Assembly: GCF_030348945.1 (NCBI RefSeq)
Contig: NZ_JAUCEN010000002.1
Location: 4,092,001 to 4,156,000 of the forward strand
Source: Peribacillus sp. ACCC06369
GTDB taxonomy: Bacteria; Bacillota; Bacilli; Bacillales; DSM-1321
Length of the DNA stretch: 64,000 nt
Reading direction: 5' to 3'
A program made the position numbers and the translations under genes. Below are positions 1-64,000 of the stretch, one piece after another. Position 1 is the first letter of the stretch, and the number at the start of each line of letters is the position of its first letter. The notes beneath the pieces were generated by a model. The model did no database searches, was not told the DNA's origin, and saw nothing but the letters and a program-made list of their open reading frames with translations.

Positions 1-194
1 AGCTGCTCAGGGTAGTATCGACAAAGGCCATAATAAATGAAAAATAATAAAAATCCGCCTATCATCGCAATAAGGATGACTAGCCAAGCAGCCTGCTTGG
101 CTTCACCTGCAAGCGGAACTAAAAGTGCACTGCCCATTTCAAACAGGAAAATAAGAACGAACAGCTGGTAACCGCTGATTTTTGCCTTTTCCAT
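1..194 (-). CDS. Spore germination receptor B subunit (GerAB/GerKB family), 5' end only
   Basis: This is the N-terminal part of an integral membrane permease-like subunit of an endospore germinant receptor; the gene runs off the left edge of the window. The visible product starts MEKAKISGYQLFVLIFLFEMG and has two hydrophobic segments separated by a short polar turn containing GEAKQAA. That is the usual start of GerAB-type proteins of the APC superfamily, which sit in the spore inner membrane and help sense germinants. The ATG at 194 follows a purine-rich GGAAAGGAAG stretch. It lies directly downstream of the C- and A-subunit genes on the same strand, giving the order A-C-B. The germinant cannot be told from this fragment. 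Confidence 0.85.
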   Translation of the reverse strand, partial: MEKAKISGYQLFVLIFLFEMGSALLVPLAGEAKQAAWLVILIAMIGGFLLFFIYYGLCRYYPEQ

Positions 195-215
195 GAGGAT
201 GCCACTTCCTTTCCA

Positions 216-1439
216 TTATTGATCTTTCTTTTTTAAATTTGAAAGAAATGGCTTATTACGTAATCCGGTACGGCGAATGAAAGTCTCTACCTGCACATCC
301 ACTTCAAGCTTGGGAAAAGCATCATCATCCCAGTTCTTTTCGATTTTTTTCCATTCTTTCGGGTGGGATTCGTGCATGAGTTCACCAAAGCCAAAAATAT
401 CGGATTTATTTTTTTGTGCACGGACGATCGCATCTTCCATCTCCTTCTTCAATTCTTTCGCTAACTTCTTTTCAATATCTATCAGAACATGCGTATCGGT
501 TAGATTCACAGGAACATTCACCTCCCGGATATCTCCTTCTGCACGGACCTTTATCGATATTTTCGGTTTGCCGTTTACCAATTTTGCTCCGACGTTGGTT
601 TTTTGGCGAATAACCGAATAGGTGACTGCGTCTTTTTTACCCTCCCAATCAATGTTTAAATGGGTATTTTCAATCCTATCCAATACCCACATTGACCCTA
701 TTGCCTTAGCGCCATCCAGCCAGTCAATCAATTTGCCATCTTTAAAAACACCTATCCCTACTGCATTAGGGTTTGCCTCAATATCAGAGGACATGGTATT
801 CTCCATTTTATCTTCTTTACCTGTGTTTCCTTTCACGGTAAAACCACTTATTATCGGTTCTTTTCCGGTACTAAGCAGATTCTTGATCACTTCTTGGAGA
901 TTGATGCTAATATTTTTCCCCTGGGTTTTTTCAGTGGTTTCAATCGTTTTAATGACTTTCTCAGCAGATACCTTATCGATTGCGGTTAACGTTTCGACAA
1001 TATCCCTTGCTTTCACACCCCGGGCAATCACCACCCTCGTAGTTGCCCTGAATTCCGGTGAGCGCTCAAATGCGTCGAAAATATCGTTGAGGCCCTCTTC
1101 TTTTGCTAGTTCCTCACCTATGACAATCAGATTGGCATGGGCAAAATACATATCTCGCGAGATTTTAGTTGAAGCGATATTATCCAGTTCAAGCACATTG
1201 TTTCCGGTGGCCCTATAAATGGATATCGGTGGATTTGTTCCGCCGCCGCCCTGAAGAGCTCCCGCTACATTGCTTGGATTAATGATTTGGAAAGTTCCCA
1301 CTAACTTTCCTTCTTTATTTCTGTCGAGTCCAACCGCCGAGACAATGGCCATTTCGTTTAACTCTGTTTTATCCCAACAACCGGTGGTGAATGTGGTACA
1401 GATCAACATCAAGAAAAGAATTAGCTTTTTACGATTCAT
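216..1439 (-). CDS. Ger(x)C family germinant receptor lipoprotein
   Basis: C subunit of a germinant receptor, a lipoprotein anchored to the outer face of the spore inner membrane. The N-terminus MNRKKLILFLMLICTTFTTGC is a type II signal peptide with lipobox TTGC, followed by the WDKTELNE start typical of GerAC proteins. The length of about 407 residues fits the family. An alternative GTG start at 1448 exists, but AAGGTG is well spaced for the ATG at 1439, so that start is preferred. The gene overlaps the end of the upstream A-subunit gene by 11 bp, implying translational coupling. Receptor genes of this kind are known to be expressed in the forespore under sigma-G; no promoter is identified here. 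Confidence 0.93.
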   Translation of the reverse strand: MNRKKLILFLMLICTTFTTGCWDKTELNEMAIVSAVGLDRNKEGKLVGTFQIINPSNVAGALQGGGGTNPPISIYRATGNNVLELDNIASTKISRDMYFAHANLIVIGEELAKEEGLNDIFDAFERSPEFRATTRVVIARGVKARDIVETLTAIDKVSAEKVIKTIETTEKTQGKNISINLQEVIKNLLSTGKEPIISGFTVKGNTGKEDKMENTMSSDIEANPNAVGIGVFKDGKLIDWLDGAKAIGSMWVLDRIENTHLNIDWEGKKDAVTYSVIRQKTNVGAKLVNGKPKISIKVRAEGDIREVNVPVNLTDTHVLIDIEKKLAKELKKEMEDAIVRAQKNKSDIFGFGELMHESHPKEWKKIEKNWDDDAFPKLEVDVQVETFIRRTGLRNKPFLSNLKKKDQ

Positions 1440-3066
1440 TGCCTTCACCTTTTTTCTCGTCAGCAGTTTTCATTCCACGCGATTCAGGAGGCAGGGGTCT
1501 TTGATTTTCGCCTTCCCTTATCAGGTTATTTTCGTTGGATAATAATTTTGGCCTTTCCTTAAAGGCCCACATAGGTCTTCTGAAAAATGTGTCACCTAAC
1601 CCTTCCGGATTCAGAGGGGCGAGCGGTGACATATAAGGAACACCGAATGAACGGAGGCTGCATAAATGGACAATGAGCACGATAAAGGCCAAAATCATGC
1701 CATAAAAACCTAAAGCGCCGGCACAAATGATGAATCCGAACCGCACAATGCGGGCAGAAATCGCTATGGCATAAGAAGGGGTTGCAAAACTGGCAATCGC
1801 CGTGATCGAGACGATGATGACCATTGCCGGCGATACGATACCAGCCTGGACAGCCGCCTGCCCGATGACCAATGCTCCGACAATGGACATCGTCGAACCA
1901 ACAGCCTTTGGCATCCGAAGACTTGCTTCCCTTAATATTTCAAAGGTCATTTCCATGAGAAGCGCTTCAATGACGGCGGGTAAAGGAACCGTTTCCCTTT
2001 GGGCCGCTACAATGACTAGCAACTTCGTTGGGATCATTTCCTGATGAAAAGTCGTGGCTGCAACATAGACTGCCGGCCCGACTATAGAGATAATGAAAAC
2101 GATGATCCGTAAAAAACGTGTGGCTGAAGCAATGTCGAAGCGATTATAGTAGTCTTCGACAGATTGGAAAAACTGTACGAATAATGCCGGTGCCACCAGG
2201 ACAAAAGGCGTTCCATTAACGAATATCGCCACTCTTCCTTCCAGAAGGTTTCCTGCGACCATATCCGGTCTTTCTGTATGGTTAAGGGTTGGGAATGGGG
2301 TCATGACCTGGTCTTCTATCAATTGTTCAATATATCCTGATTCAAGAATGCTATCGATGTTAATTCGTTTTAAGCGCTTCTTGACCTCCTCAACAATCCC
2401 TTCTTTGACAATTCCATTTATATACATGATGGAAACGTCCGTTTTGGTCACCGTGCCTATTTTCATCGACTCTATCCATAAATCCGGTGTATTGATGATC
2501 CGGCGTAACATGGCGATGTTTGTTCCATTCGATTCCGTAAACCCTTCTCTTGATCCCCGGACAGTCAAATGCGTGCTTGGTTCCTGAATCGAGCGCTTTT
2601 CTCCTCCTCTTGTACTGGCAACCAGGGCGATGTTGATACCATCAACAAAAATGATGCTGTCCCCTGATAATAAGGATAAAAATAGTTTTTCCCAATCCTT
2701 GACGGTTTCTACACCACCGAGGGAAACCACGTCTTCCGTGATTATATCCATTGCTTCTTGTGGAAGTATTTTTTCTGATAGATGAGGATTTTTCATGATT
2801 GACTCAATTAAAAAGTCCGTAACGCTTGGATTATCGACCAGACCCTGCACATACAGAATAGTCGTTTTTATCTCCGGATTTTGACCGATTTTCAATGTTC
2901 GGATAATGATGTCCGGACTGTTTCCCGTCTTTTTCTTCACGTTTTCCAGATTTGCTGCAATGGAATTTTCTATATAATCAGGCGTTTTGCTTTTGGATTG
3001 ACTTTCATCTTCCTTTTTCTTTTCACGTTGCTTCACTTGTCTCTTTTGTTTGAAAAAAGAAGCCAT
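1429..3066 (-). CDS. GerA family spore germination protein (A subunit)
   Basis: A subunit of a nutrient germinant receptor. About 545 residues: a charged, Lys/Glu-rich N-terminal tail (KQKRQVKQREKKKED), a soluble N-terminal domain, then a C-terminal membrane domain from about residue 290 with several hydrophobic helices, and a Pro-rich polar tail. The family sequence EGRVAIFVNGTPFVLVAPALF just before the membrane part is visible. Start choice: ATG 3081 has AAGGA almost touching it, whereas ATG 3066 has an AGG nine bases upstream, so 3066 is favoured. With the C and B genes downstream it forms a three-gene receptor operon. Which paralogue (GerA, GerB or GerK type) is not decided by sequence alone. 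Confidence 0.93.
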   Translation of the reverse strand: MASFFKQKRQVKQREKKKEDESQSKSKTPDYIENSIAANLENVKKKTGNSPDIIIRTLKIGQNPEIKTTILYVQGLVDNPSVTDFLIESIMKNPHLSEKILPQEAMDIITEDVVSLGGVETVKDWEKLFLSLLSGDSIIFVDGINIALVASTRGGEKRSIQEPSTHLTVRGSREGFTESNGTNIAMLRRIINTPDLWIESMKIGTVTKTDVSIMYINGIVKEGIVEEVKKRLKRINIDSILESGYIEQLIEDQVMTPFPTLNHTERPDMVAGNLLEGRVAIFVNGTPFVLVAPALFVQFFQSVEDYYNRFDIASATRFLRIIVFIISIVGPAVYVAATTFHQEMIPTKLLVIVAAQRETVPLPAVIEALLMEMTFEILREASLRMPKAVGSTMSIVGALVIGQAAVQAGIVSPAMVIIVSITAIASFATPSYAIAISARIVRFGFIICAGALGFYGMILAFIVLIVHLCSLRSFGVPYMSPLAPLNPEGLGDTFFRRPMWAFKERPKLLSNENNLIREGENQRPLPPESRGMKTADEKKGEGNES

Positions 3067-3157
3067 AGCACCGAACCTCATTCCTTTTTCGTTTCACTCA
3101 TTTTGTCCAAAGCATTCCCCCTTTATTCTGAGTTCTGCCTTCTTCCTTCCATAAGAA

Positions 3158-3182
3158 AAAGGCTGTCGCAATGACAGCCTTT
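3158..3182 (-). terminator. Intrinsic terminator after the DedA gene
   Basis: The arms AAAGGCTGTC and GACAGCCTTT form a perfect 10-bp stem with a 5-base loop. On the minus strand the stem is followed by TTTTTCTTAT. It sits 65 bp after the DedA stop codon and upstream of the germination operon, so it separates the two units. Confidence 0.85.
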
Positions 3183-3246
3183 GGCGGTTATTTTCCGTTA
3201 TGTAATGAAGTGCCGATTATAACGGCCCAATCAACTAAACTCTAGA

Positions 3247-3858
3247 TTATACTTTGCCTTTATTCCTTCTAAAAATCAAAACAACGAAAAGAATGAATAG
3301 CAAAGCCAATATCGCATAAACGATGTTTGAATAAATGTCCATATATCCTACAATATCTTCCCACGAAGACCCAACAGCTGCCCCGATATTGACTAAGATG
3401 ATGTTCCAAATTAATGTTCCGGATGTTGTGTAAAGCAGAAAGAGCCAAAAGCTCATATGGGACATGCCTGCTGGAATCGAGATCAAGCTTCTGATAAGCG
3501 GAACCAGTCTACAGAAAAACACGGTCCATGCCCCATACTTGTCAAACCATGAATTCGCCTTATGGACGTCCGGTACCGTTAACCGAAGAATATGGCCCCA
3601 TCTTTCCACGAACTTTTCAATGACCTTAACATCAAGAAGCAAACCAATTCCATAAAGGACGACTGCCCCTGCCACTGACCCTATAGTCGATGCGATCACG
3701 ACGCCCATAATCGTCATATTCGCTGTTGTCGTCATGAAACCGCCAAAAGTAAGAATGACCTCTGATGGGATCGGCGGGAAAATATTTTCCAATGCTATTA
3801 ATAGAAAGATTCCCATATACCCAAAATCATTCATGAATTCCGTAATCCAGTTTTCCAT
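3247..3858 (-). CDS. DedA/VTT family membrane protein
   Basis: Integral membrane protein of 203 residues, the usual size for the family. It has the N-terminal GYMGIFLLIALENIFPPIPSE signature and further helices around residues 50-75, 135-160 and 170-195. A basic C-terminal tail (FRRNKGK) follows the last helix. DedA proteins contribute to membrane homeostasis and lipid-carrier (undecaprenyl phosphate or phosphatidylethanolamine) translocation; which substrate applies here is unknown. AGGAG lies about 9 bases before the ATG. It lies 82 bp downstream of a same-strand PAP2 phosphatase, another lipid-phosphate enzyme, which suggests a shared envelope-lipid role. Confidence 0.9.
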   Translation of the reverse strand: MENWITEFMNDFGYMGIFLLIALENIFPPIPSEVILTFGGFMTTTANMTIMGVVIASTIGSVAGAVVLYGIGLLLDVKVIEKFVERWGHILRLTVPDVHKANSWFDKYGAWTVFFCRLVPLIRSLISIPAGMSHMSFWLFLLYTTSGTLIWNIILVNIGAAVGSSWEDIVGYMDIYSNIVYAILALLFILFVVLIFRRNKGKV

Positions 3859-3940
3859 TTATTACGCTCCTAACTGATTTGAATCAACAGCTGACTTGTT
3901 ACCCGCCGGCTGCTTATCTTGCAATAATCTTGACCCTTTA

Positions 3941-4591
3941 TTAAATATCTTTTTTCTTCCGCCGTTCTTGATACCTTTGGAAAAACCAAATGGAAATCGC
4001 AATCCAAAAACCACCCGCCAAATATCCCGCAATGATATCACTAGGATAATGGACTCCCAAGTATATTCGACTTATACCAATCGATAGGATCATCATCATA
4101 CTGAACAGAATCAATAGGATCCTCGCCCACTTAGCCGTGATGTGACGCCATAGCAGAAATGTGAGAATACCGTATAAAGAGAATGCATTCATGGCATGTC
4201 CACTAGGGAAACTGTACCCCCCTATTTCGATGAGCCGATGTAAATCAGGCCGGGCGCGTTGAAAGAAAAGCTTGACCATCAAATTGAGAAGAGGTGAACC
4301 AACCATGACGGCACTGAATAAGATTAGCTCCAAACGATGCTTCAAAACCTTATATAAGAAAAACAAAATCATCAAAGAGAGGATGATCAAGGACCAAGTT
4401 GAACCTATGTAGGTAAAGAACTTCATGATACCAGTCAGTAAGGGGGACTCCCATCCCTGCACTAAGGAAATCACCTTTTCATCAAATTTCAGGTATTCAT
4501 TTGCACTAATGGTAAATGCCATGAAACTGAACCCGATTAAAGAAAGTACACTTACTATAAAAGCAATGATTAATTGTTGCTTTAATTTCAT
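3941..4591 (-). CDS. PAP2 family membrane phosphatase
   Basis: Lipid phosphate phosphatase of 216 residues. All three signature motifs are visible: KLFFQRARP (K-x6-R-P) near residue 110, PSGH near 130 and SRIYLGVHYPSD near 175, giving the catalytic histidines and aspartate. Five or six hydrophobic helices surround them. Likely substrates are undecaprenyl pyrophosphate or phosphatidylglycerol phosphate (known of the family; not distinguishable here). AAAGGATG precedes the ATG. Co-directional with the DedA gene 82 bp downstream. Confidence 0.92.
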   Translation of the reverse strand: MKLKQQLIIAFIVSVLSLIGFSFMAFTISANEYLKFDEKVISLVQGWESPLLTGIMKFFTYIGSTWSLIILSLMILFFLYKVLKHRLELILFSAVMVGSPLLNLMVKLFFQRARPDLHRLIEIGGYSFPSGHAMNAFSLYGILTFLLWRHITAKWARILLILFSMMMILSIGISRIYLGVHYPSDIIAGYLAGGFWIAISIWFFQRYQERRKKKDI

Positions 4592-4991
4592 AATAACATC
4601 CTTTCACTTTTGAAAACCGTTTCATATGGAAATTTCTATTTTATCATATCTTCTTCATTGCAGAATGAATGTATTTGCTTCATTGCCCACAACGCATCCA
4701 GTGTTTATGATCAAATCTTCTACTTTTTCATACTACTCTATTCGTCATTGTCACCTCAACTTAAGGTTACTTTAGTTTCATTCACTTGGATCGTTATATC
4801 TTCGGTATTCTTTTCTCAGGGACTCACTTATGATCGATTATGGTACAATCAAATAACCAGTTTGCATTTTAGAGGCTATCATTACACCAGCCAATGCCGA
4901 AGCAGCAAATCCTACATATGGAAATTCAGATAAAATGGCAGCTTTAATAACATTACGCTACCATTCACCATGTATGCCCTGCGTCCCTACT
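4592..4991. other. Intergenic stretch, no supported gene
   Basis: AT-rich sequence between the PAP2 gene and the P450 terminator. A plus-strand reading frame of 107 codons (4610-4933) exists, but it has no convincing ribosome binding site and an unremarkable composition, so I see no gene here. Confidence 0.6.
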
Positions 4992-5036
4992 AAAACGAAA
5001 AAACCTTATGCAGGTTAGTGCACAAGGTTTTTCGTT
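4992..5036 (-). terminator. Terminator following the cytochrome P450 gene
   Basis: An imperfect long hairpin joins AACGAAAAAACCTTATGCA and TGCACAAGGTTTTTCGTTT. It starts within a few bases of the P450 stop codon. Both flanks are T-rich on the outgoing strand, so it could act in both directions. Confidence 0.75.
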
Positions 5037-5040
5037 TTTT

Positions 5041-6276
5041 TTATAGTGTACGGCATGCCTTAAGCGGTAGTGATGTCAAAGTTTGCCCGGTCGCTGAATC
5101 GGTAAGGTTCTCTTCTAACTGGAACGATGGCACCGCTTCAATATGCTTGAATTTCTTCAGGAATGTAGTAAGCGCAATCTTTGCTTCCAGTCTGGCTAGC
5201 GGTGCTCCGAGGCAGAAATGAGGACCATTTCCGAAGGTTAGATGTTTCTTATTATTTGGGCGGTGGATATTAAGGGTGAAGGCGTCTTCAAACATCTCTT
5301 CATCCAAATTAGCTGCGCTCATCCAAACAACCACGTTTTCCCCTTCTTTCAATTCCACTCCTAATAGATCGTTATCTTTCTTTACGGTGCGATCTAATTT
5401 AATGAGATTGAAACGGTAACGGAGCATTTCTTCGACCGCCTGCGGAACCAAATCCAGGTTTTCATGTAACTCTTGATAAACTTCCTTGTCATCATATAGC
5501 AGGGAATAAAAGCTATTGGCCAGTAAATGACTTGTTGTCTCGACACCTGCTCCTAAAATCAGCATGGTCGTGCGGACAACCTCATCATCCGTAAACATCT
5601 CCCCATCCACTTCCGCCTTCAAAAGATCCGAGATGATATCATCTGCCGGGTTCAATCGTTTTTGCACAACAATCGGATACAAATACTGATAGTATTCTTT
5701 TGCTGCCACTTGCTTCAATTCATTTACTTCTTCTTGTTTTTCTTTATCAAAAGGAAGGAATAAGATATCCACCCATTTCTTAAACAATAAGCGATCTTTC
5801 GAAGGAACGCCCATCAAATCTGACATGACAATGATCGGAAGCGGACTCGCCAATGATTGCACCATATCGATTTCCGTTTCCTCATCCATTTCTTCGATCA
5901 ATTCATCCGCTATTTCCTGAATGCGAGGTTCCCAGTTTTGAAGACTTCTAGGTGTGAATGCTGCGGCAAGCAGTGAACGGCGTTTTCTATGCTCCGGTGG
6001 ATCCGCTTCAGTGATTTTGATCTTATCAGGAACTGAACCTTCCTCACTATCCGTTCCAACCGATATGGTAGTCCGTTTCCGGACACTCGAAAAATGTTTA
6101 TAATCACTGAGAACACGCTTAACATCTTCATATTTAAAAACATTCCACGTATCCGTTCCTTCGTGATAACTCACGGGGTCATTTTCTAACATCCGTTTAC
6201 ACCAAGCGTATGGACTAAATTCCTCCGTACGTGTTTTAAACCTAGTAAATTCTTTTATTGCTATAACTTCTTTCAT
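5041..6276 (-). CDS. Cytochrome P450 (CYP107/109-like)
   Basis: Soluble heme monooxygenase of about 411 residues, standard for bacterial class I P450s. The heme-binding segment FGNGPHFCLGAPLARLE is near residue 345 with Cys as axial ligand. The I-helix oxygen-activation motif GAGVETT is near 240, and the K-helix VEEMLRYR supplies ExxR near 285. No reductase domain is fused and no ferredoxin gene is adjacent, so electrons must come from elsewhere. The reading frame opens at GTG 6294, but GGGAGGAG lies 9 bases before the ATG at 6276, which I take as the start. Overall pattern resembles CYP109-type fatty-acid or terpenoid hydroxylases; the substrate is unknown. It appears monocistronic. Confidence 0.93.
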   Translation of the reverse strand: MKEVIAIKEFTRFKTRTEEFSPYAWCKRMLENDPVSYHEGTDTWNVFKYEDVKRVLSDYKHFSSVRKRTTISVGTDSEEGSVPDKIKITEADPPEHRKRRSLLAAAFTPRSLQNWEPRIQEIADELIEEMDEETEIDMVQSLASPLPIIVMSDLMGVPSKDRLLFKKWVDILFLPFDKEKQEEVNELKQVAAKEYYQYLYPIVVQKRLNPADDIISDLLKAEVDGEMFTDDEVVRTTMLILGAGVETTSHLLANSFYSLLYDDKEVYQELHENLDLVPQAVEEMLRYRFNLIKLDRTVKKDNDLLGVELKEGENVVVWMSAANLDEEMFEDAFTLNIHRPNNKKHLTFGNGPHFCLGAPLARLEAKIALTTFLKKFKHIEAVPSFQLEENLTDSATGQTLTSLPLKACRTL

Positions 6277-6654
6277 GATACCGACTCCTCCCACTTCTCA
6301 AAGATACCTAACAAAAGGATCGCATGTTCAGCATTCCCATCTCAGTCGATTTGTTATAGGGTCGAGCAATCCTGATAGACTTTTTCACCAAATCCTTAAA
6401 TACACATCTATTCCATTATAGGGTAAAACCCCGCAACAAACCATGCATCTTCCATACCAGCAGCCTTACATGAAATTTGCCCCACAATCCCAACAACCCT
6501 ATGTAAAACTGCTTATTTTTGACAATTCCCTTCCTTTTTCTATTTTTTTATGTCCTTCAATTGATGCTTAAAATCCAATCCTCTTTTTCAAATTCGGAGA
6601 CAGTGCTTTTCACTAAGTTATTTCAGTATAGATAATTTAATAATTTCCGGAGTT

Positions 6655-6975
6655 TGTAAAAATTGAACGTTTATTGAAACGTAGGGAACTCACTTTCCGC
6701 GGCGGGCGGGGAGCTTCCGCGGCACTCTTTGCACCTGCGGGGTCTCCCTTGGACACGCTTTTCCCGCAGGAGTCTCGGAATGGTCTCTTCCCGAACCATG
6801 ATTATAAAAGAAGACTTGGTTATCCTTCATGTTTTTTTATTGTTTTATGAAACCTCATTAGACTGAAGAAATTTGCGACACTCTTGCCGAGACCCCACAG
6901 ACGCTTGCTTTGATGTGGCTTGGCAGACAGTCGGCGGAAAGGGAGCGGATTTCTGAATTTAGCTGGAACGTTTTC
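6655..6975. repeat. GC-rich intergenic inverted-repeat element
   Basis: About 320 bp that is far more GC-rich than its surroundings. The left half holds CTTTCCGCGGCGGGCGGGG and CACCTGCGGGGTCTCCC. The right half holds the diverged reverse complement (GCCGAGACCCCACAGACGC and GGCGGAAAGGGAGCGG), so the two halves form a large imperfect palindrome. An AACGTTT-type sequence occurs at both ends (TTGAACGTTTATT and GGAACGTTTTCAA). No reading frame has a ribosome binding site. Similar CTTTCCGCGG...GGGGTCTC repeats are, as I recall, scattered through Bacillaceae intergenic regions; a non-autonomous mobile or REP-like element is inferred. Confidence 0.6.
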
Positions 6976-7025
6976 AAATAAAAAAACTGCAGACAAACTC
7001 GCCTTTCTTCGAGCTTGTCTACAGT
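6976..7025 (-). terminator. Terminator of the DUF4083 gene
   Basis: The stem pairs ACTG, AGACAA and CTCG (6986-7005) with CGAG, TTGTCT and CAGT, with single mismatches between blocks. It is followed on the minus strand by TTTTTTATTT. It lies 25 bp beyond the stop of the small membrane protein gene. Confidence 0.75.
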
Positions 7026-7049
7026 CTGAATGGCTGCACAATGCAGCCG

Positions 7050-7229
7050 TCAATTTTTGCCCTTTTTAATCAGTTCATGTAAATCATCCATTTTCTTTTC
7101 CATGATATCCATTCTGGTTTTACGATGCTTGACGGAACGGAAAAGGGATACGGTCCCAACAATGATCAGAATTAAAAATACAAGGCAAAACAATTGGTAT
7201 ATCAGATCCGCAATATTAAAACCACTCAC
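7050..7229 (-). CDS. Small single-pass membrane protein, DUF4083-like
   Basis: A 59-codon gene. The start is a GTG at 7229, with an AGGGGG Shine-Dalgarno about 9 bases upstream. The product begins MSGFNIADLIYQLF, has one transmembrane helix at roughly residues 8-28 (LFCLVFLILIIVGTVSLF), then a basic stretch SVKHRKTR and a heptad-like C-terminus (MDIMEKKMDDLHELIKKGK). This layout matches DUF4083 proteins of Bacillaceae as I know them; their function is unknown. The gene has its own downstream terminator, which supports it being real. Confidence 0.75.
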   Translation of the reverse strand: MSGFNIADLIYQLFCLVFLILIIVGTVSLFRSVKHRKTRMDIMEKKMDDLHELIKKGKN

Positions 7230-7334
7230 TATGTAATCCCCCTAAATGGCATTCTCAGTATTCTATTATACACCAGGAAAAATGAACATTTTAACCTTTT
7301 TATGGGGAATCGAGAATTAACGGCATAATTGAAA

Positions 7335-7359
7335 AACCGATAGCCAATTGCTATCGGTT
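7335..7359 (-). terminator. Terminator of the DUF975 gene
   Basis: Perfect 10-bp stem AACCGATAGC / GCTATCGGTT with a 5-base loop, followed on the minus strand by TTTC. It lies 6 bp after the stop codon. Confidence 0.85.
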
Positions 7360-7365
7360 GATCAT

Positions 7366-8043
7366 TTATACCTCTATTTGTTGATCGTCAAAATCTTCTT
7401 GAGGTACGATTAATTCATTATAGAATGCAGCCATTGTTGTTCCTGCATAAGGAATCAACCATAGTAAACCAATTCCCAGCGTGAACATGCAAAGGATGCC
7501 CCACCCTATGAAGCTTAGGTGCATAAGGAAATACTTCCATTTCAAGCCCTTCATTCTTTTTCTGCTTTCTGTAATGGATTCAAGCACAGTGTATTCTGGA
7601 TGATCCTTCAATAAGAAAAACTGCTGCGAATAGGCGATGCTTTTAATGATACCCGGAATGATTAATAATAATGACCATAAAAAAATGAAAATACCTTGTA
7701 AAATGGATGCACCAATAAGCTTGAAAGAGGTTCTTCCATCTTTATAGATTGCGAATACCTCTGGAATATCAGGATTTCCTTCCCTAACCAAATTCAAGTA
7801 GAACCAAGTGGTTGAAATGGTGAGCGGGATTAAGGCGATGGACAGGACCGTACTGAAGATATCAGACCATACCGGTGTTTCTTCCTGCATGAACCATTGT
7901 GAAAACCCACCGCTTACGATCACTTCGACAATTAAAGGTAAAATGATATTTATTAAGAAGAAGAGCAACATAAGCGATACAGCTGTTCCCCATTTACCTC
8001 CCAACGAATGCAGGGCTTTCCTTTTTAATTCTGAGATTCTCAT
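7366..8043 (-). CDS. DUF975 family membrane protein
   Basis: Integral membrane protein of 225 residues. It starts MRISELKRKALHSLGGKWG, the family's usual amphipathic N-terminus, followed by about five hydrophobic segments (roughly residues 20-40, 60-85, 110-140, 165-200). A conserved-looking loop FLLKDHPEYTVLESITESRKRMKG sits between helices, and the tail is acidic (EDFDDQQIEV). The role of DUF975 is not established. AAGGGGAG lies about 13 bases before the ATG, a rather long spacing. Confidence 0.85.
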   Translation of the reverse strand: MRISELKRKALHSLGGKWGTAVSLMLLFFLINIILPLIVEVIVSGGFSQWFMQEETPVWSDIFSTVLSIALIPLTISTTWFYLNLVREGNPDIPEVFAIYKDGRTSFKLIGASILQGIFIFLWSLLLIIPGIIKSIAYSQQFFLLKDHPEYTVLESITESRKRMKGLKWKYFLMHLSFIGWGILCMFTLGIGLLWLIPYAGTTMAAFYNELIVPQEDFDDQQIEV

Positions 8044-8188
8044 ATTCTATTTAACTCCCCTTTTTTAAACAGTGGAATTCTGAATATTCACCATTTTATT
8101 GCATATTTGGTTGAATTAAGAAAAACCACTATTTATTTGATGTTTAGATCCCATTTTGTATTTTAACATAATATTTCGAGCCGTGGGC

Positions 8189-8239
8189 TTAATTTCCTAG
8201 AAAGCACAACAAGCGGTTGAATCGGTTTCGGGCAATCAC
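8189..8239 (-). CDS. Possible 16-residue micro-ORF with a strong Shine-Dalgarno
   Basis: GGGAGGTGATC stands immediately before a GTG that opens a 16-codon frame: MIARNRFNRLLCFLGN then stop. The ribosome binding site is unusually good for a non-coding stretch, and the peptide is basic and hydrophobic. It could be a leader peptide for the DUF975 gene 145 bp downstream or a chance match. No homologue is known to me. Confidence 0.25.
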   Translation of the reverse strand: MIARNRFNRLLCFLGN

Positions 8240-8573
8240 GATCACCTCCCATCTGGGCAATTAAATGATCCTTGGCTTGTTTGTATCCCTAACAGTTTAT
8301 GAAAGCGAATATGACAATATGCCATTAATCAATTTCAGTGCCACGAACCCAACAATTCCTTCCAAAAACTTCGCTGAACCATGGCTTGTTAAGAATACCG
8401 TCAGCGAAGACGCTTTTATTTTTCACTATTGTTATTCTAGTTCCATTTTCCTTCTCCCCAATAAGACTTTGTGCGCCATTTACACTCAAGTAGATTCCAA
8501 GGCTCTCTTGCAAGAAAAGAGTAAAAAGTTTCTCACTATAGAAAGTTCCTTTCATCCGATCCAAGATAGTGAA
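8240..8573. other. Intergenic stretch, no supported gene
   Basis: A minus-strand frame of 79 codons (8325-8564) is open here, but it has no clear ribosome binding site and no recognisable domain. I do not call it a gene; a decayed remnant is possible. Confidence 0.5.
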
Positions 8574-8574
8574 A

Positions 8575-8618
8575 GGGACGAAAAGGAAATCTCCCCCTTT
8601 TCGTCCCCTATTATTTTT
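8575..8618 (+). terminator. Strong hairpin, terminator-like
   Basis: Perfect 12-bp stem GGGACGAAAAGG / CCTTTTCGTCCC, with the plus strand continuing CTATTATTTTTA. No plus-strand gene precedes it closely, so what it terminates is unclear. Confidence 0.55.
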
Positions 8619-8777
8619 ACTTAGTTTTCCCCCTTTCTTACTGATGAACCAAAGAACCGCCCATATAGGTTCCTTCCACTTGAATCCTATCGATTTCCTC
8701 CGGTCCGATCGAAAAATATCTCTTTCGAAATTTTTCCTGACTTACCCTAAAAGATCCGATTGCGCTTTAAAACAACA

Positions 8778-8826
8778 AAAAAAAGAGCATCCCAAAAGCC
8801 GAATAGTTTCCGCCTTTGGAACACCC
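8778..8826 (-). terminator. Terminator of the roc operon
   Basis: On the minus strand GGGTGTTCCAAAGGC pairs, with wobble pairs, along its whole length with GCTTTTGGGATGCTC, followed by eight T. It sits 12 bp downstream of the last gene of the roc unit. Confidence 0.8.
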
Positions 8827-8837
8827 TTTTTCTATGA

Positions 8838-9092
8838 TCAATCAGAGCCAGTTATAATAAAATCGTCTTGGAGCAAAGCTAAAGGTAGCTTTCTGTTTAT
8901 AGGATCCCCTGCCGTGACATTGATTTCAGTAATGTGACCACTGGCACCTATTGAAACATCAATCAATTTCCCATCCTCCGTTTTCACTAAAAAGAGCCTC
9001 TCCCATTCATAAACATAGGAATTCTTTTGAACGTAAACTTGTTCGATGGTCCCATCATGTACACACTCGATGGTATGAATCGGTTTTAACAC
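8838..9092 (-). CDS. Small biotinyl/lipoyl-like (barrel-sandwich) protein at the end of the roc operon
   Basis: An 84-residue protein. The start is GTG at 9092 with GGAGGAG 8 bases upstream. The C-terminal half (SIGASGHITEINVTAGDPINR) resembles the second strand pair of biotinyl/lipoyl domains, the usual form being PxxGxVxxxxVxxGDxV. The lysine-bearing MKM hairpin is absent, so no cofactor would attach. It follows the glutamate dehydrogenase gene by 37 bp on the same strand and precedes the operon terminator, so it is probably co-transcribed with rocADG. The function is unknown; a binding or scaffolding domain for the catabolic enzymes is only a guess. Confidence 0.75.
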   Translation of the reverse strand: MLKPIHTIECVHDGTIEQVYVQKNSYVYEWERLFLVKTEDGKLIDVSIGASGHITEINVTAGDPINRKLPLALLQDDFIITGSD

Positions 9093-9129
9093 GGAATCAC
9101 TCCTCCACTCTCCATTATTAGACTAAAGC

Positions 9130-10395
9130 TTAAACCCAGCCACGGAATATCGAGGCTTCTGCCATTTTTCTGACACCCACCATATATGCCGCCAACCTCA
9201 TATTCACTTTTCTAGTCTCGGACATTTCATATATTTGATTAAATGAGTTGACCAATAACGCTTTTAATTTGGTTTGGACCTCTTCATCTTCCCAATAATA
9301 ACCTTGATTATTTTGAACCCATTCAAAGTAAGAAACAGTCACACCGCCTGAACTTGCCAATACATCGGGTACAAGAAGCACATCCCGTTCCGTCAAGATC
9401 TTGGTTGCCTCTAAAGTTGTAGGTCCATTAGCTGCCTCCACGACAATTTGGGCCTTGATAAGATGTGCATTTTCTTTGGTGATTTGGTTGGAAATGGCAG
9501 CAGGCACTAAAATATCACAATCTTGTTCCAGAAGTTCTTGATTAGTGATTTTGTTTTCGAATAGTGTCGTTACCGTTCCAAAGCTATCCCTTTGATCAAG
9601 TAAGTAATCGATATCCAGACCATCCGGATTATATATCGCACCATATGCGTCCGAGATGCCAATCACTTTCGCACCTGCATCATGCATGAATTTAGCTAAA
9701 AAGCTTCCTGCATTCCCAAACCCTTGGACGATGATGCGTGCACCTTTCAATTCTATGCCCTTACGCTTTGCCGCTTCTTCGATACAGATGGTGACACCTT
9801 GTGCAGTCGCCTTTTCCCTACCGTGTGAACCGCCCAGTACCAGTGGCTTACCTGTAATGAAACCAGGAGAATCGTGTTCTCTTATTCTACTGTATTCATC
9901 CATCATCCATGCCATGATTTGTGAATTCGTATAAACATCCGGTGCCGGAATATCTTTAGTCGGCCCAACTATTTGGCTGATCGCCCGAACATACCCGCGG
10001 CTAAGTCTTTCCAATTCACCAATGGACATTTGGCGCGGATCACAGATGATGCCGCCTTTTCCTCCGCCATATGGCAGATTCACAATTCCGCATTTCAAAC
10101 TCATCCACATTGACAGTGCCTTGACTTCTTCCTCATCGACTTCGGGATGAAAACGGATCCCACCTTTTGTCGGACCAACGGCATCGTTGTGCTGGGCACG
10201 GTACCCAGTGAATATCTTCGTCGTATTATCATCCATCTTAATTGGAATCCGGACGGTCAGCATACGAAGAGGTTCCTTCAAAAGCTCGAACACTTCTTCA
10301 GAATATCCAAGCTTATCCAGCGCCTCCTTGATTACGACCTGTGTTGATTCAAGCAAGCTGGCAGTTTCTTTTTCTTCTTTGATCGTTGTACTCAA
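9130..10395 (-). CDS. rocG: NAD-dependent glutamate dehydrogenase
   Basis: Catalyses oxidative deamination of glutamate to 2-oxoglutarate and ammonia, the last step of arginine/ornithine catabolism. The 421 residues match RocG/GudB size. Visible are the substrate-binding GGIRFHPEV, the catalytic-lysine segment LPYGGGKGGI near residue 110, and the Rossmann motif GFGNAG near 230. The start is a TTG at 10395 with AGGTG 8 bases upstream. It follows rocD by 22 bp within the rocA-rocD-rocG unit, which favours rocG over gudB. In B. subtilis rocG is RocR/sigma-54 and CcpA controlled; the shared promoter here is the sigma-54 site ahead of rocA. Confidence 0.93.
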   Translation of the reverse strand: MSTTIKEEKETASLLESTQVVIKEALDKLGYSEEVFELLKEPLRMLTVRIPIKMDDNTTKIFTGYRAQHNDAVGPTKGGIRFHPEVDEEEVKALSMWMSLKCGIVNLPYGGGKGGIICDPRQMSIGELERLSRGYVRAISQIVGPTKDIPAPDVYTNSQIMAWMMDEYSRIREHDSPGFITGKPLVLGGSHGREKATAQGVTICIEEAAKRKGIELKGARIIVQGFGNAGSFLAKFMHDAGAKVIGISDAYGAIYNPDGLDIDYLLDQRDSFGTVTTLFENKITNQELLEQDCDILVPAAISNQITKENAHLIKAQIVVEAANGPTTLEATKILTERDVLLVPDVLASSGGVTVSYFEWVQNNQGYYWEDEEVQTKLKALLVNSFNQIYEMSETRKVNMRLAAYMVGVRKMAEASIFRGWV

Positions 10396-10417
10396 TGGAA
10401 TTCACCTCATAGGGATA

Positions 10418-11611
10418 TTAGGATAAAACTCTTTTAATGCGTTCGATTGCCCAATCCAATTCTTCTTTTGTAATCACTAACGGCGGAGCAAAACGGATGA
10501 CTGTATCATGTGTTTCTTTACATAGCAGTTTTTCTTCTTTAAGTTGCTCACAATAAGGTCTTGCAGCTTCTGTCAATTCAACCCCGATGAATAGACCTCT
10601 ACCACGGATTTCTTTAATCATCGGATTCTTGATTTCTTTTAAACTATCCATGAAATATTGTCCAAGCTCCAATGAACGTTCCGCAAGCTTCTCATCTTCA
10701 AGGACTTCCAATGAAGCGATGGAAACCGCACATGCCAATGGATTGCCGCCGAATGTGGAACCATGTGAACCAGGATTGAATACGCCAAGGATTTCACGGT
10801 TTGCAGCTACGCAAGAGATTGGGAAAACCCCGCCGCCAAGCGCCTTGCCTAAAATGTACATATCCGGAACTACTCCATCCCAGTCAGAGGCGAACATTTT
10901 TCCTGAACGTCCAAGTCCTGATTGAATTTCATCAGAAACGAATAGGACATTATTTTCTTTACACAGTTCGTAAGCTTCTTTTAAGAATCCTTGAGGCGGT
11001 ATGATGATTCCCGCTTCACCTTGAATCGGTTCGATTAAAAATCCAGCCGTTTGCGGTGTAATCGCTGCTTTCAATGCATCAAGATCACCATAAGGAATAA
11101 GCTTGATCCCTGGTAACATCGGTCCAAAGCCCCTTCTATATTCATCATCGGATGACAATGAAACGGCTGCCATCGTACGGCCATGGAAATTCCCGATACA
11201 AGCAATGATTTCAGCTTGGTTTTCTGCAATTCCTTTAACATCATAACCCCAGCGCCTAACAGCTTTGATTGCTGTTTCAACGGCTTCAGCACCTGTATTC
11301 ATAGGCAGCGCCATGTCTTTTTGCGTAATGCGGGACACCATTTCATACCATGGGCCTAATTTATCACTATGGAATGCACGGGACGTCAATGTCACGCGAT
11401 CTGCTTGTTTTTTTAATTCGTCGATGATTTTCGGATGCCTGTGACCTTGGTTCACTGCTGAATAGGCACTTAGCATATCCATATATTTGTTTCCTTCAGG
11501 ATCTTCCACCCAAACTCCTTCTGCCTTCGAAATGACGATTGGAAGTGGATTATAATTGTTTGCACCATATTGTTCTGTTTGCTCGATTAATTTTTCCGTT
11601 ACTGTTGTCAT
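10418..11611 (-). CDS. rocD: Ornithine--oxo-acid aminotransferase
   Basis: PLP-dependent class III aminotransferase that converts ornithine and 2-oxoglutarate to glutamate semialdehyde and glutamate. The 397 residues match RocD (about 401). Features include [16 protein letters not shown] near residue 105, [13 protein letters not shown] near 145, the aspartate region [16 protein letters not shown] near 225 and the Schiff-base lysine in LGKALGGG near 257. GAGGGGG lies 7-8 bases before the ATG. It lies 17 bp downstream of rocA and 22 bp upstream of rocG on the same strand. Confidence 0.95.
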
Positions 11612-11628
11612 GTTGATTCCCCCTCAAA

Positions 11629-13176
11629 TTATAGCGTTTCAGATGTTGTTTTTCCTTGAAGATGCAGAACTAAATAATCAGGACCGCCCGCTTTTGAATC
11701 TGTACCTGACATATTGAATCCGCCAAATGGCTGGTATCCTACAATGGCACCAGTACAGCCACGATTGAAGTACAAGTTACCTACGTGGAAATCCTCACGC
11801 GCCTGTTCGATATGTTCAATATTGTTCGAGATGACCGCACCTGTTAATCCATAATCCGTGTTATTGGCGATCTCGATAGCATGATTGAAATCTTTTGCCT
11901 TACAGAACGCTACCACTGGTCCGAAAATCTCTTCTTTCATGACTCGTGCATTCTCATCCACATCAGCAATGATGGTTGGCTGGATGAAGAAACCTTTTGA
12001 ATTGTCTCCTTCTCCACCTGCAACAAGTTTCCCTTCTTGTTTACCGATTTCAACGTAGCTCATGACTTTGTCGAAAGCGGCTTGATCGATAACCGGACCC
12101 ATGAAGTTGTTTACATCGGTTGGTTCCCCGACCGTTTTTTCTTTCGTTAATTCAATGACACGATTCAAGACTTGGTCATATACATCTTCCACGATGACGG
12201 TACGTGAACAAGCAGAACATTTTTGACCAGAGAATCCGAATGCAGAAGCGACGATTGATTGTGCTGCCAATTCCAAATCAGCCTCTTTATCAACAACGAT
12301 CGTGTCTTTTCCGCCCATTTCAGCGATGACACGTTTCAACCAAATTTGGCCTTCATGAACTTTAGACGCACGCTCATAAATACGGATTCCAACATCACGA
12401 GATCCGGTAAAGCTGATGAAACGTGTGCGAGGATGATCTACCAAATAATCACCAACTTCAGCACCGCTTCCTGGAATGAAGTTCACGACTCCTGCCGGTA
12501 AGCCCGCTTCTTCCAATACTTCAATGAATTTTGCTGCAATGACCGGTGTTGTACTGGCCGGTTTCAATAAGACGGTATTACCTGAAACAAGGGCCGCTGT
12601 CGTCATGCCTGCCATGATCGCAAATGGGAAATTCCAAGGTGAGATGATGACACCGACACCAAGTGGAACATAACTGAAGGCATTGTGTTCAATCGGACGG
12701 CTTTCCACTGGCATGCCGTCTTTAAGCTTCAGCATTTGGCGTGCGTAGTATTCCATGAAGTCGATCGCTTCCGCTGTATCTGCATCCGCTTCATTCCAAG
12801 GCTTTCCTGCTTCTTTAACCAATATAGCAGAGAAATAGTGTTTTCTTCTCCGAACGATGGCTGCAGCCCTGAATAAAATATTTGCACGCACTTCAGCTTT
12901 CGTTTTTCTCCATGTTTGGAATGTCTTATCTGCCGCTTGCATGGCTTGCTCAGCAAGGTCCTTATTTGCTTTGGACACAGTTCCAATTACTTCTTCTTTA
13001 TTTGCTGGGTTTACAGAGGTAATGACTTCATCAGTAAACACTTTTTCACCATTAATGACCAGCGGATATTTCTTCCCTAAATCATTAGCTACATCATTCA
13101 ATGCCACTTGAAAAGCTTTATTGTTTTCTTCGATTTTAAAATTAGTAAATGGTTCGTGTTTATATGGTTGGACCAT
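11629..13176 (-). CDS. rocA: 1-pyrroline-5-carboxylate dehydrogenase
   Basis: NAD-dependent aldehyde dehydrogenase that oxidises glutamate semialdehyde (P5C) to glutamate. The 515 residues equal the length of B. subtilis RocA. Visible motifs are [10 protein letters not shown] near 175, GSGAEVG near 245, FTGSRDVG near 265, the general-base region VIAEMGGKD near 288 and the catalytic cysteine in [10 protein letters not shown] near 320. GGGAGATG precedes the ATG. It is the first gene of the operon and starts 51 bp downstream of a consensus sigma-54 promoter. Confidence 0.96.
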
Positions 13177-13227
13177 TATGGCTCATCTCCCTAAAGTTAA
13201 TGTTTTTATTTCTCACTTATTTAATAA

Positions 13228-13243
13228 GCAAGTTCCGTGCCAA
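13228..13243 (-). promoter_or_regulatory. Sigma-54 (SigL) promoter of rocA-rocD-rocG
   Basis: On the minus strand TTGGCAC-N5-TTGC followed by T matches every fixed position of the sigma-54 consensus YTGGCACGRNNNTTGCW. The -12 element lies about 51 bp before the rocA start codon. Confidence 0.92.
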
Positions 13244-13387
13244 CTTTTCATTTTTTCGTAAAAATATTGTTTTTTTATGAAATATGCAATGAAATTCAGC
13301 ACTTTTGGGGCAAAATTGACATAGTATGCCATTATTTTTTGCTCTAATCCCTGTTATTGTCGCTTAAACCTTACACTTTTTATTAAT

Positions 13388-13403
13388 GCAAGATTCATGC
13401 CAA
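13388..13403 (-). promoter_or_regulatory. Second sigma-54-like element upstream of rocA
   Basis: TTGGCAT-N5-TTGC followed by A on the minus strand differs from the sigma-54 consensus at one base and repeats the layout of the main promoter 160 bp further upstream. It could be a second start point or a decayed duplicate; it lies between the activator sites and the main promoter. Confidence 0.6.
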
Positions 13404-13442
13404 CTCATAAAACCATAAAAAACAGTGTTTTTACACTTTTTC

Positions 13443-13500
13443 CGCAAAATATCTTTGCACCTGGATGCAAAATATCCTTGCTGTGCAAATTTTATTTGCG
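13443..13500. promoter_or_regulatory. Three RocR-type upstream activating dyads
   Basis: Three 17-bp near-palindromes of the form YGCAAA-N5-YTTGCN stand at 13443-13459, 13466-13482 and 13484-13500. The third contains the perfect dyad GCAAAT-TTT-ATTTGC. They lie 40-115 bp and 200-270 bp upstream of the two sigma-54 elements, as expected for bacterial enhancer sites. The third overlaps the -35 box of rocR, which would give autorepression. Confidence 0.75.
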
Positions 13501-13524
13501 CCTTTTCTTCAATTCCACTACAAT
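13496..13524 (+). promoter_or_regulatory. Sigma-A promoter of rocR
   Basis: TTGCGC (13496-13501), a 17-bp spacer and TACAAT (13519-13524). The -35 box overlaps the third RocR-type dyad. The start codon is 35 bp downstream of the -10 box. Confidence 0.7.
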
Positions 13525-13558
13525 AGCTCTAAGAAATGAATAAAAACGGGAGGCATTC

Positions 13559-14971
13559 ATGCATTTAGATCAAATCATTAAAATAGAAGGTTTCCAAACC
13601 ATCCTCTATTCGCTTGTGGATGTAATCGATATTGGGATACATATAATCGATATAAAGGGTCGAACCATCGTTTATAACAAGAAAATGGCTGAAATTGAAG
13701 GAATGGAATCAGAGGAGGTATTAGGGAAAAAGATTCACGATATCTTTAAATTCAAGGAAGAAACGGAGAGTACATTAATCCGGGCGCTCCATTCAGGTAA
13801 GGCTACCGAGAACTCGAAGCAGACATACTTCAATAATCTTGGACAGGAAATTACAACAATCAATAATACGTTTCCGATTTTGGATCCGAACCAAACGATC
13901 ATCGGAGCAATTGAAGTGGCAAAGGATATAACGAATCTCGAAAGAATCATTAAAGACAATATCTTAAATAAGGGCGATACCAAATATACGTTTGACAGCA
14001 TCATCGGAACCAGTGAGAACTTCCTGGACGTCATAGAAAAGAGCAAGCGCTCGACCAGGACCACATCCTCCATCCTCATCGTCGGGGAGACGGGAACCGG
14101 AAAAGAACTCTTCGCCCAAAGTATCCATAATGGCAGCAGCCGTTCGACACATCCTTTCATCAGCCAAAACTGTGCTGCCCTGCCAGATAGTTTAATTGAA
14201 GGAATACTCTTTGGCACAAAGAAAGGGGCCTTCACCGGATCGATCGAAAGGCCTGGATTATTCGAACAGGCACAGGGCGGAACCATCCTGCTTGATGAAA
14301 TCAATTCGTTAAATCCGAATTTGCAAGCGAAATTATTAAGGGCCCTTCAAGAAAGGACGATTCGTCGTGTTGGGGATACAAAAGATAAAAAAATTGACGT
14401 TCGGGTCATTGCAACGATAAATGAGGATCCAATAGATGCCATTTCAAATGATCATTTACGAAAGGATTTATACTATCGATTAAGTGTCGTTTCGTTATTC
14501 ATCCCTCCTCTTCGTGAGCGGAAAGAGGATATCCCTTTGCTGGCTCAATCCTTCATCGAGAAATTCAATGCGCTGTTCGAATTGAATATTGAAGGGATCA
14601 GCGAAGAGGTTTACTCACTATTTTATGATTACGACTGGCCTGGGAACGTAAGGGAACTTGAACATATCATTGAAGGGGCCATGAATTTACTGGAACCTGG
14701 CGATACCAAGATTGCCATCAATCACCTTCCTACCCTATTTAGAAAGAAAGCACATTTTGAAGACATTCATCCCGATAAAAAAGATGTCCAAACGAATGGA
14801 GATTTACAGGAGTCGACATTATCTCTTGATGATTATATCGCCAATACTGAAAAGCAATACTTGGAGAAGGTATTAAAGGAACATGGCATGAACATCTCTA
14901 AAGCAGCTAAAGCCCTGAATATCAGTCGCCAAAGTCTTCAATACCGTTTGAAAAAGTATCAGGACAAATAA
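13559..14971 (+). CDS. rocR: Sigma-54-dependent activator of arginine/ornithine catabolism
   Basis: Bacterial enhancer-binding protein of 470 residues. It has an N-terminal PAS domain (about 15-125; VDVIDIGIHIIDIKGRTIVYN), a central AAA+ domain with Walker A GETGTGKE near 180, GAFTGS near 222 for sigma-54 contact and Walker B GTILLDEIN near 240. A C-terminal Fis-type helix-turn-helix follows (NISKAAKALNISRQSLQYRL). In B. subtilis RocR responds to ornithine or citrulline and activates the roc operons. Its position divergent from rocADG, with matching dyads between them, supports the same job here. GGGAGG precedes the ATG; a strong terminator follows. Confidence 0.93.
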   Translation: MHLDQIIKIEGFQTILYSLVDVIDIGIHIIDIKGRTIVYNKKMAEIEGMESEEVLGKKIHDIFKFKEETESTLIRALHSGKATENSKQTYFNNLGQEITTINNTFPILDPNQTIIGAIEVAKDITNLERIIKDNILNKGDTKYTFDSIIGTSENFLDVIEKSKRSTRTTSSILIVGETGTGKELFAQSIHNGSSRSTHPFISQNCAALPDSLIEGILFGTKKGAFTGSIERPGLFEQAQGGTILLDEINSLNPNLQAKLLRALQERTIRRVGDTKDKKIDVRVIATINEDPIDAISNDHLRKDLYYRLSVVSLFIPPLRERKEDIPLLAQSFIEKFNALFELNIEGISEEVYSLFYDYDWPGNVRELEHIIEGAMNLLEPGDTKIAINHLPTLFRKKAHFEDIHPDKKDVQTNGDLQESTLSLDDYIANTEKQYLEKVLKEHGMNISKAAKALNISRQSLQYRLKKYQDK

Positions 14972-14985
14972 CGTCTTTCCTGCAC

Positions 14986-15021
14986 AAAGAAGGCCCCCAT
15001 TGATATATGGGGGCCTTCTTT
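14986..15021 (+). terminator. Terminator of rocR, probably bidirectional
   Basis: Perfect 15-bp stem AAAGAAGGCCCCCAT / ATGGGGGCCTTCTTT with a 6-base loop, lying between the convergent rocR and azoreductase genes. Confidence 0.9.
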
Positions 15022-15072
15022 GCCTGTTCATCCAGTACCTTTTCGATTCCTTTCAGCCGAGAAACTTCCCAA

Positions 15073-15759
15073 TCAGAATGTTTCAGCAGCTTTTGCAACG
15101 TTTTCCAAACCATCCGCGATGATTTTCTGTGTCCGATCCGGATACTGATTATGTCCTTCAATGACCACTGCCTCCGGATTGTTGATCCCCCACAGGCTAA
15201 TGATATTTTTAACTAAATTCACAGCCATTTCAGCAGAAGCCATTCCTTCCAATGCATAATCCGAACCGCGGGCATTCAATAGCATGACCTTTTTATCGCC
15301 AGCATACCCAACCGGTCCCTCCGCGGTATAATTGAACATAATACCTGCTTGTGACAAATAGGAAAGGTATGTGATCAGCGGCGCAGGAACCGTTGCGTTC
15401 CATAGAGGGAATGCGAAAACAACTTTATCCATGGCTAGGAATTGATTTAAGAATTGGTCAACCAGTTTTGCCGCTTTTTCCTCTTCAGCTGTCAGTTCAA
15501 GACCCTGATTGCGTTTATACAAACCAGTAATGGCTGTATTCCCATAGTAAGGAAGTTCTTCTTTAAATAAATCCAACTCGATCACTTCATCTGTACGGTG
15601 GGTCTCTTTATATGTTTCTAAGAATGTGTCATACATTTTCGAGCTGATTGCCTGATCTGCAGGGCGATCGTTCACTTTTACGAATAATACTTTTGTCATT
15701 TCCCCATTCTCCTCTGTTGCCGTTTCTCTTTTCCCAAATAATCTATTTAAGAATCCCAT
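15073..15759 (-). CDS. FMN-dependent NADH-azoreductase
   Basis: Flavodoxin-fold quinone/azo reductase; it reduces quinones by two electrons and so protects thiols. After a 20-residue N-terminal extension (MGFLNRLFGKRETATEENGE), the core begins MTKVLFVKVNDRP and contains FPLWNATVPAPLITYLSYL (FMN-binding) near residue 115 and the LNARGSDY segment near 165. The usual family length is about 208-211, so the extension is extra. Both candidate starts, 15759 (GAGGAAAA) and 15699 (GAGGAGAATGGGG), carry Shine-Dalgarno sequences. It is the third gene after catD and catE on the same strand, fitting a quinone-stress operon. Confidence 0.9.
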   Translation of the reverse strand: MGFLNRLFGKRETATEENGEMTKVLFVKVNDRPADQAISSKMYDTFLETYKETHRTDEVIELDLFKEELPYYGNTAITGLYKRNQGLELTAEEEKAAKLVDQFLNQFLAMDKVVFAFPLWNATVPAPLITYLSYLSQAGIMFNYTAEGPVGYAGDKKVMLLNARGSDYALEGMASAEMAVNLVKNIISLWGINNPEAVVIEGHNQYPDRTQKIIADGLENVAKAAETF

Positions 15760-15808
15760 TTTTCCTCACCATTGCTTTCTACTTTAATTCCATTACAATA
15801 AGCCCTTT

Positions 15809-16654
15809 TTAGACGACTAAATGAATCTCATTGCCTGATGGATCTGTTACGACATAAAACTCCTCTTTTTCCGTAACGACAGTTCCTATTCCTTTCAGTC
15901 GTTCCATCACTTTATCTCTCGCTTCATCATTTGCAAAAACGAGGGTATACCAGTTTAGTCCCACACTATTTTCCTTAGGAGCTGGGGCGCCTACACCATT
16001 CCAAATGTTCAATCCGATGTGATGATGATATCCCCCGGTGGAAGTAAAGAGTGCTCCTGCGTACCGATTCACAACAGTAAACCCAAGACCTTGCATGTAA
16101 AACTCCTCCGTGTTACGTAAATCTGACACATGCAAATGTATATGTCCCATTAAGGTACCTGCAGGCATTACGCTCCATTCTCCATTACTTTCTTCCAGAA
16201 GGTCATTCCCATCCAACGGATCCGTGCCCATCGCGACCTCCCCATTGGCCCACTTCCAATCAGTCGATGGCCGGTCAGAGTAAACTTCAATGCCATTGCC
16301 ATCAGGATCGGTAATGTACAGCGCTTCACTCACTTCATGATCCGCCGCTCCAAATGGATATTTCGTTTGAAGTAAATGTCGTAAGAAAATTGATAAGTCT
16401 GCACGGGTCGGCAGTAAAAGGGCAAAGTGATATAAGCCCGTCGTCCGCCCTTCTTTTGGAATCACATCAGCAGGCTGTTCAAGTGTAAGCAACGGGGTTT
16501 TTCCGTCAGTCGTTAAAACAGCTTGCCTTTCATTTTTCTTCAATACTTGAAGGCCGATGATATCTTGATAAAACGTGATGGCTTTATCTAAATCCAAAAC
16601 ATTTATACTGACTTCGCCAACAAAAGTAACTGGTTTTTGATGAAAATTCTTCAT
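15809..16654 (-). CDS. catE: Catechol-2,3-dioxygenase-like VOC protein
   Basis: Two-module vicinal oxygen chelate protein of 281 residues, equivalent in size to B. subtilis CatE (about 285). Module 1 begins near residue 8 (VGEVSINVLDLDKAITFYQDI) and holds the metal-site strands TGLYHFALLLP and DPDGNGIEVYSD. Module 2 begins near 168 (MGHIHLHVSDLRNTEEFYMQ) and has GGYHHHIGLNIW and DPSGNEIHLVV. Metal ligands are expected from His168-region, His-rich HHH and the terminal Glu. It would ring-cleave catechols. It begins 4 bp after catD and precedes the azoreductase. Confidence 0.88.
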   Translation of the reverse strand: MKNFHQKPVTFVGEVSINVLDLDKAITFYQDIIGLQVLKKNERQAVLTTDGKTPLLTLEQPADVIPKEGRTTGLYHFALLLPTRADLSIFLRHLLQTKYPFGAADHEVSEALYITDPDGNGIEVYSDRPSTDWKWANGEVAMGTDPLDGNDLLEESNGEWSVMPAGTLMGHIHLHVSDLRNTEEFYMQGLGFTVVNRYAGALFTSTGGYHHHIGLNIWNGVGAPAPKENSVGLNWYTLVFANDEARDKVMERLKGIGTVVTEKEEFYVVTDPSGNEIHLVV

Positions 16655-16658
16655 AATG

Positions 16659-17063
16659 TCACTTCCCTTTTTTATTGAAAATCATGTTATCCAAAGAGAG
16701 GGCTATGCGGTTTGTACACGCTAGATAGACTGACATGGCTAGTAGTGCCAAGTCCAGTTCGTAGCCCGCTGCTTGCCCGTTTCCAAGAAAACCAGCAGAT
16801 AATTTAGCCGTAAAAATCGCCCCCGCCATAATGACCGCAAACAGGACGGAAACGATTCGTGTTCCCAAACCAAGTATAACCGCAAGTCCACCGATTAATT
16901 CGATACCTGCAACGATGTAAGCCATGAACCCAGGAATACCAAGACTATCAAAAAATCCCGCCGTGTTTCCTATGCCCCCTTGAAACTTTGAAATGCCGTG
17001 AATGAAAAAGGTAAGACCTAAAATCACCCTTAAAAAAACTTGACCTGCTTCATTTTTATTCAT
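16659..17063 (-). CDS. catD: DoxX family membrane protein of the catechol-detoxification operon
   Basis: Four-helix membrane protein of 134 residues (CatD is about 135). It begins MNKNEAGQVFLRVILGLTFF and has the DoxX signature FFIHGISKFQGGIGN near residue 20, then GIELIGGLAVILGLGTRI near 55. Its biochemical role is unknown; it is paired with catE in B. subtilis, where DUF24/MarR regulators (CatR, YodB) control it. AAAAGGAGAG precedes the ATG. It is the first gene of the operon. Confidence 0.9.
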   Translation of the reverse strand: MNKNEAGQVFLRVILGLTFFIHGISKFQGGIGNTAGFFDSLGIPGFMAYIVAGIELIGGLAVILGLGTRIVSVLFAVIMAGAIFTAKLSAGFLGNGQAAGYELDLALLAMSVYLACTNRIALSLDNMIFNKKGK

Positions 17064-17087
17064 GTATGAACTCTCCTTTTTTATCGG

Positions 17088-17132
17088 TTACTTTATGTAA
17101 GTAATTATATTTAAATAAGTTTATAATGTCAA
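17088..17132 (-). promoter_or_regulatory. catD promoter with overlapping operator
   Basis: On the minus strand TTGACA (17127-17132), a 17-bp spacer and TATAAT (17104-17109) form a fully consensus sigma-A promoter. The perfect dyad TTACTT-N5-AAGTAA (17088-17104) touches the -10 box. A repressor bound there would block transcription of a promoter that is otherwise very strong; a CatR/YodB-type quinone-sensing repressor is inferred from the genes controlled. Confidence 0.88.
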
Positions 17133-17189
17133 GTAAGTTTATTGGAATATAAAAAGAAACGAATTGCCGAAGCAACTCGTTCCTTGGTA

Positions 17190-18026
17190 TCACGGTTTAA
17201 ATGTGTAATAAATGGTTGAATTGATGATGAAAGAGTCCGCAATGGTTCTCCCGACTTCCTCACATGCCACTTTACGGAACTTTGTCGCATCAACGGGCTC
17301 ATATAATAATTGATGAATGCCGTCCACTGACCGTATTGCGACAGTTGCGTCAGGCTTCGTCTGAAATATCCTTTCCAGGATTTCTTCTTTATTGGGGACC
17401 AGGCTGGCAATCCATACTAGATCAAACTCCGCATAATCATGAAGGGCGCCATCATTCAAAATATAATCTGAAGTCCCTTCGTTATCCAGTTCTTGGACGA
17501 TGCGCCTGCCAAGTGAATGGGCTTGTTCATCTATATCGAGACAAGTCATTTTTGCATCCAACTCCCGTTGAAGCAGTAACGGGCTTAATGGCAGAGGACC
17601 CGTTCCTACAAATGCAAATGACTGAATATCTTTTTTCACTTTTTTCAATTCATTGACTTCCGTTTTGATCAGTTCTTTGTAGTTATCCCAATAAATGAAC
17701 GAACGGAAGTCATCCAGGGAGTTCACCCTGCCAATAAATAACTTGGCATAATGATCCTCCATCAAGGTTTCAGCAATCGTCAGCTTATCAAGCATGGTAC
17801 CCCGAATCGATCGGATTTCATCATGGTTGAGAATTTCTTCAGCCATTTGCGGGTCCAATGGTTTCGAAATCATCGAAACCAGTTCGGATAAAACACGATT
17901 GATTATTTCGTTATTTGGTGATAAATCATCTTCTTTGAGTAAGGTTTTATATGTATCCATATATGTATGAATGATTTTTTCCTGTTTTCTAGACCATTTG
18001 ATCGTTTTCAAGGCGAACACTCCCAT
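17190..18026 (-). CDS. Nicotianamine synthase-like (CntL-type) metallophore enzyme
   Basis: About 278 residues with an N-terminal helical part and a C-terminal SAM-binding domain. The NAS signature FVGTGPLPLSPLLL is at about 139-152, the acidic strand end CLDID at about 162-166 and DLVWIASLVPNKEE near 205. NAS-family enzymes transfer an aminobutyrate group from SAM to an amino group; CntL of staphylopine synthesis acts on D-histidine. The substrate here is unknown. The gene overlaps the end of the MATE exporter gene on the same strand, and the Opp/Nik-type importer operon lies upstream, so metallophore synthesis is inferred. Start: ATG 18026 lacks a clear Shine-Dalgarno; a TTG at 18011 has GGGAGTG nearby and is an alternative. 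No opine dehydrogenase is adjacent. Confidence 0.82.
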   Translation of the reverse strand: MGVFALKTIKWSRKQEKIIHTYMDTYKTLLKEDDLSPNNEIINRVLSELVSMISKPLDPQMAEEILNHDEIRSIRGTMLDKLTIAETLMEDHYAKLFIGRVNSLDDFRSFIYWDNYKELIKTEVNELKKVKKDIQSFAFVGTGPLPLSPLLLQRELDAKMTCLDIDEQAHSLGRRIVQELDNEGTSDYILNDGALHDYAEFDLVWIASLVPNKEEILERIFQTKPDATVAIRSVDGIHQLLYEPVDATKFRKVACEEVGRTIADSFIINSTIYYTFKP

Positions 18027-19324
18027 TAGGAAATAATTTTTTACTTAACTGTGGAATATACAATGCTAAAAATACGGAACGTCCTAAGCTGAATACAGTA
18101 AAGGCCAGCCATAATGCATGGTTTTGATATGCCGGCAAAAAGATATACAGTGTGATCACAAAGGCGATCAAGGAATAAATCATCGAGTTACGAATCGGGG
18201 CAGCTTCTGTTGCCCCAGTAAAAACTCCGTAGAAAACGATGCCTACGCTAGCCGATAGAGGAAACAAAATAAGCCAGATCCCATAAACGTTTGCAAGCTC
18301 AATGACACTCGGTATCCGTGTGAAAAGCGAAAGGATGGACTCACTGAATAAATGGTAACTGGCAGCAATCATCAGGGAAGATATTCCCCCCACTGCAACG
18401 ACAGGCTCAGGGTCTTCTTATATAAGCGCTTATCTCCCGCACCAATCGCTTTTCCAACAAGTATGCTCGAAGCATTTGCGAACCCGTCAAAGAAGTAAGC
18501 CATCATATAGTGAATTTGGATGAGAACGGCATTCGCTGCCAATATCTCCGTTCCATACGAGGCTCCCTTTGCGGTGAAGATATTAAAAACGGTCAACAGG
18601 CAAAGCGTCCTGATGAATAAATCCCGATTCACCGACATCATTTTCTTAATGGATGACGGATCGAACATCTCTTTCAAAGGAGGCAATTCCATTTGATGTG
18701 GCGACGCCTTCAAAATAATGATTAGTCCAATGAAAAAGGCCGTCACTTCCGAAAGGAGTGTCGCTATGGCCACCCCCGGCACACCCCATTCGAATATATG
18801 GACAAATAACAAATCCAGGGCAATGTTCATGAGGTTCATGAACACCTGTAACACTAGCGAAACCTTGATCTTGGACATCCCCATCAGCCATCCCAATATG
18901 ACGTAATTCATCAAAGTGAATGGGATTCCCCAAATTCTAATGCCGAAGTATTCAGCCGCATATCCGCGTACATCAGCATCCGGATTCATCAGTGTTAAGG
19001 AAACTTGTTCAATTGGCCCCTGAAGAAGGATGAAACCCATCCCTACAACAATCGCCAGGATAAATGGCCTAAAAAGGCTAACACACCTTGCTTTTCGTCG
19101 TCTGCCCCAAGTGCTTGTGCAGCAAATCCCGAAGTACTCACCCGCAAAAATCCAAACAGCCAATACAAGGTATTGAAAATGATCGTACCTATAGCAACGC
19201 CACCCAAATAAGCAGGGTTTGGTAACTGACCCACAACGGCGGTGTCCACCGCACCTATTAATGGCGTCGTTATCGTCGATATGGTCAGAGGAATGGCCAA
19301 GGCCAAATATGATCGATGGTTCAC
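17989..19324 (-). pseudogene. MATE family exporter interrupted by two frameshifts
   Basis: Three overlapping reading frames together spell one multidrug/MATE-type transporter of about 445 residues. Segment 1 (GTG 19324 to about 19075) begins MNHRSYLALAIPLTISTITT and reaches GADDEKQGVLAF. Segment 2 (to about 18380) resumes with RPFILAIVVGMGF and ends KKTLSLSLQWG. Segment 3 (to 17989) resumes GGISSLMIAASYH. Each join needs one missing base restored, in or next to a run of five T and a run of six G. A strong AAGGGGGAAG precedes the GTG, and the last segment overlaps the NAS-like gene, so this is the expected exporter of that locus. Either the gene is inactivated or the runs were misread in sequencing. 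Confidence 0.8.
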
Positions 19325-19353
19325 TTTACTTCCCCCTTAGTCCCTTTTAATCG

Positions 19354-19368
19354 AAATCGTTACGATTT
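19354..19368. promoter_or_regulatory. Palindromic site ahead of the MATE-NAS unit
   Basis: AAATCGT-T-ACGATTT, a perfect 7-1-7 palindrome 30 bp upstream of the MATE start. It shares the AAATCGT and ACGATTT ends of Zur boxes but lacks the six central bases. The same 15-mer recurs at 24734. Confidence 0.6.
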
Positions 19369-19393
19369 AAAACCTATAAGTGGTATAACCACT

Positions 19394-20158
19394 TTATTCA
19401 AACATCGAAATCAGCTCTTTCGTGTATGAATGGCGATCGTTGCAAAAGAGATGTTCGTTTTCAAAAGAATCCACAATAACACCCCCTTTCATCACCATGA
19501 TCCGTTGGCTCATCTCCTGTACTGCCGACAAATCATGGGAAATGAAAAGGTAAGAAATGTCCAAAGTCTCCCTCAGCTCGCCTAACAATTTCAGCACCGC
19601 CGCTTGTGACAGCACGTCAAGGCTTGAAGTCGGTTCATCCAATATAATGAGGGCCGGTTCAATGCTGATTGCGCGCGCAATGGTCACACGCTGCTTTTGT
19701 CCGCCGCTTAGTTCATGCGGGTAACGTTCAGCTAAATCCTTTGGAAGCTCCACGGTTTCCAGCAGCTGTCCGATAAAGTTCCCTTCACTTGTATACGTAA
19801 AATGTTTCATATTGACCTGGCTGCCATATTGAAGATATGGATCCATTAGTGAATCTTTTATCCTTAGTTTTGGATTCAAAGCTGAAGCAGGATTTTGCAA
19901 AACGGCCTGGATATTCTTGCGGTATGGGTTTAAACTGCGTTCACTTTTATTTTGCAGCGCGGTTCCTTCAAATAGGATGCTTCCTCGGTCAATAGATTCT
20001 ATCTGAAGGATGATTCTTGCCAATGTGCTTTTTCCGCACCCGCTCTCTCCCACTAATCCCAGGCATTCCTTCCTTTCGATGCTAAAATTCACGTTCCTCA
20101 GTATTTCTACTCCATTATCATAGGTTTTATGGACATTTCGTACGTCTATTAAACTCAT
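19394..20158 (-). CDS. ABC importer ATPase, NikE/CntF/OppF type
   Basis: Nucleotide-binding subunit of 254 residues. Walker A GESGCGKST is near residue 37, the signature LSGGQKQRVTIARA near 147, Walker B ALIILDEPTSSLD near 168 and the switch histidine in YLFISHDLS near 203. It pairs with the preceding ATPase; the two genes overlap by 4 bp. It is the last gene of the five-gene importer operon. Family members power uptake of oligopeptides, nickel or opine metallophores. Given the NAS-like gene next door, metal-metallophore import is the likely role. Confidence 0.9.
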   Translation of the reverse strand: MSLIDVRNVHKTYDNGVEILRNVNFSIERKECLGLVGESGCGKSTLARIILQIESIDRGSILFEGTALQNKSERSLNPYRKNIQAVLQNPASALNPKLRIKDSLMDPYLQYGSQVNMKHFTYTSEGNFIGQLLETVELPKDLAERYPHELSGGQKQRVTIARAISIEPALIILDEPTSSLDVLSQAAVLKLLGELRETLDISYLFISHDLSAVQEMSQRIMVMKGGVIVDSFENEHLFCNDRHSYTKELISMFE

Positions 20159-20952
20159 CCCGACACTCCTTCAAGCTTAAATGGACTTCTTCTCAGTGTA
20201 GGCGATGATTGAATCAGTCTTTTCGTGTAAGTATGCTGTGGATGATTCAAAACCTCATCCTTATCACCGGTTTCAATAATGGCTCCGTCTTTCATGACCG
20301 CAATGCGGTCCGCATATTTCCTAACATGACGTAAATCATGGGTGATGAACAAGATTGCACATCCGGTTTCTTTTTGGAGCCTTGATAACAGCTGCAAGAC
20401 CTTAAAGGAAGATACACTGTCCAAGGCAGTGGTCGGTTCATCAGCTATCAATATATCCGGTTCAAGCAGCATGGCTATTGAAATGGATACACGTTGAAGC
20501 TGCCCACCGCTTAATTGAAAAGGGTATCTACTGTAGATACCTTCATTCAGGCCCACCGATATGAGCGCCTTGACCGCTTGCTTGCGCCTTGCCTTTTTGG
20601 AAAGGTTCAAATGTGTCCGCTGATATTCCTCGAAATGTTGACCGATGGTATGGAACGGTGTGAATGAACCCTGGTAATCTTGAAAAATATAAGCCAGGCG
20701 CTTTCCGCGAAAATGCCGGATTTCAGAAGTGGATAGTGTTAAAAGATTCTTTTCCCCATACCATATTTCCCCCTTTGCTTGGAGATTCGGTGCAAGCAGC
20801 TGGCCGATTGCCATGGCCGTCATGCTTTTGCCGCTCCCACTTTGTCCGACAAGTGCGAACCACTCACCTTCATGCACATCCAATGAAAGATCCTTGACGA
20901 TATGATTTTGCTTTCCCATGATATTTAGATGTCTTACGGATAAAATGCTCAT
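20155..20952 (-). CDS. ABC importer ATPase, NikD/CntD/OppD type
   Basis: Nucleotide-binding subunit of 265 residues with Walker A GQSGSGKS near residue 36, signature LSGGQLQRVSIS near 149, Walker B ILIADEPTTALD near 171 and switch FITHDLRHV near 206. The C-terminal tail (RLIQSSPTLRRSP) resembles the short OppD-type extension, but no extra iron-sulphur cysteines are seen. It overlaps both neighbours by 4 bp, so translation of the importer is tightly coupled. Confidence 0.9.
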   Translation of the reverse strand: MSILSVRHLNIMGKQNHIVKDLSLDVHEGEWFALVGQSGSGKSMTAMAIGQLLAPNLQAKGEIWYGEKNLLTLSTSEIRHFRGKRLAYIFQDYQGSFTPFHTIGQHFEEYQRTHLNLSKKARRKQAVKALISVGLNEGIYSRYPFQLSGGQLQRVSISIAMLLEPDILIADEPTTALDSVSSFKVLQLLSRLQKETGCAILFITHDLRHVRKYADRIAVMKDGAIIETGDKDEVLNHPQHTYTKRLIQSSPTLRRSPFKLEGVSG

Positions 20953-21788
20953 GATTCCACCTCCTTTTTCACATCGAATGCATCGCGCAAATAATCACCG
21001 AGTATGTTGGATAAAAGGACGACAAATACGATGGCTAGCCCCGGGTAAATCATCAGTAACAGATTGGATTGAAAATATGGACGGGCATCGTTCAGCATGG
21101 CCCCCCACTCCGGTGCCGGCGGCTGCGCCCCGAGCCCAATATATGATAAGGAAGATATGAGCAAAATTATTTTCCCTAAATCGAGACTCGAAAGGACAAG
21201 CACGTTGCCGATGAGATGAGGAAATAGATGCTTCCGCATGATCCTGAATGAACTTAATCCATTGATTTTAGCGGCTGTGACATAATCCTTCTGGCGTTCA
21301 GTGATCACCGTACTTCGTACAAGCCGGGCATAATTCACCCATTTCACTAGAACGATCGCCAAAAGAAGATTTTCGATGCCTGGCCCTAATAGGCCACTCA
21401 GCACAATGGCAACAATCGTATCAGGGAATGCGAGAAACGCGTCTCCAATGCGCATGAAGATCCGATCGATCAGTCCTCCTTTAAATCCGGCAATCACCCC
21501 GAATGGGACGCCGATGATAACAGCCGCTAACAAGGATAAGAGCCCGTAGCCAACCGTCAGCTGTGCACCTAGCAGAAGGCGTGTCAATACATCACGCCCT
21601 AAATGATCCGTTCCTAATGGATGTTCCATACTTGACGGCCATAGCCTTTCTCCCAGATTGACCAATGTCGGATCATGTTTCAGGATAAGAAAGGTGTAAG
21701 CCGCAACGGTTAGGACCAAAACCATCACCGTAAATAGGAGGGTCATCCTCCACCGTCTTTTGGATTGTTTTTTGAACACTAACTCCAT
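20949..21788 (-). CDS. ABC importer permease, NikC/CntC/OppC type
   Basis: Inner-membrane subunit of 279 residues. After the first helix it has the family's GTDHLGRDVLTRLLLGAQLT motif near residue 55, five further helices, and the ATPase-contact EAA-type loop (ITERQKDYVTAAKINGLS) near 170. The C-terminal GAQPPAPEWGAMLNDARPYF near 220 is typical of the OppC/NikC branch. It overlaps the upstream permease gene by 10 bp and the downstream ATPase by 4 bp. Confidence 0.9.
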   Translation of the reverse strand: MELVFKKQSKRRWRMTLLFTVMVLVLTVAAYTFLILKHDPTLVNLGERLWPSSMEHPLGTDHLGRDVLTRLLLGAQLTVGYGLLSLLAAVIIGVPFGVIAGFKGGLIDRIFMRIGDAFLAFPDTIVAIVLSGLLGPGIENLLLAIVLVKWVNYARLVRSTVITERQKDYVTAAKINGLSSFRIMRKHLFPHLIGNVLVLSSLDLGKIILLISSLSYIGLGAQPPAPEWGAMLNDARPYFQSNLLLMIYPGLAIVFVVLLSNILGDYLRDAFDVKKEVES

Positions 21789-22735
21789 TTTCCATGCTTC
21801 CTCCCCTTCAGTCTTAGCTCCGGATTTAAATATCGATAAGATAAATCAACGGCACTATTAACCATGAATACAATGATGGCCATGATCAACAGGTACCCTT
21901 GAATGACTGGGTAATCCCGCGACCGAATCGAGTCCACGACCATCTTACCTATGCCTGGATAGGCAAAAATCACTTCGATCACCACTACACCGCCGATCAG
22001 GCTGCCAAGGCTGACACCGAATACGGTAATGACCGGGGGCAAGCTATAACGAAATGCATGGACAAAGAATATCCGGATTTCTGAAATCCCCCTTGACCTG
22101 GCAGCCCTGATGAAATCTTGACTGAGGGAATCAATCAAACTCGAACGCAGCAACCGGACGTACACACTAGTGATGGCCAGCCCCAACGTGACAGACGGCA
22201 GAATCAAAGAACGGAATCCGTCCCTTCCCATTGTTGGAAGCGCCCCCCATCGCACCGCAAATAAATCTATCATTAGCAGTCCCAGCCAAAAGCTAGGAAT
22301 GGCTGCCCCCAACAAAGAAACGGTACGGCTTAATTGATCAATCCAGCTTCCTCTGTACAATGCGGCAAACGACCCTAAAGGAATGGCTATACCAAGCATG
22401 ACAAGCAATGCCCCAACCGTCAGCTCAAGTGTAGCAGGCAGTCCGCCCATGATCATTTCCATAACGGGCTGATTCGTAAGATAGGAATTCCCGAAATCCA
22501 ATTGGATAAAGTCCGCAAACCAATCGCCATATTGCACGATCAGCGGATCATTGAACCCCAATTCTTCACGAAGCTCATTGACTTGCTCGTTTGTGATTGA
22601 AACATCATCCACTTGAAGTATCGAAAGAACCGGGTCCCCCGGAGCAAGCCGAACAAAAAGGAAAGAGATAAATGTAATCACAAGGACAAAAATCACGACC
22701 TCAATAAATCGCCGGAACAAGATGCGGAACATCAC
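21779..22735 (-). CDS. ABC importer permease, NikB/CntB/OppB type
   Basis: Inner-membrane subunit of 318 residues. The N-terminal helix is followed by FVRLAPGDPVLSILQ near residue 27, the family's PGDP motif. Six helices in total and the ATPase-contact loop DFIRAARSRGISE near 205 are visible, ending with AYPGIGKMVVDSIRSRDYPV near 255. It overlaps the binding-protein gene by 4 bp. Specificity cannot be read from the permease alone. Confidence 0.9.
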   Translation of the reverse strand: MMFRILFRRFIEVVIFVLVITFISFLFVRLAPGDPVLSILQVDDVSITNEQVNELREELGFNDPLIVQYGDWFADFIQLDFGNSYLTNQPVMEMIMGGLPATLELTVGALLVMLGIAIPLGSFAALYRGSWIDQLSRTVSLLGAAIPSFWLGLLMIDLFAVRWGALPTMGRDGFRSLILPSVTLGLAITSVYVRLLRSSLIDSLSQDFIRAARSRGISEIRIFFVHAFRYSLPPVITVFGVSLGSLIGGVVVIEVIFAYPGIGKMVVDSIRSRDYPVIQGYLLIMAIIVFMVNSAVDLSYRYLNPELRLKGRKHGKWS

Positions 22736-24261
22736 TTCACATCCAGTTCATTCGTCAGCATGTAGTATTCGCTTCTCGAAGTGATCCAGTTTTCAACTTT
22801 ATCGGCGTCATAGGCAACAAGTGTATTCGGGTGTAAAATGAACGAATTATACACTTGTTCATCCACATACATCGCAATATCTTCAGCTAAATCCGAGCGC
22901 TTCTCCTGTCCGACCGTTACATTCAGCTTGTCAATAAGGGACGTCAGGTGATCATCATCGGCCCCGCTGAAATTCAAAGCTCCCTTTGGATGATAAGTTG
23001 CATTTAAATAATAACCGGCATCCCCGCGCGGAGCCGTTAAATTGCTGTAGGTCGTTAAATCCCAATCCCGATTGGCAGCCATATACTCTTCCGGGATTTC
23101 TATTTGCTTGATTTTCACATCAATCCCCAACTGGCCGGCATCCGATTGAAAAACTTGGGCAATTAACGGCAGGTCGGCACGAGAACTGTATGTAAGAAGT
23201 GTAAACGTTAACGGTTTGCCGTCTTTTTGCATGACACCATTCACTTTCTTATATCCCGCCTGATCAAGAAATCCCTTAGCCGCTTCCATTCCATTCTCTT
23301 TTTTCGGATAGTCCGGAGCAAACGAGAAAGTGGATGGAAAAGGCCCTGTTGCCACTTCTGCATGACCATGTAAAATCGTATCCGCAATCGAAGAGCGGTC
23401 GATCAAGGCATCTATCGCCTTTCGGACGTGTATGTCCTGCAGGGGTTTACGCTCCAAATTCATCGTCATTTGATGGACACGGAAAGTCGATGTGGATTCC
23501 ACCTTCACACCATCTATCGCTTCTAAATTTTCCAGGCTTTCCACTTCCGGACGGAAAACAATATCTGCGTCTCCCGATTCCAGGGCAAGAGATCGTGCAT
23601 TGGCATCTTCATTAAATGAAAACCTGGCTTTCTCAAGCTTAGCGGATCCATCCCAGTAAGACTCATACCGGATTAGATCAACAGCCGTACCTGGTATGAA
23701 CTTCGAAACGGCAAATGGCCCTGTTCCTATCGGCCTGTTTATGTAGTCACGTTCCGTTACATCAATAATCGATGTATTTGGATGGACCAATTCAGATGGA
23801 AACTCCGGAAAGGGAACCTTTATCTTAATGGTCAACTCATTTCCATTCGCTTCAATCGATTCAATGCGCAAGGCATTCTTGATCGCTAAACTATCTTTCA
23901 TCGCCCGCTCCAAGGATGCCTTCACCGCTTTGCCATCCATAGGCTTTCCATTCTGAAAAGTCACACCCTCCCTCAACTCGAAATTCCATAATTGACCATC
24001 CTTGCTATCCCAGCTTTTCGCCAGCCAAGGTTCGATAGTCAAATCCTCATCATTGAGATGCACCAATGTCTCAGTGATCCCAGCCCTAAGTGACACATAA
24101 CTGGTATCAACATTCGGATCAAGCGAGCTAGTTGCGAAATTAAAAAGTAAATTCACTTCCTTCTTCCCACTCCCTTGCTCTTTCGCAGACTCGGTCGAGC
24201 AAGCAGCCAAGAGCAAGAATGAGAGAAATAGAACAAAAATCGATTTATATTTTCTGAACAT
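22732..24261 (-). CDS. Nickel/metallophore-type substrate-binding lipoprotein
   Basis: SBP_bac_5 family binding protein of about 509 residues. The N-terminus MFRKYKSIFVLFLSFLLLAAC is a lipoprotein signal with lipobox LAAC. NLLFNFATSSLDPNVDTSYV and the PWLAKSWDSKDGQLWNFELR segment are family hallmarks. NikA, CntA and peptide-binding proteins share this fold; NikA/CntA-like affinity for metal complexes is inferred from the locus. The ATG at 24261 has GGAGG 9 bases upstream and is preferred to the in-frame ATG at 24276. A near-perfect Zur box lies 40 bp upstream, implying repression by zinc-loaded Zur. Confidence 0.9.
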   Translation of the reverse strand: MFRKYKSIFVLFLSFLLLAACSTESAKEQGSGKKEVNLLFNFATSSLDPNVDTSYVSLRAGITETLVHLNDEDLTIEPWLAKSWDSKDGQLWNFELREGVTFQNGKPMDGKAVKASLERAMKDSLAIKNALRIESIEANGNELTIKIKVPFPEFPSELVHPNTSIIDVTERDYINRPIGTGPFAVSKFIPGTAVDLIRYESYWDGSAKLEKARFSFNEDANARSLALESGDADIVFRPEVESLENLEAIDGVKVESTSTFRVHQMTMNLERKPLQDIHVRKAIDALIDRSSIADTILHGHAEVATGPFPSTFSFAPDYPKKENGMEAAKGFLDQAGYKKVNGVMQKDGKPLTFTLLTYSSRADLPLIAQVFQSDAGQLGIDVKIKQIEIPEEYMAANRDWDLTTYSNLTAPRGDAGYYLNATYHPKGALNFSGADDDHLTSLIDKLNVTVGQEKRSDLAEDIAMYVDEQVYNSFILHPNTLVAYDADKVENWITSRSEYYMLTNELDVK

Positions 24262-24300
24262 GATATATTCCTCCATTACTTCATATTTATTTATGCTGTA

Positions 24301-24321
24301 AAATCGTATTGATTACGATTT
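24301..24321. promoter_or_regulatory. Zur box upstream of the metallophore importer operon
   Basis: Half-sites AAATCGTATT and ATTACGATTT separated by one G agree with the B. subtilis Zur consensus (AAATCGTAAT-N-ATTACGATTT) at 20 of 21 positions. It lies 40 bp upstream of the binding-protein start codon, where a repressor would overlap the promoter region. Confidence 0.88.
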
Positions 24322-24379
24322 ACACCTTAGTCATGACGAACCAATCTAATGTTACCTCAATCAGAAATCATCCTATATA

Positions 24380-24620
24380 CACGCACCGTACTCGGAATAC
24401 ATACGCACTTACGAGTAAATGCTCTAAACTCACGAGTAACAGCTCTATATCTCGGCAATAGACGCAAAATCTTGTGTAATATCAACCAACTTAACTAAAA
24501 CACCCATTCACGAGTAAATCAGCCAAACTTACGAGTATTTGCTCTAAACTCGAGATTAAACACCAAACTCTCGAGTAACAGCTCTCTAAATCTTGTTAAT
24601 AGGCCAGATTCTTGAGCAAT
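24380..24620. repeat. Decayed ACGAGTAA repeat tract
   Basis: Copies of ACGAGTAA and relatives (ACGAGTATT, CTCGAGTAAC, CTCGAGATTAA) recur at about 20-40 bp spacing, separated by AAACT or CAGCTCT-like spacers. This is the reverse complement of the TTACTCGT core of the arrays at 43430-44165 and 59985-60480, but with far more divergence. No gene is seen between 24322 and 24931. Confidence 0.65.
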
Positions 24621-24733
24621 TGCACGAATCGCTTGTAATACGGCACATATCCTCTTATGTAAAATCTAAATCTTAAACTCAAGCAAGTGCTATATCCTCC
24701 AACATTAAAAAGCTCCTTCCATCAAATAAATCA

Positions 24734-24748
24734 AAATCGTTACGATTT
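24734..24748. promoter_or_regulatory. Second copy of the 7-1-7 palindrome
   Basis: Identical to the 15-mer at 19354-19368 (AAATCGT-T-ACGATTT). It lies about 470 bp upstream of the importer operon. Confidence 0.5.
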
Positions 24749-24799
24749 AGACTTTGTGAAAATTAAAAAGTGACTCTTGTCTTGACTGTCTTTCATTAT

Positions 24800-24820
24800 A
24801 AAACGTAATGATTACTATTA
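24800..24820. promoter_or_regulatory. Diverged Zur-like box
   Basis: Half-sites AAAACGTAAT and ATTACTATTA flank a G and match the Zur consensus at 18 of 21 positions. It could be a second, weaker operator far upstream of the importer genes. Confidence 0.5.
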
Positions 24821-24931
24821 ACAAGGTTTTTTTTCATTTTTGTTAATCGGCTTGCACTTCTTCCTTTGAGCTTCAAAATTTTGCTGCCATATCGGCTAAG
24901 AGGTACCTTCTTTAATTGGCTTTTGATTAAG

Positions 24932-24963
24932 AAAAAACTCCTGAAAAATAAATTTCAGGAGTT
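24932..24963 (-). terminator. Terminator of the mannitol genes
   Basis: Perfect 11-bp stem AACTCCTGAAA / TTTCAGGAGTT followed on the minus strand by TTTTC, 20 bp beyond the mtlD stop. Confidence 0.85.
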
Positions 24964-24982
24964 CTTCGGATCTTGTATATTT

Positions 24983-26128
24983 TTATTTTTTCAATTCGTT
25001 GTAATGATTGATAACTATTTTGGTTATTTCGCTATTTTCGTCCAATCCGCTAACCTCATTAAGTGCGTTAGCTACACCATTTTCTTTGATCATCGTTTGC
25101 AGTTTAAGCGCTTCTTCATCTTCATTAAAATCAAAGAGTAAAGCGGCTGCTATCGCCTTCGCCAGATTAGTATAGGAAAGACCGGCTTTCTTAGCTTCTA
25201 CGGCAGGACGGACGAGTCGGTCGTTCGGCCCGAGCTTACGAAGCGGTGAACGGCCCACTCTATTCACTGAGTCATTTAGGTAGGAATTTTTAAATCGATT
25301 AATGATTTTTTCGATATACTGCTTATGCTCATCTGCGTCCAACCCGTATTGCTTTATTAAATATTCTCCCGTTTCCCCTAAGGTTTTCTTGACTTGCTCT
25401 ACAATGCCTTCGTCTTCCAAAGACTGGTCAATCGTCGATTTGTTATTTTTGAGATAACCTAGGTAAGCAATGACGGCATGTCCTGTATTAACGGTAAACA
25501 GTTTTCTCTCAATGAACGGAGCTAGTTCTTTTACAATGGTCATCCCCTCGACGGCAGGAATGCTTTCATTCGTTTCAACGACCCATTCATAATAAGGTTC
25601 CACCAATACATCTAGTGATCCCTCGTTATTTTGTAAAGGAACGATCCGGTCGACAGCTGAATTAAAGAAGAATACTTTTCCAGCTAGGTTTTCCTTCGTT
25701 TCTTGATCCATGTTTTCGAGAATGTACCCTTCTAAAAGGTCTGTTGCCGATATTTGGTTTTCACAAGCAATCACATATAGTTTTTCATCGGTTTCCTTCA
25801 CTCTTGAAGCTAACCCTTTTGCAATTAAAGGAGCGATATGAGGCAAAATATTCGGACCGATTGCAGTGGTAAGGTAGGTTGCCTCTGATATTGCCTTAAT
25901 GATTTCCTCTTCCTGCTTTAAGCTGTTTAAACCTGAAACATTTTTTACAGTGACCGATTCTTGTTGATCAGTTGCCAATTTGACTTGATATTGTTTTTTA
26001 ACATTTAACTGATCGATGATTTGTTCAGCTATATCTACAAATGTCACATGATATCCAGATTGTGAAAAGAGTGCTCCGATAAATCCTCTTCCAATGTTCC
26101 CTGCTCCAAAATGTACTGCTTGTTTCAT
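24983..26128 (-). CDS. mtlD: Mannitol-1-phosphate 5-dehydrogenase
   Basis: NAD-dependent oxidation of mannitol 1-phosphate to fructose 6-phosphate. About 381 residues, normal for MtlD. The Rossmann motif HFGAGNIGRGFIG is at residues 5-17, the polyol dehydrogenase segment ACENQISATDLL near 127, and the catalytic stretch VNTGHAVIAYLGYLK near 215 with its conserved Lys and His. AAAGGGA lies 8 bases before the ATG at 26128; an in-frame ATG at 26137 is less well placed. It starts 5 bp after the mtlR stop. Confidence 0.95.
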   Translation of the reverse strand: MKQAVHFGAGNIGRGFIGALFSQSGYHVTFVDIAEQIIDQLNVKKQYQVKLATDQQESVTVKNVSGLNSLKQEEEIIKAISEATYLTTAIGPNILPHIAPLIAKGLASRVKETDEKLYVIACENQISATDLLEGYILENMDQETKENLAGKVFFFNSAVDRIVPLQNNEGSLDVLVEPYYEWVVETNESIPAVEGMTIVKELAPFIERKLFTVNTGHAVIAYLGYLKNNKSTIDQSLEDEGIVEQVKKTLGETGEYLIKQYGLDADEHKQYIEKIINRFKNSYLNDSVNRVGRSPLRKLGPNDRLVRPAVEAKKAGLSYTNLAKAIAAALLFDFNEDEEALKLQTMIKENGVANALNEVSGLDENSEITKIVINHYNELKK

Positions 26129-26133
26129 TACAA

Positions 26134-28224
26134 TCATCCCTTTATCAAGTTAGTATATAAATAGTCCAAAAATATGGCTTCCAGTCTTCTGCTGATCATT
26201 TCTTCGTCCGTAGATGAAAAAATCATGATGGATTCATTACTTTCAATTAAGCTTGAACTTATTAAGCTGACGATTTCCTGCTGCTTCACACTCAATTCTT
26301 CAGGCGCCAGCATCAGCAGCAAATTTTTCATATGGACTTCATTTCCATCCATACCTTTTACCAGACAATAATCCTCCAAGTGGGCGACCTGGAATATCAG
26401 CTCTTTCACATTCTTATGTCTGGTATGAAATAGGCCCATTCCAGTGCCAGGAATGCCTAATCCGCCTTTTTTTTCCCGCTCGTTCAGTGATCGGATCACA
26501 TCATCCGCACCAATTAGCAATTCTTCCTTTTCAGCCAGCCTGACCATTTCTTCGATGATCCGCGGATGTCCTTTCATGTGCGGAAACCGATAAAACCGTA
26601 AGTTATCCGTGATCGACTCGATGCTCTGCTGGACATCTTTCAATTCCTGCAGCACTTCTTTCAATTCGCCATCCTCTTTTTTCGGCTGGGAATCCTTATG
26701 GCCAGTATGACTGCCATAACGCTTATTCTTCGTGAAGTTTTCAATATTCTTCCTTAAATAATTCCTGATGTTCAATATATTCTCTTCACTCAAAAGAGGG
26801 GATACGAGGATATAATCCATATCGATATATGGAAGCCGAACGGTAGAAATGATCACATCATAGTTATTCAGGCTGCCCTGCTGCTGGATATCCTTGATCG
26901 TCTTGATTTCTACAGTCTGGATTTCCATGATTTCTTTTTTGATCCGGCTTGCAAGCATCTTCGACGTGCCTATACCTGTCGGACAAACGATGAGTGCCCT
27001 TATTGATATTTCTTCCTCCCGCAACACTAAGGCAGATCCGAAATGAAGGACGATGAAGGCTATTTCATCTTCAGGAAAATCTTTGATTTCTTTGAATCCC
27101 TTTTCCAGACTGGTCTTCACTGCTAAAAAGAGAACCGGATACTTTCGTTTAATATCTTCCGTTAAGGGATTATACAATCCCATTTCCTGTTTGATCCGGA
27201 AGAGCGATGGTTCCATATGGGCAAGGAGCCCTTGATACAATGGGAAATCCTTGGTCAAATCGATTTGCAGTTGAGCAGAAACATCTTTTATCAAGTTCCT
27301 TATCAGCTGGCCCAGCACCACACTGTCATAGGGAACGGCATCCGCCGCATGAAGCTTGGAACCTTTAAGGATGGCCGCAAGGTAGCTAATATCATCGATG
27401 GTAAAAGAGACTTCCAGCATGGCACTGAGTTCCTTGCCTATTTTATTCATGAGATTATTTTCATCCGAGAGTTCGCTTATTTTCTTGAAGTCCTTCTCCA
27501 AAAGAAATTGGCCTTCATTCCTTTGCAGGGTTACATAAATATGTACAATCAACCCTATATACCCGCTATCCGCCAACCGCGAATGGACACTATTAAAAGT
27601 CGAGTTCAGCACCCCATCAATAGCCAGAAGATATTCGGGATCGAAATAGTCGAGGATTTTCGCTTCTGGAAATTTTCCTTCTTGCAACAAAAATAAACTT
27701 TCAATCAGCTCTTCATTAAAGAAGTGCAAGAAATAGGCGGCCTGGGCTTTCCGTTTATTTTCTTCAGTTCCGGCAAGCTCAATTCCGACTCCCCTTTTTC
27801 TGGTAACCACGATATTAAAATTTCTTAACCACTCGGTCAGTTCGTCTAAATAGGTGGTAAGAGTGGTTATGCTTATACCTAGATCCCCCGCAAGTGCTTG
27901 AGTTTTATATGATTCCTCCTGCAGTAAAGCTAAAAGGAGATGCAACTTTCGTTCTTGTGGCGTTTGATCGATCGGATGATTACCCATCAAGTGCTGTACT
28001 AGCCGAAAGACTTGTTGATTCTTTCCATCGATGGACAGCCCTTCATGCGTATTGCGTGTTAAATGCAATTCAAAAGATTGCAGGATTTTTTCTATGGACT
28101 TCAGATCACGTTGAACCGTCCGTACACTAACATTCAGTTGTGTCGCAATGGATATGGCTGAATGTTTCCCTGAAGTTTTTATGATCAATTCTATGATTGA
28201 TTTTTCCCTTGAAGTAATATACAT
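26134..28224 (-). CDS. mtlR: Mannitol operon activator with PTS regulation domains
   Basis: BglG/MtlR-type transcriptional activator of 696 residues. Two N-terminal helix-turn-helix domains occur (about 1-65 and 90-150; VSVRTVQRDLKSIEK and GISITTLTTYLDEL). PRD1 is near 200-290 (GLIVHIYVTLQRNE), PRD2 near 300-400 (DEIAFIVLHFGSALV), an EIIB-like domain with its cysteine in ALIVCPTGIGTSK near 415 and an EIIA-like domain near 560-690 with His in MGLFHTRHK. In B. subtilis phosphorylation of these domains sets activity according to mannitol and glucose flux. It lies between mtlA and mtlD. The start has no strong Shine-Dalgarno. Confidence 0.92.
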   Translation of the reverse strand: MYITSREKSIIELIIKTSGKHSAISIATQLNVSVRTVQRDLKSIEKILQSFELHLTRNTHEGLSIDGKNQQVFRLVQHLMGNHPIDQTPQERKLHLLLALLQEESYKTQALAGDLGISITTLTTYLDELTEWLRNFNIVVTRKRGVGIELAGTEENKRKAQAAYFLHFFNEELIESLFLLQEGKFPEAKILDYFDPEYLLAIDGVLNSTFNSVHSRLADSGYIGLIVHIYVTLQRNEGQFLLEKDFKKISELSDENNLMNKIGKELSAMLEVSFTIDDISYLAAILKGSKLHAADAVPYDSVVLGQLIRNLIKDVSAQLQIDLTKDFPLYQGLLAHMEPSLFRIKQEMGLYNPLTEDIKRKYPVLFLAVKTSLEKGFKEIKDFPEDEIAFIVLHFGSALVLREEEISIRALIVCPTGIGTSKMLASRIKKEIMEIQTVEIKTIKDIQQQGSLNNYDVIISTVRLPYIDMDYILVSPLLSEENILNIRNYLRKNIENFTKNKRYGSHTGHKDSQPKKEDGELKEVLQELKDVQQSIESITDNLRFYRFPHMKGHPRIIEEMVRLAEKEELLIGADDVIRSLNEREKKGGLGIPGTGMGLFHTRHKNVKELIFQVAHLEDYCLVKGMDGNEVHMKNLLLMLAPEELSVKQQEIVSLISSSLIESNESIMIFSSTDEEMISRRLEAIFLDYLYTNLIKG

Positions 28225-28265
28225 GCTACCAACTCATTTCAGGTGGAGTAACACGAGAAAATACT

Positions 28266-28296
28266 GAATAGAAAAGCGTAAAACGCTTTTCTATTC
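28266..28296 (-). terminator. Hairpin between mtlA and mtlR
   Basis: Perfect 13-bp stem GAATAGAAAAGCG / CGCTTTTCTATTC with a 5-base loop. No T run follows on the minus strand, so it may be an attenuating or RNA-stabilising structure between the two genes, not a full terminator. Confidence 0.6.
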
Positions 28297-28310
28297 ATGG
28301 TTTAGAGTAT

Positions 28311-30254
28311 TTAATTATTTCCGACGTTTATGATATCCATCAATTCCCTGGCTGATGTGGCTTTAACCATCTTTTCAATATTCTCCATTTCAGAGCAGGT
28401 AACTGCTATGCCAGATAGAATTTCAAGATGTGTTCCATCCTTACCGGCAATGCCGAATATCATTCGTGCCTTTTGGCCGTCAAAGTCGACACCATCAGGA
28501 ATCTGTAAAACGGTAAATCCAGATTTAAGGACATCTTTCTTCGCTTCCTCGGTTCCGTGCGGGATGGCTACATCATTGCCCATATAAGTTGAAGTCAATT
28601 CATCGCGGGCAATCATTGCCTCAATATAGCTTTCCTTCACGTAGCCTGCATTGAACAAAGCCCTTCCCGCAAAGCGGATCGCTTCTTCTTTATTGGCAAA
28701 TTGTTGATTAAGGAAAACATTTTCTTCGCGAAGCAATTCATTATCATCCTGTTCATCTTCGTTGATGCCAGGCTCGATTGAATGCTCACGAACACCGGGA
28801 ACTTTCTCTTCGGCATCTTCGACGATTTCATGAAGCTCATCGGTACCGTCATCCTGAAGCCGTGCAAGCAATGCATCGTATTCAGGGCTCGATAAGAAAT
28901 TATCGACAGATACATGATAAGCATTCGGAACTTTATTCTGTGCCCTTGGAGTTAACTCTTCCTGTGTAATGACTATTTGTGCATCAGCAGGAATGTTTGA
29001 GATCGCCGTATTTGTAACCGCGATATTCAATCCGGCTTCCTTCACCTTCTTGCGAAGCAGCGAAGCCCCCATCGCACTTGATCCCATCCCAGCATCGCAG
29101 GCAAATATTATTTTGCTGACGTTTGTTGGCATCGTTCCCGGATCTGAAGCGAATACATCGGCTACAGAGCTTTTCTTGCCTTTCATTTCTTGCATTTTTT
29201 TCGCGGCATCTTCAATATTCTCTTCGGATTGCTTTCCTGTTTTCAAGATGAATGCACCGACGATGAATGAAACAAGGGCCGCTACGATCACGCCTGCAAA
29301 GTTAGCAACATATGCGCCCGCATTATGCGGAGTTACTGCTGTAATGGCAAGTATGCTGCCTGGAGAAGCTGGAGCGAACAATCCTCCGCCTAGTAGGACC
29401 AATGTGAAAACTCCACTCATGCCTCCAAGAATGACGGCTAAAAATAACATCGGTTTCATTAGGATATAAGGGAAATAAATTTCATGGATCCCACCGAAGA
29501 AATGAATGATGGCTGCTCCTGGCGCCGATTTCTTCGCCGTTCCCTTTCCAAAAAAGCAATAGGCAAGCAATACGCCGATACCTGGTCCAGGATTAGATTC
29601 CAGAAGGAACAGGATTGAAGCCCCTGTTTGTTTAACTTGCTCTACACCGATTGGTGATAGTACACCATGATTAATGGCATTGTTCAAGAACAATACCTTG
29701 GCAGGCTCGATCAAGATGCTTGTCAACGGCAGTAAACCTGTACCGACAAGCCAATCGACTCCTGCTACAAGCCAGCCTGTAAATACATCCACAGCAGGCC
29801 CGATGGCCAGGAAGGATAGAATGGACAATAAGCCGCCAAGTATCCCCGCCGAGAAATTATTAACAAGCATTTCGAAGCCGGCTTTTATTTTCCCTTCAAT
29901 CAGTTGATCGAATTTCTTGATGGCATAACCGCCGAACGGTCCCATTATCATTGCGCCAAGGAACATCGGGATGTCAGATCCAACGATGACACCCATTGTC
30001 GCAATGGCACCAACTACTCCACCTCTATGGTCATGGATTAGCTTACCGCCCGTATAACCAATTAAAAGCGGCAGTAAAAACGTGACCATTGGTGTAACCA
30101 TTTTGGCAAGGCTTTCATTTGGCAGGAAACCCGATGGAATGAATAGGGCAGTGATTAACCCCCATGCTATGAAAGCTGATATATTCGGCATGACCATTGA
30201 ACTTAGAAAGTTACCGAACTTCTGAACGGCAACCTTTATATTAAAATGAGCCAT
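28311..30254 (-). CDS. mtlA: Mannitol PTS permease, fused EIICBA
   Basis: Phosphotransferase transporter that imports and phosphorylates mannitol; 647 residues. The EIIC membrane domain covers about 1-340, beginning FGNFLSSMVMPNISAFIAWG. EIIB follows at about 385-475 with the phospho-cysteine in FACDAGMGSSAMG. EIIA is at about 505-645 with the phospho-histidine in VAIPHGTEEAK. B. subtilis has EIICB plus a separate EIIA (MtlF); here, as in E. coli, the three are fused. An acidic linker (EIVEDAEEKVPG to EDEQDDNE) joins B and A. A sigma-A promoter and inverted repeat lie upstream. Confidence 0.95.
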   Translation of the reverse strand: MAHFNIKVAVQKFGNFLSSMVMPNISAFIAWGLITALFIPSGFLPNESLAKMVTPMVTFLLPLLIGYTGGKLIHDHRGGVVGAIATMGVIVGSDIPMFLGAMIMGPFGGYAIKKFDQLIEGKIKAGFEMLVNNFSAGILGGLLSILSFLAIGPAVDVFTGWLVAGVDWLVGTGLLPLTSILIEPAKVLFLNNAINHGVLSPIGVEQVKQTGASILFLLESNPGPGIGVLLAYCFFGKGTAKKSAPGAAIIHFFGGIHEIYFPYILMKPMLFLAVILGGMSGVFTLVLLGGGLFAPASPGSILAITAVTPHNAGAYVANFAGVIVAALVSFIVGAFILKTGKQSEENIEDAAKKMQEMKGKKSSVADVFASDPGTMPTNVSKIIFACDAGMGSSAMGASLLRKKVKEAGLNIAVTNTAISNIPADAQIVITQEELTPRAQNKVPNAYHVSVDNFLSSPEYDALLARLQDDGTDELHEIVEDAEEKVPGVREHSIEPGINEDEQDDNELLREENVFLNQQFANKEEAIRFAGRALFNAGYVKESYIEAMIARDELTSTYMGNDVAIPHGTEEAKKDVLKSGFTVLQIPDGVDFDGQKARMIFGIAGKDGTHLEILSGIAVTCSEMENIEKMVKATSARELMDIINVGNN

Positions 30255-30292
30255 TTTGCTCTCTTCCCTTCATATTAATATAGTTTCCATTA

Positions 30293-30351
30293 ATCTTAAG
30301 GTACGTAACTTCCGCGTTCAATAAAAGAAAAAGCTAACTTTGTCGCGGAAG
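30293..30351 (-). promoter_or_regulatory. mtlA promoter with flanking inverted repeat
   Basis: On the minus strand TTGAAC (30316-30321), 17 bp, TAAGAT (30293-30298). The arms CTTCCGCG (30309-30316) and CGCGGAAG (30344-30351), 27 bp apart, bracket the -35 region and its upstream DNA, a plausible MtlR binding site. The operator role is inferred. Confidence 0.55.
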
Positions 30352-30414
30352 GGAAGACAAACATAATGTATCTCAATTTTCCAGAATTATTCAGCGCTTG
30401 ATGCAGATAGAAAA

Positions 30415-30446
30415 GAGTCCCGTTCGCATCTTTACGAACGGGACTC
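30415..30446 (-). terminator. Terminator of the citrate transporter gene
   Basis: Perfect 12-bp stem GAGTCCCGTTCG / CGAACGGGACTC with an 8-base loop, followed on the minus strand by TTTTCTATC; 15 bp beyond the stop. Confidence 0.85.
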
Positions 30447-30460
30447 CTTTAAAATATTTC

Positions 30461-31753
30461 TTATAGTGGGATGATTCCCAATAGGACAGCTACCACTATC
30501 ATGACAAGCGTCGATCCGCATGCCCATTTCAGGAAAGTGCGCTGCAATGCACCGAAATCTTCCCCTACCATTCCAACCAATAGATAAGTAGATGGAACAA
30601 GCGGGCTTAATAGATGGACAGGCAACCCTAAAAGAGAAGCTCTTCCAATCAAGGCAGGGTCAATTCCATAAGCGGCTCCCGCTTTAGCAAGTAATGGGAG
30701 TACACCATAATAAAAAGCGTCATTAGACATGAAGAACGTGAAAGGTGCTGAGATGACGGCTGTGATGACGGCAAAATGTGCACCCATTTGGTCTGGAATA
30801 TGCTGAATCAAAGAGTTTGCCATGGCATCGACCATTTCCGTACCGGCAAGGATTCCAGTGAAGACACCTGCTGCAAAAATCATCGAAATTACAGATAATG
30901 CATTGTCCGCATAGTTTGCCACACGTTCTTTCTGATCACTGAGTTTCGGATAGTTAACCGTAATGGCAATCGCAAAACCTATCATGAACAGGACCGCTGA
31001 AGGCATAAGTTCCATGATCAGCGCAACCAATAGTGTAAGAGTCAATGCGTAATTGAATATTATCAATTTAGGACGTTTAAGATAAGCATCTTCCGTTGCA
31101 GCAGCTTGCTGTGCCATAACATGATAATCGACTTCGATGATCCCAATTCTCTTTCTTTCTTTTTTACCCAGGCAATATGCCATGAAAAGAACGAATAGGA
31201 CTCCGCCAATCATCGCTGGAATGACAGGGGTGAAAACATCGGACATTTCAAGTTTTAAAGCGGTCATCACCCGTGCTGTAGGGCCTCCCCAAGGAAGAAG
31301 GTTCATGACTCCAGATGACGATACGGCAATACCGGCCAATACTAACGGTCTCATTCCAATCCGTTTATATAGCGGAAGCATGGCTGAAATCGTTATCATA
31401 TATGTTGTCGTACCATCTCCATCCAAGGAAATCAGCAAAGCTAGGATTGCCGTACCGATGGCAATTTTCACTGGATCTCCTTTTACAACCTTAAGGATTG
31501 TATTGATGATCGGATCAAAAACGCCAGCATCGATCAAAATGCCAAAGAAAAGAATCGCAAATAAAATCATGATTCCCGTTGGCGCGACGTCTTTGATTCC
31601 TTCCAACGCCATCTCACCCATTTTACCGCCAAACCCACCAATAAGTGCAAAGGCACTTGGTACTGCAATCAAAGCTATCATGGCTGAAAGTCGCCCTGTC
31701 ATAATTAAAATCATAAAAACTACTATCATCAAATATCCCAATAAAGCGAGCAT
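30461..31753 (-). CDS. citM: CitMHS family metal-citrate transporter
   Basis: Proton-driven importer of citrate complexed with divalent metal ions; about 430 residues with roughly 11-12 helices. Family stretches include SLDGDGTTTYMITISAMLPLY near residue 110, LPWGGPTARVMTAL near 155, and FFMSNDAFYYGVLPLLAKAG near 345. The reading frame opens at GTG 31762, but AGGAG sits 8 bases before the ATG at 31753. Members differ in preferring Mg- or Ca-citrate, which sequence does not settle here. The citS/citT genes upstream on the same strand, and a cre site over the promoter, give citrate induction and carbon catabolite repression as in B. subtilis. Confidence 0.9.
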   Translation of the reverse strand: MLALLGYLMIVVFMILIMTGRLSAMIALIAVPSAFALIGGFGGKMGEMALEGIKDVAPTGIMILFAILFFGILIDAGVFDPIINTILKVVKGDPVKIAIGTAILALLISLDGDGTTTYMITISAMLPLYKRIGMRPLVLAGIAVSSSGVMNLLPWGGPTARVMTALKLEMSDVFTPVIPAMIGGVLFVLFMAYCLGKKERKRIGIIEVDYHVMAQQAAATEDAYLKRPKLIIFNYALTLTLLVALIMELMPSAVLFMIGFAIAITVNYPKLSDQKERVANYADNALSVISMIFAAGVFTGILAGTEMVDAMANSLIQHIPDQMGAHFAVITAVISAPFTFFMSNDAFYYGVLPLLAKAGAAYGIDPALIGRASLLGLPVHLLSPLVPSTYLLVGMVGEDFGALQRTFLKWACGSTLVMIVVAVLLGIIPL

Positions 31754-31784
31754 ATCTATCACTCCTAATCTTCTAATAAGTTAA

Positions 31785-31821
31785 ATTGTATATGAAATCG
31801 CTTTATCTGTAAGCGTTTTCA
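31785..31821 (-). promoter_or_regulatory. citM promoter overlapped by a CcpA cre site
   Basis: On the minus strand TTACAG (31807-31812), 16 bp, TACAAT (31785-31790). The plus-strand sequence TGTAAGCGTTTTCA (31808-31821) fits the cre consensus TGWAARCGYTWNCW at every position and covers the -35 box, so CcpA would block transcription. Confidence 0.8.
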
Positions 31822-31864
31822 ATTTATTGTGTTTTAAAACTATTTTGTTAATTTTGTTCATTGT

Positions 31865-31926
31865 GTTCACGGAAGCACTTTTCCAGAGTGAACCGGACGC
31901 CATTTCCCGGGTTGAATGGCGGGTTC
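31865..31926. promoter_or_regulatory. Two overlapping inverted repeats between araC-type gene and citM
   Basis: GTTCACGGAA / TTCC...GTGAAC (31865-31893) and GAACC...GCCATT / AATGGC...GGTTC (31890-31926) share the GAAC in the middle. They could be mutually exclusive hairpins or the CitT operator upstream of citM; neither has a clear T run on the minus strand. Confidence 0.4.
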
Positions 31927-31994
31927 TTTAAGGAAAAGATATGATTATTAAACAAACAGTGACTAAATCTTTATGCAAGGCAGAGGCATCGTAT

Positions 31995-32576
31995 TTATTC
32001 TTCAAATGATAAATTTGCCGGTCCATCCATTTTACCAAGGTAATTTTCCGCCTTGAATTGTTGCATCATCGTTGCAAATTCCTCCTTGGATTCCGCAGTG
32101 ACGGATTTCAGGAAACCTGATGCCCGGCCTTTATGGAATGTCTCCCGGTCAATTCCCATTTTATAATTGAATGGATGACTCCCACTTAAATTCCATCCTT
32201 TTAATAATTGTTCGTTTTTCATCGTCATTTCCTCCTTTTGCAAGGTTAATTTACTTACGAGTTTCCGATATTGCCCTGGCGGCAGTTCATAATATTTCTT
32301 GAATGAACGAGTAAAGGATTCTTGTGTTTCAAAGCGGTAATATAAAGCAATGTCAATTATTTTTACATCCGTATAAAGCAGCATGTTTGCGGCATTGGCG
32401 ATCCTTCGATATCGAATATATTCTGATACGGTCACGCCAACCTCCTTGTGAAAAATACGATGATAATGAAACTTCGAAAAACCTGCGAATCGTGCGATGT
32501 TCTCCAAGGACAATTCGTCTTGTAAGCTATTCTCTATATATTCAATCGTTTTTTGAATGATGGGACTGTATCTCAT
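31995..32576 (-). CDS. AraC family regulator with shortened C-terminal domain
   Basis: 193 residues. The N-terminal AraC DNA-binding domain is complete (about 8-105; SLENIARFAGFSKFHYHRIFHK and IIDIALYYRFETQESFTRSFKKYY). After a linker comes GWNLSGSHPFNYKMGIDRETF and GFLKSVTAESKEEFATMMQQF, the start of the C-terminal domain found in about 290-300-residue Bacillus homologues. Here the sequence passes from NYLGK directly to MDGPANLSFEE, which looks like the extreme C-terminus, so about 100-115 residues appear deleted in frame (from memory of the family). It sits between citT and citM but probably has an unrelated role. Confidence 0.75.
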   Translation of the reverse strand: MRYSPIIQKTIEYIENSLQDELSLENIARFAGFSKFHYHRIFHKEVGVTVSEYIRYRRIANAANMLLYTDVKIIDIALYYRFETQESFTRSFKKYYELPPGQYRKLVSKLTLQKEEMTMKNEQLLKGWNLSGSHPFNYKMGIDRETFHKGRASGFLKSVTAESKEEFATMMQQFKAENYLGKMDGPANLSFEE

Positions 32577-32673
32577 TTCCGAACCTCCTTAAGAATAAGA
32601 TAACAGATTAAAACATCGTTTTTTTGACATATATTGCTTTTTTTGAAATCTTTCAAACCATGCATGCATAAAA

Positions 32674-32698
32674 AAACACCTCCATAATGAAGGTGTTT
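32674..32698 (-). terminator. Terminator of citS-citT
   Basis: Stem AAACACCT / AGGTGTTT with a 9-base loop, followed on the minus strand by TTTATGC, 10 bp after the citT stop. Confidence 0.75.
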
Positions 32699-32707
32699 CA
32701 ATTCATA

Positions 32708-33397
32708 CTATTGAATTTTATAATATCTTCGCTCGGGTCTTCCCACTACCCCATATACGACTTCCGCTTTACATTTCTTTACGGATATCAAGTATTCCAG
32801 ATAGCGTCTCGCGGTTGTCCTGGAAGCGCCGATCTGTCCGCTCACTTGCTCAGCCGACAAACCGATATCGCTTGCTTCGAGTACTTCGATCACTTTCGCC
32901 AAAGTGATTTCGTCGACGCCTTTCGGTAAGGCGGTCCCATCGTTCGTTTCCGAAACGGCAGATCCCTTTTTCAAAATGAGATCAACAAAATCCTGATCTA
33001 TTTCTTGTTTGGATTTCATCAGATGCGCTTTCTTAAGATACTCTTCGATAACTTGGTTGAAGCGCTTCATTTCCACTGGTTTGATTAAATAATTCTCTAC
33101 ACCGTAGTGAAGCGCCTTTTCAAGTAGTTCTTTATCCGTTGCGGCGGTAATCATGATGATATCCACATTCGGGAATTTTTGCCGAATATCCGGAAGGAGG
33201 TCTGTACCAAGCTGATCTGGCATATATACATCAAGCAAAAGCAGATCAGGGCTTTTTTGTTCCAAAATCCGAAGCGTCTTTTTGGCATTGACAGCTTTTC
33301 CGACCACTTCTATTTCATCAAAGTTTTTCAAGAATTTTTCATGGATATCCGCTACACGAAAATCATCTTCTGCGATGACTGCTCTTATCTTCAGCAT
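32708..33397 (-). CDS. citT: Citrate-responsive response regulator
   Basis: 229 residues. The receiver domain (1-120) has the acidic pair near residue 10 (AEDD), the phospho-acceptor aspartate in LLLLDVYMPD near 56 and the conserved lysine in NYLIKPVE near 106. A C-terminal helix-turn-helix domain of the CitT/DcuR type follows (SAEQVSGQIGASRTTARRYL). It overlaps citS by 7 bp. In B. subtilis CitT activates citM in the presence of citrate, and citM lies about 1 kb downstream here. Confidence 0.9.
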   Translation of the reverse strand: MLKIRAVIAEDDFRVADIHEKFLKNFDEIEVVGKAVNAKKTLRILEQKSPDLLLLDVYMPDQLGTDLLPDIRQKFPNVDIIMITAATDKELLEKALHYGVENYLIKPVEMKRFNQVIEEYLKKAHLMKSKQEIDQDFVDLILKKGSAVSETNDGTALPKGVDEITLAKVIEVLEASDIGLSAEQVSGQIGASRTTARRYLEYLISVKKCKAEVVYGVVGRPERRYYKIQ

Positions 33398-34986
33398 TCT
33401 TTCCCTCCTCTCTGTTCTTTAGGAAGATACACGGTGAATATGGTGTTTCCATCCTCACTTTGAACTTCGATGATGCCGCCCAGCTCTTTTACGACACGAT
33501 CAGCATTCGAAAGTCCATAACCACTCGGACTTCCGCTGTTTTTCGAAGTGAAACCCCGATCGAAAATATGGGCGATTGCATCCTCAGGTATTCCTTTTCC
33601 GTTATCACTCACTTCAAATACCATATCATTTCCGATATCGGTGGCGAAAAATCTCACAAGGGGCTCCTCCATGCCTGAAACCGCTTCAAGTGCATTATCG
33701 ATAATGTTGCCTAGAATCAATGTCAGCTGCGACAATTTTATATGATCCGGAAGTTTCTCTAGGTAACTTTGTGCGTCAATTTCAAAGAATATCTTCTTTT
33801 CCGATGCTTTCCCTATCTTACCAAGTAACAGGGCTTGTACCTTTGTATCCTTTATCTGTTCGAACACGACACGGTTAAGGGAATGCAATTCGGACGTTTC
33901 GCTTTGGATCATATCTATCGCTTCATCATATTCCCCTAATTGTATCAATCCGGATAAGACATATAGTTTATTGGTAAATTCATGGGTTTGTGCCCTTAAA
34001 TCCTCTGAGTGCATCTTCACTTCCGATAATGTGTTGACCATTTCCTCAATTTCCGTTCGATCACGGAACGAAGCCACAACACCGCTTACGCCTTCACTAT
34101 CGAAGATTGGCGTACAATTAACAATTACGGATTTATCTTTCCATGAAATCTCCTTATCTATTTGCGGTTTACCGGACTTCAACACTTCGAATAAATATTT
34201 CGAAGGAAATAGGCCATCAACGTTCAAATGGCGAACGGACTCTTTTATATCGAGCAATTTTTTCGCCGGCTGATTCATCGAGGTAATCAACCCATTTTGG
34301 TCAATGGCCAATATCCCTTCTTTCACCGATTGAAGCACTGCATTTTTTTCTTTATATAAATTGGCGATTTCAAAAGGTTCCAGCCCCAATGTATCTTTAC
34401 GTATGCTCCTTGCCAGCATATAACTGCCAATGATCGATATCATGATGGCCACTAAAGTAACAATCATCTCTCTGGACAAATCCTTGAAAATTTGGGCGCG
34501 GACATCGTCCACTAAAAAACCGACCGAGACGATTCCAATAATTTTTCCATCCTCATTGAAAACCGGTGACTTTCCCCGAATGGAAAGACCCAGTGATCCA
34601 GCGGCTTCGGAAACATAATATTCACCATCCCGAATGGCCCTGCTATTATCTCCTCCTTCCATCCGCTTCCCAATTTCGGAAGCCAGAGGATGGGAATAGC
34701 GAATGCCCTCTTTATTCCCTACAACGATGAACTCAGCCCCTGTTTCCACGCGGATCTTTTCGACAATCGGCTGGATTGTGGCAGCGGGATCTTCCTTTTC
34801 AAAGGCCTCTGTAACTGTAGGCATGAAGCTAATCGTCTTTGAGAGTTCCAAAGCCAATTGACCTTTATCCTTCGCTATTTGCCTTCCTTCCATATAGGAA
34901 AAAGTAGTCGTCAATAAAAGGATCAAAAACAGGCTCAACGATAGGACCAACCCGAGAATCTTGGTTTCCAGCGATACTTTCCTCAT
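33391..34986 (-). CDS. citS: Citrate sensor histidine kinase
   Basis: About 531 residues: transmembrane helix 1 near 10-30, an extracytoplasmic sensor domain of the CitA/DcuS type (about 35-165), helix 2 near 170-190, a cytoplasmic PAS domain (about 210-320, AILQSVKEGILAIDQNG-like region), the phospho-histidine in LRAQTHEFTNKLYVLSGL near 345 and an ATPase domain with GNIIDNALEA, VSDNGKGIP and GYGLSNADRV. It closely resembles B. subtilis CitS, including the juxtamembrane RSIRKDTLGLEP. An in-frame ATG at 34998 touches the AGAGG sequence, so 34986 is preferred. Confidence 0.9.
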   Translation of the reverse strand: MRKVSLETKILGLVLSLSLFLILLLTTTFSYMEGRQIAKDKGQLALELSKTISFMPTVTEAFEKEDPAATIQPIVEKIRVETGAEFIVVGNKEGIRYSHPLASEIGKRMEGGDNSRAIRDGEYYVSEAAGSLGLSIRGKSPVFNEDGKIIGIVSVGFLVDDVRAQIFKDLSREMIVTLVAIMISIIGSYMLARSIRKDTLGLEPFEIANLYKEKNAVLQSVKEGILAIDQNGLITSMNQPAKKLLDIKESVRHLNVDGLFPSKYLFEVLKSGKPQIDKEISWKDKSVIVNCTPIFDSEGVSGVVASFRDRTEIEEMVNTLSEVKMHSEDLRAQTHEFTNKLYVLSGLIQLGEYDEAIDMIQSETSELHSLNRVVFEQIKDTKVQALLLGKIGKASEKKIFFEIDAQSYLEKLPDHIKLSQLTLILGNIIDNALEAVSGMEEPLVRFFATDIGNDMVFEVSDNGKGIPEDAIAHIFDRGFTSKNSGSPSGYGLSNADRVVKELGGIIEVQSEDGNTIFTVYLPKEQRGGKEC

Positions 34987-34998
34987 ATTCAACAGCAT

Positions 34999-35361
34999 CC
35001 TCTATTTTCATTTTCATTCACTAAATTTTATAGGAGCATAATGATTTTACCATTTCTATTAAATATTGAACATTGTTGGCCGTTTATTTCGCCACAATCA
35101 AAAAGGAAAGAGCACCTGCCTCCAAAACAAGGGATAGTTTAACAAAAAAGGGAGGGGAAAATGAATTTCTTTAATCCTTTTCAATAGTCTATATGACCCT
35201 CTACTATCTGATATCGTTTCACCTGAGGTGCTGATCGGATTAGTTCTCAGTCTCCTATTAGACAAAACAATCATGGTGCGAAGTTCAAGGAGCAAATGAT
35301 TTGCACCTTGTATTTCCTTTCCCTAGAGGGGTTGTTGACCGCTTTAGTTCGAAAAAAACCT
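34999..35361. other. Intergenic stretch, no supported gene
   Basis: AT-rich DNA between the citS start and the next terminator. A 65-codon minus-strand frame (35098-35295) lacks a ribosome binding site and a recognisable domain. I see no further signals. Confidence 0.55.
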
Positions 35362-35409
35362 AAAATGCTCAAAGGAGATCGTATGACCGACATCTCCTTT
35401 GAGCATTTT
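35362..35409 (-). terminator. Terminator of the Pro-rich small protein gene
   Basis: Perfect 18-bp stem built from AAAATGCTC and AAAGGAGAT with their complements, loop of 12 bases. It touches the stop codon of the following minus-strand gene and could work both ways. Confidence 0.88.
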
Positions 35410-35784
35410 TCAAAAACAACTAAATGAATTGATTTGTCTTGTATCGATACCAAAAATTGTCCAGAACCTGCCATTCCATCTAAAGCCGGCAACAGAACGC
35501 GGACCGACGAAAATCGGGTAATACCAGAATCTCGCCCCATTGTTTAGCCAGATAAAAGTATTCCTGAACAGACAAAACGAAATGGCCCCTGGATCTACAG
35601 CAAATGTTGAAGCCGATTGTTGTTGAGGGATAAACGCTGGTGGTGGGGCTGTTGGTGCTTGCGAATACATCGGTGGTCCAGATTGACCTGGAAATTGAGG
35701 AGCACCTGGAAAGCCCGGTAGACCAGGAAACTGTCGTTCAAGGAAAACTTGATCTTCATAATGATACGTTGGGTACATATACAT
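35410..35784 (-). CDS. Hypothetical Pro-rich protein with conserved aromatic C-terminal domain
   Basis: 124 residues. The N-terminal half is rich in Pro, Gly and Gln (FPGLPGFPGAPQFPGQSG, then TAPPPAFIPQQQS). The C-terminal half is compact and aromatic: CLFRNTFIWLNNGARFWYYP, GFRWNGRFW and GIDTRQINSFSC, with a cysteine near each end. I recall similar tails in unnamed Bacillus proteins, some thought to be spore-surface proteins; the function is unknown. AGAGGTG is 7 bases before the ATG at 35784; the in-frame ATG at 35790 is too close. It has its own terminator. Confidence 0.75.
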   Translation of the reverse strand: MYMYPTYHYEDQVFLERQFPGLPGFPGAPQFPGQSGPPMYSQAPTAPPPAFIPQQQSASTFAVDPGAISFCLFRNTFIWLNNGARFWYYPIFVGPRSVAGFRWNGRFWTIFGIDTRQINSFSCF

Positions 35785-35880
35785 GGTCATTCACCTCTAT
35801 ATGATTGAATGTAATAATGTATGTTATATGACTTAAGGTGTTTGGGCTGCTGACAAATTGAAGGGGAATTGCAATTTATC

Positions 35881-36160
35881 TTCGAAAATAGAGAATATCG
35901 ACGAAATCTACAGTTTTATCTCCGAAAATAGAGAATATCGACCAAACTTACAGTTTTATCTCCGAAAATTGGAATATATCGACGAAACTTACAGTTTTAT
36001 CTCCGAAAATAGAGAATATCGACCAAACTTACAGTTTTATCTCCGAAAATTGGAATATATCGACCAAACTTACAGTTTTATCTCCGAAAATTGGAATATA
36101 TCGACCAAACTTACAGTTTTATCTCCGAAAATTGGAATATATCGACCAAACTTACAGTTA
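35881..36160. repeat. Tandem array of 40/41-bp units
   Basis: Seven units begin with TCCGAAAAT at 35881 (variant TTCG), 35921, 35961, 36002, 36042, 36083 and 36124. Each continues with ATATCGACCAAACTTACAG and TTTTAT. Two unit types exist: 40 bp with AGAGAATATC and 41 bp with TTGGAATATATC, in order A-A-B-A-B-B-B. It fills the space between the Pro-rich gene promoter side and the alkA stop codon. The open plus-strand frame through it (35858-36217) is a product of the repeat, not a gene. Confidence 0.9.
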
Positions 36161-36192
36161 CCTTTTGAATCCGTTCCAAAGAATAATTCAAG

Positions 36193-37119
36193 TCAATATA
36201 ACAGTCTCCATAAATAGAAGGTCGCATATGATTCCCAACCGGTCCACGCTTCCGATAGTTTCAGGATTTCCGCTTTCGTTGGTTTTGCTTCCGTTTCCAT
36301 GACCAGCTTCATGGAATTATGGAGCCCGACGTCATCGATTGGAAAAGCTGCTGGAAAACGTAGACACCTCATCAGTACATAATTGGCTGTCCACGGACCT
36401 ATTCCGCGTATTTTGGTCAGCATTTTTTCGGCAACTTTTACATCCTTTGCATTCAACAGCTTTTCTTTTGTAAGTTCACCGCGTACCATTAATTGTGCCA
36501 CGTCAATTAAATATTCGCATTTCTTTACGGTCATTCTCATTTCCAAAAAATCTTCTACCGTTAAATTCGCAATCACATCAGGCGTCGGGAACAGCCAAAA
36601 TCGTTTTCCTTCATATTCAACGGATGTCCCGAATTTCTCTACCAATCTCCGTTTCAAGGTATAGGCATAAGTCAAATTGATCTGCTGTCCAAGTATTCCC
36701 CAGGCAATGGCTTCAAATAAATCCGGAATGCCCATATTTCTTAAACCGAAGAATTTGTTTACCGGCTTTTGCAGTAAAGGGTCATTTTTGGCAAGCTCAT
36801 AAAAAGGAAGCAGATTCGTTTCAAGATCGAACCAATGACGAATATATTGGGAAACAGTATCTTTTACATGTTTTTTCACCGGTGCAGTTCGTCCTGGAAA
36901 TCGAACGGTCAGCTCCGTTTCGTTCATTGAACTGATTTCGACTAGAAGTGTCTCGTTATCGACAACAAGAGCACGATAAATCTTTTGATCAACAATTTCG
37001 AACATGCATTCATTTGAGGATCTTGATAAGTATTTAAGATTTTCCGCAAAACCAAACTCTTTTGGTGCACGAATTCTCAATTCAGTCATGCCTTCATCAT
37101 TTGATAATGTCTCTTTCAT
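36193..37119 (-). CDS. alkA: DNA-3-methyladenine glycosylase II
   Basis: Base-excision enzyme of 308 residues that removes 3-methyladenine and other alkylated bases. An N-terminal AlkA-type domain (1-120) precedes the HhH-GPD domain, with FEAIAWGILGQQINLTYAY near 140, the helix-hairpin-helix LTKIRGIGPWTANYVLMRC near 220 and the catalytic aspartate in FPIDDVGL near 250. The gene ends in the tandem repeat's edge. It is divergent from adaA-adaB, the same arrangement as the adaptive-response locus of B. subtilis, so induction by AdaA is likely. Confidence 0.93.
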   Translation of the reverse strand: MKETLSNDEGMTELRIRAPKEFGFAENLKYLSRSSNECMFEIVDQKIYRALVVDNETLLVEISSMNETELTVRFPGRTAPVKKHVKDTVSQYIRHWFDLETNLLPFYELAKNDPLLQKPVNKFFGLRNMGIPDLFEAIAWGILGQQINLTYAYTLKRRLVEKFGTSVEYEGKRFWLFPTPDVIANLTVEDFLEMRMTVKKCEYLIDVAQLMVRGELTKEKLLNAKDVKVAEKMLTKIRGIGPWTANYVLMRCLRFPAAFPIDDVGLHNSMKLVMETEAKPTKAEILKLSEAWTGWESYATFYLWRLLY

Positions 37120-37329
37120 TCTGCTCCTCCTTTAGCTTTATTCTAATAAAAAAATGAGTACGTTATCTTGCTCTTTCTTTCAAGCTTAGTGATGTTCCGG
37201 AAATTTCATCCAACCCCCTTATTTTAACAGAATGGCTCTAAAATGATTAATTACGTTATCTTGCTTTTATATTATCAAAATGTTTGTATATGAACCCTTT
37301 CTTGTATACTAAAAAGAGAGGTGAGTGTG

Positions 37330-37896
37330 ATGAATCCGAAAAAGGCAGATATCCCGAATGATTATTGGAAAGCCATTATGGATTGTGATGCCGCATATGA
37401 TGATCAATTTTTATACGGAGTAAAAACGACCGGCATCTTTTGCAGGCCTTCCTGTAAATCCAGGGTGCCGAATAAGGAAAACGTGAAGATTTTCAAAAAT
37501 GCCATGATGGCTTTAGAGGATGATTTCCGGCCTTGTAAACGTTGTAAACCCGAAGGACTGAACTTGCCGACAGAAGAATGGGTTGAACAAATAGCCGAAT
37601 GGATCGACACCCATTACAGCGAACCCCTCACATTGAATAGATTGGCGGATATTTCCCACGGCAGCCCCTATCATTTGCAAAGATCATTTAAGCGTGTGAA
37701 GGGGATATCGCCCACAGAATACATTCAACGGCTTCGCCTTGAAAAAGCAACGAGGCTCCTAGAAAACTCCGAACAGCCGATAAATGAAATAGGCTTGGCT
37801 GTCGGTTTCTCAAGCACACCCTATTTCATAACGCTATTCAAAAGGAGAATGGGGAATACACCTTCAGGATATCGGAAAGCTTATCACCAAAACTAA
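37330..37896 (+). CDS. adaA: Methylphosphotriester-DNA methyltransferase and transcriptional activator
   Basis: 188 residues. The N-terminal Ada zinc domain has its four cysteines at 38, 42, 69 and 72 (GIFCRPSCKSRVP and FRPCKRCKPEG); Cys38 is the expected methyl acceptor for phosphotriesters. A C-terminal AraC helix-turn-helix (about 95-185) follows. Methylated protein activates the ada and alkA genes. The frame opens at GTG 37321, but AGAGGTGA is correctly spaced for the ATG at 37330. It lies 20 bp upstream of adaB and opposite alkA. Confidence 0.93.
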   Translation: MNPKKADIPNDYWKAIMDCDAAYDDQFLYGVKTTGIFCRPSCKSRVPNKENVKIFKNAMMALEDDFRPCKRCKPEGLNLPTEEWVEQIAEWIDTHYSEPLTLNRLADISHGSPYHLQRSFKRVKGISPTEYIQRLRLEKATRLLENSEQPINEIGLAVGFSSTPYFITLFKRRMGNTPSGYRKAYHQN

Positions 37897-37916
37897 AGCC
37901 AAGGAGCGTGAACCAG

Positions 37917-38447
37917 ATGAAGAATGTTAAACAACAAACCATTGACTGGGCCATATTACATTATGATACGTGGCAATTATATATCGCAAAGACGGAAAAA
38001 GGACTGTGCTATGTAGGCTCTCCGGGTCAATCGCATGAAGAACTGAAGTCTTGGATACAAAAACGCTTTCCAATGGCGAGCCTTGTTGAAAATGAAAAAG
38101 CACTAACACCCTATCTAAAAGAACTCCAAGAATATTTCGAAGGGAGCAGGCAGACTTTCTCTCTTCCCGCAGATGTAACAGGTACTCCCTTTCAACAAGA
38201 AATTTGGGCAGCATTGAATCAAATACCTTATGGAAAAACCTGTTCCTATTCCGATATTGCCCAAATCATCCAAAGACCTGCAGCTGTTCGGGCGGTCGGA
38301 ACGGCCATTGGTGCCAATCCTGTTCTGATCACGGTGCCATGTCATCGGGTAATCGGAAAAAACGGGGCCATTACCGGTTACCGGGGAGGTACGGAGATGA
38401 AACAATATCTACTTCAATTGGAAGCACAACATCGTGAGGATGAATGA
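37917..38447 (+). CDS. adaB: Methylated-DNA--protein-cysteine methyltransferase
   Basis: Suicide repair protein that takes methyl groups from O6-methylguanine. About 176 residues with a variable N-terminal domain and a C-terminal domain from about residue 85 (TPFQQEIWAALNQIPYGKTCSYSDIA). The acceptor cysteine is in ITVPCHRVIGKNG near 138, followed by GYRGGTEMKQYLL. AAGGAG stands 10 bases before the ATG at 37917, better than the GTG at 37908. Second gene of adaA-adaB. Confidence 0.95.
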   Translation: MKNVKQQTIDWAILHYDTWQLYIAKTEKGLCYVGSPGQSHEELKSWIQKRFPMASLVENEKALTPYLKELQEYFEGSRQTFSLPADVTGTPFQQEIWAALNQIPYGKTCSYSDIAQIIQRPAAVRAVGTAIGANPVLITVPCHRVIGKNGAITGYRGGTEMKQYLLQLEAQHREDE

Positions 38448-38474
38448 GGGGTGAGTTCAATCTGACCGAAAAAA

Positions 38475-38498
38475 AAGCATCCGGTCATGCGGATGCTT
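38475..38498 (-). terminator. Terminator between adaB and the DUF2690 genes
   Basis: Stem AAGCATCCG / CGGATGCTT. On the minus strand it is followed by TTTTTT and so ends the DUF2690 transcript; it may also stop adaB transcripts. Confidence 0.8.
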
Positions 38499-38529
38499 GC
38501 AAACTGCTTTTGACGTTCTCCAAGTTTTT

Positions 38530-39015
38530 CTAGTACCAAATGGTCACCGCTTTTTTATATGCATCACTATTAGGGATCGCATGTATCCCTTGCGCCTGTG
38601 CTTTGCGCGGGTCATAATCATATACCATTGGTGTATAGCACGAGGTCTGCCCTTTATTCACAACACCATTTCCCCCGGAACTGGCGCATGTATAGGCTTT
38701 ACCATCAGTACTTCGGACGATCCTGGCATCCGCTTCATGGTTGTATACAGCGGGGCGTGTTACGGTCACTTTTGCCCAGGCGGTTTTACAGACAGTGCTG
38801 AATTTCAATTCTACGTACGAATTGGAATCGATCCATTTTTTATCCTTCGTTACCGCCGTACTTGCACAACTATTATAGTTAGGGCTTTTACCATCATAGG
38901 TGTGTGTTTCTGCCAGTGCCTGATCATTTCCAAATCCAAAATCAACAATGAACATCGACAGTGTCATCACTATCGATAAACCTATCATTTTAAGCTTTTT
39001 ATTCAAATCATTCAT
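38530..39015 (-). CDS. Secreted DUF2690 family protein (copy A)
   Basis: 161 residues with a signal peptide (KKLKMIGLSIVMTLSMFIVDF, cleavage probably near ALAE). The mature part has the DUF2690 pattern: THTYDGKSPNYNSCASTA, VELKFSTVCKTAWAKVTV and then CASSGGNGVVNKGQTSCYTPMV, with four cysteines likely forming disulphides. The ATG at 39015 has AAAGG directly against it, whereas a TTG at 39006 has the same AAAGG 9 bases upstream and may be the true start. It follows copy B on the same strand. DUF2690 is known to me mainly from actinobacteria; its function is not established. Confidence 0.8.
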   Translation of the reverse strand: MNDLNKKLKMIGLSIVMTLSMFIVDFGFGNDQALAETHTYDGKSPNYNSCASTAVTKDKKWIDSNSYVELKFSTVCKTAWAKVTVTRPAVYNHEADARIVRSTDGKAYTCASSGGNGVVNKGQTSCYTPMVYDYDPRKAQAQGIHAIPNSDAYKKAVTIWY

Positions 39016-39057
39016 CCTTTCGTTGCATAAAAGTAGATGAAGGCATTTCCTTTTTCA

Positions 39058-39531
39058 TTAATACCAGCCGGTTTCACCTGCTGTATATGGCCAAAACGCG
39101 ACCGCTTTTGCTTTCCGCGGATCTAAATCATATACCATTGGTGTATAGCACGTCGTTTGACCTTTATTTATTTCACCATTTCCTCCAGGAGATGCACAGC
39201 TAAATTGTTTATTATCAGTATTTCGAACAACCAATGCCGTTGCCTCCCCATCTGTTTTAGCCGGTCTGCTTAGAGTGATCTTTGCCCAAGCCGTTTTGCA
39301 AGTTGTGCTGAATTTCAACTCCAAATTGGCAGAACCTCCGTTGGCATAAATTTTCACGGACTTCTTCGTGACTGCGCTATTCGCACAACTATTGTAGTAA
39401 GGACTTTTTCCATCATAGGTGTGTGTTTCTGCTGATGCTTTGCTGGTAAATGAATCAAGGGAGCCAAAAAGGACTAAAAAAGCTACAAGAAATGAAATGC
39501 ATAAAACCATTTTTTTCATTGTTTCACTCAT
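39058..39531 (-). CDS. Secreted DUF2690 family protein (copy B)
   Basis: 157 residues, clearly paralogous to the protein encoded 43 bp downstream. It has a signal peptide (MKKMVLCISFLVAFLVLF, cleavage near ASAE), then THTYDGKSPYYNSCANSA, LELKFSTTCKTAWAKITLSRP and CASPGGNGEINKGQTTCYTPMVYD, with the same four cysteines. The two mature regions differ mainly in the C-terminal 25 residues. The ATG at 39519 (MKKM) is an alternative start that trims four residues. The pair looks like a tandem duplication of an exported protein. Confidence 0.8.
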   Translation of the reverse strand: MSETMKKMVLCISFLVAFLVLFGSLDSFTSKASAETHTYDGKSPYYNSCANSAVTKKSVKIYANGGSANLELKFSTTCKTAWAKITLSRPAKTDGEATALVVRNTDNKQFSCASPGGNGEINKGQTTCYTPMVYDLDPRKAKAVAFWPYTAGETGWY

Positions 39532-39864
39532 CCCCTTAACAAAATTTATACACTGTTCATCTTACAATTTTGTAATATTCTTACAAGTGATAAATTCCCT
39601 AGATTATGAAAAACTACAGAAACCTCCTTAAACTTGCATCACGCTAGCACCCTTACAGTCTGGTATGTCTCGCTTTATCATTTAAATAACCGGATGGACA
39701 AAGTCATTATCCCTATGAGAAATTCAGGGAAATGAGAGATGAACTAAGGACATATGCGTATCACGTTGGGACAATACGAGCCAATAGGCTACCGTTGACC
39801 GGGAATGGTCACAGGCCGATATACATAATGTTTTTAACGGGATTCGATTTAGAAAAGCGAAAAA
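39532..39864. other. Intergenic stretch, no supported gene
   Basis: No reading frame with a ribosome binding site and no repeat is seen. The promoter of the DUF2690 genes should lie at its left end but I cannot assign boxes with confidence. Confidence 0.55.
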
Positions 39865-39895
39865 CCCCAACAAAACAAGAATCGTTTCGTTGGGG
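39865..39895 (-). terminator. Terminator of the Nudix gene
   Basis: Stem CCCCAAC-AAAC / GTTT-GTTGGGG with one mismatch, followed on the minus strand by TTTTTCGC; 11 bp beyond the stop codon. Confidence 0.75.
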
Positions 39896-39905
39896 CAATA
39901 TTTTA

Positions 39906-40556
39906 TCATTTAGCGGCGCCAGCACCTGGCTCCACCGATAAGTTTTCCCTGATCAATCTGATGATGCTTTCATAATAGGAAATCTCATGCGGCACGAACT
40001 CATCTCGCCCGACAAATCGATCGATTATCATCCTGCGGCCTTCTTGATTCATTTCAAATCCCTTAATGTTCACTTTTTCCTTCGCATCTGTCCAAAGCCC
40101 TTCAAAGTCATTCAGTACAACCTTCACCATCCCGGAAACCTCTTCTGGCTGCAAGGTGAAATCATCGAAGCTATGTGTACTTTCATATAGAAAGACGTTA
40201 GCCAGTTCTTTATCGATGAAATCTTCCTTCGTTTGATGGTATTCGATAATCCCTAACGGAACCAATTCGTTAAAGGAAATTTCAATGCCTATTTCTTCTT
40301 TTATTTCCCTTACTCCGTCATATACCGTTTCATGAGCCAGTAAATGCCCGGCAGCCGTAATATCCAATAGATTCGGATAATCTTTTTTCAGCGCACAGCG
40401 ATGTTGAAGATATAGGTAATCCACCCCGGCTTCCCTACTAACGAACCAACACTGGAAAACCTCATGCCAATGTCCCATTCTATGTACTTCCTCACGCGTA
40501 GCCACGCCGATTTGAATGCGATTGGAATCGAATATTTTCAACATCTCAGTTTCCAT
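39906..40556 (-). CDS. Nudix hydrolase
   Basis: 216 residues. The Nudix box G-x5-E-x7-REUxEExGU is visible as AGHLLAHETVYDGVREIKEE followed by IGIEI near residue 68-92, so a nucleoside-diphosphate-linked substrate is cleaved with a divalent metal. The N-terminal HRMGHWHEVFQCWF and the long C-terminal helix region resemble the YfcD/IPP-isomerase-like Nudix group; the substrate is unknown. AGGAGTG is 7-8 bases before the ATG. Transcribed alone. Confidence 0.88.
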   Translation of the reverse strand: METEMLKIFDSNRIQIGVATREEVHRMGHWHEVFQCWFVSREAGVDYLYLQHRCALKKDYPNLLDITAAGHLLAHETVYDGVREIKEEIGIEISFNELVPLGIIEYHQTKEDFIDKELANVFLYESTHSFDDFTLQPEEVSGMVKVVLNDFEGLWTDAKEKVNIKGFEMNQEGRRMIIDRFVGRDEFVPHEISYYESIIRLIRENLSVEPGAGAAK

Positions 40557-40611
40557 GGAGCTTCACTCCTAGCCCTTTTTTATAAAAAACAGCTTAACTA
40601 GCTGCGTTTCT

Positions 40612-40878
40612 TCACCCTTTTTCTTTTCTCCAATTTTTCGGGTTTAAATAACCTTTATATTTAGCAGCCACTTCTTTCCCAACCAAAAGTGCACCTGCCC
40701 AGAACATGACTTCCGCAAAGACGATCGCACCTGTTATGACCCCCGCTTTAACAGCAGTCGAAAAAGGCGTAAAAGGTGCTATTACAGGAATGATCCAAGT
40801 GAGAAGGGAAATGATCAGGCAACCCATCCCTACTTTGTAAAACCTCGATTTCGTTACTTCCTTACTTTTTTTATCCAA
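40612..40878 (-). CDS. Small two-helix membrane protein (transporter-suffix-like)
   Basis: 88 residues: a charged N-terminus, helix 1 near 16-36 (VGMGCLIISLLTWIIPVIAPF), helix 2 near 44-66 (AGVITGAIVFAEVMFWAGALL) and a basic tail KYKGYLNPKNWRKEKG. This layout resembles small proteins named for a domain found appended to some transporters; the function is unknown. It lies upstream of the Nudix gene on the same strand, separated by 55 bp. Confidence 0.7.
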   Translation of the reverse strand: MDKKSKEVTKSRFYKVGMGCLIISLLTWIIPVIAPFTPFSTAVKAGVITGAIVFAEVMFWAGALLVGKEVAAKYKGYLNPKNWRKEKG

Positions 40879-41113
40879 TTAAATAACCTCCGTCATGATG
40901 ATATTCATTTGATTATTCTGCAAAACTTTCGACTTTCTAATCTACCATCTTGAATATATTCTTTTTTTATACGTTTGAATGTTGATTTTGTTTCATAAAT
41001 ATGAGAAATAAAGAAATCCAGTTGAGGAAAGTTTGGGAAAACCGAAGCAGTTATTTAATAAGGTATCCGGTTATAATAACGGTGAGTGGAGAAACTCATT
41101 GTATTCATTAGGA

Positions 41114-41142
41114 TTGACTTTACTATTCTTAATGGATTTAAT
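41114..41142 (+). promoter_or_regulatory. Predicted sigma-A promoter of cutC
   Basis: TTGACT (41114-41119), 17 bp, TTTAAT (41137-41142), 55 bp upstream of the cutC start codon. Confidence 0.6.
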
Positions 41143-41196
41143 AATCTTATACATACTATTCTTTATAACACTTGCATGCCGGGAAAGGAAAATCCA

Positions 41197-41877
41197 ATGT
41201 ATATTGAATTCATTGCCACAACCATAGAAGATGCACTTTTAATCGAAAAATCGGGAGCAGACCGAATCGAGCTTGTCAGTGCTTTAGCCGAGGGGGGATT
41301 AACTCCAAGCCACGCCCTGATAGAAGCTGTCGTCAGCTCAGTAAAGATACCAGTCAACGTGATGGTAAGGCCTCATAGCCAGTCATTTTGTTATACTGAA
41401 AATGATTTGGGAATTATGAAAAAAGATATCCAAATCATTCGATCACTGGGAGCGAACGGGGTCGTATTGGGTGCATTAAATGAAAAAAATGAAATCAATC
41501 GACCATACCTCGAAGAGCTATTGACGGAATGTGAAGGTTTGGAGATTACGTTCCACCGAGCCATCGATGATACGTACGACCCAGTCCGTTCAGCTGAAAT
41601 GCTAGCTCAATATCCAGAAATCACAACGATTTTGACCTCTGGTGGACACGGGGATTTCCCCAGCCGCATGAAAACCATTCAACAAATGAAAAGAGCCTGC
41701 GGCGACATAGCGATATTGGTGGGAAGCGGCTTAAACAAGGATAATATCCTTTCCATCGATTCCGAACTGCATACCGGTTACTATCATTTCGGTACGGCTG
41801 TTCGAAAAAATAACAGTATCATTGAAGGCGTTCAATTAGAAAAAGCTAGTGAAATCGTAAACATGCTGAAGAAATAA
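41197..41877 (+). CDS. cutC: CutC family protein
   Basis: TIM-barrel protein of 226 residues. It begins MYIEFIATTIEDALLIEKSG and shows GADRIELVSALAEGGLTPS near residue 20, VMVRPHSQSFCYTENDL near 58, GVVLGALNE near 92 and TFHRAIDDTYDPVRSAE near 122. Named for copper homeostasis, but its enzymatic role is not settled. The frame is open upstream to 41086, but AAAGGAAA precedes the ATG at 41197 and family proteins start there. Monocistronic with a terminator. Confidence 0.9.
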   Translation: MYIEFIATTIEDALLIEKSGADRIELVSALAEGGLTPSHALIEAVVSSVKIPVNVMVRPHSQSFCYTENDLGIMKKDIQIIRSLGANGVVLGALNEKNEINRPYLEELLTECEGLEITFHRAIDDTYDPVRSAEMLAQYPEITTILTSGGHGDFPSRMKTIQQMKRACGDIAILVGSGLNKDNILSIDSELHTGYYHFGTAVRKNNSIIEGVQLEKASEIVNMLKK

Positions 41878-41883
41878 TGTCGG

Positions 41884-41910
41884 AAAGGGACCGCTACTTT
41901 GGTCCCTTTT
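41884..41910 (+). terminator. Terminator of cutC
   Basis: Stem AAAGGGACC / GGTCCCTTT with an 8-base loop, ending in TTTT. It overlaps the end of the convergent membrane protein gene. Confidence 0.85.
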
Positions 41911-42334
41911 ATGATGCAGATCTCTTTTTCTGTAAAAAGACTGAGTCCCAAAACCAAAAAATCAGGGCCGCGGATAGACTCATTGCATAGTAATCCTTTG
42001 TAGTTAAAACTTCCATGCTGAAGTCAAAGTTTAACACCGAACTATAAATGAATACAGCCACCAAAGAGAAAAAAACATAAAGGTATAAATAAACTAAATT
42101 GAATTTATTAGGATACTTATTGAAAAGGACCTGTACCGGAACAGCAAAAAATAAATAAGGGATAACCACATAAAAAGAAAACACGATAATGCCAGGCAGC
42201 CCCCAATTAGAACCCTCGCTAAAAATAACCAACACCGTAGAAAGCGATAGACAGGAAGAGACTAGACTAAAAAAATAATAAGGAATCACATCGCTAAGCT
42301 CCGATACCTTTACACTCAATTTCCAAGTTTCCAT
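41909..42334 (-). CDS. Hypothetical four-helix membrane protein
   Basis: 141 residues with four hydrophobic segments at about 18-40, 48-70, 80-100 and 115-132, and a basic end (FLQKKRSAS). I recognise no family. AGGTG stands about 9 bases before the ATG. It is convergent with cutC, its stop lying in the cutC terminator. Composition is like its neighbours. Confidence 0.65.
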   Translation of the reverse strand: METWKLSVKVSELSDVIPYYFFSLVSSCLSLSTVLVIFSEGSNWGLPGIIVFSFYVVIPYLFFAVPVQVLFNKYPNKFNLVYLYLYVFFSLVAVFIYSSVLNFDFSMEVLTTKDYYAMSLSAALIFWFWDSVFLQKKRSAS

Positions 42335-42490
42335 TTAAACCAGCACCTCGCTATAATGCAGACGGACCGCACAGCCTTCAATAATATAATGGGAATTTTT
42401 ACATAATCATTATACTATATAACGCGGAGATGTTTTAATTTGGAGCGAAACAACGTGCCATTCGTGCCTGATTTTCAGCTCACAAAAAGA

Positions 42491-42508
42491 AGGTTGCCGC
42501 AGCAACCT
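42491..42508 (-). terminator. Terminator of the MerR gene
   Basis: Stem AGGTTGC / GCAACCT with a tetraloop, followed on the minus strand by TCTTTTTGTG; about 50 bp after the stop. Confidence 0.75.
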
Positions 42509-42559
42509 CCCATCATGAAATTCCTTCAATCTTGGGCACCCCAGATTGATGAACAATAA

Positions 42560-43297
42560 TCAATTTTTGTTAGCATCGGCAAAGTGACCCATCGCATCAC
42601 ACATGAATTTTGCTAAACCATCACCATATTGGTCGATATTTTTGGTGAAGCGTTGATCATCCACATACATTTGACCCAATCCTTTGAAAGCCTCCAATGA
42701 GTATGTTCCAAAGTTATTGTTCAAACAGTCATACCATTCTTTAATCGCTTCTTGTGCCTCCTCCGACTCGGGCGAGGCATTTCGCATTGACGCAAGTTTT
42801 ATATAGATTTCCGATACAACTTTTTGTGCATCTTTGGACATGCCCGCCACTTTAGCTTTCGACTCATCGACAGCTTTATCCCCCCAAAGCTTGCGAGCTT
42901 CTTCTTCATATGAATTCTGGCTGAAGTCAAACCCTTCAAATTTTTCTTTATTCGTCATTTGAATTTCCCCTTTCATATGCTTAATCGATTTATCGACCGT
43001 GTTAATTAATTTATCAAGTTGATTGCGTTTCTCCAGTAACATTTTTTGATGTTGCCTTAACGCTTCTTGTTTATCAAACGAAGAGCTGCTTACCATTTGT
43101 TTGATTTCCTTTAATGGCATGCCGAGTTCCCTAAAAAACAGGATTTGCTGCAACATCTCAAGATTATCATTCGAATAAAGGCGATAACCCGAATCGGTTG
43201 TTTCCTCTGGCGATAATAACCCGATTTCATCATAATAATGCAGTGTCCGCACACTAATGCCAACTAAATCGGCCAGTTCTTTCACTTTCATTGCCAC
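42560..43297 (-). CDS. MerR family regulator with TipAS drug-binding domain
   Basis: 245 residues, similar in plan to B. subtilis Mta. The winged helix-turn-helix (1-75; VKELADLVGISVRTLHYYDEIGLL) is followed by a dimerisation coiled coil (about 80-112) and a C-terminal TipAS domain (about 125-240; ARKLWGDKAVDES, GLGQMYVDDQRFTKNIDQYG). TipAS domains bind thiopeptide or other hydrophobic drugs and the regulator then activates promoters with long spacers. Its own promoter has a 19-bp spacer, so autoactivation is likely. Start: GTG 43297 behind GGAGG; ATG 43291 is an alternative. Confidence 0.9.
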   Translation of the reverse strand: MAMKVKELADLVGISVRTLHYYDEIGLLSPEETTDSGYRLYSNDNLEMLQQILFFRELGMPLKEIKQMVSSSSFDKQEALRQHQKMLLEKRNQLDKLINTVDKSIKHMKGEIQMTNKEKFEGFDFSQNSYEEEARKLWGDKAVDESKAKVAGMSKDAQKVVSEIYIKLASMRNASPESEEAQEAIKEWYDCLNNNFGTYSLEAFKGLGQMYVDDQRFTKNIDQYGDGLAKFMCDAMGHFADANKN

Positions 43298-43325
43298 TGC
43301 CCTTTACCTCCTTTCGATATCATTT

Positions 43326-43356
43326 ACTGTAAGGTATTACGCAACGTGAGAGTCAA
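43326..43356 (-). promoter_or_regulatory. MerR-type promoter with 19-bp spacer
   Basis: On the minus strand TTGACT (43351-43356) and TACAGT (43326-43331) are separated by 19 bp, the hallmark of promoters untwisted by MerR proteins. The spacer holds an imperfect dyad TCTCACG-TTG-CGTAATA. Confidence 0.8.
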
Positions 43357-43429
43357 ATGGAAAACTTAAATTTTCACGCCCAATTTTAAAAGACGATCCT
43401 TCCTAATGAAGAATCGCATGTTAGTATTA

Positions 43430-44165
43430 AAATTCCTTTTACTCGTGAGTTTGATGCTTTTACTTGTGAATTTGGCTTTACTCGTGAGTTTGATGCTTTT
43501 ACTCGGGAATTTGGCTTTACTCGTGAGTTTGGAGCTTTTACTCGTGAGTTTTGGCCTTTTACTCGTGAATTTGGAGCTTTTACTCGTTAGTTTGATGCTT
43601 TTACTCGTGAATTTGGCTTTACTCGTGAGTTTTGGCCTTTTACTCGTGAATTTGGAGCTTTTACTCGTGAATTTGATGCTTTTACTCGTGAGTTTGGCTT
43701 TACTCGTGAATTTGGAGCTTTTACTCGTGAGTTTGATGCTTTTACTCGTGAATTTGGCTTTACTCGTGAATTTGGAGCTTTTACTTGTGAATTGGGCTTT
43801 ACTCGTGAATTTTGGCCAATTACTTGTGAGTTTGATGCTTTTACTCGTGAGTTTGATGCTTTTACTCGTGAGTTTTAGCCTTTTACTCGTGAGTTTGATG
43901 CTTTTACTCGTGAGTTTTAGCCTTTTACTCGTGAGTTTGGCTTTACTCGTTAGTTTGATGCTTTTACTCGTGAGTTTGGAGCTTTTACTCGTGAGTTTGG
44001 AGCTTTTACTCGTGAATTGGGCTTTACTCGTGAATTTTGGCCAATTACTCGTGAGTTCGATGCTTTTACTCATGAATTTGATGCTTTTACTCGTGAATTT
44101 GATGCTTTTACTCGTGAGTTTTGGCCTTTTACTCGTGAATTTGGAGCTTTTACTCGTGAATTAAA
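43430..44165. repeat. Tandem array of ACTCGTGA 21/18-bp units
   Basis: About 35-40 units of TTTTACTCGTGAATTTGGAGC and variants. Common 21-bp forms end GATGC, GGAGC or GGCC; a shorter 18-bp form ends GGC. The third-position choice GAATTT versus GAGTTT alternates irregularly. Larger blocks recur (for instance the GAATTGGGC...GAATTTTGGCCAATTAC segment appears near 43790 and near 44010), showing segmental duplication. Because units are multiples of 3, long frames stay open on both strands (43366-44073 and 43406-44164), but none has a ribosome binding site; they are not called as genes. Confidence 0.92.
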
Positions 44166-44213
44166 CAATTTTCTTATCTATGAACTCTGCATAAAAGTTA
44201 GCTCCGATCCTAG

Positions 44214-45077
44214 CTAGCCTTCTTTTCTCCAGTGATCGGGAATGCTTAAAGAAAGCGGCAATTTCGTTTTCATATCACCTTTAGCCGAGTTAACCTGTGC
44301 TTGTGTGATGAAGAAACTTCCAGTGAGGTCGGCACCGCGCAAATCAGCGTCCCTAAAGTCTGCGCCGATAAGATCAGTCACTCTCATGTCAGCTTCTCTG
44401 AGGTCAGTTGCAATAAACAAGGCCCCTCTTAAATTCGCCCCTCTAAGGTCTGCACCTCTCAACTTTGCACCAATAAGGTCACTACCCCTGCCTATTTTGT
44501 TCTGTTTCTTTCGATTTCCATTTTTCTTATTTGGTACCTTTGCACGTACCAGTTCACTTGTGCGCAGAAGTAACTCATTAACGGTCGCTCTATGGGCTGG
44601 TACATTTAGATTCATGATAGCTTCTGGGCTTTGCTGAGTGAGATATTCCGTGTCCTCAAAAGCGGCCTGCAAATCTCGATGAAGAGGTTTCGCATCTTCT
44701 AAATTCAGTGCTTCATTCAAGTAGCAAAGCATTTCATGAAGTTGTTGCATAATAGGAAATACCTCGAACATTTCCTTTGCTGACGCTGGGTTATCTCTCC
44801 AATCGTTTCCTTCATAAGTGAGTTGAGATACCTTCTGACCTGCACCGAAGCATTCATATACCGTACAGCCTCGATATCCTTTTGCTCTGAGATTTTCATG
44901 GATGCCGCAACGATAATCCGATTGCAGGTTTGAACATGGTGTACCTCCATCTTTATCCAATGCAAAATCAGCAGATTTTGCATATGGCAAGGCTACACAG
45001 CACAAACCGAAACAATTCTCACAGTCTGCACGTAATTGATTAAGAATACTATCGTTATTCGTTAATTGATTAAACAT
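44214..45077 (-). CDS. Pentapeptide-repeat protein with N-terminal cysteine cluster
   Basis: 287 residues. The N-terminal 80 residues carry about nine cysteines (CENCFGLCC, PCSNLQSDYRCGIH, GYRGCTVYECFG), suggesting a zinc or iron-sulphur site. A helical middle part (about 85-180) and a basic linker (KKNGNRKKQNK) follow. The last 80 residues form about ten A(D/N)LRxx pentapeptide repeats (GAKLRGADLRGANLRGALF), which fold as a right-handed quadrilateral beta-helix. Such helices can mimic DNA and protect gyrase, but many have other roles; the function here is unknown. GGAAG is 7-8 bases before the ATG. Confidence 0.88.
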   Translation of the reverse strand: MFNQLTNNDSILNQLRADCENCFGLCCVALPYAKSADFALDKDGGTPCSNLQSDYRCGIHENLRAKGYRGCTVYECFGAGQKVSQLTYEGNDWRDNPASAKEMFEVFPIMQQLHEMLCYLNEALNLEDAKPLHRDLQAAFEDTEYLTQQSPEAIMNLNVPAHRATVNELLLRTSELVRAKVPNKKNGNRKKQNKIGRGSDLIGAKLRGADLRGANLRGALFIATDLREADMRVTDLIGADFRDADLRGADLTGSFFITQAQVNSAKGDMKTKLPLSLSIPDHWRKEG

Positions 45078-45150
45078 ACTTACACTTCCTTCTATAAAAC
45101 CAATCGTTTCATACTAGTAGATTTTTTGTTTTCTACTATTTCATCAAAAA

Positions 45151-45167
45151 TCCCAGCAATGCCGGGA
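45151..45167 (-). terminator. Terminator downstream of the acetyltransferase
   Basis: Stem TCCC-GC / GC-GGGA with one mismatch and a 3-base loop, followed on the minus strand by TTTTTGAT; about 97 bp beyond the acetyltransferase stop. Confidence 0.6.
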
Positions 45168-45263
45168 AAATATCTGGGAATATTTCTTCATTGCTACAAC
45201 ACCCAAGGTCCCTTACAATCGTCACTCCTGCCCTTTCCCTATTATTAATAGAAGAAAATGGAT

Positions 45264-45776
45264 TTATAAGTTCTTACTATAATGGTAGAATGTTAGCCTT
45301 TGACCCGTATCCGCACTAATTTCCTCATTAATCGAAATCCGTTCAAAACCGTTTTTCACCAAAACCTTTTGGGAGGCAATATTGTCGCTTGTCGTTTTGG
45401 CATGTATTTGAGTCACATTCATTTCCGGTGCCAGATTAACCAAAAGCCTTAAAGCTTCGTTCGCAATCCCTTTTTGCGTAAACGCTTCACCGATTCTATA
45501 ACCGACCTGAGCCGTACCATTAATCGGGTCAATATCCACAAGATTAATCCTGCCGACGATTGTTCCTGAGTCTTCCTTAATCAGATAAAAAGAGGAGATA
45601 GCATCCTCTTGTTCTTTTAATAATTCCTTATGCCTGATTGCAAACGTTCCAAAGCTATAATAATCATCTCCCCGGCCTGGGACCGTTTGCTCGAAAAACC
45701 TTCTATTATTGCATTCAAATGCAAATAACTCTTTTGCATCCTGTTCATTAAGCCTGTCAATGTATATATCCATCAT
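45264..45776 (-). CDS. GNAT family N-acetyltransferase (RimJ/RimL type)
   Basis: 170 residues. It starts MMDIYIDRLNEQDAKELFAF, and has the acetyl-CoA-binding segment VGYRIGEAFTQKGIANEALRLL near residue 95 and ASQKVLVKNGFERI near 135, typical of the GNAT_3 group acting on protein N-termini or small molecules. The substrate is unknown. AAAGG lies 8 bases before the ATG. Confidence 0.88.
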   Translation of the reverse strand: MMDIYIDRLNEQDAKELFAFECNNRRFFEQTVPGRGDDYYSFGTFAIRHKELLKEQEDAISSFYLIKEDSGTIVGRINLVDIDPINGTAQVGYRIGEAFTQKGIANEALRLLVNLAPEMNVTQIHAKTTSDNIASQKVLVKNGFERISINEEISADTGQRLTFYHYSKNL

Positions 45777-46064
45777 TCCTTCATCCTTTCAATAAACGTT
45801 TAATATATGCGACCTGATATCTTCCATACCTATCATTCAAGAAAACCAAGGGCTTATCCTTCCTGATAAAGATATATAATGGAAGATTTGTATACCTGTT
45901 TTTTGTGACTTCTTATTCAGTCCCTGAATATGGATACATACATGAATTACTTGAAATGTCAAAAATAAATTATTTTCTTCTGGTAATAAATCAACGGATG
46001 ATGTATCATAGTCATCAGATATTCATTATTCTCATTTGGTTAATCGGAATTAGGAGGAATATAT

Positions 46065-47453
46065 ATGATTGGTTATGTGTTTTTAAATCTTGCCATAATG
46101 CTCGTTCTTTTAGGCGTTTTATTTTACATGAATAAGAAGCATGTTTCCTTTACAAAAAGGGTCTTTACTGGACTTGGTTTAGGGATTGTATTCGGACTTC
46201 TTTTGCAGTTTTTCTATGAACCTCAATCAGAAGCGATCGTTAAATCGGTCGATTGGTTTAACATTGTAGGTTCAGGCTATGTCAAGTTCCTGCAAATGAT
46301 CGTTATGCCGCTTGTCTTCATTTCGATCTTATCCGCATTTACAAGATTGAAACTAACTAGCAATATCGGAAAGATCAGTATCCTGATCATCGGAATCCTG
46401 CTTGGAACGACTGCGATTGCAGCAGCCGTCGGGATTACCTCGGCAACTGTGTTCAATTTGGAAGCCGTTCAAATTGACCAAGGGGATGCAGAGTTAAGCC
46501 GCGGGGATGAAATAACGGAAACTTACGGTACGATTCAGGATAAAACGATGCCGCAGCAAATCCTTGAATTGATTCCGTCCAATCCGTTCCTTGATTTAAC
46601 GGGAGCACGACCGACATCAACCATTTCAGTTGTGATTTTTGCCGCATTTCTTGGGATTGCCTATTTAGGGGTTAAAAGGAAGCAGCCTGAACAAGCTGAA
46701 TTTTTTGCTAAAATAGTAGATACATTGCACAGCATCACCATGCGCGTAGTCACATTGATCCTTCGTTTAACACCATACGGAATCTTGGCGATCATGACGA
46801 AGACAGTAGCTACGAGTGATTTGGATGCCATCCTGAAATTGGGAAAATTCGTCGGTGCATCTTATGTCGCCCTGATTGTCATGTTCCTCATCCATTTGTT
46901 ATTGCTGACGATTTCAGGATTGAATCCAATGGTATATTTGAGAAAAGCTTTCCCGGTATTATCGTTTGCCTTCACTTCGAGAACAAGTGCAGGAGCACTT
47001 CCATTGAACATCCAAACGCAGAAACAACTAGGGGTGTCCGAAGGAATTGCCAACTTTGCCGGATCCTTTGGCTTATCGATCGGTCAAAATGGCTGTGCCG
47101 GTATCTATCCGGCCATGTTAGCGGTCATGATCGCTCCAACGGTGGGAATCGACCCACTATCGCCTTCCTTTATAGCCATGTTGATTGCCGTCGTGGCCAT
47201 TAGCTCTTTCGGGGTTGCAGGTGTAGGTGGAGGAGCAACATTCGCTGCCATTCTAGTATTATCTGCAATGAACTTGCCAATCGCTTTGGCTGGTATATTG
47301 ATTTCCGTCGAGCCATTGATCGATATGGGAAGAACGGCTGTCAATGTCAGCGGCAGCATGACTTCCGGTATTCTGACGAGTAAAATAACGGGTGACCTGG
47401 ATAAAGAACAATTCAGCGAAGAATCATCTTTGAAAATTGAAGCTGAAATGTAA
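46065..47453 (+). CDS. tcyP: L-cystine:H+/Na+ symporter
   Basis: Dicarboxylate/amino acid:cation symporter (DAACS) of 462 residues, the same length as B. subtilis TcyP (463). It has about eight helices plus two re-entrant loops. The substrate and ion motif region FTSRTSAGALPLNIQTQKQLG near residue 305, SFGLSIGQNGCAGIYPAMLA near 330 and GVAGVGGGATFAAILV near 385 replace the NMDGT type of glutamate carriers, as in TcyP. AGGAGG is 7 bases before the ATG. Monocistronic with a strong terminator. No S-box or other riboswitch is visible upstream. Confidence 0.92.
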   Translation: MIGYVFLNLAIMLVLLGVLFYMNKKHVSFTKRVFTGLGLGIVFGLLLQFFYEPQSEAIVKSVDWFNIVGSGYVKFLQMIVMPLVFISILSAFTRLKLTSNIGKISILIIGILLGTTAIAAAVGITSATVFNLEAVQIDQGDAELSRGDEITETYGTIQDKTMPQQILELIPSNPFLDLTGARPTSTISVVIFAAFLGIAYLGVKRKQPEQAEFFAKIVDTLHSITMRVVTLILRLTPYGILAIMTKTVATSDLDAILKLGKFVGASYVALIVMFLIHLLLLTISGLNPMVYLRKAFPVLSFAFTSRTSAGALPLNIQTQKQLGVSEGIANFAGSFGLSIGQNGCAGIYPAMLAVMIAPTVGIDPLSPSFIAMLIAVVAISSFGVAGVGGGATFAAILVLSAMNLPIALAGILISVEPLIDMGRTAVNVSGSMTSGILTSKITGDLDKEQFSEESSLKIEAEM

Positions 47454-47456
47454 AAT

Positions 47457-47503
47457 AAAAAAGCATCGGACTTCCTGCCTTATGGGAAGTTTGATGCTTT
47501 TTA
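47457..47503 (+). terminator. Terminator of tcyP
   Basis: Stem of AAAAAGCATC with GATGCTTTTT plus an inner ACTTCC / GGGAAGT helix, ending in TTTTTATTT. Confidence 0.88.
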
Positions 47504-47534
47504 TTTGCTTGTAAATTGGAACTATATAATCACT

Positions 47535-48290
47535 TCAATCACTTTTGGTTTTCCTGATGGTATATCCACAATAAAGAAGGATACCCAGCATCGTTATGAC
47601 ACTGCTCAATATCAAATTTACGTTCCCTTGATAATTGGTCAATAAAAGTTTTGGTGCAAAAAGCAATATTGGAATGATGATGGAAACCCAGGTTTTACTC
47701 CATATGGATATGAGGATGAATATAGAAATGGCTAGTATTACAGCAACAATAGTACCTGTGTTTTCAAGTTTTATAAAAGTTGTGCTATGAGTTCCACTAA
47801 AAATAATTAAACCTGCAAACAATGCTATCGAAATCATGCCTAGGGCAAATAGGATTACACCTTGCTTGAACATGGATAATTTATGCCTCGCCATATACCT
47901 GAAAGATATCATATAAACTAATATTGAAAGGATTCCAGCCATAGGATAACCGATGATCTCCAAAAACGAAAATTCAATTCCACCATTTAAAGCCTTATCA
48001 ATAATCAAATAGGAAAATGCCCCAAATAAAATCATCAATATATATTTAAACCATCCCTTAAAATCGACTGACATTTCATCAGAAAGAAGTTTCATGTATT
48101 CTTTTGGACTACTGCCTATGATATGTTCTACACTTTTTTCATCACACTCCGCTTCAAAAAGATGGACCTCTAACTCTTCAATGATATCCTCAATTGCATC
48201 GGTTTTCTTCCCACTCGAAAAAAGGTATAATCTGAGGTTTTCCAAAAAGGTTTGACTCTCCTTGGATAACGTTTTGTTAACATCAAGCAC
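47535..48290 (-). CDS. HAAS-domain membrane protein paired with PadR
   Basis: 251 residues. A soluble N-terminal HAAS-type helical domain (about 5-70; ETFLENLRLYLFSSGKKTDAIEDI-like region with EELEVHLFEAE) is followed by six hydrophobic helices from about residue 82. HAAS proteins are typically encoded next to PadR regulators, and this one starts 3 bp after the padR gene. The role is unknown; membrane-linked control of the adjacent PadR is a reasonable inference. Confidence 0.8.
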   Translation of the reverse strand: MLDVNKTLSKESQTFLENLRLYLFSSGKKTDAIEDIIEELEVHLFEAECDEKSVEHIIGSSPKEYMKLLSDEMSVDFKGWFKYILMILFGAFSYLIIDKALNGGIEFSFLEIIGYPMAGILSILVYMISFRYMARHKLSMFKQGVILFALGMISIALFAGLIIFSGTHSTTFIKLENTGTIVAVILAISIFILISIWSKTWVSIIIPILLFAPKLLLTNYQGNVNLILSSVITMLGILLYCGYTIRKTKSD

Positions 48291-48292
48291 AG

Positions 48293-48622
48293 TTACATTC
48301 CCCCTTTGTTTTTCACTATTTTATTTACATTTGAACTTAGCTTATCCCAGCGGTCAATGAAGACTTCCAGTTCGCTCTCGCCTTTTTCAGATAACGAGTA
48401 ATACTTCCGGCTAGGTCCCGCTGTTGATTTCTTTAAAGTGGTATTGACTAATTTTTCTTTCTGCATGCGTATTAATAAGGGATAGATGGTACCTTCACTT
48501 AAAGAATCAAACCCATATTCCCCAAGCTTCTCGGCTAATTCGTACCCATAAACTTCCCCTTCTTTAATGATCGCTAACAGACAACCTTCCAAAATCCCTT
48601 TAAGCATTTGAGTTGATGACAT
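48293..48622 (-). CDS. PadR family transcriptional regulator
   Basis: About 109 residues from the ATG at 48622. Winged helix-turn-helix: MLKGILEGCLLAIIKEGEVYGYELAEKL, GFDSLSEGTIYPLLIRMQKEKLV, then KSTAGPSRKYYSLSEKGESEL, which are the PadR signatures. The frame stays open to an ATG at 48691, but this lies inside the likely operator and would add 23 unrelated residues, so it is not used. The Shine-Dalgarno for 48622 is weak (AAGGAAG about 18 bases away), so the start is uncertain. Operator-like dyads precede it, suggesting autoregulation. Confidence 0.85.
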   Translation of the reverse strand: MSSTQMLKGILEGCLLAIIKEGEVYGYELAEKLGEYGFDSLSEGTIYPLLIRMQKEKLVNTTLKKSTAGPSRKYYSLSEKGESELEVFIDRWDKLSSNVNKIVKNKGGM

Positions 48623-48645
48623 GGATATTGAATCACTTCTTCCTT

Positions 48646-48735
48646 TGTCTTGTATAACAAGGTATTGGGCCCAAAAATATTTACCTTGCAAAGCAAGATA
48701 TACTTTATTTTACATTTTACTACCTGGTATTGCAA
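48646..48735 (-). promoter_or_regulatory. padR promoter and two inverted repeats
   Basis: On the minus strand TTGCAA (48730-48735), 17 bp, TAAAAT (48707-48712). Downstream of it stand two related dyads: TACCTTGC-AAA-GCAAGATA (48682-48700) and TGTCTTG-TATAA-CAAGGTA (48646-48664), centres 36 bp apart. Both share CTTG...CAAG arms. A repressor at these sites would block the start of the padR transcript. Confidence 0.7.
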
Positions 48736-48876
48736 GTCATTAATTCCTTATTATTCCTGTAGTGAGATTTACTTTTTTTTTGCGTTTTAAAATTTTTGGC
48801 GATTTAACAAAAAGGGACACTCCCGAAAAGATTTCATATAAAAAATGATAGTTTAATAAGATATTGAGGATACATT

Positions 48877-50082
48877 TTAATCAATAAGTAAATGCAAGTT
48901 ATTTTCTTGTTTCTTATATCTTCCCTTTATTTCTCCAACATCATTAATTGTAATCGAATCAATGTTTTCAATGGGGGCATTCTCTAATATCAGGTGTAGT
49001 TTATTTATGTTTTGAATTCCATTATCAACATGGGCAATAACAGGTTGTTGAATAAGAAAATCTTGATTATTCATTCTTACTTTTATAAAGCTCTTATGTA
49101 AAAGTCTATCTTCTAATGGGATGATATTCATAGGGTCAAAGGATATAGCAGTTATTTCCCCTTCAATATATAGATGAATACCTGCTTGTTCATTAAACTC
49201 TTCAAATGCTTTGAATCTCTTTTCCATAGCAAAATTAACGACTTCCTCTGTTTCAGAACTTATTTTAACATCAGCTATTGAATATTCCATATAGTCACCG
49301 GACTGTTGTTTTAATAGGTCATATAATGTATATTCTATATCAAAAAAACTTTCCATCCAACCTGGCGAAAGCTCTTCGAGTAACAAGCACATAAACAAGC
49401 CGGAACTATAACTTCTCCTTCTTATATTAGAAGTAGATTCATATTTGTTCATTAAGTCCTGTCCATACATTCTTAAAACTGAATCGTAATCAAGCGGGCT
49501 TTTTTCCGAGTAAGCCTTTAATTCCACATACAACGCAGGTCCCTCAACGGTTTCAATTAATTTTTCATATGTTAGGTACCCTGTAATCTTGGCTGTTCTT
49601 TTTTCTCTTAAGGCAATGAAAGCATTAAGATATTGTTTCTTCTTAATTATGTTATTTTCCAACAATGCATTATAAAGATTTGTTCTTTCCTGATTTCGTA
49701 ATTCCACATTACCTTTTGACAACGGATATGTAATTCCCATCATTTCATCTGGAAACCGTTTTTCACTTTTTATATACTGATGCCCGTGAAATAATTCGTG
49801 AATCAGTATTGAATACAAACCTTCATATTCCTCATATGATTCCATATTGACAATCGCAGTGGGATATTCTTCATATAGGATGATTGTATCTCCAGTAAAC
49901 TGTACATCCCATCTTAAAATATGAAATCTATCTTGTTGATTGCTACTAAATTTAGGATGATTGAATAGATAAACATTTCTCCTATCATATAATGCATAAG
50001 CAACGAGTTCAAAACCCGGCCAATAATTTTCCAATTTCTCTTTAACTAAGTCTTCAGCAATTCGATTAAGATAATGAGTCAT
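48877..50082 (-). CDS. Unrecognised HExxH-type (gluzincin-like) peptidase
   Basis: 401 residues, no signal peptide or membrane helix. ILIHELFHGHQYI near residue 93 supplies the zinc motif HExxH. VEGPALYVELKAY near 185 fits the EGxAxYxE pattern that carries the third zinc ligand in several gluzincin families. The C-terminal 130 residues are beta-rich (HLYIEGEITAISFD, FIKVRMNNQDFLIQQP) and may be a substrate or regulatory domain. GGGGAGG is 8 bases before the ATG. The gene is visibly AT-richer than the neighbouring core genes. I know no named family for it; a cytoplasmic peptidase, perhaps for a peptide product, is inferred. Confidence 0.75.
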   Translation of the reverse strand: MTHYLNRIAEDLVKEKLENYWPGFELVAYALYDRRNVYLFNHPKFSSNQQDRFHILRWDVQFTGDTIILYEEYPTAIVNMESYEEYEGLYSILIHELFHGHQYIKSEKRFPDEMMGITYPLSKGNVELRNQERTNLYNALLENNIIKKKQYLNAFIALREKRTAKITGYLTYEKLIETVEGPALYVELKAYSEKSPLDYDSVLRMYGQDLMNKYESTSNIRRRSYSSGLFMCLLLEELSPGWMESFFDIEYTLYDLLKQQSGDYMEYSIADVKISSETEEVVNFAMEKRFKAFEEFNEQAGIHLYIEGEITAISFDPMNIIPLEDRLLHKSFIKVRMNNQDFLIQQPVIAHVDNGIQNINKLHLILENAPIENIDSITINDVGEIKGRYKKQENNLHLLID

Positions 50083-50171
50083 TTTTTACCTCCCCTCCAC
50101 TGTTTCAATTCGGTTAAAAACATAATACCATATATTATTTAACATAAATATCCAAATTCTTAATAGAAACA

Positions 50172-50229
50172 CAAAATGCCACTGTAAAATATCAGCTCAC
50201 GGGAGCGAATATCTTACAATGGCATTTTT
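50172..50229 (-). terminator. Large terminator hairpin of the PAP2-type gene
   Basis: AAAATGCCA-TGTAA-ATAT pairs with its near-complement ATAT-TTACA-TGGCATTTT over about 22 bp with few mismatches; it lies 20 bp past the stop of the PAP2-type gene and could serve both flanking genes. Confidence 0.75.
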
Positions 50230-50248
50230 CATGTAATGTGGCCTGAGA

Positions 50249-50905
50249 TCATTTTTTAATTTGCCTTGCTGGATAATGATTGGCCTGATAAGCCGAAAAC
50301 GCTTGGTACATATACTGGATCGAAGCATACACCCCATATGCAAGGAGTATTCCGGCCAGCACATCCAATACAGCATGCTGTTTCGTAAATAGCGTCGAAA
50401 GGATAATCAGTGTTCCGAATGCAGTGACACTGGCATACTCCCATTTATGCTGTTCTTTCCGCTTATGGACGACGATCATCATGATGAATGTAGTCAGTAC
50501 ATGAATGCTCGGCAGACAGTTGACAGGTTGATCATGACTATAAACGAATCGCATTAAATGGGCAAAGATATCGTTCCCCACCACTTCTGGACGCGGGACT
50601 GTCGATTGCCATAGGCAATATACAAGAAAACTGAGAAGTTTCCCCGATATCAAACTGCCTAATGCTACAAAATAGTGCTTACGGTCAACAAAACAGTAGT
50701 AAATCAGCAATCCATAAATATACGGATACCAAAGTAAATATGGAACGACAAATTCTTTAATAAAGGGAATCTCCCCATCTATTATAGTCGTAACATCAAC
50801 AGCGTGACCTGAAGATTGATTGATTACCGAGTAGATGGAACTAGTAATCATTAAAAGTAATAAATAGCATAACGGGTGAAAGGATAAGATAGGATTGTTT
50901 TTCAT
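50249..50905 (-). CDS. PAP2-type membrane protein (inositol phosphorylceramide synthase-like group)
   Basis: 218 residues with six hydrophobic helices. Motifs are STVPRPEV near residue 102, CLPSIHVL near 132 and FTKQHAVLDVLAG near 175, giving the catalytic histidines. PSIH in place of PSGH and the TKQHxxxD end are typical of the PAP2_3 branch related to fungal Aur1. The natural lipid substrate in bacteria is not known. It is transcribed alone, with a terminator just downstream. Confidence 0.85.
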   Translation of the reverse strand: MKNNPILSFHPLCYLLLLMITSSIYSVINQSSGHAVDVTTIIDGEIPFIKEFVVPYLLWYPYIYGLLIYYCFVDRKHYFVALGSLISGKLLSFLVYCLWQSTVPRPEVVGNDIFAHLMRFVYSHDQPVNCLPSIHVLTTFIMMIVVHKRKEQHKWEYASVTAFGTLIILSTLFTKQHAVLDVLAGILLAYGVYASIQYMYQAFSAYQANHYPARQIKK

Positions 50906-51148
50906 AGCTCGCTCCGGCTTTCAATATATTGGGTAATTTCCAAAGATTATTATACAACATTTTTCGCTAGATTGATTATTTATATGCTAAAGTTAATGAT
51001 TCCCATGAACTAGTAAAATGGATATCTCTTACTTTTCCAGTTGTAGACCAAAAATAACTAAATTCCCATTCAGCTGCATGACATAAGGAAAGCCATGGTA
51101 TGCATACCACGGCTTGAAACTGAAACTTTATTTATGCCCCGCTTACTG

Positions 51149-52498
51149 CTAGATCTTGTTAAGCCTTCTTTTCCATACATACGTCAAGGTAATGAAGATA
51201 TAGATGCAAAGTGTAATGATCGTTACGATTATGGATGTCGTGAAAATAATTCCGATCAGGATCGTTATTAAAGCGATGATCGCAGCCCATGTCGTATACG
51301 GGAACCATTTAACTGCATAGCCACTTGTTTTTCCGGACTGTTGTTTACGTGATTTCAAATGGGCGAATGCAATGATCAACCAGATGAATAATACAGTATA
51401 TCCCAGCGATCCCATTAGGAAATCAAAAGTCTTGCTTCCTGCAAATAAGGAAATCAGTACACCGCCGTATAAAGCGGACGTACACATTAATATTGCGTAA
51501 ACAGGAACTTTCTTCTTGGATAAACGTGAAAAGATTTTCGGAATGCGACCGTCCACAGCTTGTGTATACAGGACGCGGGATGAACCATACAATCCAGAGT
51601 TCATCGATGAAATGATCGCCAGTAGAACGACGGCGTTCATAATATGGTCGGCACCTGGAATCCCAATCATTTGAAAGACCATCACAAACGGACTTTCCGG
51701 CACACCGTTTACTTCGTTCCAAGGAATCAAGCTAACGATGATGAAAAATGGAATGATATAGAAAGAAATGATCCTGACCAATGTACTGCGAACGGCTTTT
51801 GGAACAACTTTTTCAGGATTTTTCGTTTCAGCCAATGTGACCCCGATGATTTCCGTACCACCATATGAATAGATTACCACCAGCATCGCCGTGATTAAAC
51901 CTGTCGATCCATTCGGAAAGAAACCGCCATGCTCAGTCAAGTTAGAGAAACCGACCGCTGTATGATCACCAAAAGTCACGAGCAGTAACAATAATCCAGC
52001 CATGATGAACACAATGATGACGGTAATTTTAATTAATGCAAGCCAGTACTCCGTTTCAGCAAAAACCTTTACCGACAGCAAGTTAACCGCAGTAACTAAC
52101 ACCGAAACAGCTAATGCCAGAATCCAGATCGGATATCCAGGCAGCCAATATTGAATGAAAATCGCCGCAACCACTGATTCGGCCGTGATGTTCAATACCC
52201 ACATTTTCCAATAGATCCAATCCAGGAAATAGGCAGGATACTTTCCTAAAATCGATTGGACCAAATCCCTGAATGTTCGTGCACCGCTATTGCGGACCGC
52301 CATCTCAGCTAAACCTTGCATGATGAATAATAGGATGATGCCTCCTATCAAATAAGCAACGATTACGGATGGTCCTGCCATATCAATGGCTGAACTGCTT
52401 CCTTTAAATAAACCTGCCCCGATGGCACCGCCCAATGCCATCATCGTAATATGCCTTGAAGTCATTGTCCTCTGTAAATTCCGTTTTTCAGTTTCCAT
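51149..52498 (-). CDS. Amino acid permease controlled by a T-box (YvbW-like)
   Basis: APC superfamily transporter of 449 residues with 12 predicted helices. The first helix carries the substrate-binding GGAIGAGLFKGSS near residue 22. FRDLVQSILGKYPAYFLDWIYW, YSYGGTEIIGVTLAETKNP near 215 and SSMNSGLYGSSRVLYTQA near 300 are family hallmarks. Expression is set by the T-box leader upstream, whose likely specifier encodes leucine; B. subtilis YvbW is an APC permease under a leucine T-box, so leucine or branched-chain uptake is inferred. GGGAGG lies just before the ATG. Confidence 0.88.
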   Translation of the reverse strand: METEKRNLQRTMTSRHITMMALGGAIGAGLFKGSSSAIDMAGPSVIVAYLIGGIILLFIMQGLAEMAVRNSGARTFRDLVQSILGKYPAYFLDWIYWKMWVLNITAESVVAAIFIQYWLPGYPIWILALAVSVLVTAVNLLSVKVFAETEYWLALIKITVIIVFIMAGLLLLLVTFGDHTAVGFSNLTEHGGFFPNGSTGLITAMLVVIYSYGGTEIIGVTLAETKNPEKVVPKAVRSTLVRIISFYIIPFFIIVSLIPWNEVNGVPESPFVMVFQMIGIPGADHIMNAVVLLAIISSMNSGLYGSSRVLYTQAVDGRIPKIFSRLSKKKVPVYAILMCTSALYGGVLISLFAGSKTFDFLMGSLGYTVLFIWLIIAFAHLKSRKQQSGKTSGYAVKWFPYTTWAAIIALITILIGIIFTTSIIVTIITLCIYIFITLTYVWKRRLNKI

Positions 52499-52514
52499 AT
52501 CCTAACCTCCCAAA

Positions 52515-52822
52515 AATCAAAAAAAGCATATCGTCTCTTCCTTCATAATCAAATGAAGAAAGAGACGATATGCCTTAAGCTTACCGCGGTACCACTCTTA
52601 TTGGCTCTTTTCGAACCCTGCTTTAAAAACCTTGTAACGAAGGTCAATCGTTAAAACAAAAGAGTAGATTACATCTAATCTTCCGCTTTACCACTCCCAG
52701 GCAAGTTCAAAGAATCATTGGACTGCGTTGCACCAACCCGCAGCTCTCTTAACCGAATAATATGCTTTTACTACTCCTGATCATTGCGTTTCAAAAATTA
52801 TATCTGAATATTTTTAATAATA
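52515..52822 (-). ncRNA. T-box riboswitch leader, probably leucine-specific
   Basis: Reading the minus strand: Stem I starts near 52780 with CAGG and an AGTA motif, includes AGAGAGCTGCGGG and GGTTGGTGCAA in the distal part, and returns with TTTGAACTTGCCTGG. Using the GAA-N-specifier spacing of the glyQS leader, the specifier is TTG (Leu); read one base earlier it is CTT, also Leu. The T-box core AAGAGTGGTACCGCGG (52583-52598) pairs with uncharged tRNA ends. The terminator GCATATCGTCTCTT / AAGAGACGATATGC followed by seven T lies at 52519-52575. Confidence 0.92.
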
Positions 52823-52828
52823 TCCAAT

Positions 52829-52857
52829 ACTATACGGACTCGAAGTAAATTTGTCAA
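52829..52857 (-). promoter_or_regulatory. Sigma-A promoter of the T-box transcript
   Basis: On the minus strand TTGACA (52852-52857), 17 bp, TATAGT (52829-52834). Confidence 0.85.
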
Positions 52858-53070
52858 TAATTTTCTTAGGATAATATTTTTAAAGAAACAAATCATCGGA
52901 AATCATGATTAGAAAGCTTTTTGAAACAGTAAAATGCTATTTAAAATAAAGGCACTTTGTGGCTTTTTTCGGCGCTAACGCACCCGTTAGATTATCAATG
53001 TTAACCTCTGGTATAATTGGTATAAAATATAAATATTAACTATTTCCATTATTATTGGAGGTCAATTTTG

Positions 53071-53154
53071 ATGTTTGAAGCATTAGGGAATTTTATCGGA
53101 GCAATAGCAACTGCGTTAATGGGAAAGAATAAGAAAAATACGAAAAAACATTAA
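53071..53154 (+). CDS. 27-residue hydrophobic-then-basic peptide
   Basis: TTGGAGGTC stands 9-10 bases before an ATG that opens a 27-codon frame. The product starts MFEALGNFIGAIATALMG, a short hydrophobic, possibly amphipathic helix, and ends KNKKNTKKH, strongly basic. A TATAAT box (GGTATAATTGG) lies about 50 bp upstream. Such peptides include type I toxins, leaderless bacteriocins and small membrane-binding regulators; nothing here decides between them. It is too small for database-free recognition. Confidence 0.5.
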   Translation: MFEALGNFIGAIATALMGKNKKNTKKH

Positions 53155-53250
53155 ATCGGTGGCTTTTTTAATAATTTTTTCCTTTTTTTCGAAGGTCTTT
53201 TTGTTACCTTTCTACATTCCAACTACCTCTCATTCGCAAAATCAAAAAGA

Positions 53251-53284
53251 AATAGACCCCTTCCTTTGAGGAGGGAGGTCTATT
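53251..53284 (-). terminator. Terminator of the small secreted-peptide frame
   Basis: Stem AATAGACC / GGTCTATT with inner CTTCC / GGAGG-type pairing, followed on the minus strand by TTTTTGATTTTG. It lies 37 bp past the frame-2 stop of the adjoining small gene, which argues that the gene is or was transcribed. Confidence 0.7.
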
Positions 53285-53320
53285 CTTTGGTTAGCTCTCG
53301 TATTACTTTTTTAATAGTTA

Positions 53321-53495
53321 CTATCTCTTTATAAATTTATTACACGCATAAAGCCCTGCGACACCAGTTATTTCTGCTGCTAATGATTTAAGAGCAGATC
53401 CACCTACTCTCAGTTTAATTTGAATGAATAGAGACTATAGCTGTAAATAATACTAAACTCAGGAATACCATAAAAATCCGATTGAAATTTTTCAT
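53321..53495 (-). pseudogene. Frameshifted small secreted-peptide gene (candidate)
   Basis: From the ATG at 53495 (AAAAGG upstream) the frame reads MKNFNRIFMVFLSLVLFTAI and stops at 53415 after VSIHSN. In another frame the DNA continues without pause as IKLRVGGSALKSLAAEITG then VAGLYACNKFIKR and stops at 53321. Joined by one frameshift near 53420, they would make an approximately 57-residue protein with a signal-like N-terminus and a basic C-terminus. Either a frameshift broke the gene or only the 26-residue hydrophobic peptide is made. No family recognised. Confidence 0.4.
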
Positions 53496-53584
53496 TGCTC
53501 AAAATACCTTTTCTCATGTGTTTGTTTTAATTGTATAATCATGTATGCAATATGTAAATATTTCCCTTGGAAAAGGAGGTAAAT

Positions 53585-53809
53585 ATGAATAGAATTTTTA
53601 ATTACACGACTGTATTAACATTCTTTCTTTTAATTTTATTTAGTGCGAATATGATTAAACCAACAACTTTTGTAGTTCTATTTATTCCATTAAGCCTTTG
53701 TATGTTAGGAGTCGGAATAATTCAATTAAAAAAAACTATAAAAAATAGAAATAATATTGAAGAAGAAGCAAGTACATTTAAAGCTTTATTAGAAAAAAGG
53801 ATAAAATAG
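53585..53809 (+). CDS. Small two-helix membrane protein
   Basis: 74 residues behind a strong AAAAGGAGG site 5 bases before the ATG. Helix 1 is near 8-24 (TTVLTFFLLILFSANMI) and helix 2 near 28-50 (TFVVLFIPLSLCMLGVGIIQL). A charged tail (KKTIKNRNNIEEEASTFKALL) ends in KRIK. It is similar in size and plan to DUF3953/YczI-like proteins but I cannot confirm that. A strong terminator follows directly. Confidence 0.7.
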   Translation: MNRIFNYTTVLTFFLLILFSANMIKPTTFVVLFIPLSLCMLGVGIIQLKKTIKNRNNIEEEASTFKALLEKRIK

Positions 53810-53861
53810 CCACACCTAATAAAAGTGGAAAAAACCACTCCCTTTTTTAGGTGTGGTTTTT
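53810..53861 (+). terminator. Terminator of the small membrane protein gene
   Basis: Outer stem CCACACCTAA / TTAGGTGTGG, inner AGTGG / CCACT, ending in TTTTTAG. It begins at the stop codon. Confidence 0.88.
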
Positions 53862-53877
53862 AGTTATGTACCTTTCT

Positions 53878-54021
53878 TTACCATTTTTTGATAACTAAAA
53901 CGGTCTCAATAGTTAAAACAAGAGTATTTTTCTCGTTATTCTGAGAAGAATCGTACATTTTGTTGCTAGGCCTTTGGAGAATACCCATTTCTGTAATTAA
54001 GTTCAATAAAAAATGTATCAT
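53878..54021 (-). CDS. Possible 47-residue small protein
   Basis: GGGGAAGGTG stands 5-6 bases before the ATG at 54021. The product starts MIHFLLNLITEMGILQRPSN, has a polar middle (KMYDSSQNNEKN) and a hydrophobic end (TLVLTIETVLVIKKW). No family is recognised. It is convergent with the preceding small membrane protein. The ribosome binding site is the main support. Confidence 0.4.
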   Translation of the reverse strand: MIHFLLNLITEMGILQRPSNKMYDSSQNNEKNTLVLTIETVLVIKKW

Positions 54022-54153
54022 GATGTCACCTTCCCCATCTATAATTAGATGGAATAGCAAGACCGTGACCTTTTTCCTGAATCTTATATTAATAATTCCA
54101 GCTGGAAAAACCCTACAATTAACAGATAATGTTTGCCTAATAAAATCAAACTA

Positions 54154-54387
54154 TTAAAACCTTATCCCTAACCATGATGCAACCACCATCAACACCCCAA
54201 CGACAACCACTACAACCGGCCCTACAATAATTAAGCCGAATAGCAAAGAGACTACTGCATCCATGAAGATTCGAAGGGGTCCTGCTTTTTCCTTTTTATT
54301 AGCTTGCTCCGTCAATAGGTTTTCAAGATGACCGACTTTTTGCTTCAATTCCTGCAACTCTTGAACCACTTTTGTGTTTTGATCCAT
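54154..54387 (-). CDS. Small coiled-coil plus membrane-helix protein
   Basis: 77 residues. The N-terminal half is a heptad-like helix (VVQELQELKQKVGHLENLL) followed by a polar linker NKKEKAGPL. The second half is a long Val-rich hydrophobic segment (about 42-72; LLFGLIIVGPVVVVVVGVLM) that could be one or two helices. AAGGAG is 11 bases before the ATG. Function unknown; such tail-anchored small proteins often oligomerise. Confidence 0.6.
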   Translation of the reverse strand: MDQNTKVVQELQELKQKVGHLENLLTEQANKKEKAGPLRIFMDAVVSLLFGLIIVGPVVVVVVGVLMVVASWLGIRF

Positions 54388-54596
54388 TATTTACACCACT
54401 CCTTGCATTTAACAATAAGTGTTAATTCTATCATTTACATCCATTTTAAAAAAGTGAAATTTAACCTCGAAACCAACTCTACCATTTTATTTCCATCCAT
54501 AAATATTAAATTCTATTTTCTCAAATTCTGTCATCAATGTTACAATAACAGGGTTAATCAACCAATCTATAGAACACGTGAGGTATCATACTTTTT

Positions 54597-55760
54597 ATGA
54601 AAGCATTACGATTATTAAAAAGTTTTAACTTTTTATATTTTGGACTGCTTGCCATTTTCATTCCGTTTCTCCCAGTTTATCTGGCTGATCAAGGTTTGCG
54701 TCCAGCCCAAATCGGATTCATCATCGGTACAGGAGGTTTTGTCACCCTCATCACCCAGCCTTTATGGGGAATGATCAGCGACAAAACGAGGACTATACGA
54801 AAAGTCCTGTTGTTACTCATCTTTTTCTCGAGCGTAATCGGTTATTTTCTCTATGACTCAAGCAGTTATATTCAGCTCATCCTGTTTGCCATGCTGCTAT
54901 ATTTCTTTCTGATGCCGATCGATCCCCTGACAGAAAGCCTCAACTTCACGATTGCAGAGAAATCCGGGATCAGTTACGGTTCCATCCGGACATATGGTGC
55001 TTTGGGTTATGCGGTCATTTCACTGATCACCGGCTATGTTATGTCATATTTCGGAGCTAACAGCCTGGCCTTCCTTTTTGCCGGCATAGGTTTGATCAGC
55101 TTCATCGTCAGCTGGATGATGCCTGATGCACCCGTTTCGGGAAAACCTGTCACTTTAAGCAGCCTTAAGCACTTTTTCAGCAATAAAGAGACACTTCTCT
55201 TTCTGTTATTGGTGTTTATCTGTGCTGTTCCAGCAAGGATGAACGATACTTTCCTCGGAGTGTATATCCGGGAACTTGGAGGAAGTGCCAAGCTTGTAGG
55301 CTTGACCTGGTTCTTAGCGGCAGGAAGTGAAATCGTTGTATTCGCCCTAAGCTTCTGGTGGCTGCGCAAGGGTAAGGAAATCATCATCATTTCGTTTGCA
55401 GCGGCGTTTTTCTTTATCCGTTATTTCGTCTCTGCGTGGATAACCGATCCACAGCTATTAGCTTATTTGCAGGTCATGCAGCTATTGACGTTCCCCATTT
55501 TCTACTCGGCCGCCATCCAATATCTGTATCGGATCGTTCCGGTGGAATGGCGTGCTACAGGCCAGACGGTACTGGCGCTGCTATTCTTCGGGGTTTCGGG
55601 AATCATTGCTTCTTATATAGGCGGAGCCATATATGGGGCTTTCGGGGGCAAGACCCTTTACCTGTTCATCTCCTCCATCTCCTTCATAGGAATGGTATTT
55701 GCTTTGGTTCTTTATCGGATATATGGCAAGAGGCTCGATACTGCAGAAGAAGCTGTATAA
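54597..55760 (+). CDS. MFS transporter, MFS_1-like (LacY/NupG-like) group
   Basis: Twelve-helix major facilitator of 387 residues. It begins with helix 1 FLYFGLLAIFIPFLPVYLAD, then the loop 2-3 motif PLWGMISDKTRTIRK near 62 (GxxxD). A GSIRTYGALGYAVISLITGY segment lies near 133. This pattern matches the MFS_1-like family related to YwbF and nucleoside/sugar:H+ symporters; substrate unknown. No good Shine-Dalgarno is seen: GTGAGG is 14 bases away. Monocistronic with a strong terminator. Confidence 0.88.
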   Translation: MKALRLLKSFNFLYFGLLAIFIPFLPVYLADQGLRPAQIGFIIGTGGFVTLITQPLWGMISDKTRTIRKVLLLLIFFSSVIGYFLYDSSSYIQLILFAMLLYFFLMPIDPLTESLNFTIAEKSGISYGSIRTYGALGYAVISLITGYVMSYFGANSLAFLFAGIGLISFIVSWMMPDAPVSGKPVTLSSLKHFFSNKETLLFLLLVFICAVPARMNDTFLGVYIRELGGSAKLVGLTWFLAAGSEIVVFALSFWWLRKGKEIIIISFAAAFFFIRYFVSAWITDPQLLAYLQVMQLLTFPIFYSAAIQYLYRIVPVEWRATGQTVLALLFFGVSGIIASYIGGAIYGAFGGKTLYLFISSISFIGMVFALVLYRIYGKRLDTAEEAV

Positions 55761-55776
55761 TCCAAAAAACGGTATA

Positions 55777-55812
55777 AAAAAGAGCATGTTTTGATCAAAA
55801 CATGCTCTTTTT
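55777..55812 (+). terminator. Bidirectional terminator after the MFS gene
   Basis: Perfect palindrome with arms AAAAGAGCATGTTTTGA and its complement meeting at TTGATCAA; A-rich before and T-rich after, so it works for both convergent genes. Confidence 0.9.
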
Positions 55813-55832
55813 GCATTCGAATGTAGTTTCCA

Positions 55833-56132
55833 TTAGCGAAATAAGGGGGCAACCGTTAACATTAGCACGGAGATGCAAAGCAGAATTGTAGTTGTCCTGT
55901 TTGAGAGTTTTACTTGTCCGCCATTTTTATAGAACCCTGAAAATTGAAGCCGATTTTTATAGAGTACATAAAGTAATGGAAAAATTGCCAGACCAACAAT
56001 CCATCCGCCCGTGGTATTCTCTACGGTTATACCAAAAATCGCATAGATTGAATTAATGATGAACCCCAAAATCATTCCAATAACGAAAATAATGGTGACG
56101 ATACGAAATAATTCTAAGATGACTCTTAACAT
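55833..56132 (-). CDS. Hypothetical three-helix membrane protein
   Basis: About 99 residues with helices near 10-32 (RIVTIIFVIGMILGFIINSI), 42-58 (GGWIVGLAIFPLLYVLY) and 78-96. A basic loop (KNRLQFSGFYKNGGQVKLSNR) joins the last two. GGGTG precedes the start; ATG 56135 and 56132 are both possible. No family recognised. It is downstream of the lia genes on the same strand but separated by about 145 bp. Confidence 0.6.
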   Translation of the reverse strand: MLRVILELFRIVTIIFVIGMILGFIINSIYAIFGITVENTTGGWIVGLAIFPLLYVLYKNRLQFSGFYKNGGQVKLSNRTTTILLCISVLMLTVAPLFR

Positions 56133-56170
56133 CATTCACCCGCTTTCTGCTTTTAAGCTGATTTATTATC

Positions 56171-56196
56171 CAAGAAAAAAAGGCTGCCGCAGCAAC
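56171..56196 (-). terminator. Weak terminator downstream of liaR
   Basis: GGCTGC / GCAACC around a CGCA loop (one mismatch), followed on the minus strand by TTTTTTCTTGG; about 85 bp after the liaR stop. Confidence 0.5.
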
Positions 56197-56280
56197 CCCT
56201 GATAGTGAAAATAACTTTCCAATATAGTGGGATAATTCCCTTAATATAACAAACTTTTACCTATTGGTAAATAGACGCTC

Positions 56281-56925
56281 TCACTGTTCTTCTTGTACGA
56301 GCGAATGCTTAAATGCGTAAATCACTGCTTGTGTGCGGTCTTGCACGGCAAGCTTACTTAATATATTGCTGACATGCACTTTGGCTGTTTTCAGGGCTAT
56401 GTATAGATCATCCGCAATTTCCTGATTCGATTTCCCTTGTGTCATCAGCAGTAAAATTTCCATTTCGCGATTCGTCAATTGATCATGAAGCTGTGAAATC
56501 TTTGGACGACGCAACTTTTCCATCATTTTCCCCGTCACTTCCGGTTCAAGTACGCTTTGCCCCTGGAACGTGGAACGGACAGCTCTCGCAATCTCGCTGG
56601 CCTTAGATGTCTTCAACATATAGCTCGTCGCTCCGGCTTCCAATGCCGGGTACACTTTTTCATCATCAAGGAAGCTTGTCACAATGATGATCTTTGCTTC
56701 AGGCCATTTTTCGATAATTCGTTTCGTCGCTTCTATGCCGTCCATTTCAGGCATGACCAAATCCATCAAAATGATATCCGGACGCAAATCCATTGCCAGT
56801 TCGACAGCTTTCAGACCATTGTCAGCTTCCCCAATCACTTCGATATCCGCCTGTGCGGATAAATAAGCCGATACCCCTATTCTTACCATTTCATGGTCAT
56901 CGACAAATAATACTTTAATCATCAT
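56281..56925 (-). CDS. liaR: Cell-envelope stress response regulator
   Basis: NarL-type response regulator of about 214 residues. The receiver (1-118) has [10 protein letters not shown] at the start, the phospho-aspartate in [14 protein letters not shown] near 54 and lysine in [11 protein letters not shown] near 104. A LuxR-type helix-turn-helix follows ([27 protein letters not shown]). GGAGGTGATC sits before ATG 56925. It overlaps liaS by 11 bp. With liaF, liaS, liaH and liaI in order, this is the LiaRS system that responds to lipid II-binding antibiotics. Confidence 0.93.
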
Positions 56926-57961
56926 GATCACCTCCAGCATTTAATAATGGGATTTTCACTTCAAGTTTCGTTCCTTTATTCGGAACGCTAACAAGCTGCA
57001 TCGTTCCGCCTAATTCAACAGCCCGTTCATGCATGTTTTGCAGACCATATGATCCCGTTTTCGACTCTTCGACGTTAAAACCGATGCCATCATCCGTTAT
57101 CCGTAAAATGATCAGTCCATCACGAACGATCAATAGCACTTCAAGCGAATCCGCTTTTGCATGTCTTAGAGTATTGGAAATCGATTCTTGTAAAATCCGA
57201 AACAGATGGTCCTCAATCCCCTTATCCAGAGTGACAGGCTCCATCTTCCATTTTATATCCATCGTTACTTTTTGAGCCAATTCCAAAAGGAGCTCCTTCA
57301 TTCCTTCCTGTAAAGATTTTCCCTTTAATGCAACGGGTCTCAAGTGAAGCAATAAAGCCCTCATCTCGAGCTGGGATTGATGGATCATCTCTTCCACTAT
57401 CTTGAATTGTTTCATTTCCGTTTTTTCCATATCGGATTGTGACTCGGTAATGGCCGACATGAACATCGAAGCGGCAAACAATTGCTGACTCACCGAATCA
57501 TGCAGTTCCCGCGCCAAACGGTTTCGTTCCTGGGAAACGATTTCCTGGATCTGTTTCTCCTGATCAATGGCCTTTTCATTCGCCATTTTTTGCGATAATT
57601 TAGTCTGCTCATTGATTTGCTTATGAATCAGATGCATCCGTTCCACCATTTTAGCCATTTCTTGGACCGGAAACGTCTCCTCTTGCGAAGGTAAGCGGCC
57701 CTGTTCAAGTAAATGAAGCCCTTCATCCACCCTTTCCAGCTGCCTCTTCCAAAACATCCCCGAAACGACTCCATAGATCAACCCTACCGTAATGACCAGA
57801 CTTGGCAGGAATATGACGAAAGGTAACCCCATGACCACTTTCTCCCACAATAAACTCCAGTCGGATAAAGGAAAGATAAAGAAAACCGCCGCCGGCAAAG
57901 CAAGGGAAAGAACAAAAGAAACACCAAGGGCAGTCAATATCTGCCGTGTCATTATGCTCAT
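56915..57961 (-). CDS. liaS: Cell-envelope stress sensor kinase
   Basis: 348 residues (B. subtilis LiaS about 360). Two membrane helices near 10-32 and 45-68 enclose a very short extracytoplasmic loop, the intramembrane-sensing layout. A HAMP-like linker and coiled coil (about 70-140) precede the phospho-histidine in [20 protein letters not shown] near 155. The ATPase domain follows with [19 protein letters not shown] near 240 and [21 protein letters not shown] near 290. It overlaps liaF by 4 bp; LiaF is its known inhibitor. Confidence 0.93.
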
Positions 57962-58704
57962 ACCCGCTTCACCTCTAAATCCCCAACTAAGATTGAAGTG
58001 ATGATATGAACCTTGTGATCCGTTTCATTGAACCCTTCCGTTTGGTAGGAATAAATTTGATTAAAGACCCTGGATTCAGGCTTATTTTCAAAGATTCGGG
58101 CCCTGCCTGCAACGACGGAATGATGGACCCTGATTTCGATGCCATATGGTACAAGGACAGTAATATTGCCAATGATATTCCTAATGGAAATGACAGCGTC
58201 GCCTTTCGGTAAAATCGTTTTGCTTAAATCGATAACCGTATCACCGACCCCGCCCTGAACATTAACGGAATTCCATTCATATACATGTTCGGCCGTTTGT
58301 TGATGACCGAACAACTTATTTTTAAATAGATAATCGGTTTTCAGCAATCGTTCCTTCTTGATCCGTTCTTCGTCCAAATCCTCATTGGTTAAAATGGGAC
58401 TGATCCAATCAGGGTTCTTTTTGGACTGATAATATAAAAGCAAAAGATAAATGAGGATCGCCATAAGGAAAAATCTAAAGACGAACATATTCAAGACTGT
58501 GATGATAAGGGAAATCAGCCCTATAAAAAATAGGATTTTCCCGATTGACCGTTTTGTGAATTTCCTGCCTAAATAGATAAATCCTATCGAAAAAGCGATG
58601 GAAAAAAGGAGACCTCCACCCGTAAATGAAATCTCTAAAAAAAGCAGGACGACTCCGATGAGAAATATCCATCCCATATAGTCCGTCTTCATCTTGTTCA
58701 ACAT
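57958..58704 (-). CDS. liaF: Membrane inhibitor of LiaRS
   Basis: 248 residues. The N-terminal half holds four membrane helices (about 8-28, 30-45, 52-72, 74-90), and the C-terminal half is a beta-rich domain (SVNVQGGVGDTVIDLSKTILP and GNITVLVPYGIEIRVHHSVV) of the LiaF-like type. In B. subtilis LiaF keeps LiaS silent without stress. GGGGAGG precedes the ATG at 58704. No liaG homologue lies between liaH and liaF, unlike B. subtilis. Confidence 0.92.
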   Translation of the reverse strand: MLNKMKTDYMGWIFLIGVVLLFLEISFTGGGLLFSIAFSIGFIYLGRKFTKRSIGKILFFIGLISLIITVLNMFVFRFFLMAILIYLLLLYYQSKKNPDWISPILTNEDLDEERIKKERLLKTDYLFKNKLFGHQQTAEHVYEWNSVNVQGGVGDTVIDLSKTILPKGDAVISIRNIIGNITVLVPYGIEIRVHHSVVAGRARIFENKPESRVFNQIYSYQTEGFNETDHKVHIITSILVGDLEVKRV

Positions 58705-58732
58705 CGGTTCGCCTCCCCTGTATGATCATGAT

Positions 58733-58770
58733 ATTCTTAAAAGGCACAGGAACCCGTGCCTTTTAAGAAT
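58733..58770 (-). terminator. Hairpin between liaH and liaF
   Basis: Perfect 15-bp stem ATTCTTAAAAGGCAC / GTGCCTTTTAAGAAT with an 8-base loop and no outside T run. It stands where B. subtilis has a read-through terminator that makes liaIH transcripts more abundant than the regulator genes. Confidence 0.75.
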
Positions 58771-58858
58771 ACCATGAAATTATCACGTTCTGAAGACTGT
58801 TTTCCCCCGCCCTCCATTCCAATAAGCCAGGGGATAACAGGAATTCTTCAATGTACGT

Positions 58859-59494
58859 TTACGCTTCTTTCTGTTCCAATTCTTTTTCAAGCTGGACAAT
58901 CCTGGCATCGATCGTATGCCGATTATAATCTGTATGGACCTGGTGCTCGATGCGATCGATATAATGCTCCATTTCTTCAAACATCGCTACCGGTTTCGCG
59001 TCGGAACTGCCTCCGTCCAATACCCGATTGATCCGGTGGTTTGCCCGGGCAATATTCTCCCTGCCCATCAGTTCCATCCGCTTTAGATGCATATCCTTGA
59101 GCTTATGCTTCATTTCTTCATACTTCCGCTCCAGTTCAGCCAACTGAACCTCTGCACTTTTATGCGCCTCCTTCAAACTAAGCCCACGATCCTCATAGTG
59201 CAGGCTTTCCTTGATGGCAAATTCCATTAAATCGGTTTCTCCCGACTGCTTAGCGATTTCCGCCTGATGCTTTCGTTTTTCAGCTAGATTTTGCGCTTGA
59301 TTATATTCACGCGTGAACTCTTCTTTCAAAAGATATTGACGTTCAAGCAGCTTACCGACCTTTTCTGTCTCCTGCTCACATTGACGCAAATATTGATTTA
59401 ACATCCCAATTGGATTTTTTTGCTCCTTCTTATCCAACAAGTCATGAAAATCCGCTGAAATCGTTTGTTTCATTCTTGAAAATAAATTACCCAT
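58859..59494 (-). CDS. liaH: PspA/IM30 family phage-shock protein
   Basis: 211 residues, almost entirely helical with long coiled coils (about 20-150), beginning MGNLFSRMKQTISADFHDLLDKKE, the PspA start. The region NPIGMLNQYLRQCEQETEKVGKLL near 28-50 is the conserved helix 1-2 segment. It forms large rings that support a damaged membrane. It follows liaI by 19 bp and is the main target of LiaR. Confidence 0.92.
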   Translation of the reverse strand: MGNLFSRMKQTISADFHDLLDKKEQKNPIGMLNQYLRQCEQETEKVGKLLERQYLLKEEFTREYNQAQNLAEKRKHQAEIAKQSGETDLMEFAIKESLHYEDRGLSLKEAHKSAEVQLAELERKYEEMKHKLKDMHLKRMELMGRENIARANHRINRVLDGGSSDAKPVAMFEEMEHYIDRIEHQVHTDYNRHTIDARIVQLEKELEQKEA

Positions 59495-59513
59495 TTCAAT
59501 TCCATCCCTTCTA

Positions 59514-59861
59514 TTAGTTCTTATTCAACTCTTTCCACTCTCTTTCAAAATTTGAGAATGGGTCGTTTTCATTCGATGATGCACTTTCATCATTTTCATT
59601 CCATTTTTTATAAACCAGGTAAAGAACATAAGCTGCCACCAATCCCAATATTGCCGGGATATGGGAAATAGAAACGATCAGCACGATAATGGAGACTGAT
59701 CCCCACGCAACCTTTGCCCCTGTCGATTCGGACTTCATGAACTGCTTGAATCCAAAGTATAGGATCGCCAAGCAAATCGCCAGGCTGATCAATGGACCCA
59801 CATTCGCCAGTAACAGGAATAATGCGATCAGTCCTACAATAAATAAACCAAATTTCTTCAT
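59514..59861 (-). CDS. liaI: Small membrane anchor for LiaH
   Basis: 115 residues (B. subtilis LiaI 126). Three or so hydrophobic segments (about 5-20, 25-38, 52-80) precede a charged C-terminal tail (NENDESASSNENDPFSNFEREWKE). LiaI recruits LiaH to the membrane. GGAAAGGAGG is correctly placed before the ATG. It is the first gene of liaI-liaH-liaF-liaS-liaR, behind the LiaR-type promoter. Confidence 0.88.
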   Translation of the reverse strand: MKKFGLFIVGLIALFLLLANVGPLISLAICLAILYFGFKQFMKSESTGAKVAWGSVSIIVLIVSISHIPAILGLVAAYVLYLVYKKWNENDESASSNENDPFSNFEREWKELNKN

Positions 59862-59910
59862 TGTTTTCGTCCTCCTTTCCTTGTTTATATCTTATCTACT
59901 TTTACAAGTT

Positions 59911-59947
59911 CGTATAATGAGCCTTAGCTATATTTTCTAGTAAGACT
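59911..59947 (-). promoter_or_regulatory. Predicted LiaR-dependent promoter of liaI
   Basis: On the minus strand a poor -35 (TAGAAA, 59934-59939), 17 bp and TATACG (59911-59916), with AGTCTTACT just upstream and GCCTTA...TAAGGC arms around the -35. A weak -35 beside a dyad suits an activator-dependent promoter; the LiaR assignment is inferred. Confidence 0.5.
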
Positions 59948-59984
59948 TAAGGCGTAGATGCTCTAAGTCCCAGGCTAATGAGGG

Positions 59985-60480
59985 GCGTTTTGATCGTGAA
60001 TTTGGACGGCTTACTCGTGAATTTAGATGGTTTACTCGTGAGTTTGGACGCTTTACTCGTGAATTCAGCTGGTTTACTCGTGAGTTTGGACGCTTTACTC
60101 GTGAATTCTGATGGTTTACTCGTGAGTTTGGATACTTTACTCGTGAATTCAGCTGATTTACTCGTGAGTTTGGACGCTTTACTCGTGAATTCAGCTGTTT
60201 TACTCGTGTTTGGACGGCTTACTCGTGAATTCAGCTGTTTTACTCGTGTTTGGACGGCTTACTCGTGAATTCTGATGGTTTACTCGTGTTTGGACGGCTT
60301 ACTCGTGAATTCAGCTGGATTACTCGTGTTTGGACGGCTTACTCGTGAATTTAGCTGGCTTACTCGTGAGTTTGGACACTTTACTCGTGAATTCTGATGC
60401 TTTACTCGTGAGTTTGGACGCTTTACTCGTGAATTCTAATGGTTTACTCGTGAGTTTGGATACTTTACTCGTGAATTCAG
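59985..60480. repeat. Second ACTCGTGA tandem array
   Basis: About 24 units of ACTCGTGAATTTAGATGGTTT-type 21-mers and 19-bp forms (ACTCGTGTTTGGACGGCTT). Core TTTACTCGTGA is shared with the 43430 array, but the variable part differs: GACGC, CAGCTG, GATGG. The forms GAATTCAGCTG and GAGTTTGGACGC alternate. It fills the gap between liaI's promoter and the end of the TetR gene. No gene is called inside it. Confidence 0.9.
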
Positions 60481-60555
60481 TGTTTTGCTATTTATGCTGA
60501 AAATAAAAATCTTCCGATTGTATATAACCGGAAGATTTTTGAACTGCTATTTTCA

Positions 60556-61170
60556 TTACAAATACAAACCTTCGACGTAAACTGACGTGATGGTTTGTGA
60601 AATTTCTTCAACAGAACTATGATGTTCGTTTCGGACAATTTCCCAAAGATACATTTCATTCGTGAAAAACCACCCTCTTGCGACAAGCTCATGGTTCAGT
60701 TCAGCTCTTGCCAGTCCATTTTGCTGTGCGTAGGCGACGTCCTTTGAAATTCGCTGGATGAACTTCATGCGGATCGCTTTCCATTTATCTGATATGACGG
60801 TTGAAACCCCAATGGCCTGTTCGAAAACTTGCATCATATAGCGTTCAGCCTCTGCCATTTTTAAAAATGCATTGGCTTGTTTGTTTATGATATGTTTTGC
60901 TTCGTCTTTTGATTTTGGAAAGAAAGAGGTCTCGGCAATTTCGTAAAATTGCTCCATTACGTTCTCCATTAGTACAATTAAAAGATCCTCTTTTCCTTTA
61001 AAATGAACATAGGCAGTTCCGTATCCGATGTTTGCCCTTTTGATCATTTGGGAGATAACCGCAGCTTGAAAACCTTCTTCAAGAAATACTTCCTTTGCAG
61101 CTTCCAATAACTTTTGACGTGTCATGATTGAGCGCAAATGTCGTTTATCCCCTATTTTACCATTATCCAT
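60556..61170 (-). CDS. TetR/AcrR family regulator beside kynU
   Basis: 204 residues. The N-terminal helix-turn-helix (about 12-60) contains RQKLLEAAKEVFLEEGFQAA and the recognition region IKRANIGYGTAYVHFKGKEDLL. The C-terminal ligand domain contains WKAIRMKFIQRISKDVAYAQ. It is divergent from kynU, with an operator-like dyad between them, so it probably represses kynU and the permease and is relieved by kynurenine or a related ligand (inference). Shine-Dalgarno (GGGGAGG) precedes the ATG. Confidence 0.88.
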   Translation of the reverse strand: MDNGKIGDKRHLRSIMTRQKLLEAAKEVFLEEGFQAAVISQMIKRANIGYGTAYVHFKGKEDLLIVLMENVMEQFYEIAETSFFPKSKDEAKHIINKQANAFLKMAEAERYMMQVFEQAIGVSTVISDKWKAIRMKFIQRISKDVAYAQQNGLARAELNHELVARGWFFTNEMYLWEIVRNEHHSSVEEISQTITSVYVEGLYL

Positions 61171-61282
61171 GCCTATTCCTCCCCTTATCTTCTAGCATAA
61201 TGGATTTTCCTCAAAATAAAAAACATTTGTTGGAAATTTTTTTGTGAATGATCTAATGTTTATAATTTTCTGAATTAACTTA

Positions 61283-61340
61283 TTGACATCGCGTCATATT
61301 CTTTGGTACGATTCTCCTAGAATATTAGATAAACTAATAT
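61283..61340 (+). promoter_or_regulatory. kynU promoter and TetR-type operator
   Basis: TTGACA (61283-61288), 18 bp, TACGAT (61307-61312). Ten bases downstream is the perfect 19-bp dyad ATATTAG-ATAAA-CTAATAT (61322-61340), directly before the AGGAGG of kynU. A bound repressor would sit across the transcription start. Confidence 0.8.
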
Positions 61341-61352
61341 AGGAGGATGATT

Positions 61353-62630
61353 ATGGTTTCAGAATACACGTTGGATTATGCAAAACAATTGGATGAGATA
61401 GATACACTTAAAGGTTTTCGAGAAGAGTTTTATTTAAAGCCGGATTCGATCTATATGGATGGAAACTCATTGGGGCTTCTGTCGAAAAGGGCTGAACGCA
61501 CTCTTTTGGAATCTTTGGAAGATTGGAAGGAACATGGGATTGATGGATGGACACAAGGGAATCACCCATGGTTTTTCATGGCAGAGAAATTGGGCGCGAA
61601 GATGGCCCAATTGGTCGGAGCTTCTCCCGAGGAGGTTATTGTAACCGGCTCCACAACTGTAAATCTGCATCAACTTGTAGCTACTTTTTATAAGCCGGAA
61701 GGCATGCGTACAAAAATTTTAGCAGATGAACTAACCTTTCCGACTGACATTTATGCTCTTCAAAGTCAGCTGCGTACACATGGATACGATCCGGAAATCG
61801 ATCTTATCCGCGTGAAAAGCCGCGATGGAAGGTTTCTTGAAGAGGATGACATCATCGAAGCAATGACCGATGACATCGCTTTGATCATCTTGCCTACAGT
61901 CCTCTATCGCAGCGGTCAAATATTGGATATGAAACGATTAACTGAGGAAGCTCATAATAGAGGAATAGTAATCGGTTTTGACGGATGTCATTCTATTGGT
62001 GCGATCCCGCATTCATTCAGCGAATGGGGTGTGGATTTTGCGTATTGGTGCAATTATAAACATTTGAATGGCGGTCCTGGCGGTGTTGGCGGTTTATATG
62101 TAAATCGAAAACATTTTGGAACGATGCCTGGATTGGCTGGATGGTTCGGCTCCAAAAAAGAAAAACAATTCGATATGGAACATACCTTAACACCAGCTGA
62201 ATCAGCAGGCGCATATCAAATTGGAACGCCGCATGTGTTAAGTTGTGCACCTTTGATTGGGTCATTAGACATTTTTATAGAAGCGGGAATTGAGAATATT
62301 CGCGAAAAATCACTGAAAATCAATCAATATTTAATGGATTTAGTCGAATTAGAATTGGAAGACATGGGTTTTTTCATTGGAACGCCTAGAGAAGACATAC
62401 GTCGCGGCGGTCATGTAAGCCTTGAGCATAAAGAAGCTGCACGGATATGTAAGGCATTGAAGGAAAACGGTGTCATTCCCGATTTCCGCGCACCCAATAT
62501 CATTCGCCTTGCTCCAGTTGCACTATATACTTCCTACGCAGAAGTTTGGGAAGTGGTACAAATACTCAAGAAAATCATGTCAGAAAAACAATATGAAAAA
62601 TTCAAGAATGAACGTGAAGTGGTTGCATAA
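61353..62630 (+). CDS. kynU: Kynureninase
   Basis: PLP-dependent hydrolase that splits kynurenine to anthranilate and alanine. About 425 residues, standard length. [15 protein letters not shown] near residue 30 is the family start, [12 protein letters not shown] near 93 contacts [18 protein letters not shown] near 205 provides the aspartate and [19 protein letters not shown] near 230 carries the Schiff-base lysine. AGGAGG is 6 bases before ATG 61353; the in-frame ATG at 61347 touches it. Followed by an amino acid permease gene, and regulated by the divergent TetR gene. No kynA or kynB lies within the window. Confidence 0.95.
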
Positions 62631-62760
62631 CGTGAATTTTTCGGCAGAGGAGGCTTCTTCCCTCCAATGGTTAGTTGAATCAGCCCGTCATTAGTCTACG
62701 CTTAAAACTGACTGCCCATTAGGGCAGGATAAAGTCTTTTGGATAAAAAGGGGATGAACT

Positions 62761-64000
62761 ATGGAGAACAAAAATACTCAATTGAACATTAAAGATGAGC
62801 CAGAGAAAGGATTAAAACGTGAGTTAGAAACAAGCCAGCTTTCCATGATCGCGATGGGCTGTGCCATCGGGACGGGGCTATTCCTTGGCAGCGGGCTTGC
62901 CATTCAAGCGGCAGGGCCAAGTGTATTGCTCAGTTATGCTCTCGGGGCGTTCATTGTCTTACTATTGATGGGCTGTTTAGCCGAAATGACGGTTGCCCAT
63001 CCTACTTCCGGATCTTTTGGAGCCATTGCTGAAAAGTACATGACTCCTATGGCAGGCTATCTTGTCCGCTATTCCTATTGGATTGGCAATGTTTTGGCTG
63101 TTGGGGTAGAAGTGAGTGCAGTCAGCGTATATATGAATTATTGGTTTCCGGCCGTTCCGGGAATCGTATGGATTTTGTTGTTTGCAGGTGTCCTGATTTA
63201 TGTAAATGCTACCAGCGTGAATACATTCGCTACATTTGAGTATTGGTTCTCCTTTATTAAAATAAGTGCCATTGTTGGTTTTATCCTTCTTGGAGCCTAT
63301 GTACTATTCGGTTCATCCGAACAGCCACATATAGGACCGGAAAACTTCGTGAATGAAGGCGGTTTTTTCCCATTTGGTTTGAAGGGTATGTGGATAGCCG
63401 TATTCATTTCTTTATTCAGCTTTCTTGGAACTGAATTGATAGCGGTTACATCAGGGGAGGCAAAAGATCCAGATGCAGCTGTTCCAAAAGCATTAAAAGC
63501 TACTGTGTTTCGTTTATCCACTTTCTATGTGCTGACAATCGGGATCATGCTGATGATCGTTCCATGGAAAACGGCTGGGATCGAGGTAAGTCCATTCGTA
63601 AAAGTGATGGAAATATTGAACATTCCAGGTGCATCCGGGATCATGAACTTTATTATTTTAACGGCTGCCATATCTGCCATGAACGCTCAGCTCTATGCTT
63701 CAACACGTATGATGTTTTCATTGGCACGTGGAAAAAATGCACCTAGCTTTTTAGGAAAGTTAAACAAAAAGGGTGTTCCGACAAAAGCACTTGCTGTCTC
63801 TTCAACAGGGATTTTTATCGCTGCAGGCGTTCATGCGTTACTTCCTGGTTCTTCCTATGCCTTCATGATGGGGATTTCCATGTTCGGTGCCATGTTCACA
63901 TGGCTTATGATCTTCATCTCCCATTTGTTTTTCAGGGTGAAATGGGATAAAACAGGCGGACGCAAGTTACCGGTAAGGATGATCGGTTTCCCCTATTTAA
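62761..64000 (+). CDS. Amino acid permease of the kynU operon, 3' end cut
   Basis: APC family (GabP/AnsP-like) transporter; 413 codons are visible and the gene runs off the right edge. It begins MENKNTQLNIKDEPEKGLKR, then SMIAMGCAIGTGLFLGSGLAI near residue 30, PTSGSFGAIAEKYM near 82 and SFLGTELIAVTSGEAKDPDAA near 222. AAAAGGGG is 7 bases before the ATG. It follows kynU by 130 bp, with a CTGCCC / GGGCAG hairpin (62712-62727) between. Uptake of kynurenine, tryptophan or another aromatic amino acid is inferred from context only. Confidence 0.9.
   Translation, partial: MENKNTQLNIKDEPEKGLKRELETSQLSMIAMGCAIGTGLFLGSGLAIQAAGPSVLLSYALGAFIVLLLMGCLAEMTVAHPTSGSFGAIAEKYMTPMAGYLVRYSYWIGNVLAVGVEVSAVSVYMNYWFPAVPGIVWILLFAGVLIYVNATSVNTFATFEYWFSFIKISAIVGFILLGAYVLFGSSEQPHIGPENFVNEGGFFPFGLKGMWIAVFISLFSFLGTELIAVTSGEAKDPDAAVPKALKATVFRLSTFYVLTIGIMLMIVPWKTAGIEVSPFVKVMEILNIPGASGIMNFIILTAAISAMNAQLYASTRMMFSLARGKNAPSFLGKLNKKGVPTKALAVSSTGIFIAAGVHALLPGSSYAFMMGISMFGAMFTWLMIFISHLFFRVKWDKTGGRKLPVRMIGFPYL

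Follow-up and report, generated by a model that had tools for sequence, protein, structure and literature searches.

A 64,000-nt stretch of the genome of the soil bacterium Peribacillus sp. ACCC06369 (hereafter the window) carries what is probably a metallophore locus for zinc starvation, found in Peribacillus and some other Bacillota, in which the product of a nicotianamine synthase (NAS)-family enzyme would itself serve as the ligand, a MATE-family protein would export it, and an ABC transporter would import it. The sequence-only reading had proposed such a metallophore consisting of the NAS product alone; the gene content, the enzyme family and the failure to find the opine dehydrogenase CntM support this, while the intact exporter that it assumed is missing from this strain.

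The gene at 17190..18026 (minus strand) encodes a NAS-family aminobutyrate transferase and contains both motifs noted beforehand, GTGPLPLS and CLDID. The protein scored 101.9 bits against the Pfam NAS model (PF03059, cut-off 27.1). The concern raised with the sequence-only reading, that it might score better to an unrelated methyltransferase family, did not materialise: it has the fold of MtNAS and CntL and not that of other methyltransferases, and this comparison ruled out an unrelated methyltransferase. Residues E90 and Y116, invariant in all 20 aligned sequences, occupy the positions of the catalytic Glu and Tyr, given in PMC10248798 as E81 of MtNAS and E77 of AtNAS1, and as Y106 of AtNAS1, respectively. 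An additional Glu, E86, equated with AtNAS1 E73 by its four-residue spacing to the catalytic Glu in an alignment without AtNAS1, is present in a 68-row alignment in all 57 rows outside the CntL and archaeal types and in none of the remaining 11. The VGMD segment (AtNAS1 206–209) is absent from the window clade, which has LVPNK without the insert; a four-residue insert at this position was found in 12 of the 68 rows, all actinobacterial. The score against the CntL equivalog model NF033601 was 52.2 bits, far below the cut-off of 350, and a fully supported branch separates the window NAS from CntL on a tree that was built by a quick method and has many long branches. The core clade of the window NAS comprises 14 rows and does not include the enzymes of Halalkalibacter (L094) and Thermoflavimicrobium (L086); the Halalkalibacter genome nevertheless has the same transporter set as the window. 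The NAS gene is under purifying selection.

Five ABC transporter genes run on the minus strand from 24276 (or 24261) to 19394 with overlaps of 4, 10, 4 and 4 bp, as had been read from the sequence; the start at 24261 chosen at that stage is the more likely one, having a better ribosome-site fit than 24276. The first gene (22732..24276) encodes a SBP_bac_5 lipoprotein, a substrate-binding protein of the Nik/Opp5A type, whose 707.6 bits against NF045468 (Opp5A_nikA, cut-off 600) make it a putative NikA/Opp5A equivalog. It is followed by permeases of the Opp2B type (21779..22735; NF045470, 434.9 bits, cut-off 350) and the Opp2C type (20949..21788; NF045474, 349.2 bits, cut-off 300). The two ATPases remained below the cut-offs of their best models, which were CntF (273.2 bits) and CntD (271.7 bits) for the first (20155..20952) and NikE (220.7 bits) for the second (19394..20158). 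The NCBIfam names of the binding protein and permeases are of the nickel type. Among solved chains, the binding protein was closest to 3t66 (714.3 bits), followed by S. aureus NikA 4ofj (255.0 bits) and 5yh8 (100.2 bits), which we take to be CntA.

The adjacent exporter gene (17989..19324, minus strand) does belong to the MATE family, since each of its pieces (19043-19324, 18372-19163 and 17989-18393) matches MatE; it is not intact, being spread over three frames with breaks near 19085 and 18390. Of the 14 further Peribacillus loci that were inspected, 11 have an intact gene of 445 codons. Frame breaks affect the gene in the window and in one relative, two further relatives carry internal deletions of it, and all four retain NAS. 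Either the window strain has lost export, or it relies on a different exporter, or sequence errors account for the frame breaks; the 10 other genes in 15809-28224 are full-length matches to relatives.

Zur-type boxes were predicted at both promoters of the locus. The box at 24301..24321, whose core lies 27 bp upstream of the 24276 ATG, is the only place in the genome where the 21-bp pattern is matched perfectly, and a second one with two mismatches (19348..19368) sits between the two units, with its core 26 bp upstream of the MATE start. Two distal boxes were found at 24728..24748 (two mismatches) and 24800..24820 (three mismatches, two to the 15-bp core), the latter overlapping a promoter-like site at 24824-24795 on the minus strand. 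Predicted boxes are common to the locus and the known zinc genes of the same genome, as judged against plain letter shuffles over regions of our choice. Nine of these regions have more than two mismatches, namely five with three and four with five or six; the latter four are taken to precede genes that are not first in their unit. The box before the importer operon recurs in other genera, and Peribacillus CntM loci also have Zur-type boxes; the background was one round of first-order Markov resampling over 30 loci, seven of which were CntM loci. Directly after the NAS stop, a terminator-like hairpin of 14 pairs (17154..17185, minus strand) has the longest stem among the 12 terminator-like sites in the window (8.1 expected by shuffling). 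Because of this hairpin and a 12/12 sigma-70-like promoter upstream of DoxX, the DoxX and VOC genes were placed outside the MATE-NAS unit; promoter-like sites as a set were not above chance (15 versus 18.6). No known regulatory RNA was matched at the gathering threshold in 16000-26500.

Every one of the 15 Peribacillus genomes that encode a window-type NAS has the importer, and the linkage of NAS, MATE and importer extends over several genera. Four Peribacillus relatives keep the importer and lack NAS and MATE, which fits strains that draw on a secreted ligand shared with others. Within the order, 19 of 397 genomes encode binding proteins with 62–66% identity. We also inspected 15 importer loci from genomes without a window-type NAS (binding protein 48–66% identical), hand-picked from 88 genomes and mostly high scorers, one of which (G155) has CntL and CntM; a Zur-type box was found in 13 of them and a MATE gene in five. 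The locus set contains duplicate genomes (L083/L191, L094/L193, L058/L082 and L087/L161). Scanning of 10 neighbour proteins at five importer-MATE loci without NAS revealed no NAS-like or opine-type enzyme, and none fits a replacement biosynthesis. Catalase-family genes lie near three of these five loci.

We propose that when zinc is scarce, Zur would leave its boxes and two adjacent units, the importer genes and MATE-NAS, would be transcribed. Judging from its family, NAS would transfer aminobutyrate groups of SAM onto a starter, either an amino acid or a SAM-derived unit, to yield nicotianamine or something closely related. Since there is no opine dehydrogenase, this product itself would be the ligand, which may exit via MATE where that gene is intact and bind zinc outside, the complex being taken up by the Nik-type importer; the window strain has NAS and importer intact and MATE disrupted. 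Several observations count against this explanation. Four of the 15 Peribacillus NAS loci have a broken or deleted MATE gene yet retain NAS, and the binding protein scores as a putative nickel-binding protein. Of the 19 order genomes with related importers, 17 have no NAS or CntL match at all. One genome (G022) has importer and MATE without NAS, another (G024) has remnants of NAS and MATE without the importer, and two of the four importer-only Peribacillus (G015 and G029) carry a CntL-CntM locus instead. Finally, around the NAS relatives of Paenibacillus, alphaproteobacteria and actinobacteria, neither a MATE gene nor a Nik-type importer was matched up to 7.5 kb away.

That an opine dehydrogenase encoded elsewhere completes an ordinary opine zincophore would agree with the position of cntL directly upstream of cntM in the four characterised systems (PMC7438024), but is hardly credible here. 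CntM, said to be absent from the locus, was not found anywhere in the genome by a search that was positive in 7 of 43 family genomes and in none of 14 standard control genomes. In the order, eight genomes have a window-type NAS; CntM is lacking from seven of them, and the remaining one has a CntL of its own. A search of the genome with a Peribacillus CntK-like query, run without a positive control, gave no match. It is also very improbable that the ABC operon simply serves nickel or peptide import and adjoins NAS by chance: its nickel-type names and nearest solved relatives, which are nickel-binding proteins, suggest this, but the best Zur-type box of the genome precedes it, it is linked with NAS and MATE, and in other genomes it lies near znuA or yciC.

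A more serious competitor, though still unlikely, is that the importer, alone or together with MATE, scavenges in a general way and under Zur control the ligands that other organisms produce, such as plant nicotianamine or neighbours' metallophores. NAS would then be a later add-on enabling some lineages to produce a ligand themselves, and MATE would return the used ligand. The boxes and MATE genes at loci without a window-type NAS and the four importer-only Peribacillus genomes are consistent with it; the constant presence of the importer beside the window-type NAS, the purifying selection, and the placement of NAS behind MATE in a unit that has a separate box argue against it. Rather improbable is that the NAS product remains in the cell as a ligand or buffer for zinc starvation, with other substrates for MATE and the importer. 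Many bacterial NAS relatives do lack such a transporter pair nearby, and the damaged MATE genes point the same way, but the linkage across genera does not, and importer retention after NAS loss fits a shared ligand.

The metallophore explanation thus remains our preferred one. A tentative and rather doubtful extension of it is that some soil Bacillaceae secrete nicotianamine itself, a metal chelator of plants, as a zincophore, that the Zur-controlled importer also takes plant-made nicotianamine, and that lineages drift between making, sharing and stealing. Direct use of the NAS product would mean that NAS chemistry in its simplest form suffices for a zincophore, and that plants and plant-associated bacteria may have a chelator in common. 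Peribacillus is a convenient test genus, since CntM-type, CntM-free, importer-only and empty genomes occur side by side. A literature search pairing nicotianamine with Geobacillus or Peribacillus revealed nothing on such a locus, and CntM-free bacterial NAS loci may have been mentioned earlier. The survey in PMC7438024 was seeded on opine dehydrogenase, so clusters without this enzyme would be missed.

The characterised bacterial NAS-type zincophores all end in an opine dehydrogenase step, which the window locus appears to lack. With the opine zincophore clusters (staphylopine, bacillopaline, pseudopaline and yersinopine; cntKLM or cntLM plus transporters) it shares a NAS-family enzyme accompanied by transporter genes and, with staphylopine and bacillopaline, an Opp-type importer; the CntK histidine racemase is a feature of only these two. 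It differs in having no CntM match, in a NAS lying across the fully supported branch from CntL, in a binding protein closer to NikA than to the chains presumed to be CntA, and in its MATE exporter, a type also reported in fusobacterial CntM clusters. Archaeal thermonicotianamine synthase (MtNAS) has Gly where the window clade has E86. Plant and fungal nicotianamine synthases share the Glu four residues before the catalytic Glu (E73/E77 in AtNAS1) and the catalytic Tyr, whereas the VGMD segment needed by AtNAS1 is absent from the window clade and the window NAS is linked to transporter genes. As for the Staphylococcus aureus NikA/Opp5A nickel importer, the window binding protein and permeases exceed its NCBIfam cut-offs, but the window locus is distinguished by its Zur-type boxes and its linkage to NAS and MATE.

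The five minus-strand ABC genes, encoding a lipoprotein binding protein (22732–24276), two permeases, and two ATPases, overlap by 4–10 bp and match family profiles of the Nik/Opp type, so that the overlapping operon described in the sequence-only reading is borne out by gene calls and family matches. Downstream lie a MATE-family gene (17989–19324) and then a gene of the nicotianamine synthase (NAS) family (17190–18026), in the order and on the strand originally proposed, but the MATE gene is not open: it falls into three parts in different frames, each matching MatE. Both frame breaks were read at or beside short homopolymer runs, and they may represent sequence error. However, ten of the ten other genes at 15809–28224 align with their relatives over the full length, and the presence of two breaks in one gene against none in ten neighbours favours real decay. 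A DoxX-type small membrane gene (16659–17063) with a promoter-like TTGACA-17-TATAAT forms a unit separate from NAS; its match to the HvfX family model is weak (46.8 bits, cut-off 80).

A protein search returned 34 matches to the NAS protein, the closest being 93% and 92% identical, the second of them from Peribacillus. Comparison of the locus across related genomes, a check suggested by the sequence-only reading, revealed the same order of binding protein, permeases B and C, two ATPases, MATE, and NAS in 14 further genomes of Peribacillus, where mtlD typically lies upstream and DoxX/VOC genes downstream. Bacillus canaveralius, strain V3-13, and two Anoxybacillus species share this order. Of the 14 Peribacillus loci, 11 have an uninterrupted MATE frame of 445 codons; the gene is frame-broken in L063, like that of the window, and persists only as remnants in L058 and L059, the latter of which has also lost the usual NAS start. 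The genes are rearranged in Halalkalibacter (L094) and Alteribacillus (L085, adjoined by a ZnuA gene); in a further genome (L192), the binding protein and the two permeases accompany MATE and a divergent NAS, with no ATPase match, and in Geomicrobium (L110) MATE and NAS are divergent, with no importer within 7.5 kb. The dN/dS values were 0.12–0.19 for NAS (window versus ten relatives) and 0.10–0.16 for MATE (among six intact genes). Rearranged or truncated NAS and MATE–NAS frames in database proteins P0029, P0033, and P0034 are further signs of recurrent decay of the NAS–MATE locus. With our own query set, no MATE or Nik-type importer match was found within 7.5 kb of the Paenibacillus, alphaproteobacterial, and actinobacterial NAS relatives. 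A NAS gene of a methanogen adjoins an ABC operon of Opp/Nik type encoded on the other strand (L125, 9983–16060), possibly a parallel uptake link in archaea.

The proposed zinc responsiveness is upheld at the level of putative Zur-type boxes. In the 5.62 Mb genome, the 21-bp pattern that we take to be the Zur-type consensus has a single perfect match, at 24301–24321, before the binding-protein gene. Nine sites have up to two mismatches: three in the locus (starting at 24301, 19348, and 24728), two ahead of a ZnuA gene, one ahead of yciC, one beyond yciC between genes of ribosomal proteins L33 and S14 (both read as lacking zinc-binding CxxC pairs), one ahead of a permease/DUF1980 pair, and a last one to which no target could clearly be assigned. 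With up to three mismatches, 39 forward and 29 reverse sites were found versus 23 and 18 for a reversed-pattern control; therefore, many three-mismatch sites must be noise. Among 44 chosen regions upstream of the binding-protein, MATE, or NAS genes, 35 contain a site with at most two mismatches and 40 one with at most three (0.14% and 1.9% of shuffled regions, respectively); since these regions come from related loci, they indicate conservation rather than 44 independent events. Across 30 loci (570 kb; 23 of the window type and 7 CntM loci), 82 Zur-type sites were counted versus 3 in one Markov resampling. The genome has three Fur-family genes, the candidates for Zur. Between the distal (24728–24748, 24800–24820) and proximal boxes, imperfect direct repeats occupy 24403–24586, with a 45-nt reference copy and three further overlapping matches of 62–76% identity.

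The absence of the opine dehydrogenase CntM, noted from the window, holds genome-wide in a PF10100 profile search, which detected CntM in 7 of 43 family genomes, precisely those with weak CntL-type NAS matches, and in 0 of 14 standard control genomes. In a sample of 397 genomes of the order, 41 have a NAS-profile match (E < 1e-10), and eight of the 41 carry a window-type NAS (>180 bits), which in G024 is a decayed remnant. CntM occurs in one of these eight, G041, which also has its own CntL, and in 32 of the 33 genomes with weaker matches only (30 of 31, plus G009 and G029); the exception, G455, has a 193-codon frame as its NAS match. Among genomes behind the named NAS loci, CntM is present in 3 of 32 (one a fragment), all Paenibacillus.

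According to the portion of Seebach et al. 2023 (PMC10248798) considered here, E73 and a VGMD segment are further requirements of the plant enzyme AtNAS1; both are conserved among plant NAS and different in microbial NAS-like proteins. In the window clade, a glutamate, E86, stands four residues ahead of the catalytic glutamate. Outside the 7 CntL and 4 archaeal-type rows of the alignment, which have other residues here, all 57 rows share this glutamate. A VGMD-type insert is absent from the window clade in the 68-row alignment, where 12 rows, all actinobacterial, have an insert at this position. The signature is therefore mixed: judged by these residues, the window NAS appears to resemble true NAS more closely than CntL and the archaeal MtNAS do, although the match is incomplete. 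Its product might be nicotianamine itself, which we consider close to, if not quite, an even chance. At L088–L109 (Paenibacillus) and L089–L103 (alphaproteobacterial and Micavibrio MAGs), NAS-family genes carry both glutamates, E86 and E90, with no importer or MATE matched nearby.

All 15 family genomes with a window-type NAS have the binding protein, which is found at ≥85% identity in 19 of 43 family genomes (in two broken pieces in G015). In G014, G015, G029, and G031, the importer is present and MATE is gone; NAS is gone in G015 and G029, which hold a CntL–CntM locus instead, and reduced to its end in G014 and G031. G024 retains only NAS and MATE remnants. Loss of the maker with the user kept is as predicted by a shared secreted ligand; it is also compatible with an importer that may use foreign ligands. 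The importer is also wider than NAS, which counts against the best explanation, a putative metallophore locus: binding-protein relatives (E < 1e-90) occur in 88 of the 397 sampled genomes of the order; in 19 of the 88, all outside the genus, the identity is 62–66%, and 17 of the 19 gave neither a NAS nor a CntL match. A Zur-type box accompanies 13 of 15 importer loci (48–66% identical) from genomes without a window-type NAS, and MATE adjoins the importer in 5; these five genomes gave no NAS or CntL match in the 397-genome search. Catalase-family genes lie near three of the five (L204, L207, L216). In G022 (L165, 5127–12860), a Nik-type importer and MATE adjoin yciC, which is preceded by two Zur-type boxes, and the genome gave no NAS, CntL, or CntM match. 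Importer and MATE thus look like a module of their own, to which a window-type NAS, or CntL–CntM as in locus L066, seems to have been joined; such a module fits a putative metallophore role.

In line with the sequence-only reading, which knew of no such layout, no description of a CntM-free, Zur-controlled NAS locus was found in titles and abstract openings of the open-access literature, one key review lying outside this scope; related work includes Dirick et al. 2025 (PMC12454661), a Zur review (PMC6103462), and a primer (PMC13142891), each consulted in part. The consulted part of the Morey and Kehl-Fie 2020 survey (PMC7438024) gives CntM as its basis and reports MatE exporters in fusobacterial clusters. 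A Peribacillus opine locus (L066, 1683–10910) carries CntL, CntM, EamA, a Nik-type importer 41–50% identical to that of the window, and part of a related MATE (59–70%); by this comparison, the importer and exporter types are common to both types of biosynthesis.
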